Assembly: GCF_001544615.1 (NCBI RefSeq)
Contig: NZ_FCNV02000001.1
Location: 372,001 to 436,000 of the forward strand
Length of the DNA: 64,000 nucleotides
DNA from: Caballeronia concitans
GTDB lineage: Bacteria; Pseudomonadota; Gammaproteobacteria; Burkholderiales; Burkholderiaceae
Reading direction: 5' to 3'
Of this stretch, positions 1-64,000 are shown piece after piece. Each line of letters starts with the position of its first letter. Within the stretch, counting starts at the first letter, position 1. The position numbers were made by a program, and so were the translations under genes. Under the pieces are notes generated by a model. The model worked only from the letters and a program-made list of their open reading frames with translations. It was not told where the DNA came from and searched no databases.

Positions 1-370
1 GATCCTTCGGATTGCGCCACGCCGCGCCCATGCAGAAGCGCGTCGCGCCGTTGGCCTTCGCGGTCTCGGCGGCCTTCAGCACGGCATCGACTTCCATCAG
101 CTTGTCGGCCTTCACGCCGGTCTCGTGATGCACCGACTGCGGACAGTACGCGCAATCTTCCTCGCAGCCGCCCGTCTTGATGGACAGCAGCGTGGACAAC
201 TGCACCGCGTTCGGATCGAAATGCTCGCGATGCACCGTCTGCGCGCGATACAGCAAATCGTTGAACGGCAGCTCGTACAGCGCGACGACATCGGCGACGC
301 GCCAGCGCGCGGGCGTCTGCGGCGGCGTCAGAGTTTGAGTGGCGATTTCGGCAGTGATGGTCTGCGTCAT
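1..370 (-). CDS. bioB: biotin synthase, N-terminal part (cut by window start)
   Basis: Radical-SAM enzyme that inserts sulfur into dethiobiotin, the last step of biotin synthesis. The ATG at 370 opens a frame that runs off the window edge, so about 123 residues are visible. The radical-SAM cluster motif CEEDCAYC is present with cysteines at residues 69, 73 and 76. The ATG lies 6 bp after the bioD stop, so bioB is the last gene of a bioA-F-D-B operon. The C-terminal residues that bind the second Fe-S cluster are outside the window. Confidence 0.97.
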
Positions 371-376
371 AGGTGT

Positions 377-1078
377 TCAGTCCTTGAGTTGAAGCCGGTC
401 GAAGAGAAGGCGCGCGTCGAGATGATCGGCGGCGCGCGACGCATCGGCCGGCGCGATGTGAGGGATGACGCCAAGCATCGGCGCATCGATACGTTGTAGA
501 AGCGTGCGAATGTTTTCGTCGGGATAAAGCATGTCGGGATCGACGCGATTCGCGACCCAGCCCGCGAGCTCGAGCCCGCGCGACGCGATCGCCTCCACGG
601 TCAACAGCGCATGGCTGATGCACCCGAGCCGCATGCCGACGACGAGCACCACCGGCAGATTCAGCGCGACGGCGAGATCGGCGGTGTCGTGCGTATCGTC
701 GAGCGGCACGCGAAAGCCGCCGACGCCTTCCACCACGACGATATCCGCCTGCGTCACCGCGAAGCGATGCGCCTCCACGATGCGCCCGATATCCAGCGAC
801 ACGCCTTCGCGCGCCGCCGCGATATGCGGCGCGATCGGCTCGCGCATCATGAACGGCGTGCGAATCTCGGGCGGCAGCGCGACGTTCGCGGCGGCATCGA
901 GCTGATCGGCGTCGTCGTTGTGCAGCACGCCGTCGCGAACGGACGCGCCCGAAGCGATCGGCTTCATCGCCGCGGCGCGCAGGCCCGCGCGCGCGAAGCC
1001 GTGAAGCAGCGCGGATGAAACGAACGTCTTGCCGATCTCCGTATCGGTTCCGGCGACGAATAGCGATAAAGCGGTCAT
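377..1078 (-). CDS. bioD: dethiobiotin synthase
   Basis: ATP-dependent carboxylase that closes the ureido ring of 7,8-diaminononanoate to give dethiobiotin (cytosol). The 233-residue protein starts with a P-loop variant GTDTEIGKT near residues 10-18, the family nucleotide-binding motif, and also shows MKPIASG and VVEGVGGF segments typical of BioD. The length matches the family. It lies 7 bp after bioF and 6 bp before bioB, so the genes are almost certainly co-transcribed and translationally coupled. Confidence 0.96.
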
Positions 1079-1085
1079 AGCGTGA

Positions 1086-2276
1086 TTAAAGCGTACTCAA
1101 AGCGTGATCGAGGCGCGCGAGGTCTTCGTCGCTGTGCGCGGCAGAAAGCGAAATGCGCAAGCGCGACGTGCCCGACGGCACCGTAGGCGGACGAATCGCG
1201 GGCACCCAGAGCCCTTGTGCATCGAGCGCGGCGGCGAGCGCGACGGTTTCATCGTTGCCGCCGATCACGAGCGGCTGCACCGCCGTCTGCGAATCGACCG
1301 GCAGCCAGCGCGTGCGCTTGAGCATCGCGCGCGTGGTGTCGATGAGCGACGCCAGATGCGCGCGCCGTGCATCGCCTTCATCGCTTGCAATGATGCGCAC
1401 GCTCGCCGACACCGCATGCGCGACCGCCGGCGGCGACGCCGTCGTGAAGATATACGGCCGCGCGCGCTGCACGAGCCATTCGATGACCGTCGCATGCGCG
1501 CAGACGAACGCGCCCGCGACGCCCGCCGCTTTTCCGAGCGTGCCGACGTACACGAGATGCGGCGAGCGCAGCGCGTAATGCGCCAACGCGCCGCGCCCTT
1601 GCGGGCCGAGCACGCCGAAGCCGTGCGCGTCATCCACGACGAGCCACGCGCCGTACTTCTCCGCCACCTCGACGAGGCGCGCGAGCGGCGCGATATCGCC
1701 GTCCATGCTGAACACCGAATCGGTGACGATGAGCTTCGTCGCGGTCTGGTCGCGCGAGGCGTCGAGCATGGCGTCGAGCGCGTCGATGTCGGCGTGCGGA
1801 TAAATCTGCGTCTCGGCGCGCGAAAGGCGAACGCCGTCGATCAGCGACGCATGATTCAGCGCATCCGAGAACACGAGCGTGCCGCGCCCGGCGAGTGTCG
1901 TCAGCACGGCGAGGTTCGCCATGTAGCCGGTGCTGAAGTAGAGCGCGCGCGGATCGTCGACGAAGCCGCCCGAGAACGCCGCCAGTTCGTCTTCGAGCTG
2001 CGCGTGCGCGCGCGAATGGCCGCCGAGCAGATGCGATCCGCCGCTGCCCGCGCCGTACAGCGACGCGCCTTCAGCCAACGCCGCGCGAATCGATTCGTGC
2101 GCGGCGAGGCCGAGATAGTCGTTGCTCGCGAAGCCGATCATCGCGCGGCCATCGACGGTCATGTGCGCGGAATTCGCGCCGTCGATGGTGCGGCGGCGGC
2201 GGCGCAAACCGCGCGCGTCGATATCGGCGAGGCCCTGTTTCAGCGCGTCGAACAGCACGTCCGATGTGCGCGTCAT
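1086..2276 (-). CDS. bioF: 8-amino-7-oxononanoate synthase
   Basis: PLP enzyme that condenses pimeloyl-ACP (or -CoA) with alanine to form 8-amino-7-oxononanoate. The 396 residues show the alpha-oxoamine synthase signature: SNDYLGLA near residue 50, [11 protein letters not shown], the [10 protein letters not shown] motif that holds the PLP pyridine ring, and [11 protein letters not shown] with the PLP-binding lysine. Its ATG overlaps the bioA stop as ATGA (2273-2276), which indicates translational coupling. It is the second gene of the operon. Confidence 0.97.
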
Positions 2277-3580
2277 GCGGCCTCCGCGAGCGTCGCGTCG
2301 AGCGTGTCGCGCGTGCGTTGTGCGAGCAGCGCGAGTTCGTCGTCGGAGAGAATGTACGGCGGCATCAAGTACACCGTCGTGCCGATGGGACGCATCAGCA
2401 GCTCGCGTTGCAGCGCGTTCGCGAAGAAGCGGCGCGAGAAAGTCTTGTCGGCGATATCGACATCGAACGCGAAGATCGTGCCGCGCTCGCGCAGATTCTT
2501 CACGCGTTCGTGCTTGCCGAAGTGCGTCCGCAACGTCTCGCCCAGCAGCGCCGATTTACGCCGATTCTCTTCCAGCACCTTCGCGCTTTCGAAGAGATCG
2601 AGCGTGGCCAGCGCCGCGCGGCACGCGAGCGGATTGCCCGTGTACGAATGCGAATGCAGAAAGCCGCGCGTCACGTCGTCGTCGTAGAAAGCGGCGTAGA
2701 TCTCGTCGCGTGTCAGCACGATCGAAAGCGGCAAGTAACCGCCGCTGATGCCCTTCGACAGACACACGAAGTCCGGCCACACGCCCGCCTGCTCGCACGC
2801 GAAGAAGGTGCCCGTGCGTCCGCAGCCGACCGCGATTTCATCGGCGATCAGGTGCACGCCGAATTCGTCGCAGAGCGCGCGCAATCGCGTGAGATACGAC
2901 GCGTCGTACATCGCCATGCCCGCCGCGCACTGCACGAGCGGCTCGACGATGACCGCGGCAAGCTGCGTCGCGCGTTGCTCGAAGAGCGCGCGCATCGCGG
3001 CGATGGCTTCGTCCACGCCCACCGCCGCCGGCGATGCAACCACGTGCGCGTGACGGATCAGCGGGTCGTAGGCGTCCTTGAAGAGCGCGACATCCGTCAC
3101 GCCGAGCGCGCCGATGGTCTCGCCGTGATAGCTGTTCGCGAGGCACGCGAACTCGCGCTTCTCGTTCTGGCCGCGATTGCGCCAGAAGTGGAAGCTCATC
3201 TTCAACGCGATCTCGACCGCCGACGCGCCATCCGACGCGAAGAACGCGTGGCCTAACGTGCGCTGCGTCAGCGCGGAAAGCCGCTCGGCCAGTTCGACGG
3301 CGGGCGCGTGCGTGCAGCCCGCGAGCATCGCGTGTTCGAGCGTATCGAGCTGATCTTTCAGCGCGCGGTTGATATCCGCATTCGCGTGGCCGAAGAGATT
3401 GACCCACCACGAACTGATGGCGTCGAGATAGCGGTTGCCCGCCGGATCGTAGAGCCACGCGCCCTTGCCGCGCGCAATCGGCACGAGCGGCACGCGCTCG
3501 TGATGCTTCATCTGGGTACACGGATGCCACACGGCGGCGAGCGAGCGCGCAACCCAATCTTGATTCGCTTCTGTGTTCAA
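2273..3580 (-). CDS. bioA: adenosylmethionine-8-amino-7-oxononanoate aminotransferase
   Basis: Class III PLP aminotransferase that uses S-adenosylmethionine as amino donor to make 7,8-diaminononanoate. It shows WHPCTQMK near the N-terminus, the [10 protein letters not shown] substrate segment, [11 protein letters not shown], and LSKGISGG with the PLP lysine. The open frame extends to 3808, but the upstream part does not look like BioA. I place the start at a TTG (3578-3580), giving 435 residues, because GGGAG lies about 6 nt before it and no ATG is nearby. It heads the bioA-F-D-B operon. The start choice is an inference. Confidence 0.93.
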
Positions 3581-3872
3581 AAACGGCTCCCAGGCCCGCG
3601 GGTGACGCGAGCCGGTACATCGGTCAGGCCGCAGGGCCTGCGCATTTCGAGGAAAGACGCGCGAGACATCGCGCGCTCCAATTATCCCGAAAATGTCCGC
3701 GCGCTTCCCTTTTCGACGGACTTTTGCGACGCGCATGCGCGCGCATCGGATGAGCGAAAACGCGATGTCGCGCGCATCGTCGGCGAACGCGACGCCTATG
3801 CGAACCATCCCGCCGCAAGATGCGAAAACGCCGGCGCGCGGGCCGGCGTTTGCGTTTTCCGTTGGTCAGCGT
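3581..3872. other. intergenic region upstream of bioA
   Basis: 292 bp between bioA and the exported hydrolase. It must carry the bio operon promoter on the minus strand; I could not assign -35/-10 boxes with confidence and see no clear BirA operator dyad. It also holds the hydrolase terminator at 3827-3850. Confidence 0.5.
3827..3850 (-). terminator. rho-independent terminator of the exported hydrolase
   Basis: Nine-bp perfect stem AACGCCGGC / GCCGGCGTT with a 6-nt loop. Read on the minus strand it is followed by TTTT, and it lies about 20 bp past the hydrolase stop codon. Confidence 0.75.
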
Positions 3873-5120
3873 TCAGCGCGATGCCGTCTGCGTGTCGGCG
3901 GAGGGCGCGCCCTTCCAGACGACGGCGTCATCGACCGCGTAGAGGCGGCACGGATCGCTGCTTTGCTTCTGGCATCCGGCGATGGCGACGGACATCGGAT
4001 CGTCGCCGCCTTCCGCCCACGACCACGCGCCCGAATCCGACACGGCGAACGCGCGGCTCGAATACTGGCTCAGGAAATTGCGATACCCGGCGCGTCCGCC
4101 TTCGTCGATGAACGGCACCGACTGCACCGAATCCAGGCTCGCGTAGCCCGACGCCTGCGGCGCGCGCGGCTCGGCGACCTGATACTGCACGGACGTCGGC
4201 ATGCCGATCTGCGCGAGGAACGCCTTCACGCGCGGCCACCAGACCTGCACGCCGTCGCGATCGCCGACGAGCCGATGCGCGTCGCTCTTGTACGTGCCGA
4301 AGTCGACCATGCTCGCGCGCGCGCCGTGCGCGACGAACGCGTCGTACATTTGCGCGGAGAGATTGCCTTGCCAGACCGAGTCGTTGTCGCCGTAAAGCCA
4401 CAGCGACGGCAGGCGCACGTGTTCGCCGTAAGCGCCGAACGCGTTGACGAGATTCTTCTGCCAGCCCGCGCATTCGTCCTGACGCAGCCCGCCGGAGAAA
4501 TTGATGAGACCGCGCACGCCGGGCGCGGACATCGCGTCGCGCGCGCCGTAGGCGATGGACGTCAGCCCGCCGTGCGACGTGCCCGCCACGACGATATGCG
4601 TCTTGTCCACATACGGCTGCTGGCTCATGTACGCGACGGTGGCGGCGACATCGCGCGCCTGCGCGAAGCCGTTCGCTTCGACGTTGCAGCCGCGGCCGGC
4701 GTAGTCGCCGCCCGAGCCGGCGAAGCCACGACGATTCGGCACCACGACGACATAGCCGTGACGCACGAACTCGCGTGCGAGCGCGACCGGGCGGTTGCGC
4801 GGCTGCGCGTGGGCGTCGCCGGGAAGCTTGCCGTGATTGAAGACGATCATCGGGAACGGGCCCGCGCCGTCCGGCTTGAACACGGTGGTTTCGAGCGCGA
4901 TGTCGTCTTCCGGCACGCCGATGACCGTCTCGTTCAGCCCATTGGCGACGACCGGCAGGCTCGGATCGAGCGCATCGGGAATCTGTCCGAAGACGGGAGC
5001 CGTGAGGCCCTCGGATTGACGCACGCCGCCGATCGGTTCGGCGCGCACGGCGGACGTGACCAACGCCGTCGCGAGCGAGCACAACATGCTGCATCCGACC
5101 AACCAGTTTCTGATCGCCAT
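3873..5120 (-). CDS. exported alpha/beta-hydrolase (dienelactone hydrolase-like)
   Basis: 415 residues beginning with a Sec signal peptide (hydrophobic residues about 6-22, cleavage probable after AVRA at residue 27), so it acts in the periplasm or outside the cell. The nucleophile elbow is GTSHGG with serine 182, and an earlier VVVVPNRRGFAGSGG segment matches the strand-turn region of alpha/beta hydrolases. Substrate is unknown; dienelactone-hydrolase/acetyl-xylan-esterase-like carboxylesterases are the nearest fold match. It is monocistronic with its own terminator. RBS upstream of the ATG is weak (GGAGTTCACGG region). Confidence 0.8.
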   Translation of the reverse strand: MAIRNWLVGCSMLCSLATALVTSAVRAEPIGGVRQSEGLTAPVFGQIPDALDPSLPVVANGLNETVIGVPEDDIALETTVFKPDGAGPFPMIVFNHGKLPGDAHAQPRNRPVALAREFVRHGYVVVVPNRRGFAGSGGDYAGRGCNVEANGFAQARDVAATVAYMSQQPYVDKTHIVVAGTSHGGLTSIAYGARDAMSAPGVRGLINFSGGLRQDECAGWQKNLVNAFGAYGEHVRLPSLWLYGDNDSVWQGNLSAQMYDAFVAHGARASMVDFGTYKSDAHRLVGDRDGVQVWWPRVKAFLAQIGMPTSVQYQVAEPRAPQASGYASLDSVQSVPFIDEGGRAGYRNFLSQYSSRAFAVSDSGAWSWAEGGDDPMSVAIAGCQKQSSDPCRLYAVDDAVVWKGAPSADTQTASR

Positions 5121-5468
5121 CCGTGAACTCCGACTGCATCCGATCGATGTTGATGTGCGTCGCCCCGGACTGTTGCCTGATCGAAGTCACAAACCTGTCG
5201 CGCTGCTCGCGGAGAGCAGTATCGAATGCTGGTTTCGGGAGTCATGCCCCAAAAAGGCACGACGAATGGCTTCAAACGGGCAATGCAGGCATTAAAGCGG
5301 GGCAACGCTCTTTACCAGTGCGCGAGAATGACAACGCGCTGGCGTAAAGAGAGATTACCCGTTCAAAATTGCACTGCACAATAAAGGAAACCCCGTAACC
5401 GCTTAATCTGAAAGGAGAAGTTCAGGAAATAAGTACCGCCGCGAATCGCGGTTATATTAAGAACATAT
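5121..5468. other. intergenic region with a dyad, upstream of the hydrolase
   Basis: 348 bp of noticeably lower GC than its surroundings. It holds the promoter side of the hydrolase gene (minus strand) and the 3' flank of the ychJ-like gene. Visible structure: an imperfect inverted repeat CTCTTTACCAG (5308-5318) / CTGGCGTAAAGAG (5339-5351) with a 20-nt loop, and a short CCGCGA/TCGCGG dyad near 5442-5454 just past the ychJ-like stop, without a T-run. No convincing gene is seen. Confidence 0.5.
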
Positions 5469-5888
5469 TTACTTTTCTTTTATTTCTCCGTCGATATAAA
5501 CCCAGCGGCCATTGGCATCGCGCGTAAAGCGGCTGGCTTCATGCAGACGATGAGCGCGTCCGTCCACCTTGTATCGCGCGACGAAGTCCACTTCCTCGTG
5601 ATTCGCGTCGATCGCCGTGTGGCGCTTGATCTGCAGGCCGAGCCAGCGCGTGCCGGTGTCGGAGGCATCGAGGTCGGGCGGGCAGGTTGCCGCGTCCCAC
5701 GTCGCGCGCAGGTACGCGGTATCGCCGAGCACGTAGGCGGTGTAGCGCGAGCGCATCAGTTCCATCGCGTTGGCGGGCGCTGCGTCGCCGTCGATGAAAC
5801 GCCCGCAGCAATCCTCGTAGCGCGGCGCCCGCGCATTCGCCTTCTGCGCTGGCGACGCCCCGCCGCACGGGCATTCCACCGGCTTCAT
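5469..5888 (-). CDS. YchJ-family (UPF0225) protein
   Basis: 139 residues from the ATG at 5888, which overlaps the GST stop as ATGA; the open frame reaches 5945 but the coupled ATG with MKPVECPCGG matches the family start. It has a SEC-C-type metal-binding N-terminus (CPCGG at residues 5-9 and DCCGRFI near residue 27), then an NTF2-like domain with MRSRYTAYVLGD and the WLGLQI and VDFVARYK strands. The family is conserved in Proteobacteria without a firmly known function. It is last in the liuR-headed gene string. Confidence 0.88.
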   Translation of the reverse strand: MKPVECPCGGASPAQKANARAPRYEDCCGRFIDGDAAPANAMELMRSRYTAYVLGDTAYLRATWDAATCPPDLDASDTGTRWLGLQIKRHTAIDANHEEVDFVARYKVDGRAHRLHEASRFTRDANGRWVYIDGEIKEK

Positions 5889-6493
5889 GCATCGACTCCC
5901 GGCATCGCGACATGACCCGGCTGGCTGCGCACGCGATCCAGCCACGCGCGGATCGCCGGATAGCGCGACAGGTCGAGACCGGCTTCATCGGCGACATGCG
6001 TGTACGCGAAAAGCGCGATGTCCGCGACCGTGTATCGCTCGGCGACGAAGAACGTGCGCGCGGCGAGATGCTGCTCCATCACGTCGAGCGCGCGATACGA
6101 ACCGGCGGTTTTCTCGGGCAGACGCGGATCGTCGGGCTGCTTCAAAAACTGCCGGATGAAGCGCGCGACGGCCACGTACGGCTCGTGACTGTACTGCTCG
6201 AAGAACATCCACTGCAGCACTTGCGCGCGTTGCAGGCGGTCGTCGGGCATGAGCGGCGTGCCGTCGGCGAGATAGCAGAGAATGGCGTCGGATTCGGTGA
6301 GCGTCGTCGTCTCGTCGATGCACAGCACCGGCACCTTGCCGTTCGGATTGAGCTTGCGGAAGGCGTCGGTGCGCGTGGCGCCGTGCATCATGTCCACTTC
6401 ATGCCAGACATACGGCAGCTTCAGTTGTTCGAGCGCGAGACGCACCTTGTAGCAGTTGCCGGACGCCGAAACGCCATGCACGTGATAGGTCAT
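5885..6493 (-). CDS. glutathione S-transferase family protein
   Basis: 202 residues with an N-terminal thioredoxin-like domain (MTYHVHGVSASGNCYKVRLA; the Ser/Asn region is where the catalytic residue sits), the NGKVPVL cis-proline loop, TESDAILCYLA, and an all-alpha C-terminal domain with VADIALFAYTHVADEAG. The start at 6493 is chosen because the upstream frame is low-complexity and the N-terminal beta strand begins here. The substrate is not predictable. It sits 40 bp after the SDR gene and is coupled to the ychJ-like gene. Confidence 0.88.
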   Translation of the reverse strand: MTYHVHGVSASGNCYKVRLALEQLKLPYVWHEVDMMHGATRTDAFRKLNPNGKVPVLCIDETTTLTESDAILCYLADGTPLMPDDRLQRAQVLQWMFFEQYSHEPYVAVARFIRQFLKQPDDPRLPEKTAGSYRALDVMEQHLAARTFFVAERYTVADIALFAYTHVADEAGLDLSRYPAIRAWLDRVRSQPGHVAMPGVDA

Positions 6494-6533
6494 TCGGATG
6501 TTCCCGGTCGTATTGGTCGAATAAGTCGATGCG

Positions 6534-7211
6534 TCACCAGTCGAGCTTCGTGCCGTCGTACTGGATGAAGCGGCCGTTGAAGTCGTCGCGCAACGCACGC
6601 GCTTCCGCGATCACCGCGCGCATGCCGGTGACGCTGCGCGCGACGTCGATGGCCGCCGACGGCCCGCCCATCTCCGTGCGCACCCAGCCCGGATGCAGCG
6701 CGATGCACGCCGAATGCCGCGATTCCAGCGAAGCCACCTTCAGCGCCGAATTGAGCGCCGCCTTGCTCGCGCGATACAGCCAGCCGGTCGTGCCGCTCGC
6801 TTCGCTGATGCTGCCCATCTTGCTCGACACGACGGCGAGCACGCCGTGCGCCGCGTCCGTGAGCGGCAGCAGCACGGGGATGAGCTGCATCGGGCCGCGC
6901 ACGTTGGTGTGCATGACGGCGTCGAAATCGTCGCTGCTGATGGTTTCCACGCTTTCCGTGCGCGGGCCGTACACGCCCGACACGATGATCGCGACATCGA
7001 GCCGCTCTTCGTCGAGCTGCCACGCGAGCGCGGCGATCTGCTCCGGCTGCGTCACGTCGAGCGAGAAGGTTTGCGCGCCGAGCGCGTCGAGCGTGGAGAG
7101 CGCGGCCTTGTCGCGCGCGGTGGCCAGCACGCGCCAGCCGTCGCGGCAATATTCGCGTGCGAACTCGTGGCCGATACCGCGTGATGCGCCGATGATCAGG
7201 GCGGTTTTCAT
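6534..7211 (-). CDS. short-chain dehydrogenase/reductase
   Basis: 225-residue classical SDR. The NAD(P)-binding motif GASRGIG is at residues 8-14, DVT follows the adenine-binding strand, and the active site YRASK is preceded by SSKMGS with the catalytic serine. The usual NNAG motif is replaced by SGVYG, which is tolerated in this subfamily. It lies 22 bp downstream of the thiolase, so it is probably in the same transcript and may act on a hydroxyacyl or aldehyde intermediate; that is inference. Confidence 0.88.
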   Translation of the reverse strand: MKTALIIGASRGIGHEFAREYCRDGWRVLATARDKAALSTLDALGAQTFSLDVTQPEQIAALAWQLDEERLDVAIIVSGVYGPRTESVETISSDDFDAVMHTNVRGPMQLIPVLLPLTDAAHGVLAVVSSKMGSISEASGTTGWLYRASKAALNSALKVASLESRHSACIALHPGWVRTEMGGPSAAIDVARSVTGMRAVIAEARALRDDFNGRFIQYDGTKLDW

Positions 7212-7233
7212 GCGTTGTCCTTTGTGGATGGCT

Positions 7234-8427
7234 TCAGATCAGTTCGATGCCCATCGCCGTCGCTTCGCCCCCGCCGATGCACAACGACGCCACGCCGCGC
7301 TTCAACCCGCGCTTGCGCAACGCGCCGATCAGCGTGACGAGAATCCGCGCGCCCGACGCGCCGATAGGATGCCCGAGCGCGCACGCGCCGCCGTTCACGT
7401 TGACCTTGTCGTGCGGCAGGTCGTGTTCGCGCATCGCGGCCATCGTGACGACGGCGAACGCTTCGTTGATTTCGTAGAGATCGACATCGTTCGCGCGCCA
7501 GCCGTTCTTCTCGAAGAGCTTCGAGATTGCACCGACCGGCGCGGTCGTGAACAACGCGGGCTGCTGCGCGAACGTGCTGTGTCCGGCGACGCGCGCAACC
7601 GGCGTCACGCCGAGGCGCTTGGCGGTGGATTCGCGCATCATGACGAGCGCGGCCGCGCCATCCGATATCGACGACGAATTCGCCGCCGTCACCGTGCCGT
7701 CCTTCGCGAACGCGGGCTTGAGCGTCGGAATCTTGTCGATGTTCGCCTTGAACGGCTGCTCGTCGCGCGCGATGAGCGTATCGCCCTTGCGGCCTTGCAC
7801 GGTGACCGGCGCGATTTCCCATTGGAACGATCCGTCCTCGTTCGCGCGTTGCGCGCGGCGCAGCGATTCGACCGCGAACGCGTCCTGCGATTCGCGCGAG
7901 AACGCATACGACGACGCGCATTGCTCCGCGAACGTGCCCATCAGGCGGCCTTTGTCGTAGGCGTCTTCGAGGCCGTCGAGGAACATGTGATCGAGCACCT
8001 GACCGTGCCCCATGCGCATGCCGCCGCGCGCCTTCGGCAGCAGATACGGCGCGTTCGTCATGCTTTCCATGCCGCCCGCGACGATCACGTCCGCCGATCC
8101 CGCGACGAGCATGTCGTGCGCGAACATCGCGGCGCGCATGCCGGAGCCGCACATCTTGTTGATCGTCGTGCAGCCGGTGGAAAGCGGCAGGCCCGCGCCG
8201 AGCGCCGCCTGACGCGCGGGCGCCTGGCCTTGTCCCGCGGGCAGCACGCAGCCCATGATCGCTTCGCCGACCTGCTCGGGCGCGAGGCCCGCGCGTTCGA
8301 CTGCCGCGCGAATTGCCGACGCGCCGAGCTGCGGCGCGGTCAACGTGGCGAAATCGCCCTGAAACGCGGCCATCGGCGTGCGTGCCGCCGAAACGATGAC
8401 GACCGGATCGCTCTGTGTCTCACTCAT
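7234..8427 (-). CDS. acetyl-CoA acetyltransferase (thiolase II family)
   Basis: 397 residues, the usual size for thiolases. The nucleophilic cysteine is C93 in NKMCGSGM, the GGMESMTNAP loop follows, and the C-terminal catalytic motifs NVNGGACALGHPIGASG (His) and CIGGGEATAMG (second Cys) are intact. It interconverts two acetyl-CoA and acetoacetyl-CoA, either in acyl-CoA/leucine breakdown or as PhaA in polyhydroxybutyrate synthesis. Its start overlaps the carbonic anhydrase gene by 8 bp, so it belongs to the liuR-headed string, which favours the catabolic role. Confidence 0.93.
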   Translation of the reverse strand: MSETQSDPVVIVSAARTPMAAFQGDFATLTAPQLGASAIRAAVERAGLAPEQVGEAIMGCVLPAGQGQAPARQAALGAGLPLSTGCTTINKMCGSGMRAAMFAHDMLVAGSADVIVAGGMESMTNAPYLLPKARGGMRMGHGQVLDHMFLDGLEDAYDKGRLMGTFAEQCASSYAFSRESQDAFAVESLRRAQRANEDGSFQWEIAPVTVQGRKGDTLIARDEQPFKANIDKIPTLKPAFAKDGTVTAANSSSISDGAAALVMMRESTAKRLGVTPVARVAGHSTFAQQPALFTTAPVGAISKLFEKNGWRANDVDLYEINEAFAVVTMAAMREHDLPHDKVNVNGGACALGHPIGASGARILVTLIGALRKRGLKRGVASLCIGGGEATAMGIELI

Positions 8428-9196
8428 GTTTTAGCTCCTTGATGACGCCCTGAATGACGGCGGGAATGGCGCCGAGACGCGCCGCATCGGACGCGATGAC
8501 GTCGTTCTCCGCCGCATGTGCGCCTTCGCGCGTCAACGCCGCGAGGCACGATTGATACGTCGGGTCCACTGCTTCCTGCGCACTGATCATCATGCCCATG
8601 TTGCGCAGACGGCCGTCGTGGACGCCGTAGGTCCAGCCGTGAACGGTGAGGTCCTGCCCGCGCGCCCAGGCGTCGTTGACGACGGTGGTGCGGCACACGT
8701 TGAGCGTCTGCTCGATCGTGTTCAGTTCCACGAGCCGGCGATGCCGCGCTTCGCCCATCGGCCATTCGTCGAGCAGCGCGGCGTGTTTCTCGCGCACGTC
8801 TTCGACGTGACGCAGCCAGTTATCCGCGAGTCCGACGCGCCGCCCGACGAGCGCCGCGCCCACGCCCGAGCAGCCGTAATGGCCGACGACCATGATGTGC
8901 TTCACCTTCAGGAGATCGACGGCGAACTGGATCACGGACAGCGCGTTCAGGTCCGAGTGCACGACCACGTTCGCGATATTCCGATGCACGAACACTTCGC
9001 CCGGCGGCAAGCCGATGATCTGGTTCGCGGGCACGCGCGAATCGGAGCAGCCGATCCACAGATATTCCGGCGCCTGCTGATGCGCGAGCCGCTCGAAGAA
9101 CTCCGCGTCCTCCGCAAGCTTGCGCGTGACCCAGCTCTGGTTGTTGTCGAAGAGATGGGCGAGGGGATGAGCGGCTTCGTTGTTTCGGTCAGTCAT
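8420..9196 (-). CDS. beta-class carbonic anhydrase
   Basis: 258 residues. The zinc ligands are visible: C50-SDSR with D52, then GHYGCSG with H106 and C109. The enzyme interconverts CO2 and bicarbonate in the cytosol. It starts 48 bp after aceK and overlaps the thiolase, so it is co-transcribed with acyl-CoA genes; bicarbonate supply for a biotin carboxylase such as methylcrotonyl-CoA carboxylase is a plausible role, but no carboxylase gene lies in this window. Confidence 0.94.
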   Translation of the reverse strand: MTDRNNEAAHPLAHLFDNNQSWVTRKLAEDAEFFERLAHQQAPEYLWIGCSDSRVPANQIIGLPPGEVFVHRNIANVVVHSDLNALSVIQFAVDLLKVKHIMVVGHYGCSGVGAALVGRRVGLADNWLRHVEDVREKHAALLDEWPMGEARHRRLVELNTIEQTLNVCRTTVVNDAWARGQDLTVHGWTYGVHDGRLRNMGMMISAQEAVDPTYQSCLAALTREGAHAAENDVIASDAARLGAIPAVIQGVIKELKHE

Positions 9197-9244
9197 GGTG
9201 ATGTTCGTATTGCATGTTTCAAAGGATGCACCGCATGGCGCACG

Positions 9245-11038
9245 TCATGCGGCGCGCGCGGATGCCTTCTCGAAGCGTTCCGGATAGCGGATGCAGAATC
9301 GGATGGCTCCGTCGTAGGGAAAAAAGTCGGCGAGTTCGCCTCGTTGCAGTTGCTCCTTGTGACGCTGCCACAGCGCAGGGTCGAAGAAATCCGCGTGATG
9401 GCGCATGAACGCTTCGCGCACGCGCGGATCGCCGAGCAGGAACGTGCCGTATGTTTCCGGAAAGATATCGTGCGGACCGACGGTATACCACGGCTCGCCC
9501 GACAACTCGTCTTCCTCGTTGCGCGGCGGCGGCACGCTGCGCACGTTGCATTCGGTCAGATATTCGATCTCGTCGTAATCGTAGAACACGACGCGTCCAT
9601 GCCGCGTCACGCCGAAATTCTTGTAAAGCATGTCGCCGGGGAAGATGTTCGCCTGAATCAGCTGCTTGATCGCATCGCCGAATTCCTTGATGCCGTGATC
9701 GATGTCGTCCGCATTGCCGTTCTGCAGGAAGAGATTGAGCGGCACCATGCGCCGTTCGATATAGACGTGCCGGATCACGAGCTTGTCGCCTTCGTATTCG
9801 ATCATCGAGGGCGCTTCCTTCTCCAACTCGCGGATGAGCGCGTGATCGAGCCGCGCGACAGGCAGCGCGACGCTCGAATATTCGAGCGTATCGGCCATGC
9901 GGCCCAGCCGGTCGTGTCGCTTCACGAGCAGATACTTGTCCTCGATCTTCGCGCGCGTGGTGTCTTTCGGCGGCGGAAACGAATCCTTGATGAGCTTGAA
10001 CACATAGGGAAACGACGGCAGCGTGAACACGATCATCACGAGTCCCTTGATGCCCGGCGCGATGATGAACTGATCGCTCGAATGTTTCAGGTGATGCAGC
10101 AGGTCGCGATAGAACAGGTTCTTGCCCTGCTTCTGCAGGCCGAGCGACGTGTAGATTTCCGCGTTCGGCTTGGCCGGCATGATGGTGCGCAGAAAGTGCA
10201 CATACGCCGACGGCACTTCCATGTCGACGAGAAAGTACGAATGCGAAAAGCTGAAGATGATGAGCAGCTGTTGACGCTCGACGAGCACGGTATCGAGCGC
10301 GAGCAGGCCGGGCTTTGTATGACGGATGGCGATGGCGAACGGCAGCAAGGAATCGCCATGAATGATGCGTCCGACGATATACGCCGCCTTGTTGCGAAAG
10401 AAGAGCGACGACAGCACGTGAATCTGGAAATTCGGCGCGGGCGCGAAGTCGCCGAATGTATCCTTCAGCGATTGCATCACGCATTGCACGTCGCGCGTGA
10501 GGTCTTCGAACGGCGGCTGCAACTGAAAGTTCGTGACGATGCGCTCGAGCGTCGCCGCGAGGCCGTCCTTCTCCGGGTAATACGCGCGATACGTCGGCTT
10601 CGCGGCGGGCTCGTCGTTCTCGATGTATTCGGTCGAAATGGCCGGACGCACGAAGATGAAATCGTTGTTGAAGTATGAGCGATGCAGGATCTTGCAGCAC
10701 ACCGAGTTGAAGAACGTCTCGGCGCACTCCGGCTGCCGATGCGTCGTGAGCAAGCCGATGTAATGGAGCTTGATCTGCTGCCAGACGTCGTCGTCGATAT
10801 TCTCCGCGTCGTACTCGTCTTCGAGACGCGCCACGCATTCCGCGACGCGTTCGTCATACGACGTGATGCGTTCGCGCGCGAGCTGCGACATCGCGCGCCA
10901 ATCGCCCTGCTCGAAGAGCGTCTTCGCACGGACGGCGGCTTCGCGGAACACGCAGTAGTGCCGGTCGAAACCTTCGAGCAGCGTCTGCGCGACATCGAAG
11001 CCGATTTGCGACGAGAGCAGCTTGGGAAAGTGGTTCAT
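9245..11038 (-). CDS. aceK: isocitrate dehydrogenase kinase/phosphatase
   Basis: Bifunctional regulator that phosphorylates and dephosphorylates isocitrate dehydrogenase, setting flux between the TCA cycle and the glyoxylate shunt. The 597 residues match AceK length and show family segments such as [17 protein letters not shown] followed by PYVFKLIKD (nucleotide loop and kinase lysine), [18 protein letters not shown] and [10 protein letters not shown] (kinase-like catalytic core). Unlike the enterobacterial aceBAK operon, it sits 11 bp downstream of a MerR-family regulator, away from aceA/aceB. Confidence 0.96.
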
Positions 11039-11049
11039 GTCGGCTCACA

Positions 11050-11472
11050 TCATGCGGCTTTCGAGCGGCGCGCGCGTTTGTCGATGCCCGCCGCGAGCAG
11101 CGCGCGGCCTTGCTCTTCGTAAGCGGCGAGTTCGTCGAGCGTCGTGTTCAGGTCTTCGAGCTGGCGTTGCAGCACTTCGCGATGCGCGGCGATGGTGTCG
11201 ATGAACGCGCGAAGCTGCGTGGCGGTGCCGGTGGGGGAATCGTAGAGATCGAGCAGCGCGCGAATCTCCGACAGCGTGAAGCCGAGCCGCTTGCCGCGCA
11301 GCGTGAGCTTGAGGCGCGTGCGGTCGCGCGAGGAATACACGCGGCGCAGGCCGTTCGCGCCTTCGCGTCGCGGCGCGAGCAGGCCCTGATCTTCGTAGAA
11401 GCGGATGGCGCGCGGCGTGACGTCGAACTCGCGCGCCAAATCGGTGATCGTGTAATGCGTGGGCTGGGTCAT
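11050..11472 (-). CDS. MerR-family regulator, LiuR-like
   Basis: 140 residues with an N-terminal MerR winged helix (TITDLAREFDVTPRAIRFYEDQGLL, residues about 8-32, is the HTH and wing start; shown here only as its landmarks YTITDL and RAIRFYEDQGLL) and a C-terminal coiled coil near residues 95-122. There is no metal-binding cysteine cluster, which fits LiuR, the branched-chain acyl-CoA pathway regulator, better than metal or redox MerR proteins. A 20-bp dyad that resembles LiuR sites as I recall them lies 41 bp upstream. It heads the minus-strand gene string that includes aceK. Exact orthology to LiuR is an inference. Confidence 0.8.
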   Translation of the reverse strand: MTQPTHYTITDLAREFDVTPRAIRFYEDQGLLAPRREGANGLRRVYSSRDRTRLKLTLRGKRLGFTLSEIRALLDLYDSPTGTATQLRAFIDTIAAHREVLQRQLEDLNTTLDELAAYEEQGRALLAAGIDKRARRSKAA

Positions 11473-11512
11473 CGGAAAACCGCCATGCGCCGGCGCGCGT
11501 GCAACGTTAGAA

Positions 11513-11532
11513 TGACGTTTACGTTAGCGTCA
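11513..11532. promoter_or_regulatory. dyad operator between liuR-like and MBL-fold genes
   Basis: TGACGTTTACGTTAGCGTCA is an almost perfect palindrome (TGACG...CGTCA around an ACGT core) in the divergent control region. MerR dimers of the LiuR type bind ACGT-centred palindromes of this kind, so it probably serves autoregulation of the minus-strand operon and control of the plus-strand metallo-hydrolase. Confidence 0.7.
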
Positions 11533-11601
11533 ACTCCGCCCGAATGCAACGCGGCGAGACCGCACTGCCGCGCGACCGCCATCCACCATCCAAAGGCACC
11601 G

Positions 11602-12675
11602 ATGAACGCACTCGAACATCAGCTCGATTATGTATTCGCCGACGAATTGCCCGAGCCGGGCGGCGTGAAGGAAGTCGCTCCCGGCGTCTATTGGCTGCGC
11701 ATGCCGCTGCCGTTCGCGCTCGATCACATCAACCTCTGGCTCTTGCGCGATGAGATCGATGGCGTGCAGGGCTGGACGGTCATCGATTGCGGCATTGCGA
11801 ACGAAAGCATTCGCGCGAACTGGGAACGTGTGTTCGATACCGCGCTCGACGGTCTGCCGGTGCTGCGCGTGATCGTCACGCATTGCCATCCGGATCATCT
11901 CGGTCTTGCCGACTGGATTTGCGAGGGCGGCGACAAGCGGCGCTGGAACGTGCGTCTGTGGATCTCGCTCGGCGAATACGCGATGGGCCGCGTGATGGCC
12001 GCGGGCGATGGCTCGAACGCGGGCGGTGAGCGCGCCGCGGCGCATTTCGCGGCGCACGGCATGACCGACGAAGCATCGCTCGATGCGTTGAAGAAGCGCG
12101 ACAGCTATTACCCGACGCTCGTGCCGTCGATGCCGCGCGAGTTTCGCCGTATCCGCGATGGCGAGCGTGTGCGCATTGGCGCGCGCGAATGGGAAGTGGT
12201 GTCGGGATACGGCCATTCGCCGGAACATAGCGCGTTGTATTGCGCATCGGACAAGCTGCTGATTTCCGGCGACATGGTGTTGCCGCGCATTTCGACGAAC
12301 GTGTCCGTGTTCGCCATCGAGCCGGAAGGCAATCCGCTTGCGCTGTATCTGGAATCGCTCGGGCGATACGAAACCATGCCCGCCGATGTGCTCGCGTTGC
12401 CTTCGCACGGCAAGCCGTTTCGCGGGGTGCAGACGCGCATCGGGCAATTGCGGGAGCATCATCGCGCGCGGCTCGCGGAAGTGCGCGAGGCGTGCGCCGA
12501 AAAGCCATGCAGCGCCGCCGATATCGTGCCGATCATGTTCAAGCGCAAGCTCGACATTCATCAGATGACGTTCGCGCTCGGCGAAGCGCTCGCGCATCTG
12601 AATTTGCTTTGGCTCGATGGAACGCTGAAACGTCAGACCGGCGACGATGGCGTGATTCGCTTCGCGCCGGCCTGA
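11602..12675 (+). CDS. metallo-beta-lactamase-fold hydrolase
   Basis: 357 residues from the ATG at 11602; the open frame extends much further upstream but overlaps the regulator gene, so the internal ATG next to the operator is chosen. The metal-binding motif is HCHPDHLG (H94, C95, H96, D98, H99), followed by GHSPEH (third histidine) and SGDMVLP (bridging Asp). It belongs to the glyoxalase II/thioesterase-like branch, so a thioester or lactone substrate is likely. It is divergent from the liuR-like gene and probably shares its operator. Its stop is 6 bp from the convergent dppA-like gene. Confidence 0.88.
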   Translation: MNALEHQLDYVFADELPEPGGVKEVAPGVYWLRMPLPFALDHINLWLLRDEIDGVQGWTVIDCGIANESIRANWERVFDTALDGLPVLRVIVTHCHPDHLGLADWICEGGDKRRWNVRLWISLGEYAMGRVMAAGDGSNAGGERAAAHFAAHGMTDEASLDALKKRDSYYPTLVPSMPREFRRIRDGERVRIGAREWEVVSGYGHSPEHSALYCASDKLLISGDMVLPRISTNVSVFAIEPEGNPLALYLESLGRYETMPADVLALPSHGKPFRGVQTRIGQLREHHRARLAEVREACAEKPCSAADIVPIMFKRKLDIHQMTFALGEALAHLNLLWLDGTLKRQTGDDGVIRFAPA

Positions 12676-12681
12676 GGTCAC

Positions 12682-14277
12682 TTACTGCACGGAAACCGCC
12701 CCGAAGTTCTGCCGCCCGAACGGACTCACGTTATAGCCGCTGACATTGGCGCGCGTGAGGGCCGCTGCGGTCGGATAGACGAGCGGAATCCACAGCGCCT
12801 GATCGTGGATGATCTTCTGCGCATCCACATACGACTTCGTGCGCTTCGCGACATCGGGCGTGGCCTTGCCGTCCGCGATCAGCTTGTCCAGTTGCGGATC
12901 GCAGAAGCGCGCGAAGTTGATGCCCGACTTCACCGCGTTGCAACTGAAGAGCGGCGAAAGATAGTTGTCCGGATCGCCGTTGTCGCCGGCCCAGCCCATG
13001 AACAACATGTCGTGCTGACCCTGCTTCGCTTCCTTGATCAGCTCGCCCCATTCGATCACCTTTACTTGCGCCTTCACGCCGATCTTCGCCAGATCGGCCT
13101 GCAGCAACTCCGCGCCCGCCTTCGGATTCGGATTCAGCACGCTGCCGTTCGGACGCACCCAGATCGTCGTTTCGAAGCCATTCGGCAAGCCCGCATCGGC
13201 AAGCAGCTTCTTCGCGCGATCCACCGAATACGGATACGCCTGCACGTTCTTGTCATAACTCCAGGTGTTCGGCGGATACGGATTCACCGCAGGCGTCGCG
13301 GTGTTGTCGAACACGGTCTTCATGTAGGTCGTGCGATCGAACGCCATGTTCAGCGCCTGACGCACCTTCGGGTTATCGAGCGGCTTCTTCTGCGTGTTCA
13401 GCGCGACGAACGCGGTCATGAACGCAGGCGTTTCGCTGACCTTGAGCGACTTGTCCTTCTTTGCGTCGAGCACGTCCTGCGGCTTCGGCGACAGCGCGAT
13501 CTGGCATTCGCCCGCCTTGATCTTCTGCGCGCGCACGGACGCATCGGGCGTGATGGCGTAGATGAGGCGATCGATCTTCGGCTTCGGTCCCCAGTACGAA
13601 GGGTTCACGTCGTAGCGGATGACCGCGTCTTTCGTATAGCTCTTGAGCACGAACGGCCCGGTGCCGATGGGCTTGCTGTTGATATCCAGCTGCTTGTTCG
13701 CCTTCAGCAATTCGTCCGCGTATTGCGCCGAATAGATCGATGCGAATCCCATCGTGAGGATAGGCACGAAGGTCGCGTTCGGCTCGTTGAGTTCGAACTT
13801 GACGGTCTGGTCATCCACTTTGCTCACGGCCTTGATGAGCTTCACGAGACCCATCGACTGCGCATGCGGAAAGCCGCTTGCGCCCGCCACCTTGTGCCAC
13901 GGATTGCTGTCCGACAGCATGCGCTCGAACGTGAAGACGACGTCGTCCGCATTGAGCGGGCGCGTCGGCTTGAAGTAATCGGTCGTCTGGAACTGCACAT
14001 TCGGCCGCAAATGGAACGTGTACGTGAGCCCGTCGCTCGATACGTCCCACTTCTCGGCAAGCGACGGCGCGACCTTCTTCGCGGCTTCGTCGTACGAGAC
14101 GAGCGTGTTGAAGATGACGTCGGCGGAAGCGTTCGTCGTCACGAGCGAATTGAACTGCACGACATCGAAACCATCCGGGCTCGACTCGGTGCAGACGGTG
14201 AGCGGCTTGGCCATCGCGAGCATCGGCGCGGCCATGAAGACGACAGCGAATGCGGCTGTAAAGCGGTTGAGGCGCAT
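12682..14277 (-). CDS. peptide-type ABC transporter substrate-binding protein (DppA-like)
   Basis: 531 residues, SBP_bac_5 family, periplasmic. A signal peptide covers residues 1-23 (AVVFMAAPMLAMAK, cleavage after AMA). The mature start KPLTVCTESSPDGFDVVQ is typical of DppA, and DADVVFTFERML-like and IYAITPDASVRAQKIKAGEC segments follow; two cysteines could form the DppA disulfide. Dipeptide is the best guess for ligand. The permease and ATPase genes are not adjacent in this window: the next gene on this strand lies beyond the convergent MBL gene, so it is a single-gene unit here. Confidence 0.88.
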   Translation of the reverse strand: MRLNRFTAAFAVVFMAAPMLAMAKPLTVCTESSPDGFDVVQFNSLVTTNASADVIFNTLVSYDEAAKKVAPSLAEKWDVSSDGLTYTFHLRPNVQFQTTDYFKPTRPLNADDVVFTFERMLSDSNPWHKVAGASGFPHAQSMGLVKLIKAVSKVDDQTVKFELNEPNATFVPILTMGFASIYSAQYADELLKANKQLDINSKPIGTGPFVLKSYTKDAVIRYDVNPSYWGPKPKIDRLIYAITPDASVRAQKIKAGECQIALSPKPQDVLDAKKDKSLKVSETPAFMTAFVALNTQKKPLDNPKVRQALNMAFDRTTYMKTVFDNTATPAVNPYPPNTWSYDKNVQAYPYSVDRAKKLLADAGLPNGFETTIWVRPNGSVLNPNPKAGAELLQADLAKIGVKAQVKVIEWGELIKEAKQGQHDMLFMGWAGDNGDPDNYLSPLFSCNAVKSGINFARFCDPQLDKLIADGKATPDVAKRTKSYVDAQKIIHDQALWIPLVYPTAAALTRANVSGYNVSPFGRQNFGAVSVQ

Positions 14278-14479
14278 GAAATCTCCCGTGACTCTCGGTC
14301 ACACATCGGTGTTCTTGTTGCTTGAATGGCGTCAGACGCGCGATGCGAGCAAGCACCGCGCCTGCGCGCGTAGCTTATCCAACGAAACAATCGGCGACAA
14401 CGAAGCATTGCGCATACCGGTATGCCATCGCGTGGCGGCATCGGCTTGCCGAAGACGGCGCATCACGCTACACTGCCCC

Positions 14480-14590
14480 GGTCTTTGGGGAGTAGCCTTC
14501 CTTCCGTCGCGAAGGAGAACGCGTCAACATCCTCGGCTCTACTGCCGTGGCGCGTTCGACCGGTCCGGTTTGGCGAGACCATTGATGCGC
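14480..14590 (+). promoter_or_regulatory. yybP-ykoY (manganese) riboswitch
   Basis: The aptamer hallmarks are all present in order: CTTTGGGGAGTAGCC (14483-14497), GTCAACATCCTCGGCT (14523-14538) and TTTGGCGAGACCATTGA (14569-14585). The closing P1 helix is formed by GGTCT (14480-14484) with AGACC (14576-14580). The family senses Mn2+ and controls Mn2+/Ca2+ exporters, MntP, TerC and P-type ATPases. Here it leads into a CaCA-type exchanger gene, exactly the expected kind of target. Confidence 0.88.
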
Positions 14591-14602
14591 CATGCCGTTC
14601 CT

Positions 14603-14645
14603 GGCCGGACGGGCGTCGCGCATCATGGTTCGCTGACGTCCGGCC
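14603..14645 (+). promoter_or_regulatory. dyad after the aptamer, possible expression platform
   Basis: GGCCGGACG (14603-14611) can pair with CGTCCGGCC (14637-14645), a 9-bp stem with a 25-nt loop. It is not followed by a T-run, so it is not a simple terminator. CCGG-rich sequence inside the aptamer (near 14558-14569) could compete with the left arm, which would make it a switch element. This is inference. Confidence 0.4.
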
Positions 14646-14751
14646 GTGGAATCATCGTCGTGTCCCCACAATCAAAACATTCATTCCTGATCCGCGCCGG
14701 CGTTCGCGCACGCGTGCTGCCCGAGTCTCGTCGTTCGATGCGGGGTGCCGC

Positions 14752-15762
14752 ATGACAATGCTCTTCATCGAACTCGCGTTCATGCTCGCGATCATCCTCG
14801 TCGCATCCGAGCTGTTCACCAACGCGCTCGAACATCTCGGCGAGCGGCTCGGCATTTCGGAAGGCGTGACCGGATCGCTGTTCGCGGCGGTCGGCACGGC
14901 GCTGCCCGAAACCACGGTGCCGATCATCGCGCTATTGGGCGGCACCGCGAGCCGCGCGGTCAACGAAGAAATCGGTGTCGGCGCGATTCTCGGCGCGCCG
15001 CTCATGCTCGCGACGCTATCCACTTGCCTGATGACGCTCGCCATCATGAAATCGCGCGGCTTGCGCGGCGTCATCATGCCGGAGCGCACGGGCTTCACGC
15101 GCGACCTCAACTTCTTCCTCGTGGCATTTCTGATCGCGGCGGGCGCGATGTTCGTCCCGCATCACGCGTGGCAAGTGCGTGCGCTATTCGCGGTCGGTCT
15201 CGTCGCGCTGTACGTGATCTACGTGATCGCGACGTTCCGCGCATCGGCGAATCTCGTCGATAGCGGCCACGGCACCGAAGCGCCCGAAGCGCTTTTCATT
15301 TCGCGCGTGGGCCTGAAGACCAGTCTCGGCTCGATCATGCTCCAGTTCCTGATCGGCATCGTGCTGCTCGTCGGCGGCGCGAAGGGCTTCATTCATGGTG
15401 TGGAAGGCGTGTCGCAGGCGCTCGGCGTATCGGCGCTGCTGCTGTCGCTCATCATCATTCCGATCGCGACGGAGCTGCCCGAGAAGGTCAACAGCATTCT
15501 GTGGGCGCGAAGAGGGAAGGACACGCTCGCGTTCGGCAACATCACCGGCGCGATGGTGTTTCAGGGCACGTTGCTGCCCGCCATCGGCATCATGCTGACG
15601 CCGTGGGAGCCGCGTATCGAAGTGCTGACCGGCGTGTTGATCACGCTCGCGGCGGCGGCGTGGCTGCGCTTTCATGCGCGCGGCAATGGCGTCGCGCTGT
15701 GGGCGCTGCTCGGCAACGGCGTGCTGTATGCGGCTTATCTGACGCTGACGCTCGGACGCTGA
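14752..15762 (+). CDS. sodium/calcium exchanger-family cation antiporter (probable Mn2+/Ca2+ exporter)
   Basis: 336 residues from the ATG at 14752 (an ATG two codons later is also possible). An inner-membrane protein with about ten hydrophobic segments in two halves. It shows the CaCA alpha-repeat signatures: AAVGTALPETTVPIIALLGG near residues 43-62 and LIIIPIATELPEKVNSILWA in the second half, each with the acidic residue that binds the cation. Placement behind a yybP-ykoY riboswitch indicates induction by Mn2+, so Mn2+ efflux is the likely physiological role. The gene stands alone. Confidence 0.9.
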   Translation: MTMLFIELAFMLAIILVASELFTNALEHLGERLGISEGVTGSLFAAVGTALPETTVPIIALLGGTASRAVNEEIGVGAILGAPLMLATLSTCLMTLAIMKSRGLRGVIMPERTGFTRDLNFFLVAFLIAAGAMFVPHHAWQVRALFAVGLVALYVIYVIATFRASANLVDSGHGTEAPEALFISRVGLKTSLGSIMLQFLIGIVLLVGGAKGFIHGVEGVSQALGVSALLLSLIIIPIATELPEKVNSILWARRGKDTLAFGNITGAMVFQGTLLPAIGIMLTPWEPRIEVLTGVLITLAAAAWLRFHARGNGVALWALLGNGVLYAAYLTLTLGR

Positions 15763-15789
15763 TTTCCAACGTCCGCGCCGAAAAGAAAA

Positions 15790-15810
15790 ATGCCCGCGCA
15801 AGGCGGGCAT
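15790..15810 (-). terminator. terminator of the fliD-fliT unit
   Basis: ATGCCCGC / GCGGGCAT 8-bp stem with a 5-nt loop. On the minus strand it is followed by TTTTCTTTT. It lies about 80 bp past the fliT stop. Confidence 0.85.
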
Positions 15811-15888
15811 CGAGGTCGAAGCAGCGCGTCATGACATCGACGCGTTGTTCTTGTTGTTGATTGTTTATCGGCGTCGATCCGAAGAACT

Positions 15889-16188
15889 TTAGAACCGCGC
15901 AGCCTGTTGATAACGCCCGGCGGCCTGCGCGTGTTCCATCGACCGGCGATATCCCGTCGAGAGAATCGTCTGCGCGGCTTGCGACCGTTCCATTGTCGAT
16001 TCGATGCTTGCCTGAATCCTGCGGATGGTCGCGAGCGATTCCGCCGGCTGATCCGCCTCGAACGCCATGACGAGCGGCGTGCGTGCTTGCGTGAGTTCGG
16101 CGGCGCGCGGCCAGTCCTGCGCGTCCACGGCGGCTTCGATGGCTTCGGTCAGCGCCCATGCGCGCTGAATCAGCTCTTGCTGGTTCAT
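15889..16188 (-). CDS. fliT: flagellar export chaperone FliT
   Basis: 99-residue, mostly helical protein 9 bp downstream of fliD. The position, size and helical pattern (LIQRAWALTEAIEAAVDAQD, then RIQASIESTMERSQ) fit FliT, the chaperone that holds FliD for export and, in enterobacteria, antagonises FlhDC. The sequence is too divergent for a motif-based proof, so the call rests on context and length. Confidence 0.8.
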   Translation of the reverse strand: MNQQELIQRAWALTEAIEAAVDAQDWPRAAELTQARTPLVMAFEADQPAESLATIRRIQASIESTMERSQAAQTILSTGYRRSMEHAQAAGRYQQAARF

Positions 16189-16197
16189 GTCTCGTCC

Positions 16198-17724
16198 TTA
16201 CGCCTTGTTCGTCGCCATTGCGCCCGCGCTGTTCGTGCCGCCGAAGAGGGCGGTCAGGTAGCTCGATTGCGTCGACATGCTCGACATCAGCGTATTGAGC
16301 GCGGTGAACTGCGCGTTGTAGTCCGTCGTGAGTTGCTGGGTGTACGCGGTCAACTGCGTTTGCTGATCCGAGATGCTCGTGAGATCGTCGTTGAGCGCGG
16401 TCGTGCGTGTGTCGATGATGCCGCCGGTCGCCAGGAATGAGGTCAGGCTGTTGTTCAGTTGCGCGGCGACGCCGTTCGTCGAATTGAACAATGACGCCAC
16501 GGTGCCTGCATTGTTGGTCAGCGCGTTGGTAAGCGCCGTCTCATCGGTCTTCAGCGTGCCGTCCGGTTGTAGCGTGATGCCGATCGACGCGAGATTGACC
16601 GCGCTCGTGCCCGAGCCGATCGCCTTGCTGATCGTGCTCGAAATCGTGTTCTTGATCGTATTCATCATCGAGTCGCCGAGCAGCACGCCGCCTTGCGATC
16701 CGGCTGCCTGCGTCGAGTCGTACGATGTCAGGGACGACGCCGTGCTGATGAAGTTGTTGTACGCGGTGACGAAACCTTCGATGGTCGTTTTCTGGCCGCT
16801 CACATCCGGAGATACGGTGAGCGTTTGCGTGGTGCCGACCGAGGCCGCCGAAAGCGTCATGCTCACGCCGGAAAGCGCGCTCGTGATCGTGTTGCTTGCG
16901 CTTGATACAGCAGTGCCAGCGATCGTGAGGTTGGCGTCCTGGCCGACCGTGCTCTGCGTCCAATTCGCGGAACTCGCCGCATTGAGCGATGTCGGGGCCG
17001 ACACCGTCGTGCCGCCGGAAGTCGTCGAATTGATCGTGGTGACCGCGAGCTTGCTCAGACCGTTGTCCACGGAGCCCGAGGCCAGCGCCACGCTGACGTT
17101 GATCCCGTTCGACTGACCGGTGGACGACGAGCGAAGCACGAGGTGGGCGCCATCGGTGCCGTTGACGATGGTGGCCGTGACGCCCGGATTATCGGATGCC
17201 GAATTGATGGCCGAGGCGATGCCGGACAGCGTGTTGTTGCTGCTGCCGACGTTGATCGTGCTCGTCTTTCCGTTCATGGAAAGCGTCAGCGAACCGGTGC
17301 CGAGCTGAGTCGTGGCGTTGAAGGCGCCTGAGGTGATCGACTGCGCCGTGGCGATGTTTGTGACCTTGACGGCATAGCTGCCGCCCACCGCGCCGGTGCT
17401 TGCCGTTGCTGTAAGACCCTGTCCATCGGCGCTGGCCGTAAAGGTCGCGAGGGTCGTGCCGTCTGCGAGCGAGGAGACCGAGCTTTGCAGCAGCGACAGC
17501 ACGGACTTGAGCGTGCCGATGGCGGTGAGCTGCGTGTTCTCGGTGGTCTTTTTGTTGTTGAGCGCGTCGGTCTGCCCGGCGACCTTCGCGTTGACAATCG
17601 CGCTGACGAGCGAGTTCACGTCCATCGTCGATTTGGTCGAGCCGCTGATGATCGACTGCGCGGCCTGCTGGACCGCGCTGTTCGGATCGACAGTGGAGGC
17701 CGTTGTCGTGGCTACGGTGGTCAT
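16198..17724 (-). CDS. fliD: flagellar filament cap protein FliD (HAP2)
   Basis: 508-residue capping protein that folds exported flagellin at the filament tip. The Ser/Thr/Ala-rich composition, lack of cysteine, and coiled-coil-forming ends are typical (N-terminal DVNSLVSAIVNAKVAGQTDA; C-terminal SISDQQTQLTAYTQQLTTDY). GGAG precedes the ATG at 17724. It follows fliC on the same strand after 170 bp and precedes fliT. Confidence 0.95.
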   Translation of the reverse strand: MTTVATTTASTVDPNSAVQQAAQSIISGSTKSTMDVNSLVSAIVNAKVAGQTDALNNKKTTENTQLTAIGTLKSVLSLLQSSVSSLADGTTLATFTASADGQGLTATASTGAVGGSYAVKVTNIATAQSITSGAFNATTQLGTGSLTLSMNGKTSTINVGSSNNTLSGIASAINSASDNPGVTATIVNGTDGAHLVLRSSSTGQSNGINVSVALASGSVDNGLSKLAVTTINSTTSGGTTVSAPTSLNAASSANWTQSTVGQDANLTIAGTAVSSASNTITSALSGVSMTLSAASVGTTQTLTVSPDVSGQKTTIEGFVTAYNNFISTASSLTSYDSTQAAGSQGGVLLGDSMMNTIKNTISSTISKAIGSGTSAVNLASIGITLQPDGTLKTDETALTNALTNNAGTVASLFNSTNGVAAQLNNSLTSFLATGGIIDTRTTALNDDLTSISDQQTQLTAYTQQLTTDYNAQFTALNTLMSSMSTQSSYLTALFGGTNSAGAMATNKA

Positions 17725-17844
17725 GTGTACTCCGGTCGTTGCGTGGCGCGATCGTTCGAAATTGGGCGGGAGTCGTCATCTCCCGAAAACGCGCATAGGG
17801 AGACAAGCTCCCCGTGCGCTGACTGCTTTGATGCTTTGTTGCCT

Positions 17845-17873
17845 CCGGCGCGCACGGTGCTGACGCGCGCCGG
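17845..17873 (-). terminator. hairpin after fliC
   Basis: CCGGCGCGC / GCGCGCCGG, a 9-bp stem with an 11-nt loop starting about 20 bp beyond the fliC stop. There is no T-run, so it may stabilise the fliC mRNA end or give weak termination before fliD. Confidence 0.45.
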
Positions 17874-17894
17874 TTACTGCGTCGGCGATGTTGC

Positions 17895-19061
17895 TTAGCC
17901 GAGGAGCTTCAGAACTTGCTGGGGCATCGAGTTCGCTTGGGCCAGCACCGAAATACCAGCTTGTTGCAGCACTTGAGCCTTCGACAGGTTCGCGGTTTCC
18001 TGCGCGAAGTTCGCGTCGGTGATCTGCGATTGAGCGGACGAGAGGTTCGTCGACTGAGCCGTCTGCGTAGCGGCGACAGAGCTGAAGCGGTTCTGCACCG
18101 CACCGAGCGTTGCCTGGACGCTGTTCACCGTTTGCAATGCGTTATCGATCGACTCGATCGCCATCGAAGCGCCGTCAGTTGCCGTCAGGTCGATGGCCGA
18201 AACGGCCGGGACCGCACTGTTGTTCGCGATGCTGGCGGCTTGCGTGCTGTCGGCCGGCGGGACGCCGGCGTTGGCCGTCGCCGAAAGGCCCGTGATCTTG
18301 CCAGCAGTAATCGCGAAGACCTTCGTCGGATCAAAAGTTCCGGCCGGGGTGTCGGTCGTCAAGGCCAGCTTCTGGTTGTTCTGGTCCGTGTAGGAATAGC
18401 CGCCCTTACCGTCCGCGATCACGTTGATCGAGGTAATCGCGTGCGCGGTCGTCGTGTTGGCGGTATCGTCAGCGCCGGTGTTGTCGAGCGCCAGATTCGT
18501 CAGCGTGCCGAGCGTGGTGCCGGCTTGCGGGTTGCCACCGTTCGTACCCGAGTTCAGCTTGGCTGCCGACATGTTCTGGGTAAGGTCGACAGAGATCGAC
18601 TGACCGACATTCGCACCGATCTGGAAGGACTTCACGCCGGCCGAGCCGTCGAGCACGTTCGTGCCGTTGTAGGTCGTTTGCGAAGCGATACGGTTCACTT
18701 CAGCGATACGCTGCGTCACTTCCTTCTGCAGCGAGGCGCGGTCGCTCGACGACAGCGAGCCGCTCGAAGCCTGCACGGCCAACTGGCGGATACGCTGCAG
18801 GTTGTCCGAGATCTGCGACAGACCGCTCGATGCCGTCTGGGTCATCGACACGCCGTCGTTCGCGTTCGACACACCCTGGTTCAAGCCGTTGATCTGCGAG
18901 GTCATGCGCGATGCGATCGCTTGACCTGCTGCATCGTCAGCCGCGCTGTTGATGCGCTTGCCCGACGACAGGCGGGTGATGGCCGACGACAGTGCGCTTT
19001 GCGTGCCGTTGAGGTTTTGCTGGGCAACCAGCGAGTTGATATTGCTATTGATACCGATCAT
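17895..19061 (-). CDS. fliC: flagellin
   Basis: 388-residue filament subunit. The conserved D0/D1 ends are clear: MIGINSNINSLVAQQNLNGT at the start, RLSSGKRINSAADDAAGQAI near residue 32, and LAQANSMPQQVLKLL at the end. The middle (about residues 180-290) is the variable, surface-exposed domain. AGGAGAG lies 6 nt before the ATG. A sigma-28 promoter lies about 100 bp upstream (19161-19187). Confidence 0.98.
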   Translation of the reverse strand: MIGINSNINSLVAQQNLNGTQSALSSAITRLSSGKRINSAADDAAGQAIASRMTSQINGLNQGVSNANDGVSMTQTASSGLSQISDNLQRIRQLAVQASSGSLSSSDRASLQKEVTQRIAEVNRIASQTTYNGTNVLDGSAGVKSFQIGANVGQSISVDLTQNMSAAKLNSGTNGGNPQAGTTLGTLTNLALDNTGADDTANTTTAHAITSINVIADGKGGYSYTDQNNQKLALTTDTPAGTFDPTKVFAITAGKITGLSATANAGVPPADSTQAASIANNSAVPAVSAIDLTATDGASMAIESIDNALQTVNSVQATLGAVQNRFSSVAATQTAQSTNLSSAQSQITDANFAQETANLSKAQVLQQAGISVLAQANSMPQQVLKLLG

Positions 19062-19160
19062 TTGTTCTCTCCTGGGAGACTGTATCTGGCTTTGGCTAAT
19101 GGCACCGAGTGAGTTGCCTGGCGGTCCTGCGCTCGGTGATAGCCGGCCGCCTACTTGTGG

Positions 19161-19187
19161 TTATCGGGCCCCTCGAAAAAAACTTGA
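19161..19187 (-). promoter_or_regulatory. fliC: sigma-28 (FliA) promoter of fliC
   Basis: On the minus strand TCAAGTTT, an 11-nt spacer, then CCCGATAA matches the FliA consensus TAAAGTTT-N11-GCCGATAA at 14 of 16 positions with the exact spacing. It implies a 5' UTR of roughly 90 nt for fliC. Confidence 0.88.
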
Positions 19188-19306
19188 GGGCTCGCGCAAA
19201 CGATTCGTGTAACGAAACTCGAATGAATCCCGGGCCGCCTTGTCAGGCAAGGCCTCGCAATCACGCGTATGCTTTTTGATCCACCTCTCAGCCACACGGA
19301 GCACCC

Positions 19307-20257
19307 ATGCAAACCCGCAGCATCGGCACATCGGATCTCAAGGTCGCGCCGCTCGTCTTCGGCGGCAACGTCTTCGGCTGGACCGCCGACGAGCGCACGT
19401 CGTTCTCCATCCTCGACGCCTTCGTCGATCACGGCCTCAATTTCGTCGATACCGCCGACGTCTACTCCGCGTGGGTCGACGGGCATCAGGGCGGCGAATC
19501 CGAAGCGATCATCGGCAAGTGGTTCAAGGAAAGCGGCAAGCGCGACAAGATCGTGCTCGCCACGAAGGTCGGCATGCTCGGCTCGCGCGCGGGGCTGTCG
19601 GCGGCGAACATCGCGGCGGCCGTCGACGATTCGCTGCGGCGGCTCAAGACCGACTACATCGACGTCTACTTCTCGCATCTCGACGACGAGAAGACGCCGT
19701 TCGACGAGACGCTCGACGCGTATCAGAAGCTCATCAAGGCGGGGAAGGTGCGGGTGATCGGCGCGTCCAATTACAAGGGCGCGCGGCTGGAAGAAGCGCT
19801 GAAGGTCGCGAAGGATACGGGGCTACCGGCGTATCAGATTCTTCAGCCGGAGTACAACCTGTACGACCGCGAAGGCTACGAGACGGATCTGGAACCGGTC
19901 GTCGAGAAGCACAGGATTGCCGTGGTCACGTATTTCAGTCTCGCGAGCGGGTTTCTGTCGGGCAAGTACCGGTCGAAGGCGGACACGACGCAGGCGGCGC
20001 GCGGCTCGCGCGTGGAGAAGTATCTGAACGATCGCGGGCTCAATATCGTCGATGCGCTCGTCGAAGTCGCCACGCGCAACAGCACGACGCCCGCGACGGT
20101 CGCGCTGGCGTGGATCATCGCGCGGCCGAGCGTGACCGCGCCGATCGCGAGCGCAACTTCGGTGAAGCAACTGGAGAGTCTCGCGGCCGCGACACAGCTT
20201 CAGCTTTCCTCCGACGACATCAAAACCCTCGACGAAGCCAGCGCCTGGCAAAAATAA
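19307..20257 (+). CDS. aldo/keto reductase
   Basis: 316-residue NADPH-dependent oxidoreductase with a TIM barrel. The tetrad is visible: VDTADVYSAW (Asp and Tyr), LATKVG (Lys) and FSHLDDE (His). The C-terminal IASATSVKQLES segment is the cofactor-binding loop. It resembles the YajO/Tas branch acting on aldehydes or sugars. It lies divergent from fliC, 245 bp away, and appears to be a single-gene unit. Confidence 0.93.
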   Translation: MQTRSIGTSDLKVAPLVFGGNVFGWTADERTSFSILDAFVDHGLNFVDTADVYSAWVDGHQGGESEAIIGKWFKESGKRDKIVLATKVGMLGSRAGLSAANIAAAVDDSLRRLKTDYIDVYFSHLDDEKTPFDETLDAYQKLIKAGKVRVIGASNYKGARLEEALKVAKDTGLPAYQILQPEYNLYDREGYETDLEPVVEKHRIAVVTYFSLASGFLSGKYRSKADTTQAARGSRVEKYLNDRGLNIVDALVEVATRNSTTPATVALAWIIARPSVTAPIASATSVKQLESLAAATQLQLSSDDIKTLDEASAWQK

Positions 20258-20617
20258 ATCTGTTGCATCAAAGGCTTGGCGTGCTTCCAAGAGTTGGCAG
20301 GGGCGCGGTGTTCTGGTAACATCGCGCCCGAATCGAGAAATGTGCCCGATTTTTTTGCCTTCGCCGCTGAAAATGACAACGTCAACCAGCCGCGGCGAAC
20401 GGCTCAGAAATGCGCGTTCAGGAAACTCCCGCGAACACGCATGCCGCTCCCGCGGCCGAATCTCAACTCTCTCTTTTCCGGCCTCCGTGGCCGCTTTGCT
20501 CGTGTCCGCCGCGCCGCGCCTCGTTGTGCTGTGTCGTGTCCGGCGGACGATCGGAGTGCCGGCGCGCAGCGGATTTCCGTTGCGCACTTAGAAATACGTT
20601 TAGCAGACAGGATTTAC
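20258..20617. other. leader region of rpsU
   Basis: 360 bp between the aldo/keto reductase and rpsU. It holds a T7 run at about 20351-20357 following a weak dyad, which may end the reductase transcript, and must contain the rpsU promoter. No convincing extra gene is seen. Confidence 0.5.
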
Positions 20618-20830
20618 ATGACCACTATCGTCCTCAAAGAAAACGAGCCGTTCGACGTCGCCATTCGCCGCTTCCGTCGCACGATCGAAAAGAACGGCCT
20701 GATCGCGGAACTCCGCGAGCGCCAGTCCTACGAAAAGCCGACCACCGCACGCAAGCGCAAGAAGGCTGCGGCTGTTTCGCGTCTGCGCAAGCGTCTGCGT
20801 AGCCAGATGCTGCCGAAGAAGATGCACTAA
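20618..20830 (+). CDS. rpsU: 30S ribosomal protein S21
   Basis: 70-residue basic protein that binds the 30S platform near the anti-Shine-Dalgarno region. The start [20 protein letters not shown] and the Arg/Lys-rich tail [10 protein letters not shown] are typical of S21. The ATG at 20618 is chosen over upstream in-frame starts because it gives the exact family length. It is not in the usual rpsU-dnaG-rpoD arrangement; it has its own strong terminator and is flanked by unrelated genes. Confidence 0.97.
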
Positions 20831-20870
20831 AGCGTCTTCTTCCGGGCTTGAATTTCTGCCCGGAAAGGCA

Positions 20871-20909
20871 AAACGGCGGTGCGACCCGTGAGGGCGCACC
20901 GCCGTTTTT
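20871..20909. terminator. bidirectional terminator after rpsU
   Basis: AAACGGCGGTGCG (20871-20883) pairs with CGCACCGCCGTTT (20895-20907), a 13-bp stem followed by TTTTT on the plus strand. It can also serve the convergent gene ending at 20941. Confidence 0.9.
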
Positions 20910-20940
20910 CATTGTGCGTCGAAAAGCTTCGTTCGACGCT

Positions 20941-21318
20941 TCAGACGAACGCGTGCCGTCTGCCCAGCGCTGCGAGCAAATGCGGCCACTCGTCGACGCT
21001 GGCGTCGTCGTGGACTTGCTCCAGTTCGATCAGCAGATCGATGACGTTAGGATCGTACGCATTCACATTCGACGCATACAGCGCACGCAGCAGCTTGCCG
21101 TCCTGCGCATGCCGATAGTACGAAATGCCGACGCCTTCGAGATCCGTCTCGTAGACGTCGTCCCTCACGAGCGATCCGATCGCGCATTTTCGGCCATGCG
21201 CGCTACGCAGCCGGCACGAGCCGTTGTCGTCCTCGGACACCGCGCGCTGCGCCAGCAAATGTTCGCGGACGCGTTCGTAGATGTCCTTCGGGCTCAACAT
21301 TCTGCTAGGGCTCAACAT
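20941..21318 (-). CDS. protein of unknown function, tandem paralogue 1
   Basis: Up to 125 residues, cytosolic, no signal peptide. I do not recognise a function. It shares a pattern with the gene just upstream: IYERVREHLLAQ, then KCAIGSLV, LEGVGISY, NAYDPNVIDLLIELEQVHDD and a W near the end. I recall small proteins with C-x-x-G-x2-CA(I/V)G...D..Y...EG...L..LQ.(I/V)HD in other bacteria and phages, also of unknown role. Two starts are possible (21318 and 21300) because ATGTTGAGCCC is repeated; neither has a good RBS. It is 15 bp from the upstream paralogue, so co-transcribed. Confidence 0.7.
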   Translation of the reverse strand: MLSPSRMLSPKDIYERVREHLLAQRAVSEDDNGSCRLRSAHGRKCAIGSLVRDDVYETDLEGVGISYYRHAQDGKLLRALYASNVNAYDPNVIDLLIELEQVHDDASVDEWPHLLAALGRRHAFV

Positions 21319-21333
21319 ACGGCACCCGTAGGC

Positions 21334-21759
21334 TTACGCAGCCGTTTTCAGAAGCTCGGCCGAGAGGCCGAATTGCCGTGCGATCGAAGTCAGGCGTTCG
21401 CGCCATTCCCATTTGCCGAAGACGTCGTGAACGTTCTGCAGGCAGGACAGCAGCTCGACGGTGTTGGGATCGAACACGTTGATGCGCGCGCGCAGCAGGG
21501 CGCGCTTGAGCGCCACGACGCCGACATCCATGTACGCCGGCACCGCTTCGGGCGGCTTGGCGATATAGCGGATGGGCACGCCTTCCATCGCCGTGACATA
21601 GTCGCGCGGCTTGATGTAGCTGCCGACCGGGCAGCCGCCGCAGTATCCGCGATAAGCGCCGCCGCCCTGGGGCAGCAAAGCGGCTTGCCCCTGCGCGAAA
21701 AGATGCTGTACCGCGTTATCGAAAATCTCCTGATGCGTCAGGAAGTTCAAGCTTTTCAT
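21334..21759 (-). CDS. protein of unknown function, tandem paralogue 2
   Basis: 141 residues from the ATG at 21759, chosen because GGGGAGAAAGATC gives an excellent RBS. The open frame continues 60 codons upstream to a TTG at 21939 with no RBS. It aligns along its length with the next gene: IFDNAVQHLFAQ, GGCPVGSYI, MEGVPIRYI, NVFDPNTVELLSCLQNVHDV and a following W. The CxGGC cluster (YCGGCPVG) could bind a metal, but the paralogue keeps only part of it. No function can be assigned. Confidence 0.72.
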   Translation of the reverse strand: MKSLNFLTHQEIFDNAVQHLFAQGQAALLPQGGGAYRGYCGGCPVGSYIKPRDYVTAMEGVPIRYIAKPPEAVPAYMDVGVVALKRALLRARINVFDPNTVELLSCLQNVHDVFGKWEWRERLTSIARQFGLSAELLKTAA

Positions 21760-22198
21760 GATCTTTCTCCCCTGCGCCCCTGCGCAGCGGCCATGCGTTG
21801 AATTTCGAGCAACCTGCACCTGCGGCGTACGGGCGGCGCATTCGCCGTCCGCCAATGCTTCGAGCACGATGGTTTTCCCGGCCTTGGACACCGCGACAAC
21901 TTCGGGCGTCCTGTACTCGCGGCGGATCTCTCCACTCAATGAACGATCCGCACACCGTCAGTTATAACGGCTCGGCTCGGTAAAAAGGTGCGGCAGCGCA
22001 CGCGAAGACGCCATTTTTACACGACACGCACGATCGTGCAGCGCCGCAAAGACACCCATTGCGCTTGACCGCGCGCGGTTTTCGCCTTGCTTCACTGCAA
22101 TAAAGTGCCTTCTATCAGGATTTTCCCTAAGTAACGCTGTTTCGCGCTCTGAACGTTGCCAAAAAGCAAAAATCTTCCGCTTCGGTTTCAGCTCAGTG
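21760..22198. other. intergenic region upstream of the paralogue pair
   Basis: 439 bp between tag (ends 22199) and the paralogue pair, both on the minus strand. The part next to the pair includes an in-frame 60-codon extension of paralogue 2 (to 21939) with moderate coding bias. The part near 22080-22198 is lower in GC and probably holds the promoter. No RNA gene or terminator is recognised. Confidence 0.45.
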
Positions 22199-22798
22199 CT
22201 AGGCCTTCGCCGCCGTTTTCCGCTTGGTCTTTGGCTTCGCGCGCGACAGGCAGTCGGCCGCATGATCGTTGACCAGTCCGGTCGCCTGCATGAAGGCGTA
22301 GCAGATGGTCGTGCCGACGAACTTGCAGCCGTACGTTTTCAGCGCGCGGCTCATGGCGTCGGATTCGGGCGTCGATGCCGGCGTGGGATGGCTCGCGTCG
22401 CGCGGGGTATCGATCGGCTTCCCGCCGACGAACGACCACACGAAGTCCGCGAACGAGCCGTGCTCGGCCTGGATGCGCTGGACGGCGCGTGCGTTGAGGA
22501 CTGCGGACTGAATCTTCGCGCGGTTGCGCACGACTCGCGCGTCGCCGACGATCCGCTCCATGTCGGCCTCGGTGAAGCGCGCGACCTTGTCGATTTCGAA
22601 GCCCGCGAACAATGTGCGATAACCCTCGCGCTTGTTCAGGATGGTCGACCACGAAAGGCCCGCCTGCGCGCCTTCGAGCACGAGCATTTCGAACAGATGG
22701 CGGTCGTCGCGCGAGGGCACGCCCCATTCGGTGTCGTGGTAATGCGCCATGGCTTCGGTGGTGGCCCAGGCGCAGCGGGTCGGTGCGGTGTCGGTCAT
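22199..22798 (-). CDS. tag: DNA-3-methyladenine glycosylase I
   Basis: 199-residue base-excision repair enzyme that removes 3-methyladenine. The start MTDTAPTRCAWA with AGGATTCCCA before the ATG is chosen over the upstream frame start. Family landmarks are the zinc Cys near residue 9 in RCAW, YHDTEWGVPS, FEMLVLEGAQAGLSW, and NDHAADCLSR near the C-terminus, which carries the His and Cys zinc ligands. It has a basic, Lys-rich tail. It is a single-gene unit. Confidence 0.95.
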   Translation of the reverse strand: MTDTAPTRCAWATTEAMAHYHDTEWGVPSRDDRHLFEMLVLEGAQAGLSWSTILNKREGYRTLFAGFEIDKVARFTEADMERIVGDARVVRNRAKIQSAVLNARAVQRIQAEHGSFADFVWSFVGGKPIDTPRDASHPTPASTPESDAMSRALKTYGCKFVGTTICYAFMQATGLVNDHAADCLSRAKPKTKRKTAAKA

Positions 22799-22907
22799 TG
22801 GGAATCCTCGTTTTTTTGATCGCGTCAGCATAGCCGAACGGCGATGCCGCGCCACTCTGCCATTCGGCTAATTGGCGCGCCGCGCCCGCGCCGTTATGCT
22901 TGCGGCC

Positions 22908-23825
22908 ATGACTACACTTTCGCACACGGAATTCAACGGCTTCCTGCTTGGCGTCGATGGCGGCGGAAGCGGCACGCGCGTCGTTCTCGCGGACGCACAG
23001 GGCGTCGAACTCGCGCGGGCGAGCGGCGGGCCGTCGGGACTCGGGCTGGGCGTCGAGCGGGCGTGGCGGTCCATCGAATACGCCTGTCGGCGCGCGTTCG
23101 ATGCCGCCGCGCTTCCTTTCGACTGGCGCGCCTGCTCGCTCGGCTGCGGCCTGGCGGGCGTGAACAACGCGGACTGGCTCACGGCATTTCTCGGCGCGGC
23201 GCCGCCGGTACACGCGCTCAGCGTCGAGAGCGACGCGTACACCACGGTCATCGGCGCGCACGCGGGCGAGGCGGGCGTGGTCGTCGCGCTGGGGACGGGC
23301 AGCATCGCGGCATCGCTCGACCGGGAAGGCGTGTGCCGCATCGCCGGCGGATACGGCTTTCCGAGCGGCGACGAAGCCAGCGGTGCGTGGCTCGGCCTGC
23401 GCGCGGTGGTGCATCTGCAACGCGTGCTCGACGGCCGCGCACCCGCCGACGACTGGTCGCGCGCGCTGCTCGCGCTCACCGGCGCGACGGATCGCGACAG
23501 CCTCGTCGTGTGGCTCTGCGCGTCGAACCAGACGGCCTACGCAACGCTCGCGCCGAGCGTCTTCGAGCACCGCGAGCATCCTTTCGCGGCGCAATTGCTG
23601 AACGAAGCGGGGCGGGAAATAGAGCGGCTCGTCGCCGCGCTCGACCCGGCGGGCGCGCTGCCGGTTGCGCTCTGCGGGGGGCTTGCTGCGCCTTACGAAC
23701 CGTTCGTGCGGATGCCGCTGCGCGAGCGCCTTCGCGAACCACGCGCCGATTCCGCGACGGGCGCGCTGGAACTGGCGCGGCGGGCATCTTCATCGGCGGG
23801 CGCGGCGGCGCGCGGTCCGCAATGA
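22908..23825 (+). CDS. BadF/BadG/BcrA-type ATPase (N-acetylglucosamine kinase-like)
   Basis: 305 residues from the ATG at 22908. The actin-like ATPase fold is shown by GVDGGGSGTRVVLAD (phosphate 1), GCGLAGVN, ALGTGSIAAS (phosphate 2) and AGGYGFPSGDEASGAWLG, which is the sugar-kinase-like signature of this family, and CGGLA (adenosine motif). A sugar such as glucosamine or N-acetylglucosamine is the likely substrate. No transport or nag genes are near, so the pathway cannot be assigned. The HAD phosphatase follows 45 bp later on the same strand and might share the transcript. Confidence 0.85.
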   Translation: MTTLSHTEFNGFLLGVDGGGSGTRVVLADAQGVELARASGGPSGLGLGVERAWRSIEYACRRAFDAAALPFDWRACSLGCGLAGVNNADWLTAFLGAAPPVHALSVESDAYTTVIGAHAGEAGVVVALGTGSIAASLDREGVCRIAGGYGFPSGDEASGAWLGLRAVVHLQRVLDGRAPADDWSRALLALTGATDRDSLVVWLCASNQTAYATLAPSVFEHREHPFAAQLLNEAGREIERLVAALDPAGALPVALCGGLAAPYEPFVRMPLRERLREPRADSATGALELARRASSSAGAAARGPQ

Positions 23826-23870
23826 AGCCGCGATAAAATAGCGGGCTTCGCGCGCTCACACAGGGCAGTC

Positions 23871-24698
23871 ATGTATTCGGTCATCGCAACTGATCTCGAC
23901 GGTACGCTTCTCAACAGCGACCACCAGCTCGACCCCTTCACCGCCGACACGCTGCGTACGCTCGATTCGCGCGGCGTGCCGGTCATCATCGCGACGGGGC
24001 GGCATTATCGCGACGTCGCGGGCATACGCGACCTGCTCGGCGTCGACGCGTACCTGATCACGTCGAACGGCGCGCGCGTGCATGCGCCCGGCGACGAACG
24101 CATCTATTCGCGCGATCTCGCGCCCGCCGCCGTGCGTCGTCTGGTGCAGCCTGATCTCGCGGGCGCGCACGGGCGCGTGATCGTCAACCTGTTCGCCGAC
24201 GACGCCTGGCTCATCGACCGTCACGCGCCCGAGCTGCTCGTGTTCCATCAGGATTCCGGCTTCAAGTACGAAGTGATGGACCTGCGCGAGCATGACGGCG
24301 AGAACATCGCAAAGGTGCTGTACATCGGCGAGCCGGCGGACCTGAAGCACACCGCCGCGAATCTGGAGCGCGAATTCGGCGATTCGCTGTACGTCACGTA
24401 CTCGCTGCCGGACTGTCTGGAAGTGATGACGTCGGATGTTTCGAAGGGCCGCGCGCTGCGCTACGTGCTGGAGCGGCTGGATGTGGACCCGGCGCAGTGC
24501 GTCGCGTTCGGCGACAACATGAACGACATCGATCTGCTGGAAACGGCCGGGCATCCGTTCATGATGAACAACGCGAATCCGGACCTCATGACGCGGCTGC
24601 CGCACGTGCCGCGCATCGGCAATAACTTCGAAGCGGGCGTCGCGCATCAGTTGCGCAAGCTGTTCGATATCCGCGACGAGATCGCCTCGCCGCGGTAG
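23871..24698 (+). CDS. Cof-type HAD-IIB phosphatase
   Basis: 275-residue cytosolic hydrolase of the haloacid dehalogenase superfamily. Motif I DLDGTLLNS has the nucleophile D8, ATGRHYRDV gives motif II, K in SKGRALRYVLE gives motif III, and FGDNMNDIDLLE gives motif IV. The large C2B cap inserted between motifs is typical of YidA/YbiV proteins that dephosphorylate sugar phosphates. The proximity of a sugar-kinase-like gene suggests related substrates, but this is inference. Confidence 0.93.
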   Translation: MYSVIATDLDGTLLNSDHQLDPFTADTLRTLDSRGVPVIIATGRHYRDVAGIRDLLGVDAYLITSNGARVHAPGDERIYSRDLAPAAVRRLVQPDLAGAHGRVIVNLFADDAWLIDRHAPELLVFHQDSGFKYEVMDLREHDGENIAKVLYIGEPADLKHTAANLEREFGDSLYVTYSLPDCLEVMTSDVSKGRALRYVLERLDVDPAQCVAFGDNMNDIDLLETAGHPFMMNNANPDLMTRLPHVPRIGNNFEAGVAHQLRKLFDIRDEIASPR

Positions 24699-24706
24699 TT
24701 CGTCAC

Positions 24707-24730
24707 GAAGCGGCCGGGGCCGGCCGCTTC
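24707..24730. terminator. hairpin between convergent genes
   Basis: GAAGCGGCCGG / CCGGCCGCTTC, an almost uninterrupted GC-rich palindrome 9 bp after the HAD stop and about 20 bp from the end of the convergent gene. There is no T-run; it may protect both mRNA ends. Confidence 0.5.
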
Positions 24731-24748
24731 ACCTCGACTGAAGCGCGC

Positions 24749-25033
24749 TCAACCGCGATGGCCCCAGTTGTTCCCCCGGCCATGATCCCAGCCAGCGTGA
24801 TTCCAGCGCCCGTCGTCGTGGCGGTAATCACCGCGCCAGCGCGGTTCCTCGTGACGCCAGACCGGCGAGCGATACATCGGCGCAGCGGGCCGCACGTACA
24901 CGGGCGCGGGAGCCGCATAGACCGGCGAGCCGAGCGAAACGCCGACGCGAAGATCGGTATGAGCCTGAGCCGCTCCGACCGCGCCGATGACAAGACCGGT
25001 TGCAACGAGCATTTGGGTGGCGATGCGCTTCAT
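24749..25033 (-). CDS. small exported PXPV-type protein of unknown function
   Basis: 94 residues from the ATG at 25033, with AGGAG 6 nt upstream. A signal peptide covers residues 1-23 (MLVATGLVIGAVGAAQA, cleavage after AQA). The mature protein has Pro/Val repeats (YAAPAPVYVRPAAPMY) as in PXPV-repeat proteins, then a Trp/His/Arg/Gly-rich tail (WRHEEPRW, RGNNWGHRG). Such proteins are common in Burkholderiaceae without a known role. It is a single gene. Confidence 0.75.
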   Translation of the reverse strand: MKRIATQMLVATGLVIGAVGAAQAHTDLRVGVSLGSPVYAAPAPVYVRPAAPMYRSPVWRHEEPRWRGDYRHDDGRWNHAGWDHGRGNNWGHRG

Positions 25034-25346
25034 TGTGTTTCTCCTGGAAGGCGACGTCGTGTGTCGCATGAGTCCAATGTAAGCGCCCGCTGTCTTACAC
25101 GCTTCGACGACTTGTTACTGTGTGCAAGCCGCGCGTAAGGGCGATGCCGCTGGCCGCTAAGCCGCGAAAGCCTTATGCGGCGGGGCTTTGCCGATGACAG
25201 CCGACCGGCGCGACGAAAATAATAAGCAGGCTGCGTAATCGCGCATTACATCTGTCGCGTGCTTTTAATACGCCGTGCGCAATCGGGCGCCGAAAAAGCA
25301 AAACGGGCGCACGAGGCGCCCGTTTTTGTCGACGGCGTGCAGCGGT
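25034..25346. other. intergenic region between aqpZ and the PXPV gene
   Basis: 313 bp. It holds the promoter side of the PXPV gene (minus strand) and, at its right end, the aqpZ terminator (25301-25325). The centre (25210-25290) is AT-richer. No gene is seen. Confidence 0.5.
25301..25325 (-). terminator. terminator of aqpZ
   Basis: AAACGGGCGC / GCGCCCGTTT 10-bp stem with a 5-nt loop. On the minus strand it is followed by TTTTGCTTTTT; on the plus strand by TT. It begins 22 bp past the aqpZ stop. Confidence 0.88.
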
Positions 25347-26075
25347 TTATCGCGTGACGGCGCCGACTCCGCGCGTTTGAGACTCGGAAGTCAGCAGCGG
25401 ATACAGCGCGCCCGCGATGATCGCGCCCACGATCGGCGCAATCCAGAACAGCCACAGCTGATCCAGCGCCCAACCGCCCACGAAGAACGCCTGGCTCGTC
25501 GAGCGCGCCGGGTTCACCGACGTGTTGGTGACCGGAATCGAGATCAGGTGGATCAGCGTCAGGCACAGGCCGATGGCGATCGGCGCAAAGCCCTTCGGCG
25601 CGCGGTCGTCGGTGGCGCCGAGGATCACGAACAGGAAGAAGAACGTCATCACGACTTCGCAGACGAGCGCGGCGAACATCGTGTATTGACCCGGCGAATG
25701 GTCGCCGAAGCCGTTGGCTGCAAAGCCGCTCGCGACGAGATCGAAGCCCGGCGCGCCGGCCGCGATCAGCTTCAGCACGAATGCGCCGAGCGTCGCGCCG
25801 ATCACCTGCGCGACGATGTACGGCGCGAGATCGCGCACGGGAAAGCGTCCCGCGACCGCGAGGCCGATGCTCACCGCCGGGTTCAGATGGCAGCCGGAGA
25901 CGTGGCCGATGGCGTAGGCCATGGTGAGCACGGTGAGGCCGAAGGCGATCGAAACGCCCACCAGCCCGATGCCGACGTGAGGAAAGGCTGCTGCCAGAAC
26001 GGCGCTTCCGCAACCGCCCAGCACCAGCCAGAAAGTACCGAAAATTTCAGCGCCGAGACGCTTCGACAATTGCAT
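25347..26075 (-). CDS. aqpZ: aquaporin Z
   Basis: 242-residue inner-membrane water channel with six membrane helices and two half-helices. The NPA motifs are GCHLNPAVS (NPA at 65-67) and [10 protein letters not shown]; the arginine after the second NPA is the selectivity-filter residue, and SIAFG holds the filter phenylalanine. This matches AqpZ (water) rather than GlpF (glycerol), whose second motif is followed by DFGP-type sequence. It has its own terminator and appears to be a single-gene unit. Confidence 0.96.
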
Positions 26076-26256
26076 GATCCTGCCTCGTGAAAAGATGAAC
26101 GACCATTGATTTGACGCAAGAAACTTGAGCGTTTCCGCGCAGCGCAGTTTAAGCGCGGCTCATTAGGTGAACTGTCAAAATTGGTCGATGGTCGCGCGTT
26201 TCACGGGCGGCGCAGGAAGGTTCGGATTTGTCTGTGTCGGCTGTCCGGAAAAGAAA

Positions 26257-26280
26257 AATGCCGCCTGATGAGGCGGCATT
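26257..26280 (-). terminator. terminator of the glycosyltransferase
   Basis: AATGCCGCC / GGCGGCATT 9-bp stem with a 6-nt loop. On the minus strand it is followed by TTTCTTTT. It begins 26 bp past the stop codon. Confidence 0.88.
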
Positions 26281-26305
26281 TCGGGGGCAAAGCAGGGCGA
26301 AGCGC

Positions 26306-27370
26306 TTAGCCGATCGCAACCTGACGCAGGACCGGGCGTTTCGCGGCCTGGAGCATCGCGGTGTAGGTATCGACGTAGTTCTGCGCCATGGTCTTCGCGC
26401 TGAAGCGGCGCTCGAACTGCGCGCGGATTTCCGTGCGCGACAGCTCGTCGATCCGATGCAGCGCGCCCACCGCGCCGTGAACGTCCTCGCAGATGAAGCC
26501 GGTCACGCCATGATCGATGACTTCCGGCACGGAGCCGCGATTGAACGCGATCACCGGCGTTCCGCACGCCATCGCTTCGATCATCACGAGGCCGAACGGC
26601 TCGTTCCAGTCGATCGGGAACAGGAGCGCCTTCGCGCCCGACAGGAACTCCGGCTTCTGCGCCTCGTTGATTTCGCCGATGAATTCGACGTGCGCCTGCG
26701 ACAGCAGCGGCTCGATCGTCGACTTGAAATAGTCCTGATCGGCCTTGTCGACCTTGGCCGCGATCTTCAGCGGTAGGCCGCTTTGCGCCGCGATCTTGAT
26801 GGCCAGGTCCGCGCGCTTTTCGGGGCAGATCCGGCCGAGAAACGCGAGATATTCGGGCTTCTTGTGCGGCTGCGGCGTGAGCAGGTCGTCCGGCAGGCCG
26901 TGATACACCGTGTTCAGCCAGTTCGCCTGCGGCAGCGGGCCGCGCTGGTTGTCCGAAATCGAGATGACGTTCGCTTTCGTGAAGGTATCGAAGATCGGCT
27001 GCAGCTCGGGCAGATCGAGACGGCCGTGCAGCGTGGTCACGAACGGCGTGTCGAGCTGCGAAAACAGCGGGAACGGCATGTAGTCGAGGTGAAAGTGCAG
27101 CACGTCGAACTCGTGGGCGCGGCGGCGGACCGTTTCGAGCAGCAGCATGTGCGGCGCGAGCGCATCGCGGATGGTCGGGTCGAGGCGCAGCGCGCGCGGC
27201 CACGCGGCTTCGAGCGTCGCCTTGGTTTGCGAATCGCCGCTTGCGAACAAGGTTACATCGTGGCCGAGATCGACGAGCGCATCCGTCAGATAAGACACCA
27301 CGCGCTCAGTGCCGCCGTAGAACTTCGGGGGGACTGCTTCGTGCAACGGTGCAATTTGTGCGATTCGCAT
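26306..27370 (-). CDS. glycosyltransferase family 4 protein
   Basis: 354-residue GT-B enzyme. The N-terminal Rossmann domain starts MRIAQIAPLHEAVPPKFYGG with the glycine-rich acceptor loop TERVVSYL. The C-terminal donor domain has YLAFLGRICPEKRADLAI and the EX7E-type region EPFGLVMIEAMACGTPVIAF. It transfers a sugar from a nucleotide donor, in a polysaccharide, glycolipid or compatible-solute pathway that cannot be named from context. It is a single gene with its own terminator. Confidence 0.9.
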   Translation of the reverse strand: MRIAQIAPLHEAVPPKFYGGTERVVSYLTDALVDLGHDVTLFASGDSQTKATLEAAWPRALRLDPTIRDALAPHMLLLETVRRRAHEFDVLHFHLDYMPFPLFSQLDTPFVTTLHGRLDLPELQPIFDTFTKANVISISDNQRGPLPQANWLNTVYHGLPDDLLTPQPHKKPEYLAFLGRICPEKRADLAIKIAAQSGLPLKIAAKVDKADQDYFKSTIEPLLSQAHVEFIGEINEAQKPEFLSGAKALLFPIDWNEPFGLVMIEAMACGTPVIAFNRGSVPEVIDHGVTGFICEDVHGAVGALHRIDELSRTEIRAQFERRFSAKTMAQNYVDTYTAMLQAAKRPVLRQVAIG

Positions 27371-28050
27371 AACGTGGTTCTCCAGTGTGGGCCGCGATCG
27401 GCGGTTTGCGCCTCTGGCCCTTGCAGAGCAGTGCCGGAGCTTCGCTTCTAACGCAACTCCGGGCCATGCAAAGCTTTCGTGTGGACATGCGGTGAAGCCG
27501 GTCGAACAGTTGACGCATGCCTTTCGGACGGGCGGCCGGCGCGAAGTGAGTGGGTTGCTTCAGGCTGCCCAGAACAGGTTCCGGCTCTCGACCGGGTTAT
27601 CCCTTACGTTCATTATCGGGATCGAGAGCGGCATTTCACGTCATTTTTCAATCGCTTAACCTTGTTACAGCGCGAAACACCGACTGTTACGAAGTCAAAA
27701 ATTGCACCGTTCGCGGTGCCGGGTACACAGATCGACCGCGCGACGCGAGCGGCGAGGCGTTCCGTAGCACGTGGCGTTCCCGGTCCGCCAGCCTAAAGTC
27801 CGGACGATTCGCGCCGATAAAGCCTTTGCCGACGCGCAACTGACTCGTGTTGTGTACGAATTTTTCCTACACGATTTCGGGCGAAAATCCGTCGGCGAGT
27901 CGGTGTGTCCGTCCGATAGGCGCGCGAGCCGCGCCGGGCGACAATCGGGCCGACACATTATGCGGGGCCGGATTCGCCGGTTTTTTTTGGCGCATTCGAG
28001 CAAACGTTTCCCGCGCGGCCTGACCAGCCAAGAATCGACTCGGGGAAAAG
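27371..28050. other. long divergent control region before flhD
   Basis: 680 bp between the glycosyltransferase (minus) and flhD (plus), the longest gene-poor stretch of the window. It must hold promoters for both. Visible landmarks are a minus-strand intrinsic terminator at 27697-27719 with no gene upstream of it, and a T8 run at 27981-27988 in the flhD leader. I could not assign CRP-type or other operators with confidence. Open frames here lack the third-position bias of real genes. Confidence 0.5.
27697..27719 (-). terminator. orphan minus-strand intrinsic terminator
   Basis: On the minus strand GCACCG, a CGAA tetraloop, CGGTGC, then AATTTTTG. The hairpin is short but compact and has a proper T-run. 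No coding gene on the minus strand ends near it, so it may end a non-coding transcript that starts in the flhD leader region. Confidence 0.55.
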
Positions 28051-28404
28051 ATGACGGCCACGAAATTCGGCGATAGCGCAGGCATGAGCGCAGCCACCGG
28101 CGCGTGTACAAGCACGGGCGCGCTCGCGGAAATTCGCGAGGTGAATCTGTCGTATTTGCTGCTCGCGCAAGCGATGCTTCGCGAGGACCGCGATACGGCG
28201 ATGTCCCGGCTCGGCCTGTCCGAGCACGTCGCCGATGTCGTCGCGTCGCTTACGCCGGTGCAGGCGGTGAAAGTGGCGTCGTCGAGCCATCTGCTATGCC
28301 GCTTCCGGTTCGACGACCACACGATCCTTTCATCGCTCGCGGACAAGGGCAAGCGCGCGGCGCTCGCGCAGGCCGCCGACGCGGCTGTCGCGCAAATCGG
28401 CTGA
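28051..28404 (+). CDS. flhD: flagellar master regulator subunit FlhD
   Basis: 117 residues. FlhD normally joins FlhC in a D4C2 complex that activates class II flagellar genes. The family core is clear: [20 protein letters not shown], then [17 protein letters not shown], with the cysteine that forms the dimer disulfide in E. coli. An N-terminal extension of about 25 residues precedes the core. GGGGAAAAG gives the RBS. It is followed directly by motA after 180 bp; the flhC gene expected at this place is absent. Confidence 0.9.
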
Positions 28405-28584
28405 TAAGCGGCTGCACAATTTCTTCAGACGCGGCGTCCGTCCGCGCCCCGGGCCTGCCCGCGCCGCGCCATTGCGCCGCACGCGCGGCGGCCTCCCGCC
28501 CTCAAAGTTTTCCTCCCCGATGCCGTAAACAACCTTAACCGCGCACTCACGCCGGTCATCCGCATCAATATCGAGGACTCGCCC

Positions 28585-29445
28585 GTGCTGATTTTCGTTG
28601 GAACGCTCGTGACATTGCTGTCCGTTTTCGGCGGTTACGCGCTCGAAGGCGGCCACCTTGGCGCGCTCGTGCAGCCCGTCGAAATCCTGATGATCGTGGG
28701 CGCGGGCATCGGCGCATTCATCCTCGGCAACGGCATCAAGACGATCAAGGCGACGCTGCTCGTCATTCCCACGCTGTTCAAAGGCTCCAAGTACAACAAG
28801 GACGTGTACATGGAACTGATGGGCCTGCTCTACGTCCTGCTCGCGAAGGCGCGCAAGGAAGGCACGCTCACGCTCGAAGCCGACATCGACGATCCGAACA
28901 AAAGCCCGATCTTCAGCCAGTACCCGAAGATTCTCGCGGACCATCACATCGTCGAATTCCTCACGGACTATCTGCGCCTGATGGTCGGCGGCAACATGAA
29001 CGCGTTCGAAATCGAAAGCCTGATGGACGAAGAGATCGAGACGCATCACGTGGAAGGCGAAGCGCCCGCGCAGGCGCTGCACAAGGTCGGCGACGCGATG
29101 CCCGCGTTCGGCATCGTCGCGGCGGTGATGGGCGTCGTGCATACGATGGCGTCCGCCGATCAGCCGCCCGCGATTCTCGGCGAGATGATCGCGCAGGCGC
29201 TCGTCGGCACGTTCCTCGGCATTCTCATTTCGTACGGCTTCATCGGGCCGCTCGCGAACATCGCGGAGCAGCGCGTCGCCGAGCAGACGAAGATGTTCCA
29301 GTGCATCAAGGTGACGATCCTCGCGAGCCTGAACGGCTACGCGCCCGCGATCGCCGTCGAATTCGGCCGCAAGGTGCTGTTCTCGACGGAGCGTCCGTCG
29401 TTCTCCGAACTCGAAGAGCACGTGCGCCGAGTGAAGGCGAAGTGA
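28585..29445 (+). CDS. motA: flagellar motor stator protein MotA
   Basis: 286-residue inner-membrane stator subunit that, with MotB, conducts protons to turn the flagellum. It starts at a GTG (28585) with MLIFVGTLVTLLSVFGGYA, matching the family N-terminus. Four membrane segments are visible; the cytoplasmic loop between the second and third carries the charged residues that touch FliG (LTDYLRLMVGGNMNAFEIES), and MPAFGIVAAVMGVVHTM contains the conserved proline. It lies 7 bp before motB. Confidence 0.96.
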   Translation: MLIFVGTLVTLLSVFGGYALEGGHLGALVQPVEILMIVGAGIGAFILGNGIKTIKATLLVIPTLFKGSKYNKDVYMELMGLLYVLLAKARKEGTLTLEADIDDPNKSPIFSQYPKILADHHIVEFLTDYLRLMVGGNMNAFEIESLMDEEIETHHVEGEAPAQALHKVGDAMPAFGIVAAVMGVVHTMASADQPPAILGEMIAQALVGTFLGILISYGFIGPLANIAEQRVAEQTKMFQCIKVTILASLNGYAPAIAVEFGRKVLFSTERPSFSELEEHVRRVKAK

Positions 29446-29452
29446 CGGCATC

Positions 29453-30415
29453 ATGAGCGAAAAAGACCGTCCGATCTTCATCAAGCGTGTCGTCGGCAGA
29501 GGCGCGAAAGGGCATCACGGCGGCGCGTGGAAGCTCGCTTACGCGGACTTCATGACCGCGATGATGGCGTTCTTCCTGCTGATGTGGCTGCTTTCGTCGA
29601 CGTCGCCGGTGCAGCGGCGCGGCATCGCCGAGTACTTCAACATGCCGCTCAAGGCCGCGATGGTCGGCGGAAAAACCGTCGGCATGGATTCGAGCATCAT
29701 CACGGGCGGCGGGCGCGATATCTCCAGCCCCGAGCCGGGCACCATGCGCATGAGCGACCGCACGCCGCGCACCGAACCCGACGACGAAGCGCTCAAACAG
29801 GCCACCACCGAACTCGAACGCCGCGAACAGGTGCGGCTGCACGACCTGCAAGTGAAGCTGATGGCGGCGATCGAGGCGAACCCGACGCTGCAGCAGTTCA
29901 AGCAGCAGATTCGCATCGAATCGACGCAACAGGGCTTGCGCATCGAAATCGTCGATACACAAAAGCGCCCGATGTTCGCGCTCTCCAGCGACACCGTGCA
30001 GCCGTACATGCGCGACATCCTGCGCGAAATCGGCCGCACGCTGAACGACGTGCCGAACCGCATCGTCGTGCAGGGACACACCGACGCCGTGAAGTACGCG
30101 GGCGGCGAGAAGGGCTATAGCAACTGGGAACTGTCGGCGGATCGCGCAAACGCGTCGCGGCGCGAATTGATCGCGGGCGGCATGGACGAAGCGAAGGTGC
30201 TGCGCGTGCTCGGCCTCGCGTCGACACAGAACCTCAATCGCAAAGACCCGCTCGATCCCGAGAACCGGCGCATCAGCGTGATCGTGCTGAACCACAAGTC
30301 CGAAGCGGCCATGCTGCGCGACGACGGCGCGCCCGGCGCGGTGTTCGACAACGCGCCCGCGGATGCATCGAACGCGCCGGAAGCCGGCTCGCTCCTCAAA
30401 AAGCTCGCGCACTAA
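29453..30415 (+). CDS. motB: flagellar motor stator protein MotB
   Basis: 320 residues. A single N-terminal membrane helix contains the proton-binding aspartate D32 in KLAYADFMTAMMAFFLLMWL. A C-terminal OmpA-like peptidoglycan-binding domain follows (VVQGHTDAVKYAGG, NWELSADRANASRRELIAGG, RRISVIVL), which anchors the stator to the cell wall. It forms a two-gene unit with motA, and the chemotaxis genes follow. Confidence 0.97.
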   Translation: MSEKDRPIFIKRVVGRGAKGHHGGAWKLAYADFMTAMMAFFLLMWLLSSTSPVQRRGIAEYFNMPLKAAMVGGKTVGMDSSIITGGGRDISSPEPGTMRMSDRTPRTEPDDEALKQATTELERREQVRLHDLQVKLMAAIEANPTLQQFKQQIRIESTQQGLRIEIVDTQKRPMFALSSDTVQPYMRDILREIGRTLNDVPNRIVVQGHTDAVKYAGGEKGYSNWELSADRANASRRELIAGGMDEAKVLRVLGLASTQNLNRKDPLDPENRRISVIVLNHKSEAAMLRDDGAPGAVFDNAPADASNAPEAGSLLKKLAH

Positions 30416-30491
30416 GCGAAATAGCTTTCAAAAAACGCTCAAGACTGCGCACGTTTTGGCCGTCATCACGGCAAGACCGCGAGAGACACAC

Positions 30492-30878
30492 ATGATCAAG
30501 AACATTCTGGCAATCGACGATTCCGCCGCCATGCGGCAAATCCTCTCCGCCACGCTGACGACAGCGGGCTACGAGGTGACCGTGGCGTCGGACGGCGACG
30601 AAGGACTCGAATGGGCGCTCGCCGAGCGCTTCGATCTCGTGCTCACGGACCATCACATGCCGAAGAAGAGCGGGCTCGATCTGATCGTCGAATTGCGGGC
30701 AAATCCCGCGTACAGGGCGACGCCGATTCTCGTGCTCACCACCGAAGACGGCGAGCCGTTCAAGGACGCGGCGCGGACGGCGGGCGCGACGGGCTGGATC
30801 GAGAAACCGCTCGATCCGGACTTGCTGACCGAAGTGGTCGCGGCGATCGCGGAAGCGCAGGAACACGAGCAGCACTGA
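30492..30878 (+). CDS. CheY-like response regulator
   Basis: 128-residue single-domain receiver. The phospho-acceptor is D53 in LVLTDHHMPKKSGLD, the acidic pair is in LAIDDS, and T in LVLTTED and K in IEKPLDP complete the site. The start ATG at 30492 is chosen over the upstream frame. It lies between motB and cheA, as in related genomes, and is distinct from the second CheY at 38716, which is closer to enteric CheY. It may be a phosphate sink or serve a separate output. Confidence 0.9.
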   Translation: MIKNILAIDDSAAMRQILSATLTTAGYEVTVASDGDEGLEWALAERFDLVLTDHHMPKKSGLDLIVELRANPAYRATPILVLTTEDGEPFKDAARTAGATGWIEKPLDPDLLTEVVAAIAEAQEHEQH

Positions 30879-30940
30879 AGCGGCAAGAAAGCAGCGGCGC
30901 AAAAACAGAACACACACAGCATTCTCGCGGTGAACCAAGC

Positions 30941-33214
30941 ATGACACTCGACATTACCCAGTTCTATCAAACCTTCTTCGACGAAGCCGATGAACTGCTC
31001 GCGCAGATGGAGCAACTGCTGCTCGTTCTGGATATCGCGAATCCCGATCCCGAGGACCTCGCGGCGATCTTCCGCGCGGCGCATTCGATCAAGGGCGGCG
31101 CGGCGACGTTCGGCTTCACGGCGCTCACCGAAACGACGCACATCCTCGAATCGCTGCTGGACCGCGCGCGCAACAACGAACTCGTCCTGCGCCGCGACAT
31201 GATCGACACGTTCCTCGCGACGAAAGACGTGCTCTCCGACCAGCTCGCCGCGTATCGCGCGAGCGCGGAGCCGGATGCCGCCGCCGCCGCCGCGATCTGC
31301 GCGAAGCTCGAACGGCTGAAGAACGAAGACGCGGGCGATGCGGCGGCAGCCGTCGCGGAACCGGCGCCGACGCACGCAGAAACGCAATTGCAAGTGCAAG
31401 CGCAAGCCGAACCGGCCTACGAAGGCCCGAACGCGCCGCCCGCGCATGTGCTCGCGCAGGCTATCGAAGCCATCGAAGACGACGGCAACTGGGACGGCGC
31501 GTTCGAGATCGCCGACGGCGCAAGCGAAGCCGCGAACGCAACGAATGCAGGAACCGCAGCCAGCGCATCGGCGGCGGAAGTTGGACCCCACCTGAAAATT
31601 ACGCTACGGGGGGTGGGCGAGAAGGACCTGGCGACTTTGACCGAGGAGCTGGGGAACCTGGGCAGCATCGTCGGAGAAAAGAAGACGGACGCCGAACTCG
31701 TGCTTTGGCTCGATTCGGACGTCAGCGCCGACGACATCGTGGCCGTGTGCTGCTTCGTGATCGATGAATCGCAAATTGCGATCGGCCGGGGCGATGCGCA
31801 GGCCAGCGCGCCGGTACAACCGGAGCAACCGGAGGCATCGGAGCAACACACGCTACACGCACAGCCGGCCGTATCGCAGGCGCAGGACGCGCCCGCATCC
31901 GCGGCTCAGCACAAAGAAGAAGCGGCGAAGGCGGCGGCGCAAGTCGCTGCCGCCATCCCGTCATCCGCCGCGCAAAAGAGCGCATCGGGCGACGCCGAGA
32001 AGAAGGCGCGTCCGCAAGCTGCGGCATCGGCGGAAGGCAGCTCGATTCGCGTCGGCGTGGAGAAGGTCGATCAGCTCATCAATCTCGTGGGCGAACTCGT
32101 CATCACGCAGGCGATGCTCGCGGAAACCACGAGCGCGTTCGATCCCGCATTGCACGACCGTCTTTTCAACGGCATGGCGCAGTTGGAGCGCAACGCGCGC
32201 GACCTGCAAGAGGCCGTCATGTCCATCCGCATGATGCCGATGGACTACGTTTTCAGCCGCTTCCCGCGACTCGTGCGCGACATTGCCGGCAAGCTCGGCA
32301 AGGAAGTGGAACTCGTCACGTTCGGTCAGGCGACCGAACTCGACAAGAGCCTGATCGAACGCATCATCGATCCGCTCACGCACCTCGTGCGCAACTCGCT
32401 CGATCACGGCATCGAGACCGTCGAAACGCGCCGCGCGGCGGGCAAGCCCGCGACCGGGCAGCTCGTGCTGTCGGCGGCGCATCACGGCGGCAACATCGTC
32501 ATTGAAGTGAGCGACGACGGCGCCGGCCTGCGCCGCGACAAGATTCTCGCGAAGGCGCAGAAGCAGGGCATGCAGGTTTCCGAATCGATGAGCGACGAAG
32601 AAGTGTGGCAGCTCATCTTCATGCCGGGCTTCTCGACCGCCGAACAGGTGACCGACATTTCCGGACGCGGCGTCGGCATGGACGTCGTTAAGCGCAACAT
32701 CCAGTCGATGGGCGGCCACGTCGAAATCATGTCGCGCCAGGGCGCTGGCACGACGACGAAGATCGTGCTGCCGCTCACGCTCGCGATTCTCGACGGCATG
32801 TCGGTGAAGGTGGGCAACGAGATCTTCATTCTGCCGCTCAACTTCGTGATGGAGTCGCTGCAACCCGCCGCCGACGACATCTACACGGTCGCCAACGGCG
32901 AGCGCGTGGTGCGCGTGCGCGGCGAATATCTGCCTCTCGTGGCGCTGCATTCCGTGTTCGACGTGGAAGGCGCGCGCACGGAGCCGACGCAGGGAATCAT
33001 CACGATCCTGCAAACGGAAGGGCGGCGCATGGCCATGCTGATCGACGAACTCGTCGGCCAGCAGCAAGTGGTCGTGAAGAACCTCGAAACGAATTACCGC
33101 AAGGTGCACGGCATTTCCGCCGCGACCATCCTGGGCGACGGCAGCGTCGCGCTGATCGTCGACGTGGCCGCGCTCAACCGCGAATCGCGGGCGCAGCACT
33201 CGCATACCCATTAA
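30941..33214 (+). CDS. cheA: chemotaxis histidine kinase CheA
   Basis: 757 residues. The HPt domain has the phospho-histidine H48 in AAHSIKGGAATFGF. An Ala/Glu-rich linker and a small alpha/beta domain (about residues 215-285, HLKITLRGVGEKDLATLTEE) in the P2 position follow, then a second linker, the dimerisation domain (VDQLINLVGELVITQAMLAE), the ATPase (HLVRNSLDHGIE, VSDDGAGLRRDKI, GRGVGMDVVKRNI) and a C-terminal CheW-like domain. It autophosphorylates when coupled to receptors by CheW and passes phosphate to CheY and CheB. The start is the ATG at 30941. Confidence 0.97.
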   Translation: MTLDITQFYQTFFDEADELLAQMEQLLLVLDIANPDPEDLAAIFRAAHSIKGGAATFGFTALTETTHILESLLDRARNNELVLRRDMIDTFLATKDVLSDQLAAYRASAEPDAAAAAAICAKLERLKNEDAGDAAAAVAEPAPTHAETQLQVQAQAEPAYEGPNAPPAHVLAQAIEAIEDDGNWDGAFEIADGASEAANATNAGTAASASAAEVGPHLKITLRGVGEKDLATLTEELGNLGSIVGEKKTDAELVLWLDSDVSADDIVAVCCFVIDESQIAIGRGDAQASAPVQPEQPEASEQHTLHAQPAVSQAQDAPASAAQHKEEAAKAAAQVAAAIPSSAAQKSASGDAEKKARPQAAASAEGSSIRVGVEKVDQLINLVGELVITQAMLAETTSAFDPALHDRLFNGMAQLERNARDLQEAVMSIRMMPMDYVFSRFPRLVRDIAGKLGKEVELVTFGQATELDKSLIERIIDPLTHLVRNSLDHGIETVETRRAAGKPATGQLVLSAAHHGGNIVIEVSDDGAGLRRDKILAKAQKQGMQVSESMSDEEVWQLIFMPGFSTAEQVTDISGRGVGMDVVKRNIQSMGGHVEIMSRQGAGTTTKIVLPLTLAILDGMSVKVGNEIFILPLNFVMESLQPAADDIYTVANGERVVRVRGEYLPLVALHSVFDVEGARTEPTQGIITILQTEGRRMAMLIDELVGQQQVVVKNLETNYRKVHGISAATILGDGSVALIVDVAALNRESRAQHSHTH

Positions 33215-33241
33215 ACATATCGACCGACTTTGGGGATTCTC

Positions 33242-33757
33242 ATGGCAGACATCCAATCGAATCAAGCAACGTCTTCGCGCCGCGATGCACAGCACGCCGA
33301 AGCAGCCGGACAGGAATTCCTCGTGTTCACGCTGGGCGCGGAGGAATACGGCATCGACATTCTGAAGGTGCAGGAAATTCGCGGCTACGACAGCGTGACG
33401 CGCATCGCGAATGCGCCCGCGTTCATCAAGGGCGTGATCAATCTGCGCGGCATCATCGTGCCGATCGTCGACATGCGCATCAAGTTCAACCTCGGCCGCG
33501 TCGAATACGACAACCAGACGGTCGTCATCATTCTGAACGTCGCGCATCGCGTGGTCGGCATGGTGGTGGACGGCGTGTCTGACGTGCTCACGCTCACGCA
33601 GGAACAGGTGATGCCCGCGCCGGAATTCGGCGCGACGCTCACGTCGGAATATCTGACCGGCTTAGGCACGGTGGATGGCCGCATGCTGATCCTGATGGAT
33701 ATCGAAAAGCTCATGACCAGCCGCGAGATGGAGTTGATCGACTCCGTCGCCGCCTAA
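33242..33757 (+). CDS. cheW: chemotaxis adaptor CheW
   Basis: 171-residue SH3-like coupling protein joining CheA to receptors. It has [38 protein letters not shown] and the receptor-contact region [10 protein letters not shown]. The start ATG at 33242 has GGGG about 8 nt upstream. It lies 27 bp after cheA. Its stop codon abuts an AAGC repeat tract. Confidence 0.96.
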
Positions 33758-33788
33758 AGCAAGCAAGCAAGCAAGAAAGCAAGCAAGC
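33757..33788. repeat. AAGC tetranucleotide repeat tract
   Basis: Seven AAGC-type units (four perfect in a row, a one-unit interruption, then three more) between the cheW stop and the MCP start, ending 33 bp before the MCP ATG. It is not in a coding frame, so length changes would alter spacing in the leader and not the protein. Confidence 0.85.
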
Positions 33789-33821
33789 GCTCGCACGCAT
33801 CGCGCGCCAAGGAAGAAAGCC

Positions 33822-35714
33822 ATGCTCAAGAAGTTGTCGATCCGCACGACGCTCACGCTCGTCGGTCTGTTGTTCGTCGGTTGCGCGGCCATCATCGGCG
33901 CGCTCTCCCTCGTCGGCCTGAATACCACGAGCGCCTCGCTCGCGTCGCTTGCCGACGAGGACATGGTCGCGATGCGCGCGCTCTCGGAGACGTCGTCGTA
34001 TCTGCTGCGCGCGCGCGTCACGCTGGATCGCGTGCGTTCGCTCGACGAAGCGGGCAACGAAGCGGAAGCGAAGAAGGCGCTGGAGCGCGGCCGTTTCCTG
34101 CTCGGCAAGAGCGAGGAGAACTGGAAGGTCTACCTGAACACGAACAAGCCGATGCTGCCGAAAGAGACGCTCGACGCGCTCGTCACCCAGCACGACACGC
34201 TCGTGAAGACCGGCGTCGAGCCCGAGTTCGCCGCGATCGCCGCGAACGACATGGCCGCGTATCACGCTATCGCCGACACGAAGATCAGCCCGATGTTCGT
34301 CGCGTTCGATCAGGCGGTCACGGCGGCGGTGGCGTTCCAGCAGAAGCACGCGGAAGAGTCGCGCGCGAATGCGTCGTCGCAGAACGGGACGCTCTTCATG
34401 GTCATCGGCGGGATGCTCGGCTTGTCGGTGCTGATTTTGATCGGCACGCGCTTCGCACTCGGCGCGCTCGTCGTCAATCCGATCAACGAAGCCGTGGATC
34501 ACTTCGAGCGCATCTCGCGCGGCGACCTCACGAAGTCCGCGCATTGGAACAGCCAGAACGAGATCGGGCGTCTTTTCGAAGGCATCGAACGCATGCGCAC
34601 GAATCTCACGACGATGGTCGGCGCGGTGCATCGCGGCGCGGAATCGATCGATGTCGGCGCGCACGAAATCGCGAGCGGCAACACGGATCTGTCGCAGCGC
34701 ACGGAAGAGCAGGCGGCGTCGCTGCAGGAAACGGCGTCGAGCATGGAAGAGCTGACGAGCACGGTGAAGCAGAACGCGGACAACGCGCGTCAGGCGAGCC
34801 AGCTCGCGGTGAACGCGTCGGATATCGCGTCGCGCGGCGGCCAGGTCGTCGAGCAGGTCGTCGATACGATGAACGCGATTGCATCGAGTTCGAGCAAGGT
34901 CGTGGACATCATCGGCGTGATCGAAGGCATCGCGTTCCAGACGAACATTCTCGCGCTGAACGCGGCCGTGGAAGCGGCACGTGCCGGCGAAGAAGGGCGC
35001 GGATTCGCGGTCGTCGCGGGCGAAGTGCGCTCGCTCGCGCAACGCAGCGCGGCGGCGGCGAAGGAAATCAAGGCGCTCATCGGCGATTCTGCCGACAAGG
35101 TGCAAAGCGGCTCGGAACTCGTGACGCGCGCCGGTGAAACGATGGGCGAGATCGTGCAGGCCGTGCGCCGCGTGACCGACATCATGGGCGAGATCAGCGC
35201 GGCGTCGGAAGAGCAGTCCGACGGCATCGAGCAAGTGAATCGCGCGGTCACGCAGATGGACAGCGTGACGCAGCAGAACGCGGCGCTCGTCGAAGAAGCG
35301 GCGGCAGCGGCGGCATCGCTCGAAGAGCAGACGCGTCAGTTGAAGGACGTCGTGGGGCAATGGCGCATCGAAAACACGTCGATGACGACGGCGCGCCCGA
35401 GCGCATCGGTGGCGGCGGCGCGGCTTGCGCCTGCGGCGCCCGTGGTCGCGAAGGAAACGCGCATCGAGCCGGTGTCGGTGGCGTCGGCGTCGGCGTCGGT
35501 TCCTGCCGCGAAGCCGGTGAAAGCGCCGGTCGTCGCAAAAGTTTCGCAAGAGCCTAACGTCGCGCCGGAAACGGCCGTTATCAAGGATAAGAGCCGCGAT
35601 GCAAGCAAGCCCGCAAGCGTCGCGAAACCCGCACCGCGCGCAAGCGCGCCGGCAGCCGCCGCGCCGCGCGCCAGGGCCACCACCGCCGATGACGGCGACT
35701 GGGAAACCTTCTAA
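33822..35714 (+). CDS. methyl-accepting chemotaxis protein
   Basis: 630-residue transmembrane receptor. TM1 spans residues about 9-30, a four-helix-bundle periplasmic sensor follows (about 31-188), TM2 spans about 190-212 ([20 protein letters not shown]), then HAMP and the cytoplasmic signalling coiled coil. The hairpin tip [20 protein letters not shown] is intact. The tail is long, Ala/Pro/Val-rich and ends DGDWETF, a close match to the NWETF tether that binds CheR and CheB in enteric receptors. The ligand is unknown. Confidence 0.95.
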
Positions 35715-35731
35715 GCATCACGGCTCGACAC

Positions 35732-35757
35732 GGCCACGCGCGCAACGCCGCGTGGCC
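35732..35757. repeat. hairpin between MCP and cheR
   Basis: GGCCACGCG / CGCGTGGCC perfect 9-bp stem with an 8-nt loop, 18 bp past the MCP stop. There is no T-run; it may be an mRNA processing or attenuation element between the receptor and adaptation genes. Confidence 0.5.
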
Positions 35758-35843
35758 AGCAGTTAGCAAAACCCGGCGCACGGTGAAGAGTCGAGCGTCG
35801 AGCAAGCGTCGACGACGGCGCCAGTCAAGCACGAGACATCATC

Positions 35844-36776
35844 ATGGCAACGCCGAACGCACAGAAGGCACGCGTCGAACTCGCCGGAGGCGTACGCGGT
35901 CCCGAAGTGGAGCGCGACTTCGAATTCACCGTGGCGGATTTCGCCCGCATCCGCGAGCTGATTCATCGCCGCGCGGGCATCTCCCTGTCGGACCACAAGC
36001 GCGACATGGCCTACAGCCGGCTCGCCCGGCGCCTGCGCGCATGCGGTCTCGACACGTTCAAGTCGTATCTCGACCGCCTCGAATCGAACGATGAAAGCGC
36101 CGAGTGGGAAGCCTTCGTCAACGCGCTGACCACCAACCTCACCGCGTTCTTCCGCGAGTCGCATCACTTTCCGATTCTCGCGGACTTCGCGAAGCGCCGT
36201 CAGCAGCCGGTGTCGGTGTGGTGCTCGGCGGCATCGACGGGTGAAGAGCCGTATTCGATCGCGATGACGCTCGTCGAAGCGCTCGGCGAGCAGGCCGCGC
36301 GCCACTGCACGGTGTTCGCCAGCGACATCGACAGCCAGGTGCTCGCCAAGGCCGACGCCGGCGTGTATTCGCTCGATCAGGTGAAGTCGATGCCGGTCGA
36401 ACGCCTCAAGCGCTTCTTCCTGAAGGGCAAGGGCGCGCAAACCGGCCTCGTGAAAGTGCGGCCCGAATTGCGCGCGATGGTGAACTTCGGCCGCGTCAAC
36501 CTGACCGATTCGCGCTACGACGTGAAAGGCCCGTTCGACGCCATCTTCTGCCGCAACGTGATGATCTACTTCGACAAGCCGACGCAAGGGCAAGTGCTCT
36601 CGCGCTTCGAGCCGCTGATGAAGCCGGGCGGCTTGCTGTTCGCGGGCCATTCGGAGAACTTCACGTATGTTTCGCAGGCGTTCAGGCTGCGCGGTCAGAC
36701 GGTCTACGAACTGACGCGCGACACGAAGCCTGCCGCCGCCAAGCCCGCGCGCGCGCTGGCCGGAGAGCCGGCATGA
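35844..36776 (+). CDS. cheR: chemotaxis protein methyltransferase CheR
   Basis: 310 residues. It methylates receptor glutamates with SAM. The N-terminal helical domain ([20 protein letters not shown]) is followed by the Rossmann domain with [30 protein letters not shown] and [18 protein letters not shown] lies near the end. A beta-subdomain that could bind the receptor tail ([13 protein letters not shown] region) is present. The stop overlaps the cheD start (ATGA). Confidence 0.97.
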
Positions 36777-37567
36777 GCGGACTGCCGATCGCGTCGAACC
36801 TGTATTTCGACAATCATTTCCAGAAGCCCGGCGTGAAGCTCCTGCCGAACGAGTTCTACATGACGAGCGAAGACATGGTGCTCGTGACGGTGCTCGGCTC
36901 GTGCGTAGCGGCGTGCATCAACGACCGCACGGCGGGCATCGGCGGAATGAATCACTTCATGTTGCCCGACGACGGTTCCGATCCGTCGCACGCATCGTCT
37001 GATTCCATGCGCTACGGCGCATACGCGATGGAAGTGCTCATCAACGAGCTCATCAAGCGCGGCGGACGGCGCGAGCGTTTCGAAGCGAAGGTCTTCGGCG
37101 GCGGCGCGGTGCTCGCGGGCATGACGACGATCAACATCGGCGATCGCAACTCGGAGTTCGTGCGGCGCTATCTGGCGCTGGAAAAGATTCGCATCGTCGC
37201 CGAGGACTTGCAGGGCATGTATCCGCGCAAGGTCGCGTTCATGCCGCGCACCGGCCAGGTGATGGTCAAGAAGCTCAAGACGCAGCACGATCCGGTCGTC
37301 GTCGAACGCGAGCAGGCGCTCGTCGAGCGCACGCCGGAAGAGCGCGCCGACCGCCTCGCGCGGGCGCGTGCGCGCGTCGAGCTGTTCAACGTCGATCGCA
37401 CGAAGGCCACGGCCCAGGCGACGGCCAAGCCGCGCGTCGAATTGTTCGGTGCGTCAGGCGCTGTGAATGCAAACGCGACGACTGCGGCGGCGGCGCGCAA
37501 GCCGCGCGTGGAGTTGTTCGGCGCATCCAGTGCGCTGCGCGGCATCAAGGCGGCGGAGGAAGCATGA
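36773..37567 (+). CDS. cheD: chemoreceptor glutamine deamidase CheD, with repeat tail
   Basis: 264 residues, longer than typical CheD (about 160-200). The catalytic Cys-His pair is visible: C44 in [12 protein letters not shown] and H61 in GGMNHFML, with 17-residue spacing as in CheD of Thermotoga. It deamidates receptor glutamines and can bind CheC or CheY-type partners elsewhere. After residue 195 there is an Ala/Thr-rich extension with three copies of RVELF (201-205, 221-225, 245-249), the last two as PRVELFGAS. It overlaps cheR and cheB by ATGA at both ends. Confidence 0.94.
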
Positions 37568-38661
37568 GCGCTATATCGAACGCAACGAAGATCAAGGTGC
37601 TGTGCGTCGACGATTCGGCGCTCGTGCGCAGCCTGATGACCGAAATCATCAACTCGCAGCCCGACATGCACGTGTGCGCGACCGCGCCCGATCCGCTCGT
37701 CGCGCGCGAGCTGATCAAGCAGCACAACCCGGACGTATTGACGCTCGACGTCGAAATGCCGCGCATGGACGGCCTCGACTTCCTCGAAAAGCTGATGCGC
37801 CTGCGGCCGATGCCGGTCGTGATGGTGTCGTCGCTGACCGAGCGCGGCAACGAAATCACGCTGCGCGCGCTGGAACTCGGCGCCGTGGACTTCGTGACGA
37901 AGCCGAAAGTCGGCATTCGCGACGGCATGCTCGATTACGCCGAGAAACTCGCCGACAAGGTGCGCGCGGCGTCGCGGGCGCGCGTGCGGCAAACGACGCA
38001 TGCGGCCGTCGCATCGGCGCATGCCGCGCCCAAGGCCGCGCCGAACTTCAACAATCCGCTCCTTTCGACGGAAAAGCTCGTGATCGTCGGCGCATCGACG
38101 GGCGGCACCGAAGCGATCCGCGAAGTGCTCGTGCCGCTGCCGCCCGATGCGCCCGCCGTGCTGATCGCGCAGCACATGCCGCCCGGCTTCACGAAGTCGT
38201 TCGCGCAGCGTCTGAACGGGCTGTGCCGGATCACGGTGAAGGAAGCCGAGCACGGCGAGCGCGTGCTGCCGGGTCACGCGTATATCGCGCCGGGCCACTC
38301 GCATCTGGTGCTCGCGCGAAGCGGGGCGAACTACGTCGCGCATCTTTCCGATGCCGCGCCGGTGAACCGGCATCGTCCTTCGGTGGATGTGCTGTTCCGC
38401 TCGGCCGCGCAGCACGCGGGCAAGAACGCGATCGGCGTGATTCTGACCGGCATGGGCCGCGACGGCGCGGCGGGGCTGCTCGAAATGCAGCAGGCGGGCG
38501 CATACACGCTCGCGCAGGACGAAGCGAGCTGCGTGGTGTTCGGCATGCCGCGCGAAGCAATTGCAATGGGCGGCGCGAGCGAAGTCGCGCCGCTGTCTGA
38601 AATGAGCCGCCGCGTGATGGCGCGGCTGGCGTCGATGGGCGACCGCGTACAGCGCGTCTGA
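37564..38661 (+). CDS. cheB: protein-glutamate methylesterase/glutaminase CheB
   Basis: 365 residues. An N-terminal receiver ([11 protein letters not shown], phospho-Asp D62 in [13 protein letters not shown] in TKPKVG) controls a C-terminal methylesterase with S178 in [10 protein letters not shown]204 in [10 protein letters not shown] and the Asp of [10 protein letters not shown]. It removes receptor methyl groups and, when phosphorylated by CheA, gives adaptation feedback. It is translationally coupled to cheD. Confidence 0.97.
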
Positions 38662-38715
38662 TTTTTTCGATTGAATGTGCGGCGTCGCCGCGTTGAAGAA
38701 CACAAGGGAGTAGTG

Positions 38716-39111
38716 ATGGACAAGAACATGAAGATCCTCGTCGTCGATGATTTTCCGACGATGCGCCGTATCGTTCGCAATTTGCTGAAGGAACTGGGCT
38801 ATTCGAACGTCGACGAAGCGGAAGACGGCGCGGCGGGCCTCGCGCGTCTGCGCGGCGGCGGCTTCGACTTCGTGATCTCCGACTGGAACATGCCGAACCT
38901 CGACGGCCTCTCGATGCTGCAGCAGATCCGCGCGGACGCGGCGCTGTCGCATCTGCCGGTGTTGATGGTCACGGCGGAATCGAAGAAGGAGAACATCATC
39001 GCGGCGGCGCAGGCTGGCGCGAACGGATACGTGGTCAAGCCGTTCACGGCGGCCACGCTCGACGAGAAGCTCACCAAGATTCTCGAGAAGATGGCGAAAA
39101 CCGGGAGCTGA
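38716..39111 (+). CDS. cheY: chemotaxis response regulator CheY
   Basis: 131-residue receiver close to enteric Che[22 protein letters not shown]60-region motif [24 protein letters not shown], and [14 protein letters not shown]. The motif TA..K with the aromatic [11 protein letters not shown] pattern is characteristic. It binds FliM when phosphorylated. The start ATG at 38716 is preceded by AAGGGAGTAGTG. It lies directly before cheZ. Confidence 0.97.
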
Positions 39112-39113
39112 TC

Positions 39114-39815
39114 GTGAACGATCTGACCACTGAATTCTCAGCAGCGACTGTCGAGAGTGATGGCGATCAGTCGAGCGACCGCATCCTTGCCCGCATCGGC
39201 CAGCTGACGCGCACGCTGCGCGATTCGATGCGCGAACTCGGCCTCGACAAGCAGCTCGAAGCGGCGGCGGAAGCCGTGCCCGACGCGCGCGATCGACTGA
39301 AGTACGTCGCGACGATGACCGAGCAGGCGGCGGACCGTGCGCTCAACGCGATCGAACTCGCCAAGCCGATGCAGGAAGCGATGCAGCGCGAAGCGCAGGC
39401 GCTCGACGCGCGCTGGGCGCAATGGTACGGCGCGCCGCTGCCGCACGGCGAAGCCGGCGAACTGCTCGCGCAGACGCGCAGCTTCCTGCAAAGCGTGCCG
39501 GAAAAGACCCAGGCGACCAATGCGCAACTGCTCGAAATCATGCTTGCGCAGGATTTCCAGGACTTGACCGGACAGGTCATCAAGAAGATCACGGATGTCG
39601 TGCATCTGATCGAGCAGCAATTGTTGGGCGTTCTGCTGGAAAACATCGCGCCGGAGCGCCGCGAGCAGTTCGCGGCATCGGCGGCGGCGCTGGTGTCGGC
39701 GAGCGGCAGCCCGGAATCGTTGTTGAACGGTCCGCAGATCAATCCGCAGGGACGCAGCGACGTCGTGCAGGATCAGTCGCAAGTCGACGACCTGCTCGCA
39801 AGCCTCGGCTTCTAA
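39114..39815 (+). CDS. cheZ: CheY-P phosphatase CheZ
   Basis: 233 residues, mainly a long helical hairpin. The active-site segment AQDFQDLTGQVIKKI carries the catalytic glutamine of CheZ, and the C-terminal DDLLASLGF is the CheY-binding peptide seen in the family. It starts at a GTG (39114) two bases after the cheY stop, with GGGAG in the end of cheY as RBS. It is last in the chemotaxis block. Confidence 0.96.
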   Translation: MNDLTTEFSAATVESDGDQSSDRILARIGQLTRTLRDSMRELGLDKQLEAAAEAVPDARDRLKYVATMTEQAADRALNAIELAKPMQEAMQREAQALDARWAQWYGAPLPHGEAGELLAQTRSFLQSVPEKTQATNAQLLEIMLAQDFQDLTGQVIKKITDVVHLIEQQLLGVLLENIAPERREQFAASAAALVSASGSPESLLNGPQINPQGRSDVVQDQSQVDDLLASLGF

Positions 39816-40152
39816 AGCCCCGCTGCGCCGCAGCAATAAGGCGGAGCGCATCTTCCGATGCGTTCCGCCTTGTCGCGTCCGGACCGCGGGTAGGGCCGGA
39901 AGATCGCTGCTTTTCGCAAAGTATCTATCGACGCGGAACTTTCCTGCTCCTTACGATTCCACTATCAGCCGCCGCCAACACGCGATGCCCAACCGGAGCA
40001 CGCGCCGGCGGGTTTGGCATACTGATGGCTATAGCATCGTCACCGATGCGCAAAAAGCGGCGCGCGCGCCGCTCCATCGTGACGGGCGCGCCGCCTGAAG
40101 AGCGCGGCGGCGCCCTCGTCAGCACAATCCACAGGAATCGACAGGAGGCCCA
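39816..40152. other. intergenic region after cheZ
   Basis: 337 bp. It contains the cheZ hairpin at 39838-39871 and must carry a promoter for the DUF2844/DUF3443 pair; the segment near 40010-40040 (TTTGGCATACTGATGGCTAT) has promoter-like words without good spacing. No gene is seen. Confidence 0.45.
39838..39871 (+). terminator. hairpin ending the chemotaxis block
   Basis: AAGGCGG / CCGCCTT outer stem and CGCATC / GATGCG inner stem with a TTCC loop, 23 bp past the cheZ stop. It lacks a T-run after the stem, so termination may be partial. Confidence 0.6.
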
Positions 40153-40665
40153 GTGAAGGCACTGAAGCAACCCCGTCATGGGCATCTCAAGGCGTCGTTG
40201 GCGCTCGTCGCGGGCGTCATCGGCGTCTGCGCCGTCGCCCCGGCGCACGCCGGACTCGGCAGCGAGCCCTTGACCGCGCCGCAGGGCGCGACCACCGAAC
40301 AATCGGTCGTGCACGCCGCGGCATCGGGTGCGTCGGCATCGGCGGCATCCAATTACACCGTCCGCACGACGACGCTCGCGAGCGGTACGGTCGTCAACGA
40401 ATATGTGTCGTCGGCAGGCACGGTGTTCGGCATTTCTTGGCGCGGACCGCGCATGCCGGACCTCTCGACGCTGCTCGGGACCTATTTCCCGCAGTATCAG
40501 CAAGGCTTGCTCGCGCAGCGCGCCGCGCGCGGCGGACGCGGACCGGTGAGTGTCCAGGACACGGGCCTCGTCGTGCGTTCGGGCGGCCACATGGGCGCGT
40601 TCTCAGGCAGCGCGTATCTGCCGCCATCCTTGCCCGCCGGCGTTTCCGCCAGCGACATCCAGTAA
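40153..40665 (+). CDS. exported DUF2844 protein
   Basis: 170 residues from a GTG at 40153 with a perfect AGGAGG 5 nt upstream. A signal peptide covers residues 1-33 (LALVAGVIGVCAVAPAHA, cleavage after AHA). The mature protein has a Ser/Ala-rich linker and then NYTVRTTTLASGTVVNEYVS, GTVFGISWRGPRMPDL and STLLGTYFPQY, the conserved core of DUF2844. Function is unknown. It lies 18 bp before the DUF3443 lipoprotein gene; the two families commonly occur as a pair in Burkholderiaceae, so they probably act together outside the cytoplasm. Confidence 0.85.
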   Translation: MKALKQPRHGHLKASLALVAGVIGVCAVAPAHAGLGSEPLTAPQGATTEQSVVHAAASGASASAASNYTVRTTTLASGTVVNEYVSSAGTVFGISWRGPRMPDLSTLLGTYFPQYQQGLLAQRAARGGRGPVSVQDTGLVVRSGGHMGAFSGSAYLPPSLPAGVSASDIQ

Positions 40666-40683
40666 GCGACCGGAGAATCCGAT

Positions 40684-41961
40684 ATGCGTAGAACGACACT
40701 CGGCCCCGGCGCGGCTTCCTCCTCGCGCGCCGGCAACGCAGCCCGCTGGCTCGGCGCGCTGTTTCTTGCGCTGACGCTCGCCGCGTGCGGCGGCGGCAAC
40801 GACAATCACAACAGCTCGAGCGGCGGTTCCAGCGGCGGCTCGTCGAACACGGCGAACGCGCAGCCCACTCCCGTTAACGGCACGAACGCCGTGCCCATCA
40901 GCGTCGATGCGGGCGTCGCGGGCTTCGTCAACATCCCGAACGTTTCGGTCAAGGTTTGCGCGCCCGGCACGAATGTTTGCCAGACCATCGACCATATTCA
41001 GCTCGATACGGCCTCGTTCGGCCTGCGCATCCTGAGTTCGGCGGCGCAGTCGGTGCTCGGCAGCCTGCCGACGGTGCGCGCCGCGAACGGCGGCCAGCTC
41101 GCCGAATGCGCCGGTTTCGCGGACGGCTATACGTGGGGCACCGTGCGTCAGGCGGACGTGCGCATCGGCACGGAACTGGCGAGCGCCGTGCCGGTGCAGG
41201 TAATCGGCGATCTGGATGCATCGGCGGCGCCGCAAGGCCTGAACGGCTGCCCGTCCGGCAACGACGAGAATTCCACCGCCGATATCGGCGCGAACGGCAT
41301 TCTCGGCATCGGCCCGGCAACCTACGACTGCGGCACGAACTGCGCGACGACCGCGCTCAACAGCATGTACTTCTCGTGCGCGAACGGCACGAACTGTACG
41401 GCGACGACCGTGCCGGTGGCGCAGCAGGTCACCAATCCCGTCACGAAGTTCGCGGTCAACAATAACGGCGTGATCCTGCAACTGCCTCAGGTTCCGGATA
41501 CCGGAGCCGCGAGCGCGAGCGGCACGCTGGTATTCGGCATCGGCACGCAGGGCAACAACACGCTCACGGGCGTGACGAAGCTCGGCACCGACACCTACGG
41601 CGACCTCTCGGGCACGTATAAGGGCGCGTCGGTCCAGGCGTTCTTCGATTCCGGATCGAACGGGCTGTTCTTCCAGGACAACTTCCCGCTCTGTTCGAGT
41701 TCGAGCGTGTTCTATTGCCCGAGCTCCGAACAATCGCTTTCGGCGACGGTGAAGGGCAGCGAAGGCAATACGGCGACCGTTCCGTTCAGTATCGTGAACG
41801 CGCGCACGCTGACCTCGGGCGGCGGCAAGTACGCGTTCAACAGCCTGGGCGGCCAGTTGGGAATGAGCGGCTCCTTCGATTTCGGCCTGCCGTTCTTCTT
41901 CGGGCGGCACGTTTTCGTCGGATACGACCTGCCGGGCAGCTCGCCGTACGTGGCGTTCTGA
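40684..41961 (+). CDS. DUF3443 lipoprotein with aspartic-peptidase-like motifs
   Basis: 425 residues. A lipobox LTLAAC places the lipidated cysteine at residue 35; a Ser/Gly/Asn linker follows, and then a Cys-rich globular domain. Family assignment is DUF3443, function unknown. Reading the domain, I see IQLDTASFGLRIL (108-110), TWGTVRQADVRIG, NGILGIGPATY (204-214), TLVFGIG (281-287) and AFFDSGSNGLFF (D322). Their order and content resemble the first Asp loop, flap-adjacent strands, DGILGL, hFGG and second Asp loop of pepsin-like aspartic peptidases. The first motif is DTA instead of DTG, so activity is uncertain. Confidence 0.8.
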   Translation: MRRTTLGPGAASSSRAGNAARWLGALFLALTLAACGGGNDNHNSSSGGSSGGSSNTANAQPTPVNGTNAVPISVDAGVAGFVNIPNVSVKVCAPGTNVCQTIDHIQLDTASFGLRILSSAAQSVLGSLPTVRAANGGQLAECAGFADGYTWGTVRQADVRIGTELASAVPVQVIGDLDASAAPQGLNGCPSGNDENSTADIGANGILGIGPATYDCGTNCATTALNSMYFSCANGTNCTATTVPVAQQVTNPVTKFAVNNNGVILQLPQVPDTGAASASGTLVFGIGTQGNNTLTGVTKLGTDTYGDLSGTYKGASVQAFFDSGSNGLFFQDNFPLCSSSSVFYCPSSEQSLSATVKGSEGNTATVPFSIVNARTLTSGGGKYAFNSLGGQLGMSGSFDFGLPFFFGRHVFVGYDLPGSSPYVAF

Positions 41962-42010
41962 ACCATCGCGCTGGCCGGCGCTGCATCGGCTGGTCAGCGT
42001 GATGCGCATA

Positions 42011-42040
42011 AAAAAATCCGGCCATGCGGCCGGATTTTTT
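42011..42040. terminator. bidirectional terminator
   Basis: AAAAAATCCGGCC / GGCCGGATTTTTT, a 13-bp stem with an ATGC loop and T-runs on both strands. It serves the DUF3443 gene (plus) and the convergent SDR gene (minus). Confidence 0.93.
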
Positions 42041-42058
42041 TTTACGCCTGCGGACCGC

Positions 42059-42832
42059 TCATTCCGTCGCCCGAGGCTTGCGCGGCGCGCGCTCGAACGC
42101 GGCGTCGTAGAGCCAGCGCGGCAGCACGTGCAGCAGCATGCCGACGACGCGCATCTGCCACGGAAACGTCGCGTAGCGCACTTTGCGCGCGATGGCGTCG
42201 GCGGTTTTGGCGGCGAAGCGGTCGGCGTCCATCAGAAACGGCATGCGATACGGATTGTGCGCCGTCATTTCCGTGCGCACATAGCCCGGCGCGATGGTCA
42301 CGACCGCGACGCCCTGCGGCCGCATCTCCACGCGCAGCGCTTCCAGATACTTCGCCGCCGCCGATTTCGACGCGCTGTATGCGCCCGATCCCGGCAGCCC
42401 GCGCACGCCCGCGACGCTTGCAATGCCGACGAGCGTGCCGCGCCGCGCGGCCGTCATCGACGCGACGAACGGCTCGAACGTCGCCACCATGCCGAAGTAG
42501 TTCACGTCCATCACCGCGCGGAACGTCTCAAGTTCGCCGTGGCCGGTGAGCGCGCCCTGGCTGATGCCCGCGTTCGCGATCACGACGTCCGCCGCACCGT
42601 GCTCCGCGATGAAGCGGCGCGCGGCATCGGCGATCGCTTCGGGATCGCGGACATCGGCGGGATAAATGGAGATGGATGCTTGGGGATGACGCGCGGCGAA
42701 TGCCGCGAGAGACTCGACGCGCCGCGCGACGAGGCCGATCACGGCCCCGCGTTTCACGTATTCCTCGGCCAGTGCCTGACCGATTCCACTCGACGCGCCG
42801 GTAATGAAAACCTTCAACGGAACTGCATTCAT
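42059..42832 (-). CDS. short-chain dehydrogenase/reductase
   Basis: 257-residue classical SDR with GASSGIG at residues 12-18, ANAGIS, and the active site SVAGVRGLPGSGAYSASKSA (Ser, Tyr, Lys). A hydrophobic C-terminal segment (VVGMLLHVLPRWLYDAAF) could associate with the membrane. Substrate unknown. It begins 15 bp after dsbA, so it is probably co-transcribed with it. Confidence 0.9.
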   Translation of the reverse strand: MNAVPLKVFITGASSGIGQALAEEYVKRGAVIGLVARRVESLAAFAARHPQASISIYPADVRDPEAIADAARRFIAEHGAADVVIANAGISQGALTGHGELETFRAVMDVNYFGMVATFEPFVASMTAARRGTLVGIASVAGVRGLPGSGAYSASKSAAAKYLEALRVEMRPQGVAVVTIAPGYVRTEMTAHNPYRMPFLMDADRFAAKTADAIARKVRYATFPWQMRVVGMLLHVLPRWLYDAAFERAPRKPRATE

Positions 42833-42847
42833 ACCGGCCTTGAACCT

Positions 42848-43495
42848 TTACATCTTCTTGTTGCGCACTTGCTGGACGAGGAAGTCCATGACCTGCGTCG
42901 TGCCCGTCAGGCTGTTGGTCTGCGCCGGGCCGGTCACGTATTTGCCCTGCACGATGACCGTCGGCACGCCGTCGATCTTGTAGTCCTGCAGCAGCTTGGC
43001 GTCGCGCTGCACGTCGCTTTGCGTCGAGAACGAGTTGTACGCGTCCATGTACTTCTTCTTGTCGACGCCTTGCGTCGCGAGGAAGTCAGCCTGCGCTTGC
43101 GGCGTCAGCAGGTAGTTCTTCTTCACGTGGATTTCGTTGAACACGGCGGGCGTCACCTTCTCCTCGACGCCGAGCGCGACAAGCGCGTGATACATCTTCG
43201 AATGCGGAATGAAGTCGTCGCGGAACGCCACCGGCACGCGCTTGAACACGACATCCGGACCCTGCTTCTTTTCCCACGCTTCGATATACGGCTCGAATTC
43301 GTTGCAGTGCGGGCAGCCGTACCAGAAGAACTCGATGACTTCGATCTTGCCCGCCTGTGCGCCGACCGGCTGCGGCGCCTGAAGCACCGTGTAGTCCTTG
43401 CCGGCGGCAGGAGCCGCGGATGCCACGCTCGCCACGCTCAACGACGCGGCGGCGATGCCGAGGGAAAGGGCGATGGCGCTGAACAGTTTTTTCAT
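42848..43495 (-). CDS. dsbA: periplasmic thiol:disulfide oxidoreductase DsbA
   Basis: 215 residues from the ATG at 43495. A signal peptide ends near residue 27 (VASVASA). The thioredoxin active site is FFWYGCPHC with C61 and C64, and the cis-proline loop is DGVPTVIV. It introduces disulfides into exported proteins, likely including flagellar P-ring and toxin-type proteins. Three 11-bp direct repeats lie 76 bp upstream. The SDR gene follows within 15 bp. Confidence 0.95.
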   Translation of the reverse strand: MKKLFSAIALSLGIAAASLSVASVASAAPAAGKDYTVLQAPQPVGAQAGKIEVIEFFWYGCPHCNEFEPYIEAWEKKQGPDVVFKRVPVAFRDDFIPHSKMYHALVALGVEEKVTPAVFNEIHVKKNYLLTPQAQADFLATQGVDKKKYMDAYNSFSTQSDVQRDAKLLQDYKIDGVPTVIVQGKYVTGPAQTNSLTGTTQVMDFLVQQVRNKKM

Positions 43496-43570
43496 GATCG
43501 TTTTGGAGCGAAGGAGCAAGGTGAGAGGCAGCGTGGCCGGTGCGTAGAAGGCCCATCAGTGGGACATACG

Positions 43571-43603
43571 ACGCTTAAACCACGCTTAAACCACACTTAA
43601 GCC
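43571..43603. repeat. three tandem 11-bp repeats upstream of dsbA
   Basis: ACGCTTAAACC, ACGCTTAAACC, ACACTTAAGCC: three abutting copies (two identical, one with two changes) at 43571, 43582 and 43593. The 11-bp period places each copy on the same DNA face. They lie 76-108 bp upstream of the dsbA ATG, the right place for an activator or repressor array. Confidence 0.8.
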
Positions 43604-43604
43604 A

Positions 43605-43631
43605 GGCCGCGCTCGGGACGTACGCGCGGCC
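43605..43631 (-). terminator. hairpin after the SPOR gene
   Basis: GGCCGCGC / GCGCGGCC perfect 8-bp stem with an 11-nt loop, starting 10 bp past the SPOR gene stop on the minus strand. No T-run follows. Confidence 0.45.
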
Positions 43632-43641
43632 TTCGTGCAGC

Positions 43642-44415
43642 TTATTGCTTCGAGAAGCGGATCACGGCGGTATCGACGCCCGCGTCGGACAGACGCTGAC
43701 GCGCCGTGTTCATGTCCTCGAACTTCGCGAACGGACCGATACGCACGCGATAGTACGTCACACCGCCCGCGTCGCGCTGCGTGACCTTCGATTCGAAGCC
43801 CTGGAAGCCGAGACGCGCACGCTGCTGCTCGGCATCGGATTGCGTCTTGTACGCGCCGACTTGCAGGAAATAGCCGGTGTTCACGTCGCCGGGAGCGGGC
43901 GGCGTGGTCTTGGCGGTGGTGCTCGGCGCGGAGCCGGCCTTGGGCGTGGCAGCGGTCGACGAACTCGTCGAGCCGTTCGTGCCCGGCGCGGGCTGTTCAG
44001 GCTTCTTCGCGATGGCCGCGCTGCCGCTCTTCGGCGCGGAAGCGGTCGTGCCCGCGCTGGGCGGCACTTCGACGATCTGCGGCTCGTCCAGCATGCCCGA
44101 CGATTGCGTCTGATTGTTGCTCTGGCCGGGCGCGGTGTTCGGCGGCGTGGGCTGGGCGGCTTGCGGGACCGGCTGGCCGGGCGACTTGCCTTGCAGCGGA
44201 CGATTCGGATCGTACGGTTGTGCGGCGGGCGCGGACGAGCTTTCCGACGGCGGCGGCGCGACCTTCGCGACGAACGGCGTCGGCGCGCGCGTGATGTAAA
44301 GCGCGACGATCACGGCGATCGCGAGTCCGACGATCAGACCCAGCACGATGCCGAGAAAGGTTCCCCCGGTTTGCTTCGATTGCGACTGCTTCGACGTGCG
44401 GCGTGGTTTTGCCAT
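43642..44415 (-). CDS. SPOR-domain membrane protein (FtsN-like)
   Basis: 257 residues from the ATG at 44415 (MAKPRRTSKQSQSK). A basic cytoplasmic tail is followed by one membrane helix (about residues 19-43, FLGIVLGLIVGLAIAVIVAL), a long Pro/Ser/Thr-rich periplasmic linker, and a C-terminal SPOR domain (YFLQVGAYKTQSDAEQQRAR, VTYYRVRIGPF) that binds denuded peptidoglycan at division sites. This architecture equals FtsN and its relatives. It follows argS after 139 bp, a neighbourhood common in betaproteobacteria. Confidence 0.88.
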   Translation of the reverse strand: MAKPRRTSKQSQSKQTGGTFLGIVLGLIVGLAIAVIVALYITRAPTPFVAKVAPPPSESSSAPAAQPYDPNRPLQGKSPGQPVPQAAQPTPPNTAPGQSNNQTQSSGMLDEPQIVEVPPSAGTTASAPKSGSAAIAKKPEQPAPGTNGSTSSSTAATPKAGSAPSTTAKTTPPAPGDVNTGYFLQVGAYKTQSDAEQQRARLGFQGFESKVTQRDAGGVTYYRVRIGPFAKFEDMNTARQRLSDAGVDTAVIRFSKQ

Positions 44416-44554
44416 CGTATGAATCACCTGCAAAAAGTCTTCGAGTTGGCCGACGATTATAGCGGTCGCGTCATGCGAGCCCGCACCATCCTTGCGTCCG
44501 CGCACGCCGAAGCGTCATAAAGTTACAGGCGCGCGCGAACCGGGCGAAATGCGC

Positions 44555-46339
44555 TTACATCTTCTGGGGAGCGGACACGCCGATGGTCGCGAGTCCGTTT
44601 TCGAGCACCTGCCGCGTGGCCGCGAGCAGCGCGATGCGCGCGGTGCGTTCCTGCTCGTCGTCCACCAGCACGCGCTCGGCATTGTAGAACGAGTGAAATT
44701 CGCCAGCGAGGTCGCGCAGATAGAACGCGACGGCGTGCGGCGCGAGTTCTTCGGCGGCGTGCGCGAGCATCTCGGGGAACTCGGCGAGCTTGTTGAGCAG
44801 CGCCATCGCGCGGTCGCTCGACAGCGGCGAGAGATCGGCCTTCGCCGCCTGCGCGACATCGCCGGCGTAGCGTTCCTTCCAGTCGCCGAGGATCGTGCAG
44901 ATGCGCGCGTGCGCGTATTGCACGTAATAGACCGGGTTCTCGTCGTTCTGCTTGAGCGCGAGGTCGATGTCGAACACGAACTCCGTGTCCGCCTTGCGCG
45001 AAATCAGGAAGAAGCGCACGGCGTCGCGGCCGCGGCGGATCATGTCTTCGTCGAGTTGATCGGGCGCGGCTTCGTTGCCCGGCGTCATGCCGCCCGACCA
45101 TTCGATCAGATCGCGCACGGTCACGTAGCTGCCCGCGCGTTTCGAGATCTTCACTTCCTGGCCGTCGCGCATGACGGTCACCATCTTGTGCAGCACGTAA
45201 TCGGGATAACCCTTCGGAATGCCGATGCCGAGCCCTTGCAGCCCCGCACGCACGCGCGCGATCGTGCCGTGATGGTCCGAGCCCTGAATGTTGATGACCT
45301 TGGTGAAGCCGCGCTGCCACTTCGTCACGTGATACGCGACGTCCGGCACGAAGTAGGTGAACGTGCCGTCGGACTTGCGCATGACGCGGTCCTTGTCGTC
45401 GCCGTCATCGGTGGTGCGCAGCCACAGCGCGCCTTCCTGCTCGTAGGTCTTGCCGGCATCGATCAATGCCTGAACCGTTTGTTCGACGCGCCCTTCCTTG
45501 TACAGCGACGACTCCAGATAGAACTGGTCGAACTTCACGCCGAACGCGGTCAGGTCCATGTCTTGTTCATGGCGCAGATACGCGACCGCGAAATGACGAA
45601 TGGCTTCGAGATCGTCGACGTCGCCGCTGCCCTTCACCGGCTCGCCGTCCTTCGCCGCGACGGTCGCGCCCGCCATGTAGTCGCGCGCGATATCCGCGAT
45701 GTACTCGCCGTTGTACGCCGCTTCCGGCCATTCTGCGTCGCCGGGCTTGATGCCGCGTGCGCGCGCCTGCGTCGAAATGGCGAGATTGCCGATCTGCACG
45801 CCCGCGTCGTTGTAATAGAACTCGCGATGCACGTCGTAGCCTTGCGTGGCGAGCAGGTTCGAAAGTGCGTCGCCGAGCGCGGCCTGACGGCCGTGGCCGA
45901 CGTGCAGCGGACCCGTCGGATTCGCCGACACGAATTCGACGAGCACGTGCCTGCCCGCATCGCGCTGTGAGCGGCCGAAGGCGGCGGCTTCGTCCAGCAC
46001 CGCCGGGATCACGTCTTGCTTGGCCTTCGCCGCAAGCCGCAGGTTGATGAAGCCTGGCCCCGCGACTTCCGCGTGATCGACGAGACCCTGAGCCTGCGGA
46101 TGCGCGATCACGGCATCGACGATCTGCTGCGCCAGCTGACGCGGATTCGCGCGCAGCGGCTTGGCGAGCTGCATCGCGACATTCGACGCCACGTCGCCGT
46201 GCGCCGCGACCTTCGGTCGTTCGAGCACGATCGCGGGCGCGACGAAAGCGGCTTCGCTCGCGCCGAGCGTGGATTGCGCGACCTGCTTGACCGCGTCGGA
46301 GATAAGCGTTTCCAGGGTTTCTTTGTGTGCGGGCAGCAT
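44555..46339 (-). CDS. argS: arginyl-tRNA synthetase
   Basis: 594 residues from the ATG at 46339, the family length; the longer open frame upstream is not ArgS-like. Class I signature HIGH appears as [15 protein letters not shown], and the KMSK-like loop as [11 protein letters not shown]. The Add-1 N-terminal domain and the C-terminal DALR anticodon-binding domain ([13 protein letters not shown] onward) are present. It charges tRNA-Arg. The gene sequence ends HLFLS-free with SAPQKM. Confidence 0.97.
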
Positions 46340-46483
46340 GCTGATGTGATCCAGTGAAGCGGGTGCGGATGCGATAGAGGAAGGCGAAGCGAGACGCCGT
46401 GTGACGCGGCTTCTCAGCCGGGGGCCACGTGACGAACGACGCGAAACGATGCGAAACGGCGCGCAATTCGGGCGTGAGACATA

Positions 46484-46513
46484 GCTAAACCGGGAGTTTA
46501 GCAAATGCTAAAC
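46484..46513. promoter_or_regulatory. alternating GCTAAAC inverted repeats upstream of argS and DUF1840
   Basis: GCTAAAC (46484-46490), GTTTAGC (46496-46502) and GCTAAAC (46507-46513) form three arms; the middle one can pair with either neighbour. It lies in the 281-bp divergent region between argS (minus) and the DUF1840 gene (plus), so it could be an operator with two overlapping sites or an alternative hairpin. Confidence 0.6.
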
Positions 46514-46620
46514 TGTCTAAAGAGGGTGGCTGTCAGCGAAGAACAGGCTCGTCGGCGCGCTTGCAACGTGGTTTGCATCGAAGACCGGCTGTCATCCAAC
46601 AAAAGGAAAAGGACCTTCCC

Positions 46621-46947
46621 ATGCTGATTACATTCAAGACCATGGCTGCACCCGACGTCCTGATGCTCGATAACCTGGCGGAGTATCTGCTCGGCATCAT
46701 CGGCAAGCAACTGACGGCGCGGGGTGTCATTACGCCGGACGAACTGCCCGCGGCCATTCAGAAACTCGAAGCGGCTATCGTGACCGACAAGAAAGAGCGC
46801 GCCGAGCACGACGGTCATTTCCACGAAGGCGAAGCGGGACACGACCCGCATGAGATTCCTATCGGACTTGCGCAGCGCGCGTATCCGTTCCTCGACATGC
46901 TGCGCCTCGCGCAGAAAGAGAAGAAGGACATTCTCTGGGGCGTGTGA
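46621..46947 (+). CDS. DUF1840 protein
   Basis: 108 residues from the ATG at 46621 (MLITFKTMAAPDVLMLDNLA). A small soluble acidic protein of the DUF1840 family found in betaproteobacteria; a His/Asp/Glu-rich stretch near residues 63-76 (EHDGHFHEGEAGHDPHE) could bind a metal but may be a flexible linker. Function unknown. It is divergent from argS and ends before a strong terminator. Confidence 0.85.
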   Translation: MLITFKTMAAPDVLMLDNLAEYLLGIIGKQLTARGVITPDELPAAIQKLEAAIVTDKKERAEHDGHFHEGEAGHDPHEIPIGLAQRAYPFLDMLRLAQKEKKDILWGV

Positions 46948-47018
46948 AATTCCGGGTCACGTACCGGGTCACGTTCCTTGTGACGTCCGAACGATCGGAA
47001 CGCTTCATGGCATAAAGA

Positions 47019-47051
47019 AAAACCCGCATCGGCAACGTCGATGCGGGTTTT
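47019..47051. terminator. bidirectional terminator
   Basis: AAAACCCGCATCG / CGATGCGGGTTTT 13-bp stem with a 7-nt loop and T-rich flanks on both strands. It serves the DUF1840 gene and the convergent small exported protein gene. Confidence 0.92.
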
Positions 47052-47073
47052 CTTTTTACGATGAACCATTCGC

Positions 47074-47274
47074 TTACTGCGACTGGCCGCCTTCGGCCGG
47101 AGCCGGTTTGGCCGTCGTGGGCTTGCGGGGCTTCTTCGGCTTCTTCTTGTGCTCCGTTTGCGGCGGCGAGTACGACGATGCCTCGGTGCTGCTGGCCTGT
47201 GCGAAGGCCGAACCCGACGCAGCGAGAACAGCCGCGGCGATCAGAACGGTTACGGCGGACGTCATCTTCTTCAT
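47074..47274 (-). CDS. small exported Lys/Pro-rich protein
   Basis: 66 residues. A signal peptide covers residues 1-25 (AVTVLIAAAVLAASGSAFA, cleavage after AFA). The mature peptide of about 41 residues has a strongly basic block EHKKKPKKPRKPTTAKPAPA and no cysteine. GGAG lies 8 nt before the ATG. I do not recognise the family; similar short basic exported proteins are frequent in Burkholderia. Binding to an anionic surface such as LPS or peptidoglycan is conceivable but unproven. Confidence 0.65.
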   Translation of the reverse strand: MKKMTSAVTVLIAAAVLAASGSAFAQASSTEASSYSPPQTEHKKKPKKPRKPTTAKPAPAEGGQSQ

Positions 47275-47417
47275 GCGACTTTCTCCGTGACGAAAAGAAT
47301 GCGTGGCCGTCGTCGTGACGGCCTATCGCGGGTACCAGTCTACGGAAATCAAAAACTTCCCGCCGAAAGCGTGCCTGTTGTCCGCTATCAGTCGGCCGAT
47401 ATAGTGCTTCGACGCAC

Positions 47418-50135
<2,718 letters not shown>

Positions 50136-50153
50136 TTTCTTGTCTCTTTGATG

Positions 50154-51230
50154 TCAGGCAGCATCCCGATACTGCGACGGAAACGCGCGCGGCTTCACTT
50201 GCGCCAGCGCCTTCGCGATCTCCGCGATATGCTCCGGCGTCGTCCCGCAGCATCCGCCCGCGAGATTCACGAGCCCCGCTTCGGCGAATTCCTTCAGCAA
50301 TCCCGAAGTCACATCCGGCGTTTCATCGAAGCCCGTATCGCTCATCGGATTCGGCAAGCCGGCGTTCGGGTAGCAGGACACGTAGGTATCGCAGAGCTTC
50401 GCCAGCTCTGCGATGTACGGACGCATCAGCGCCGCGCCCAGCGCGCAGTTCAGGCCGAACGTGAGCGGCTTCGCGTGACGCAGCGAGTTCCAGAACGCCT
50501 CGACCGTCTGCCCCGAGAGAATGCGCCCGGAAGCATCGGTGACGGTGCCCGAAATCATGATCGGCACGCGTTCGCCCGTGTCCTCGAACAACTCGTCGAG
50601 CGCGAAGAGCGCGGCCTTCGCGTTCAACGTATCGAAGATGGTTTCCACGAGGAATAAATCGCAGCCTGCATCGAGCAGCGCCTTCGCCTGCTCGTAGTAG
50701 GTGTCGCGCAACTCGTCGAACGTGACGTTGCGCGCGCCGGGGTCGTTGACGTCGGGCGAAATGCTCGCGGTCTTCGGCGTCGGTCCGATCGCGCCCGCGA
50801 CGAAGCGCGGCTTGTCGGGCGTGGAGAAGGCATCGCAGGCTTCGCGCGCGAGCTTTGCCGATGCGAGATTCATCTCCGCCGCCAGCGCTTCCATGCCGTA
50901 ATCGGCCTGGGCCACGCGCGTCGCGCCGAACGTGTTCGTCTCGATGATGTCCGCGCCCGCCGCCAGATACTTGTCGTGAATCTCGCGGATGATCTGCGGC
51001 TGCGTGATCGACAGCAACTCGTTGTTGCCCTTGATGTCGCGTCCGTAATCCTTGAAGCGCTCGCCGCGATACGCGGCTTCATCCAGCTTGTAACGCTGAA
51101 TCATGGTGCCCATCGCGCCATCGAGGATGAGGATGCGTTGCTGCAAAAGCGCGGGCAGCGCGGCGCCGCGCGTGTAGGCGCGCGCGGGCGACCTGGCGCC
51201 CGACGGACTCGGATTGGCGTTCTGGTTCAT
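50154..51230 (-). CDS. metH: homocysteine S-methyltransferase part of MetH
   Basis: 358 residues equal to the N-terminal homocysteine module. It shows [29 protein letters not shown] (first zinc cysteine) and [11 protein letters not shown] (two more zinc cysteines). It lacks folate and B12 domains, which are coded by the next gene. The 18-bp gap and same strand imply co-expression and assembly of a two-chain enzyme. No obvious cobalamin or SAM/SAH riboswitch is seen in the 240 bp upstream. Confidence 0.95.
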
Positions 51231-51346
51231 GACGGACAGGCCCTGTACCGGATGTGAAATAGTCCGTCATTGTAGCCGCAGCCACGCCCAATCGCTGTGC
51301 GCGCCGGCCTGCCGGCAGGGCGCGATGGCACGCGATTGCAAGAAAA

Positions 51347-51379
51347 AAAGAACCCCGCCGATAAAGGGACGGGGTCTTT
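51347..51379 (-). terminator. terminator of the DUF3567 gene
   Basis: AAAGAACCCCG / CGGGGTCTTT with one bulged base. On the minus strand the stem is followed by a TTCTTTTTTTC tract. It lies about 95 bp past the DUF3567 stop and shields metH from read-through. Confidence 0.82.
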
Positions 51380-51473
51380 CTGGCGTGTCGCACGTTTGCC
51401 TTGCTGCATGGCTTGCCCGATCGCCGGCAAGCGGTGGCGGCGCGAGCGCGTGAAGCCGCGCCCGCGCGGTGAA

Positions 51474-51731
51474 TCAGTGAAGCACGACGGGTTGGGTCAT
51501 CAAGATATCGAACTGGCCGAGGAATTCGTCGACATCCTCGAGCGAAGGTTCTTCCTCGATCAGCTTCTGCACATGCTCGCGAAACTTCTCCGCGAGCGCA
51601 CCGTCGATGAAGATCTCCCGTTGCGTGTTCTTGTCGACGATTTCGTAACCGCCCGACATCATCGCGAGATGATTGTCCTGCGGCGGAAATTCGACGACGC
51701 AATAGTTAGGGCTGTTGTAGATCATTTGCAT
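51474..51731 (-). CDS. DUF3567 protein
   Basis: 85 residues from the ATG at 51731 (MQMIYNSPNYCVVEFPPQDN), chosen because AAGGAG lies 8 nt upstream and this is the known family start; an ATG two codons later is possible. A small soluble acidic protein (SGGYEIVDKNTQREIFIDGA, then EEEPSLEDVDEFL). The family is conserved in betaproteobacteria, function unknown. It is a single gene with its own terminator. Confidence 0.87.
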   Translation of the reverse strand: MQMIYNSPNYCVVEFPPQDNHLAMMSGGYEIVDKNTQREIFIDGALAEKFREHVQKLIEEEPSLEDVDEFLGQFDILMTQPVVLH

Positions 51732-51857
51732 GGCGACACTCCTTATTCCTGTTGCTCCGGGCAAACCTGCATCTTAAGTGGAGCGACGGGGTGGGAATTC
51801 AAGGGGTGGCCTCGACGTGATGCCGTTTTATCGAGGCTTAGTTCTTTTGATACAGGC

Positions 51858-52646
51858 TCAGGCAGCCGCGCGCAAGAACGCATCGAGCAATGCGCAAAAA
51901 CGCTGGGATGCCTCGACCGGAGACAGATGTGCCGCCTTCAGTAATTCGAATTGCGCGCCCGGCACCAAGTCCGCGATCGCTCTGGATTCAGCATGCGGCG
52001 TGCCATTGTCCTGTTCACCGGCAACGACAAGTGTTCGTTTTCCAATCGATGCAAGGCCGTCGCGCGCATCGAAACGGCTGATTGCAAGGGCCGCGCGCGC
52101 GAAACCTTCGGCGGGCGTGTGCGCAATCGTTTCGCCGATCTGCTCCACGACTTCCGGATGCGCCTTGCGAAACTCGGCCGTGAGCCAGCGTTCGAGCGTG
52201 GGCTCGACGATACTGTTTGTCCCGTTTTCACGCACCGAAGCGACGCGCTGCATGAACGTCGGGCGCGCGTCTTCGCGAATGAAGGCCGGTGCGCCGACCA
52301 CGGTCAACGTATCCACTTTGTCGGCATGGTTGATGGCGAACTTCTGCGCGACCATGCCGCCAATGGACAAGCCGACGACATGCGTCGACGGTGCGCCGAG
52401 CTTGCCGAGCAGTTCCGCGAGATCATCGGCGAGATCGTCGATGGTGAAGTCGTCCGGCGACACCGCCGTGTGACCGTGGCCGCGCAGGTCGTAACGTAAC
52501 ACTGTGTAACCATCGCGAAAGTAGCCGGCCATCTGGTCCCACACAGACAGATCACCCGCCAGTTGATGGATGAACGTCAGCCAGGGACCGCCGCCTTCGT
52601 TGTCCAGCACGTACCGTGTGTCGATGCCCTTGATGTTCAACTGCAT
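51858..52646 (-). CDS. alpha/beta hydrolase (3-oxoadipate enol-lactonase-like)
   Basis: 262 residues from the ATG at 52646. It has the oxyanion loop FIHQLAGDLSVWD, DLRGHGHTA, the nucleophile elbow VVGLSIGGMVA, the acid VVAGEQDNGTP and the histidine in LKAAHLSPVEA. The pattern is like PcaD/enol-lactonases and esterases. No protocatechuate genes are near, so the substrate is open. Its start overlaps the end of the DUF3108 gene by 10 bp, so the two are coupled. Confidence 0.87.
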   Translation of the reverse strand: MQLNIKGIDTRYVLDNEGGGPWLTFIHQLAGDLSVWDQMAGYFRDGYTVLRYDLRGHGHTAVSPDDFTIDDLADDLAELLGKLGAPSTHVVGLSIGGMVAQKFAINHADKVDTLTVVGAPAFIREDARPTFMQRVASVRENGTNSIVEPTLERWLTAEFRKAHPEVVEQIGETIAHTPAEGFARAALAISRFDARDGLASIGKRTLVVAGEQDNGTPHAESRAIADLVPGAQFELLKAAHLSPVEASQRFCALLDAFLRAAA

Positions 52647-53887
52647 ATCGGCTCCGTGAGAATTGCTTCTACGCGTGGGATGTCCTGAACACTGCAACGC
52701 GCCGCCGTCAGGGCCGGGTTTCCGGCCCTGACGGCGGGTGCAGTTTCGTCTGACGCATCTGTCGTGCCCGGCGCTTGCGGCGAGCCTGCCGCGGACGGCA
52801 GGCGGAGGTTGCCGGCCCACAGCATTTCGATCTGCATGCCGTTCGGCTCGGTTTGCAGAATCCGCACCGGCAGCCAGCCGAGCGCGGGCGCGAGCCAGAC
52901 ATCGAGCTTGCGGCGGTCGCCTTCGCGGCGCGGCAGGCGCGTGAAATGGCGCGCGGTGACGAATCCGTCGCGGGCTTGCACGGTTTCGTCGCCGACGGTT
53001 TCCATCGGCCAGATTTCGCTGCTGTCGTTGTCGGCGACGCTGAACTGGCGCGTGACGCCGGGTTTGTAGACGTCGGGCGCGCCGCGCACGAGGCTCGCCA
53101 GTTGCATGACGACGCTGAAACGGTCCTGCGCACCGTCGGCGAGCGGCTGGCTGTTCGGCGTACGCGTGTAGACGATTTGTTTCGTTTCGCGATTGAAGAT
53201 GGCGATATCGGCGGCACGTCGGCCGCGTTTTTCCGAATATTGTTCCGGCGCGATGCCGAAGCCATCGATATGACCCTTGCTCGAATACACGTAAGGGCCG
53301 ACGAACGGCAGCGGAATCGACACGACCATCTCGTAATGCTGGCCGTCGTTGGTCCAGTGGATCGTGCCGGTTTGATTCATCACGCCGTTCACGAGCGTGT
53401 CATAGCGCAAGTCGCCGGTCGGCGGGACGCTGAATTTATCGCCGGAAGAAGCTGCCGGGGGCTGCGAAGCGGCCGCCGGTGCCGATGCGTTCGCAGGCGC
53501 GCCCGAAGCCGCGACCGTCGACGATGCAGTAACCGGCGCATCGGGCTGCGGCGTCGCGGCGCTGAGAACCGGCGAGGGCTGCGGTTGCGGCGCGGGGCGT
53601 GCGGGCTTCGACGGGGGCTTGGCTGGCGCGGCCGGCGGCACGGGGGTCGGAGGTGCAACCGGCTTCGGCGTCAGCAATTCCACCTGCACGGGCGGCTTCT
53701 CCACCGCCGTTGGATTCGCGGGCTGCTTCGCCCGCTCGATCCAGCGCATCGCGCCGACATGCAATCCGGCGACGACGAGCGCGGCCAGCAGCCATCGCCC
53801 CCAGCGGCGAGGCGCGGTGGTCGTGGGCACGGCATGAGGCGGCTCGCCCGACGCGGGACGAGGACGGCGATTGTCGAACAGAGGCAT
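52637..53887 (-). CDS. DUF3108 protein with N-terminal membrane anchor
   Basis: 416 residues from an ATG at 53887 (MPLFDNRRPRPASG); no strong RBS, so the start is tentative. A basic cytoplasmic tail is followed by one membrane helix (about residues 32-48, WLLAALVVAGLHVGAMRW), a long Pro/Ala/Ser linker of TonB type (VQVELLTPKPVAPPTPVPPA) up to about residue 150, and a C-terminal DUF3108 beta-rich domain (GDLRYDTLVNGVMNQTGTIH, PYVYSSKGHIDGFG). It probably spans the periplasm. Function unknown. Confidence 0.82.
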   Translation of the reverse strand: MPLFDNRRPRPASGEPPHAVPTTTAPRRWGRWLLAALVVAGLHVGAMRWIERAKQPANPTAVEKPPVQVELLTPKPVAPPTPVPPAAPAKPPSKPARPAPQPQPSPVLSAATPQPDAPVTASSTVAASGAPANASAPAAASQPPAASSGDKFSVPPTGDLRYDTLVNGVMNQTGTIHWTNDGQHYEMVVSIPLPFVGPYVYSSKGHIDGFGIAPEQYSEKRGRRAADIAIFNRETKQIVYTRTPNSQPLADGAQDRFSVVMQLASLVRGAPDVYKPGVTRQFSVADNDSSEIWPMETVGDETVQARDGFVTARHFTRLPRREGDRRKLDVWLAPALGWLPVRILQTEPNGMQIEMLWAGNLRLPSAAGSPQAPGTTDASDETAPAVRAGNPALTAARCSVQDIPRVEAILTEPICS

Positions 53888-53960
53888 CGAAACGGAAGAA
53901 GTTTGAACGCGCGTGGCGAACGGGAAACGGTTATGACACGCGCCGGGGAAACGATGTTCC

Positions 53961-54836
53961 TCAGCGCGCGGGCGCGTCGCTGGCGCGATATCCCAGTTCG
54001 TACGACAACCCGCGCGCGCACTCGCGCAGTGCGGAATCGATTTCACCGCCCCAGCGCGTATCGAACGCGCCTTCGTGGCCGAGCGCGATCAGCCCGAGCG
54101 CGAGTTCGCCGGTCGAATCGAAGACCGGCGTGCAGAACGCGTGAATCGTCGGCAGCAGCATGCCTTCGACGCGCGCCGCGCCGTGCACGCGGACATCGGC
54201 GAGAAGCGGCTCGATATCGGCCATCGTTTGGCGGGTGGCAGCGAGTTCGCGCTCGAGCATCGGCTGTGTCCTGCTGCGCGGCAAGTACGCGGCGAACAGC
54301 AGGCCGGTCGCGGATGACAGCAGCGGCATGACATCGCCCAGTTTCAGCGATGCCTTCGCCGGATAGCTCGACTCCATCCAGTGCACGACGGTCGGCCCCT
54401 GATTGCCCCACACCGCGATGCCCACGGTCTGGTCGAGCCGGTCGCGCAATTCGGCCAGCGCGATGCGCGCGAGCCTCACGCCATCGACGCGCGCGAGCCG
54501 CGCCAGTCCCATCTGCAGCGCGAAGCCGCCGAGTTCGTATCGGCCGGAAAGCGGGTCCTGCGACACCACGCCGAGCCGCACGAAGCTCACCAGATACCGA
54601 TGCGCTTTCGCCGGACTCATGCCCGCGCGCTGCGCGAGGTCGCGCAGCATCATCGCGCGCGGCTCGTGAGTCAGCACGTCGAGCAGCCGGAAGCCGACTT
54701 CGATCGACTGGATGCCGGAGCGCGCTTTCTCGGCGGAAGCGTCGATGTCGTCGTCGTCAGCGGTGGCGGGCAGGTTCGAAAGCATGAAAGCGTAGGGATC
54801 GGCCAGATGTTGGCGCGGTAATGGGCGATTCACCAT
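53961..54836 (-). CDS. IclR-family transcriptional regulator
   Basis: About 291 residues from an ATG at 54836; alternatives are 54863 and 54785, and none has a clear RBS. The winged HTH is in LLDVLTHEPRAMMLRDLAQR followed by AGMSPAKAHRYL, and the C-terminal effector domain includes VGIAVWGNQGPTVVHW and ALGLIALGHEG. It is divergent from the FAH-family gene with only 48 bp between starts, so it most likely controls that gene and those behind it. Confidence 0.88.
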   Translation of the reverse strand: MVNRPLPRQHLADPYAFMLSNLPATADDDDIDASAEKARSGIQSIEVGFRLLDVLTHEPRAMMLRDLAQRAGMSPAKAHRYLVSFVRLGVVSQDPLSGRYELGGFALQMGLARLARVDGVRLARIALAELRDRLDQTVGIAVWGNQGPTVVHWMESSYPAKASLKLGDVMPLLSSATGLLFAAYLPRSRTQPMLERELAATRQTMADIEPLLADVRVHGAARVEGMLLPTIHAFCTPVFDSTGELALGLIALGHEGAFDTRWGGEIDSALRECARGLSYELGYRASDAPAR

Positions 54837-54884
54837 CGTAAAATAGATTTCCCTTAACGTCATCTCAGTCACCGACTCCGCTTT

Positions 54885-55871
54885 ATGAAACTCGCCACGC
54901 TGAAGGACGGCACGCGCGACGGCCAGCTCGTCGTCGTTTCGCGCGATTTGCGCACGGCAGTGATCCCCGATGGAATCGTCACCACGCTGCAACGCGCGCT
55001 CGACGACTGGGCCTTCTACGCGCCGCAACTGATCGAGCTTTACGACGCGCTGAACCAGGGCCGCGCGCGCAACGCGTTTTCGTTCGATCCGAAGTCGTGC
55101 ATGGCGCCGTTGCCGCGCGCGTTTCAATGGGCCGACGGCTCGGCGTATGTGAATCACGTCGAACTCGTGCGGCGCGCGCGCGGCGCGGAAATGCCGCCGG
55201 AATTCTGGACCGATCCGCTGATGTACCAGGGCGGCAGCGACGACTTCATCGGGCCGACCGACGATATCGTGTGCGCGTCGGAATCGTATGGAATCGATTT
55301 CGAGGCGGAAGTCGCCGTCATCACGTCGGATGTCGGCATGGCGCCCACGCCCGACGAAGCGCTGAAAAGCGTGCGCCTGCTGATGCTCGTCAACGATGTC
55401 TCGCTGCGCAATCTCATTCCCGCCGAACTCGCGAAGGGCTTCGGCTTCTTCCAGAGCAAGCCCGCGACCGCGTTCTCGCCGGTGGCCGTGACACCCGACG
55501 AATTGGGCGATGCGTGGCGCGAAGGCCGCGTGCATCGGCCGATGATCGTGCACTGGAACGGCAAGAAAGTCGGCCAGCCGGAATGCGGCGTGGACATGGT
55601 CTTCCACTTCGGCCAGTTGATCGCGCATGCCGCGAAGACGCGCAATCTGCGCGCGGGATCCATCGTCGGCTCGGGCACGATCTCCAACAAGGACGCGACG
55701 CGCGGCTACTGCTGCATCGCCGAGAAGCGGTGTCTGGAGACCATCGAGCACGGCGCGGCGCAGACCGCGTTCATGAAGTTCGGCGACAGCGTGCGCATCG
55801 AGATCTTCGACGAAGCCGGCAGGTCGATCTTCGGCTCGATCGATCAGGCGGTCGTGCAGCTGGAGCATTGA
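54885..55871 (+). CDS. fumarylacetoacetate hydrolase-family protein
   Basis: 328 residues. The metal site of the family is suggested by IDFEAEVAVITSDVG (Glu ligands) and the loop after it, and the C-terminal domain has AGSIVGSGTISN and MKFGDSVRIEIFDEAGRSIFG. Such enzymes cleave carbon-carbon bonds of acylpyruvates in aromatic or amino-acid breakdown; the length and sequence fit a fumarylacetoacetase-like or acylpyruvase member. It is controlled in all probability by the divergent IclR regulator. Confidence 0.88.
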   Translation: MKLATLKDGTRDGQLVVVSRDLRTAVIPDGIVTTLQRALDDWAFYAPQLIELYDALNQGRARNAFSFDPKSCMAPLPRAFQWADGSAYVNHVELVRRARGAEMPPEFWTDPLMYQGGSDDFIGPTDDIVCASESYGIDFEAEVAVITSDVGMAPTPDEALKSVRLLMLVNDVSLRNLIPAELAKGFGFFQSKPATAFSPVAVTPDELGDAWREGRVHRPMIVHWNGKKVGQPECGVDMVFHFGQLIAHAAKTRNLRAGSIVGSGTISNKDATRGYCCIAEKRCLETIEHGAAQTAFMKFGDSVRIEIFDEAGRSIFGSIDQAVVQLEH

Positions 55872-55994
55872 AGCCCGAGCGATAAAGCCGCAACGGGTTT
55901 CGCCCGATGCGTCGGCGGCATGCGTCACCGTACACTTGCCGGGCGTCGCGGCCCGCCGGCCGCACGATCAGAACAACACTAAAAGGAGACGTTG

Positions 55995-57152
55995 ATGCGC
56001 GGTGTGAAGTGGATGGCGGCAGCAGTTTCGTTGGCTTTGGCGACGGCATCGTTCGGGCAAACGGCGCACGTGAAGATCGGCCTCGTGCTCTCGCTGACGG
56101 GACCGGCCGCGTCGCTCGGCATCCCCGCGCGCGATACCGTCGCGCTCCTGCCGAAGGAAATGGGCGGCAAGCCCGTCGATTACATCGTGCTCGACGACGC
56201 CTCCGACACCACGCAAGCCGTCCAGACCACTAAGAAGCTCATCAGCGAAGATCAGGTCGATGCGATCATCGGCTCGTCGATCACGCCGAACTCGCTCGCG
56301 ATGATCGATGTCGTCGCACAAGGGCAGACGCCGATGATCTCGCTCGCGTCGTCGTCGAAGATCATCGAACCGGTGGACGACAAGCGCCGCTGGGTCTTCA
56401 AGACGCCGCAGACGGACGCGATGATGGCATCGGCCATTGCGGAGCACGCGAGCAATCACGGCGTGAAGACGCTCGCGTATATCGGCCAGGCCGATGCGCT
56501 CGGCGAGACTTTCTACGCTGAAGTCGCCAAGTTCGCGCAGCTTCACAAGATCAACGTGGTGGCGAACGAGCGCTTCAACCGGACCGACCCGAGCGTGACC
56601 GGTCAGATTCTCAAGATCCTCGCCGCGAAGCCGGATGCCGTGGTCGTCGGCGCGGCCGGCACGCCCGCCGCGCTGCCGCCGAAGACGCTCGCGCAACGCG
56701 GCTACAAGGGCCTCGTCTATCACAATCACGGCGTGGGCAACCGCGACTTCCTGCGCGTGTGCGGCGCGGATTGCAACGGCACCTTCCTGCCGACGAGCCC
56801 GGTGCTCGTGGCCGCGCAGTTGCCCGACGATCATCCGGCCAAGCGCCTCGCGCTCAACTACATCAAACTGTACGAAGCGAAGCAGGGCGCGGGAACGGTG
56901 TCGGCGTTCGGCTCCTACACGTGGGATGCGGGCATGTTGCTCGAACGCGCGGTGCCCATCGCGATGAAAGCGGGCGCACCGGGTACTCCCGCGTTCCGCG
57001 CCGCCTTGCGCGACGCCCTCGAAGGCACGAAGAACTTCGCGGACACGAACGGCGTCGTCAACATGACGCCTGGCGATCACATCGGCCTCGATCAGCGCGC
57101 CCGCGTGATGGTCGAGATACGCGACGGCAAGTGGCTCTATCAGCCGCGCTAA
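55995..57152 (+). CDS. branched-chain amino-acid-type ABC substrate-binding protein
   Basis: 385 residues from the ATG at 55995 with AAAAGGAGAC upstream. A signal peptide covers about residues 1-21 ([14 protein letters not shown]). The mature part has the Liv-type periplasmic binding fold: [46 protein letters not shown] and [12 protein letters not shown]. The ligand may be an aromatic acid or an amino acid. No permease or ATPase gene lies nearby, so it must use a transporter encoded elsewhere. It follows the FAH gene after 123 bp. Confidence 0.88.
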
Positions 57153-57180
57153 TCACACGCGCGATCCAACGCGAACGAAC

Positions 57181-58008
57181 ATGAGCGATCTCTCCCTTTA
57201 CTCCGGCTACACGTCGCTGCAATTGCGCCGCCACGCGCACGGCGTGCTCGAGGTGGTGATGCCCGGCGCGGGCGCGAACAAGAGCGGCCTCTCGACCGCC
57301 GACGCCAACATGCATCGCGAACTGGCCGATATCTGGCGCGACATCGATCGCGATCCCGAGACGCGCGTCGCGCTGATCCGCGGCGAAGGCAAGGGCTTTT
57401 CGGCGGGCGGCGATCTCGCGCTCGTCGAAGAGATGGCGAACGACTTCGACGTGCGCGCGCGGGTCTGGCGCGAGGCGCGCGATCTCGTCTACAACGTCAT
57501 CAATTGCAGCAAGCCCATCGTCTCCGCGATGCACGGGCCGGCGGTCGGCGCGGGGCTCGTCGCCGGGTTGCTCGCGGATATATCGATTGCGTCGAAGTCG
57601 GCGCGCATCATCGACGGGCACACGCGGCTCGGCGTCGCGGCCGGCGATCACGCCGCGATCGTGTGGCCGCTGCTGTGCGGGATGGCGAAGGCCAAGTACT
57701 ATCTGCTTCTATGCGAGCCGGTGAGCGGCGAGGAGGCGGAGCGCATCGGGCTGGTGTCGCTCGCGGTGGAAGAGAACGAACTCATGCCGAAAGCGATCGA
57801 AGTGGCGAACCGGCTCGCGCAGGGATCGCAGACCGCGATCCGCTGGACCAAGTACGCGTTGAACAACTGGCTGCGCACGGCGGGGCCGACCTTCGATACA
57901 TCGCTCGCGCTCGAATTCATGGGTTTCGCGGGGCCGGACGTGCACGAAGGCATGCGGTCGCTGCGCGAGCGCCGCGCGCCGGATTTCCCGGGCGGCGCGC
58001 CGTTTTGA
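57181..58008 (+). CDS. enoyl-CoA hydratase/isomerase family protein
   Basis: 275-residue crotonase-fold protein. The oxyanion-hole segments are [18 protein letters not shown] and [20 protein letters not shown]. The place of the second catalytic glutamate reads [10 protein letters not shown], so the typical Glu-Glu pair is not clear and the exact reaction (hydratase, isomerase, decarboxylase) cannot be assigned. It starts 28 bp after the binding-protein gene, so it is likely co-transcribed with it. Confidence 0.87.
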
Positions 58009-58060
58009 GAGAGACCGTGGTATCCACGAATCGCGATCAACCAACGAACAGGAGAGTCGA

Positions 58061-58816
58061 ATGACCGACAACACAGGCGGCACCCCGCCGTTTTCGATTC
58101 CCGGTTTCCCCGGATTCGGCCAGGCCGACATGATGGGCAAGATGTGGGAAATGATGCGTCTGAACCCGTTCGCCGCCGCGATGCCGGGCGGCGGGCAGGG
58201 CGTCGGGCCGTCGCTGTCGATGATGTCCGACATGCTCGCGCCGCTCACGAACATCGAGGAACTCGACAAGCGCGTCACCGACATGCGCGCCGTCGAGCAA
58301 TGGCTCAAGCTGAATTTGAACATGCTGCAATCGGCGATTCAGGCGCTCGAAGTGCAGCGCGCGACGCTCGCGACGCTGCGCTCGTTCGGCGCGTTCGCGC
58401 AGTCGTCGATGGAAAGCGCGAAGAACGCGGCGGCCGATACCTCCAAGACCGCAGGCTGGCCGATGGGCGGCGCGGCGAAACCGGACGAGCCGAAGCAGGC
58501 GGCGAGTCCGGAGCCGTCCGCCGCAGGCGACGACGCGCAGCAACCGGCTGCCAGCCTGCCGCCCGGTTTTGATCCGAGCGGCTGGTGGAACGCGCTGCAG
58601 TCGCAGTTCAATCAGCTCGCGCATCTCGCGATGCTCCAGCCGGGCATGACCGGCGCGACGGGCGCGACCGGGGCGCAGGACGTATCGGCGGATCAGGCAG
58701 AACAGGCGGCGGGAACGGACGAAGCGAACGGCGCCGCCGAAACCGACGACGACAAGCCCGCCGCAGCGAAAAAAGCGGCTGCACGCAAGACGCCGCCGCG
58801 CAAGAAAAGCGAGTGA
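58061..58816 (+). CDS. phaM: PHA granule regulatory protein PhaM-like
   Basis: 251 residues. The N-terminus is Gly/Pro/Phe-rich ([20 protein letters not shown]), followed by a helical core with [20 protein letters not shown] and [20 protein letters not shown], and a C-terminal Lys/Ala/Pro-rich tail ([18 protein letters not shown]) able to bind DNA. This matches PhaM of Cupriavidus, which activates PHA synthase and ties granules to the nucleoid. It lies 52 bp after the enoyl-CoA hydratase gene and ends at a strong terminator. Confidence 0.86.
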
Positions 58817-58864
58817 GCGGCTGCGTTCGGCGACATCGCGCCGAACGTCGAACAGATGGAAATT

Positions 58865-58900
58865 GCGCCCGGTGACTGAGAAGTCACCGGGCGCTTTCGT
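58865..58900 (+). terminator. terminator of phaM
   Basis: GCGCCCGGTGACT / AGTCACCGGGCGC 13-bp perfect stem with a GAGA tetraloop, followed by TTTCGTTAT. It lies about 50 bp past the phaM stop. Confidence 0.9.
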
Positions 58901-58963
58901 TATCGGCGCGACGAGAAGATGAAAGCGCGCGATCGCGCGGCTATGTGCGCCACGCCACGTGCG

Positions 58964-59011
58964 AAACCGCCAATTTCTGTCTATGATTAAGCGGCTACTT
59001 ACTGGCGGTTT
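58964..59011. promoter_or_regulatory. inverted repeat upstream of the CarH-like regulator
   Basis: AAACCGCCA (58964-58972) and TGGCGGTTT (59003-59011) are perfect 9-bp inverted arms around a 30-bp centre. The centre carries TATGAT (58982-58987), a good -10 hexamer. The start codon follows 68 bp after the second arm. The layout suits an operator bound by a multimeric autoregulator, or a leader hairpin. Confidence 0.6.
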
Positions 59012-59078
59012 GTCCACCTGATGGGTCAGGCATGCTCCGTGCAGCAATAGCGGTGTGTATTCACCTTTCTTTTTGTCC

Positions 59079-60131
59079 ATGACAAATTCATCGGATCAAG
59101 ACCGCGTGCCTGAGGAAGACTCCGACGACGCGGAACGAGCAGACGCGCCGGCCGAAACGCCGGCGCCGATCGCGTTCGGAACCGGGCTGACGGGCATCGG
59201 CATTGGCGCGATCGCGCAGGAAATCGGCCTCACGAAGGACACGCTGCGCGTCTGGGAACGACGTTACGGCTTTCCGCAACCGATGCGCTCGCCCGGCGGC
59301 GAACGCCTGTATCCGCAGGAACAGGTGTCGAAGCTGCGGCTCGTCAAGCGCCTGCTGGACGCGGGGCATCGGCCGAGCAAGGTGCTCGCGCAGCCGATCG
59401 AACAATTGCAGCAACTGGCGGCGGAGTCCGGTATCGGGCAGGACGCGCCGGACGCGGAGCTGGATCAGATGGTCGCGTTGCTGCGCAACGGCGCTTACGA
59501 GGACTTTCGCTTCGGACTGCTGAAGCGCGCCACGCGCGACGGACTCGAGCGCTTCGTGCTGGACGTGGCCGCGCCGCTCGCGGCGCGCATCGGCAATGCA
59601 TGGGCGGTCGGGACGCTGCAGGTCTATCACGAGCATCTTTTCAGCGAGGCGCTGCAGGTGACGCTGCGCAGCCTCATGCGTCCGCTCTCCGATGCGGTGC
59701 GCGGGCGCGGCAACCGTCCGCGCGTGCTGCTCACGACGCTCTCCGGCGAAGGGCACGGTCTCGGCATCCTGATGGCCGAAGCGATGTTCACGCTTTCAGA
59801 ATGCCAGTGCATCCAGCTCGGGCTGCAGACGCCGCTGCACGATATCGTCAGCGCGGCGGCGGCGCACGACGTGGACATCGTCGCGCTCTCGTTCACTTCG
59901 GTGCTGCCGGCGCAGGTCATCCTCACGAGCTTGTCGGAGTTGCGCGGCATGTTGCCGCCGCACGTGCGCATTTGGGTCGGCGGCAGCAGTCCGACGCTGC
60001 GCCGCAAGGTTCATGAGGGCATCGAATGCATCGCGGGCCTCCCGCCGATCGAGGAAGCTGTCGCGGCTTGGCGTTCGGCCTCCGTGCTATTATCGGACGG
60101 CTTGCCGGCGCAGGCCGGGACGGCGAGCTGA
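59079..60131 (+). CDS. CarH/LitR-like B12-binding MerR regulator
   Basis: 350 residues from the ATG at 59079 (a GTG at 59055 is possible). After an acidic tail, a MerR HTH spans about residues 40-108 (IGAIAQEIGLTKDTLRVWER, RYGFPQPMRSPGGERLY). The C-terminal part has the helical cap plus B12 Rossmann domain: W175, then E185-H186 ten residues later (W-x9-EH), and ExHxxG at E224-H226-G229. These match the adenosylcobalamin photoreceptor CarH. The residue after the Trp is alanine, where CarH has the His that ligates cobalt after light. It probably represses DNA in the dark. Confidence 0.88.
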   Translation: MTNSSDQDRVPEEDSDDAERADAPAETPAPIAFGTGLTGIGIGAIAQEIGLTKDTLRVWERRYGFPQPMRSPGGERLYPQEQVSKLRLVKRLLDAGHRPSKVLAQPIEQLQQLAAESGIGQDAPDAELDQMVALLRNGAYEDFRFGLLKRATRDGLERFVLDVAAPLAARIGNAWAVGTLQVYHEHLFSEALQVTLRSLMRPLSDAVRGRGNRPRVLLTTLSGEGHGLGILMAEAMFTLSECQCIQLGLQTPLHDIVSAAAAHDVDIVALSFTSVLPAQVILTSLSELRGMLPPHVRIWVGGSSPTLRRKVHEGIECIAGLPPIEEAVAAWRSASVLLSDGLPAQAGTAS

Positions 60132-60533
60132 AGCGGGCTCCCGGGCGGTACGGCATGCGCCGTGCTGCGTTCAGGCGGCTTGCGCGAACCGGCGCATCAC
60201 GCCGGTGTCACATGCATGGAGCATGCTGCCGGACCCGCGCTGCAGGACGGCGCGACGAAAGCCCTGGTCCTACCTCAGGCACAGGTTTCGCTCATCACCC
60301 ACGGTAGACAGGACGCACACAACGCGGTGCATTCGCACGCTGCATGGGTATGTCACGCGCGAATCGTGTTGCCGCGGCGCTGAATAGGGCGCTTCGTCGC
60401 CGGTTTTTGTCTGTGGCCGTCCGAATCCCGCGTAAAATTGAAAGCTTGGTTGCTCGCGCGCCGCGGTTTCGCGCACGCACGGGCCGAGAGTCATATAGAT
60501 ATAACGTCGCATAAGTGGCATCAGGGGTGGACT
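60132..60533. other. intergenic region between the CarH-like and di-iron genes
   Basis: 402 bp. It is GC-rich with several short dyads (for example around ATGCATGGAGCATG at 60211-60226), and near its end an AT-rich segment TCATATAGATATAACG (60491-60506) that looks like a promoter for the di-iron gene. A 73-codon frame at 60162-60383 has weaker third-position GC than the neighbouring genes, so I do not call it. No known RNA family is recognised. Confidence 0.45.
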
Positions 60534-61412
60534 ATGAACACCATGCTTTATCCGGAACTTTATAAATCGCTGGAATCCGTCCGTTGGGATATGGAGAAGG
60601 ACATCCCATGGGACAAGTTCGATGCGTCCCTGCTCTCCGACGAGCAGGCGAGGACCATCAAGATGAACGCGATCACCGAATGGTCCGCTCTTCCCGCAAC
60701 CGAAATGTTTCTGCGTGACAACCATCACGACAGCGACTTCTCCGCCTTCATGAGCGTGTGGTTCTTCGAAGAGCAGAAGCATTCGCTGGTGCTGATGGAA
60801 TATCTGCGCCGCTTCAGGCCGGAACTGGTGCCGACTGAAGAGGAATTGCACGCCGTGCGCTTCGAGTTCGATCCGGCGCCGCCGCTCGAAACCCTGATGC
60901 TGCATTTCTGCGGCGAGATTCGCCTGAACCACTGGTATCGCCGCGCGGCGGAATGGCATACAGAGCCGGTCATCAAGCACATCTACGAAACCATTTCGCG
61001 CGACGAAGCCCGTCACGGCGGCGCTTATCTGCGCTACATGAAGAAGGCGCTCGTGAATGCCGGCGATACGGCGCGCGCCGCGTTCGCGAAGATCGGCGTG
61101 CTGATGGCGTCCGCGCGTCGCACGGAAAAGCCGCTGCATCCGACGAACCTGCACGTGAATCAGGCGCTTTTCCCGCGCGATACCGTGCAATCGCGTTTGC
61201 CGGACCCCGAATGGCTCGAGCGCTGGCTGGACGATCAAATCCGCTTCGACGACAGCTGGGAGAAGAAGGTCGTCGAACGCATTCTGCATAACCTGTCCAT
61301 CCTGTTCGAGCGCTCGTTCGCGACCGCCCAGGAACTGAACCGCTATCGCAAGGAAGTGGTTCAGCGTCTGCAGGCTGTGCCGGGCGGTTCCACGGAACAG
61401 CAGCCGGCCTGA
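60534..61412 (+). CDS. ferritin-like di-iron protein of unknown function
   Basis: 292 residues from the ATG at 60534 (GGGG 6 nt upstream). All-helical and soluble. Metal-ligand pattern: E49 or E57, E80-x2-H83 in FFEEQKH, E128 in FCGEIRLNH, and E158-x2-H161 in SRDEARHGG. Two ExxH motifs plus two Glu are the di-iron carboxylate signature of acyl-ACP desaturase/AurF-type oxygenases. It could be an oxygenase, a desaturase-like enzyme or an oxidative-stress protein; the substrate is unknown. It lies downstream of the B12-dependent regulator, with its own probable promoter. Confidence 0.82.
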   Translation: MNTMLYPELYKSLESVRWDMEKDIPWDKFDASLLSDEQARTIKMNAITEWSALPATEMFLRDNHHDSDFSAFMSVWFFEEQKHSLVLMEYLRRFRPELVPTEEELHAVRFEFDPAPPLETLMLHFCGEIRLNHWYRRAAEWHTEPVIKHIYETISRDEARHGGAYLRYMKKALVNAGDTARAAFAKIGVLMASARRTEKPLHPTNLHVNQALFPRDTVQSRLPDPEWLERWLDDQIRFDDSWEKKVVERILHNLSILFERSFATAQELNRYRKEVVQRLQAVPGGSTEQQPA

Positions 61413-61436
61413 ACATCGGGACATCGGCATTGAAGG

Positions 61437-61475
61437 AAAGCGGCCCGCCAGCCTGAAACTGGCGGGCCGCTTTTT
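61437..61475 (+). terminator. terminator of the di-iron protein gene
   Basis: AAAGCGGCCCGCCAG / CTGGCGGGCCGCTTT 15-bp perfect stem with a 7-nt loop followed by TTATTTG. It begins 24 bp past the stop. Confidence 0.95.
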
Positions 61476-61568
61476 ATTTGCTTTACCGTTCGATGCGCCC
61501 GCCAGCCGCGATGCCGCGAATCGCCGTGGCACAATGCGCGCTCTCGAACCACTGCAACGAGCGTCGTC

Positions 61569-62051
61569 ATGGCCGCCATTTTCGAACGCAAGATCACCAC
61601 GCGCGACGCGCTCGCCGCGCTCCGCCCGACGCTCGCCGGGCCGGTCGTATTCACCAACGGCGTCTTCGACATCCTGCATCGCGGACACGTGACCTATCTC
61701 GCCGATGCGAAAGCGCTCGGCGCGACGCTGATCGTCGGCGTGAACAGCGATGCTTCCGTGCGCATGCTCGGCAAGGGCGATGACCGCCCGATCAATCGCG
61801 AAGACGATCGCATGGCGCTGCTCGCGGCGCTGGAAAGCGTGGACTGGGTCGTGAAATTCGAAGAGCCGACGCCGCTGCAACTGATCGACGCCGTGCATCC
61901 GGACGTGCTCGTGAAAGGCGGCGATTACGACATGGACAAGCTGGCGGAGTCGGCGCTGGTGCGCGGATGGGGCGGCAAGGCGCTCGCGATCGCATTCGAG
62001 CATGACCGCTCGACGACCGCGCTGCTCAAGAAGGTCCGCGCGCAGTCCTGA
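61569..62051 (+). CDS. rfaE2: D-glycero-beta-D-manno-heptose 1-phosphate adenylyltransferase
   Basis: 160 residues with a single nucleotidyltransferase domain: FTNGVFDILHRGHVTYLADA (HxGH motif), GVNSDASVRMLGKGDDRPIN, and EFEHDRSTTALLKKV-like end. It adenylates heptose-1-phosphate to make ADP-heptose for the LPS inner core, the job of the C-terminal half of HldE in E. coli; here it is a stand-alone protein (HldC/RfaE2). It is followed by a convergent small gene. Confidence 0.94.
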   Translation: MAAIFERKITTRDALAALRPTLAGPVVFTNGVFDILHRGHVTYLADAKALGATLIVGVNSDASVRMLGKGDDRPINREDDRMALLAALESVDWVVKFEEPTPLQLIDAVHPDVLVKGGDYDMDKLAESALVRGWGGKALAIAFEHDRSTTALLKKVRAQS

Positions 62052-62066
62052 CTTTTCCTGCGCGCT

Positions 62067-62306
62067 TCACTTGCCGAGCGGCGACGTCTGGACTTTCGCA
62101 CCCGGCGCGGGACCGCCCACTTGCGGTTGATCGGCGGCTTCTTCCGGATGAAGCGGGCGCATGGTCAGCGTTTCGGGCCGCACCTGCTGCATCAAATGCT
62201 GCGGCTCGCGCGCGCCGGCCGCGGGCAGCGGACCGAACATGCCGTGCACGAGCGCGAACATCAAAAGGTTGGCCAGGGTCAGGATGGCGATTAGCCAGCG
62301 CAGCAT
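62067..62306 (-). CDS. small membrane-anchored protein of unknown function
   Basis: 79 residues. One N-terminal membrane segment (LRWLIAILTLANLLMFALVH, residues 2-21) and a Pro/Gln-rich tail predicted outside the cytoplasm (REPQHLMQQVRPETLTM). It lies 20 bp downstream of coaX on the same strand, so it is in the birA-coaX transcript. In related genomes I recall SPOR-domain proteins with a similar start at this site; here no SPOR domain remains, so it may be a short form. Confidence 0.68.
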   Translation of the reverse strand: MLRWLIAILTLANLLMFALVHGMFGPLPAAGAREPQHLMQQVRPETLTMRPLHPEEAADQPQVGGPAPGAKVQTSPLGK

Positions 62307-62326
62307 TCTCGGGCTCCGTCAGTCAA

Positions 62327-63154
62327 TCAAAGTCGGGATAAATGATGTGCCGCCGCGTCCCGCGCGATGAGCGCGAGGCCGGACAGCACGAGCGAATCGT
62401 GGCGCGTGTGCGCAACGTCGAGCGCGCCCGCGATTTCATCGGCTGCGCCGCCGCCCAGCACCAGACGGACATCGGCTTGCAAGTCGTCGCGCAGATCGCG
62501 CCATGCGCGTTCGATGAGGCTCGCTTGCGCGAGCAGGCAGCCGGACGACAGAGCGGCGGCGGTATCGGTGGCGAAGAGGCCGTGCGGCTTCTCGCCCGCG
62601 CCGTGCAGCGCGCGACGCGCGGCGGTGGCGTCGAGCGTCGGCAATTGCGCGGTGCGGCTGCCGAGCGATTGCATCATCAGCGACCAGCCCGGCGCGATCA
62701 AGCCGCCCGTGAAGACGCCGTCGGCGCGCAGGGCTTCGAGCGTCGTCGCGGTGCCGAACGTGGCGATGAGCACGTTTTCGCCGGGATATGCGGCCCGCGC
62801 GCCGATCAATCCGGCCCAGCGGTCGCTGCCGAGTTTCTCCGGCTCCGTGTAGCCGTTGGTCACGCCGCATTGCCGGGCGCTGGCGCGAATAAAGGTGCGC
62901 GGCGACGCGGGCCAGCGTGCGTCGAGAAGACGCTCGATCCGCGCCTGAACCGACGCGCCCGCCACGTTCGATATCCACGCGCTCGCGCAATCCGGCAACG
63001 ACGACCATGCGGCGAGCGCCGGGTCGGCGTGATCTGCTGCATCGCGTTCGTGCTCGAGCGCGCCGTTGGCCATCGCGACGCCGTTTTCATCGACGAGCGA
63101 CCACTTGATGCGGCTGTTGCCCGCGTCGATCAGAAGCATCGGCGCGTGGCTCAC
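62327..63154 (-). CDS. coaX: type III pantothenate kinase
   Basis: 275 residues. First step of coenzyme A synthesis. The actin-like fold is shown by [15 protein letters not shown] (phosphate 1), [20 protein letters not shown] (family signature with the catalytic Asp) and [13 protein letters not shown] (phosphate 2 region). The length fits CoaX. The ATG overlaps the birA stop (ATGA at 63151-63154), a linkage common in betaproteobacteria. Confidence 0.95.
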
Positions 63155-64000
63155 GGACGCTCCCGCGCGAGGCGCAACGTCAGTTCGCCGGTGGCGACGG
63201 TGCGCGGACCTTCGGGCGCGTCGATGAGCAACTGGCCGCTGTCATCGACGCCCGATGCCACGCCGCGCGTGACTTCCTGTCCCTGGTCGATCAGCACGAC
63301 TTCGCGGCCGGCGTACGCGTGCGCGTCGGTCCAGCGCTGGCGGAACGGCTTGAAGCCTTCGGCTTCGAAGCGGGGCAGGGCGGCATCGAGCGCGTTGAGG
63401 AGGGCGGCGAGCGTATCGGTGAGATTCGCGTCGGGCCACGCGCGGGCGAGCGCGGCGGGCGTCGTGCCGGGAACGGCGGACGCGGCCTGGCGGTTGGCGT
63501 CGTCGACCTGAGCGGCGAGCTGCTCCGCGCCGTGCAGATTGATGCCGATGCCGATCACCACCGCCGTCGCGCCCGGCGCGGTCCACGCGGTTTCGATGAG
63601 GATGCCGGCGAGCTTGCCGTCGTCGAGCAGCACGTCGTTCGGCCACTTGAGCGCGGGCCGCGCGGACGGCGAGAGCGGCAGCCGCGCGAGGGCATCGAGC
63701 ACGGCGACGCCGACGGCCAGGCTCAGTCCCGAAAGCCCTTCGATAGGACGCTGCAGCACATAGCCGACGGACATCAGAAGCGCGTTGCCCGGCTCGGCGA
63801 GCCACGCGCGGCCGCGCCGTCCGCGGCCCGACGTCTGCGAATACGCGACGCGCACGAGGCGCGCGGCGCAATCGCCGGGCGCGGTGTCGCGTGGGGCGGC
63901 GCGCAGGCGTTCGATGAGATCGGCGTTCGTGGAGCCGGTTTCATCGACGATCTCGATGCTCCAGTCGCGGGCGGGCCGCTCGGCGAGCGTCGCAAGCCGG
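63151..64000 (-). CDS. birA: biotin-protein ligase BirA (5' end outside window)
   Basis: About 283 residues are visible; the frame is open to the window end, so the N-terminus is missing. The catalytic domain shows [27 protein letters not shown] (biotinyl-AMP loop), [20 protein letters not shown] and VVIGIGINL. The small C-terminal SH3-like domain is present. It attaches biotin to acetyl-CoA carboxylase and other carboxylases. Whether an N-terminal HTH exists, which would make it also the bio operon repressor, cannot be seen here. Confidence 0.95.

Follow-up and report, generated by a model that had tools for sequence, protein, structure and literature searches.

The DUF3443 protein encoded in the window, the whole 64,000-nucleotide stretch of DNA analysed here, is best read as an exported, membrane-anchored, bilobal aspartic peptidase with the pepsin fold (clan AA) and with a dedicated partner, DUF2844, a reading that we consider correct with a probability of roughly two in three. 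Its observed basis is a predicted fold, an invariant Asp pair, a lipoprotein signal and a constant gene pairing, all obtained by computation. The two genes lie as follows.

40153 to 40665, plus strand: DUF2844 protein of 170 aa with a GTG start and, by eye, a Sec-type signal peptide; PF11005 match at E 1.3e-41
40684 to 41961, plus strand: DUF3443 lipoprotein, 425 aa; PF11925 match; predicted bilobal aspartic-peptidase fold at about residues 65-425

The window protein matches PF11925 (DUF3443) in Pfam over residues 67-425 with an E-value of 5.2e-130 and 434.1 bits, for a cut-off of 25, and its nine nearest named homologues (76-79% identical) comprise seven from Caballeronia, one from Candidatus Burkholderia verschuerenii and one from Burkholderia peredens. 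The DUF2844 gene lies 18 bases upstream of it. The pair is flanked on one side by a chemotaxis cluster (CheB, a response regulator and CheZ) and on the other by SDR, DsbA-like and SPOR genes on the opposite strand; the DsbA-like thiol oxidoreductase gene (42848-43519, minus strand) is two genes downstream of the ten-Cys lipoprotein. An antisense open frame of 468 codons (40603-42009, minus strand) had no Pfam match at E <= 0.01 and is taken as a by-product of the high G+C content.

An earlier note, made from the DNA letters alone, had drawn attention to motifs in the order known from pepsin and had claimed a two-lobed aspartic peptidase fold. The motifs are present exactly as described, in order and spacing, in the translated open reading frame: IQLDTASFGLRIL, with its D at residue 108, and AFFDSGSNGLFF, with its D at residue 322 and thus 214 residues further on, enclose in succession TWGTVRQADVRIG (150-162), NGILGIGPATY (204-214) and TLVFGIG (281-287). 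The structure model and the fold searches give the window protein a two-lobed beta fold along one chain, in which model strands 78-85 and 88-101 (protein residues 138-145 and 148-161) form the predicted flap hairpin, strand 145-149 (residues 205-209) falls in the NGILGIG region, and the C-terminal elements are a strand (337-340), a helix (342-345) and a strand (349-353). The 50 fold matches listed are all A1 proteinases and the fold match is full-length, which supports the fold claimed earlier; the absence of any bacterial pepsin homologue among these 50 is uninformative on kinship. Foldseek TM-scores by query length reach only 0.47-0.55 among the matches listed, so the lobe arrangement or the loops would differ from those of pepsin. 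Going by the model, DUF3443 almost certainly has a pepsin-type fold. A chance resemblance of motifs in a protein of some other beta fold, which would suit the fact that sequence-profile comparison alone is not significant, is contradicted by the fold prediction and was rejected on the fold searches; we regard it as barely credible.

Profile searches of genomes and related loci found 128 DUF3443 frames, which were reduced to 120 distinct members, the window protein included, once four short fragments from broken genes and the duplicates among the rest had been removed. In the alignment of these 120, only three Asp positions (108, 215 and 322) are without any variation, and since two of them are the pair singled out in the earlier note, the motif resemblance is more than chance. 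That both Asp might be invariant across the family had been put forward there as a check, and D108 and D322 are indeed each found in 120/120. Further invariant columns include T109, S111, G113 and G324 (120/120), and the two loop Asp are separated by 202-234 residues (median 213) across the family. The features of the domain are placed as follows.

41005 to 41016, plus strand: lobe-1 active-site loop D108-T-A-S111 (DTGS in the family); D108, T109 and S111 in 120/120
41026 to 41028, plus strand: R115, at the Asp+7 place; R in 119/120
41107 to 41139, plus strand: predicted flap hairpin CAGFADGYTWG, residues 142-152, with F145 at the tip, from the model strands
41293 to 41313, plus strand: NGILGIG, residues 204-210, hydrophobic-hydrophobic-Gly strand of lobe 1; G205 and G208 in 120/120; a strand in the model
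41647 to 41658, plus strand: lobe-2 active-site loop D322-S-G-S325; conserved in the 120-member alignment
41875 to 41922, plus strand: C-terminal FDFGLPFFFGRHVFVG, residues 398-413, strand-Gly-helix-strand in the model; G401 and G407 in 120/120

The lobe-1 loop reads DTGS in 98 members, DTAS in 19, DTES in 2 and DTMS in 1, while the lobe-2 loop reads DSGS in 100, DTGS in 18 and DSGT in 2. The pattern D-[ST]-G-[STA] is complete in both lobes of 98/120 members, and the Asp is present in both lobes of all 120. The window protein combines DSGS in lobe 2 with DTAS in lobe 1, which is outside the pattern, and so belongs to the 22/120 that have no Gly at residue 110. The distant members listed (L003, L007 and L009-L012), whose hosts range from the same taxonomic family to different classes of the phylum, all have DTGS together with DSGS or DSGT. 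The earlier note was right to flag DTA in the first loop of a family in which DTGS is usual. On a tree built without column 110 the DTA state takes four changes, all within one 74-row group that includes the window protein, and all 46 rows outside this group have Gly at that residue; because of this distribution, DTA is read as a derived and repeated relaxation, with both Asp retained regardless.

R115 sits where pepsin has Trp39, and F145 at the flap tip is taken to occupy the position of pepsin Tyr75, in both cases with residue equivalence judged by eye. Position 145 is Phe in 119 of the 120 members and Tyr in one. The hydrophobic-hydrophobic-Gly motif that follows the Asp loops is a clear ILG in lobe 1 and mostly D-[LWFI]-G in lobe 2 (VLG in L011), its first residue there, position 399, being Asp in 110/120; we equate the segment at 398-413 with the C-terminal ILG segment of pepsin.

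Substitutions of this kind raise the question of whether DUF3443 is instead a pepsin-fold binding protein without catalysis, whose cleft would bind a peptide, a glycan or a partner protein and whose loops would be structural. Some plant xylanase inhibitors are such proteins. Gly at residue 110 is replaced by A, E or M in 22/120 (the A state alone requiring four tree changes), Phe stands for the flap Tyr in 119/120 and Arg replaces Trp39 in 119/120, all of which speaks for binding only. A binding-only family, however, would be expected to lose an Asp in some branch, and both Asp, T109 and S111 persist in 120/120, the 22 members without Gly included. Moreover, Phe at the flap place is listed in PMC2761423 (Table 2) for two of seven bacterial pepsin homologues, those of Marinomonas and Sinorhizobium medicae, so Phe145 is compatible with activity. 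We thus consider the binding-only alternative unlikely, if still a serious rival. Also counted against a peptidase are the lack of an A1 match in Pfam or by hhalign, the lack of any reported activity in the literature searched, the TM-scores of 0.47-0.55, Asp at position 399 and clan-AA matches that stay below cut-off, besides the missing lobe-1 Gly and the flap Phe. We still hold that typical DUF3443 members are probably active peptidases; for the DTA copy of the window the chances of activity are about even, and this copy may have reduced or altered activity.

Sequence comparison with family A1 gave a different outcome from that of the fold. PF00026 had no match in the window protein or in the sets of 22 and 70 DUF3443 members scanned. 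The profile comparison with A1 suggested in the earlier note brought no significant similarity: hhalign against six bacterial A1 sequences gave E 0.03 over 17 columns around D322, which is not significant and involves a thin A1 profile (E 0.43 in a control comparison with DUF2844), and against eight A1 sequences it gave E 0.02-0.05 locally and 0.43-0.54 globally, again not significant and with a thin A1 profile, the local alignment pairing the lobe-1 loop of DUF3443 with the lobe-2 loop of A1. The DUF3443 profile found nothing at E <= 10 in six A1-bearing genomes, in a search run without positive control; its sole hit among PDB sequences was to an unrelated chain at E 0.84, and the single-sequence search was empty. 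Since the fold and the Asp checks were favourable and the A1 profile comparison was not, DUF3443 is a pepsin fold without detectable A1 membership by sequence. The A1 profiles being thin, the lack of a match is a failure to show kinship and not proof of separate origin.

DUF3443 could be a divergent true A1 member, similar to the shewasins, whose sequence similarity has eroded. The full-length fold match to A1 and the identical motif order would agree with this, as would LGLP near the C-terminus, which is common to DUF3443 and three of six bacterial A1 sequences (L143, L147 and L148). We find it doubtful nonetheless, in view of the lack of significant sequence or profile similarity (though the A1 profiles are thin) and of the contrast between an exported ten-Cys lipoprotein and the bacterial A1 enzymes, for which PMC2761423 reports no signal peptides. 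As for the wider clan AA, scanning 70 members yielded matches at E <= 10 to PF13650 (15), PF13975 (12) and PF09668 (1), the best at E 3.1e-4. Twenty of these 70 were scanned singly and four had a clan-AA match at E <= 1, each below cut-off: PF13650 over the second Asp loop in L106 (E 5.2e-4), PF13975 over the second Asp loop in L091 and L099 (E 0.15 and 0.14), and PF13650 over the first Asp loop in L057 (E 0.078). The window protein had no clan-AA Pfam match in either the single or the 70-member scan, and the sequence evidence that would place DUF3443 in the wider clan is weak.

The peptidase that we propose would work outside the cytoplasm, and its N-terminal region carries the corresponding signal.

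40684 to 40788, plus strand: lipoprotein signal peptide and lipobox LAAC (Cys35), by eye; the sequence reads LTLAAC-GGGN

A Gly/Ser/Asn-rich linker follows Cys35 up to about residue 66. A lipobox pattern occurs at most 95 residues before the domain in 114/124 DUF3443 frames; seven of the ten frames without it have a Cys-Gly-rich signal narrowly outside the pattern, and in the remaining three (L007, L112 and L118) the N-terminal region is of another kind or longer. The domain contains exactly ten Cys in 117/120 members, eight in two and eleven in one, a regularity that would fit five disulphides made outside the cytoplasm.

A DUF2844 frame accompanies DUF3443 in 80/80 named loci and in 44/44 loci from the genome profile search, from which L013, with a match below cut-off, was left out. 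By domain coordinates, a DUF2844 domain lies upstream and on the same strand for 124/124 intact DUF3443 domains (122 loci and 120 distinct sequences, a few loci being the same place fetched twice), at a distance, domain to domain, of 117-1070 bases (median 224); in no case are the two fused in one frame. Both families are over cut-off in the same 10 genomes of a 398-genome sample and in no others, and the tandem copies in L098 and L110 occur as DUF2844-DUF3443 pairs. In most cases the two families point to the same nearest relatives; among the loci listed, L004, L017 and L018 are exceptions. The mirror correlation of the two sets of distances is 0.87 over 103 pairs (shuffled maximum 0.14), with 17/120 rows left out by a distance cut-off on long open frames, their partners being found by domain coordinates; it is a sign of co-inheritance of neighbours and no evidence of contact.

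Much of the DUF2844 sequence is conserved, with a mean column identity of 57%, and its fairly confident model shows strands, a helix and strands (pLDDT 83.9, pTM 0.78). Fold searches with this model found no significant structural relative; the low-scoring best rows include the YpeB C-terminal domain and 3elg, a DUF2874 protein. DUF2874 has been tied to PepSY and BLIP-like proteins, whose postulated role is to inhibit peptidases (PMC2954215). A search for a PepSY-type sequence match of DUF2844 was empty, and the PepSY/BLIP likeness, which would fit restraint or folding of a peptidase, is only a lead. Alternatively, DUF2844 might be a substrate of the DUF3443 peptidase, or be matured by it, and not a regulator. 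Constant pairing and co-duplication suit an enzyme and its substrate as well as an enzyme and its inhibitor, but the conserved length and compact model are what one would expect of a functional domain sooner than of a substrate's tail, so this alternative seems rather improbable.

DUF3443 is found in 11 of 398 genomes of the phylum sample at E <= 0.001 (10 over cut-off) and, over cut-off, in 90/200 genomes of the taxonomic family, with one to seven copies each. PF00026 occurs in 7/398 genomes (6 over cut-off) and in 2/274 of a further sample, and none of the 398 genomes has both. The earlier remark that bacterial members of this fold are few needs qualifying: DUF3443 is about as frequent as PF00026 (11 against 7 of 398) and sits in different genomes. 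The genome of the window has a second DUF3443-DUF2844 pair (L002, G000:C11:71931-73121), whose DUF3443 is 46% identical and has DTGS and DSGS loops. Tandem pairs at about 5780-7104 in L098 and L110 have one DUF3443 with DTES in lobe 1 and another with DTGS, and three DUF3443 matches fall within about 6 kb at G537:C1:377538-383128, which suggests that tandem duplication enlarges the family. The frames are broken in two leaf-nodule symbionts, Candidatus Paraburkholderia calva and Candidatus Burkholderia brachyanthoides (L113 and L115), where at least that copy may be dispensable. L013 (G137:C33:30355-30594) is a 4118-residue open frame with a DUF3443 match below cut-off (19.9 bits, profile positions 42-125).

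We infer catalysis, the cellular site and the role of DUF2844 along the following lines. At the bottom of the cleft, D108 (lobe 1) and D322 (lobe 2) would have a single catalytic water in common; the predicted flap hairpin (142-152), tipped by Phe145, would shut over a peptide substrate, and some five disulphides would keep the protein stable outside the cytoplasm. The substrates would most likely be periplasmic or extracellular peptides or proteins, and DUF2844, a small exported protein, is probably an inhibitor, a propeptide-like folding helper or a targeting subunit sooner than a bystander. In the open-licence literature we found no paper on DUF3443, PF11925 or DUF2844 (most subscription journals and database annotations being outside the search), none on a pepsin-like aspartic lipoprotein of the Burkholderia periplasm and, in full text, no activity of any DUF3443 member; the pepsin fold of DUF3443 may already have been noted by others.

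More tentatively, DUF2844-DUF3443 could be a two-gene exported pepsin system of proteobacteria, in which a lipid-anchored peptidase, separate by sequence from A1, is controlled in trans by a periplasmic protein doing the job of pepsinogen's N-terminal propeptide. If so, DUF3443 would form a separate family within clan AA, located in the envelope, and those copies in which the lobe-1 loop has degenerated (DTA, DTE, DTM) would represent specialised paralogues. Pepsin-type peptidases were once assumed to be eukaryotic, and the first bacterial ones to be described reportedly lack a signal peptide (PMC2761423). A family of exported pepsin-fold proteins, rich in disulphides and constantly paired with a partner, offers a testable exported bacterial counterpart of pepsin, bears on the origin of the two-lobed enzyme, and turns two families of 'unknown function' into one hypothesis.

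Among known systems, family A1 (pepsin, endothiapepsin and the Irpex lacteus aspartic proteinase; clan AA) is one to which DUF3443 has no detectable sequence membership, and from which it differs by Phe for the flap Tyr, Arg for Trp39, ten Cys, a lipoprotein anchor, a partner gene and, in the window copy, DTA in lobe 1. The bacterial pepsin homologues, or shewasins (Rawlings and Bateman 2009, PMC2761423; PMC4814920), are bilobal and bacterial like DUF3443; LGLP after the lobe-2 Gly is common to DUF3443 and the A1 sequences L143, L147 and L148, and Phe at the flap place to DUF3443 and the Marinomonas and Sinorhizobium medicae members (PMC2761423). In contrast to DUF3443, which is exported, bacterial A1 enzymes are reported to have no signal peptides (PMC2761423), and shewasin D is reported to accumulate mainly in the cytoplasm (PMC4814920). 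The RloA/RimB retropepsin-like peptidases (PMC12239564) and the Asp_protease_2/gag-asp_proteas families (PF13650, PF13975) are of clan AA, as we propose for DUF3443, whose Asp loops give the weak profile matches to the latter two. RloA is described as retropepsin-like and has a signal peptide, but its operon partners, an inactive-transglutaminase membrane protein and an ATP-grasp protein (PMC12239564), differ from DUF2844. Retropepsins (A2-like) have one lobe per chain and are active as dimers, whereas a single DUF3443 chain contains both lobes, each with its Asp loop. For DUF2844, the closest known system is that of the PepSY/DUF2874/BLIP-like periplasmic proteins (PMC2954215).
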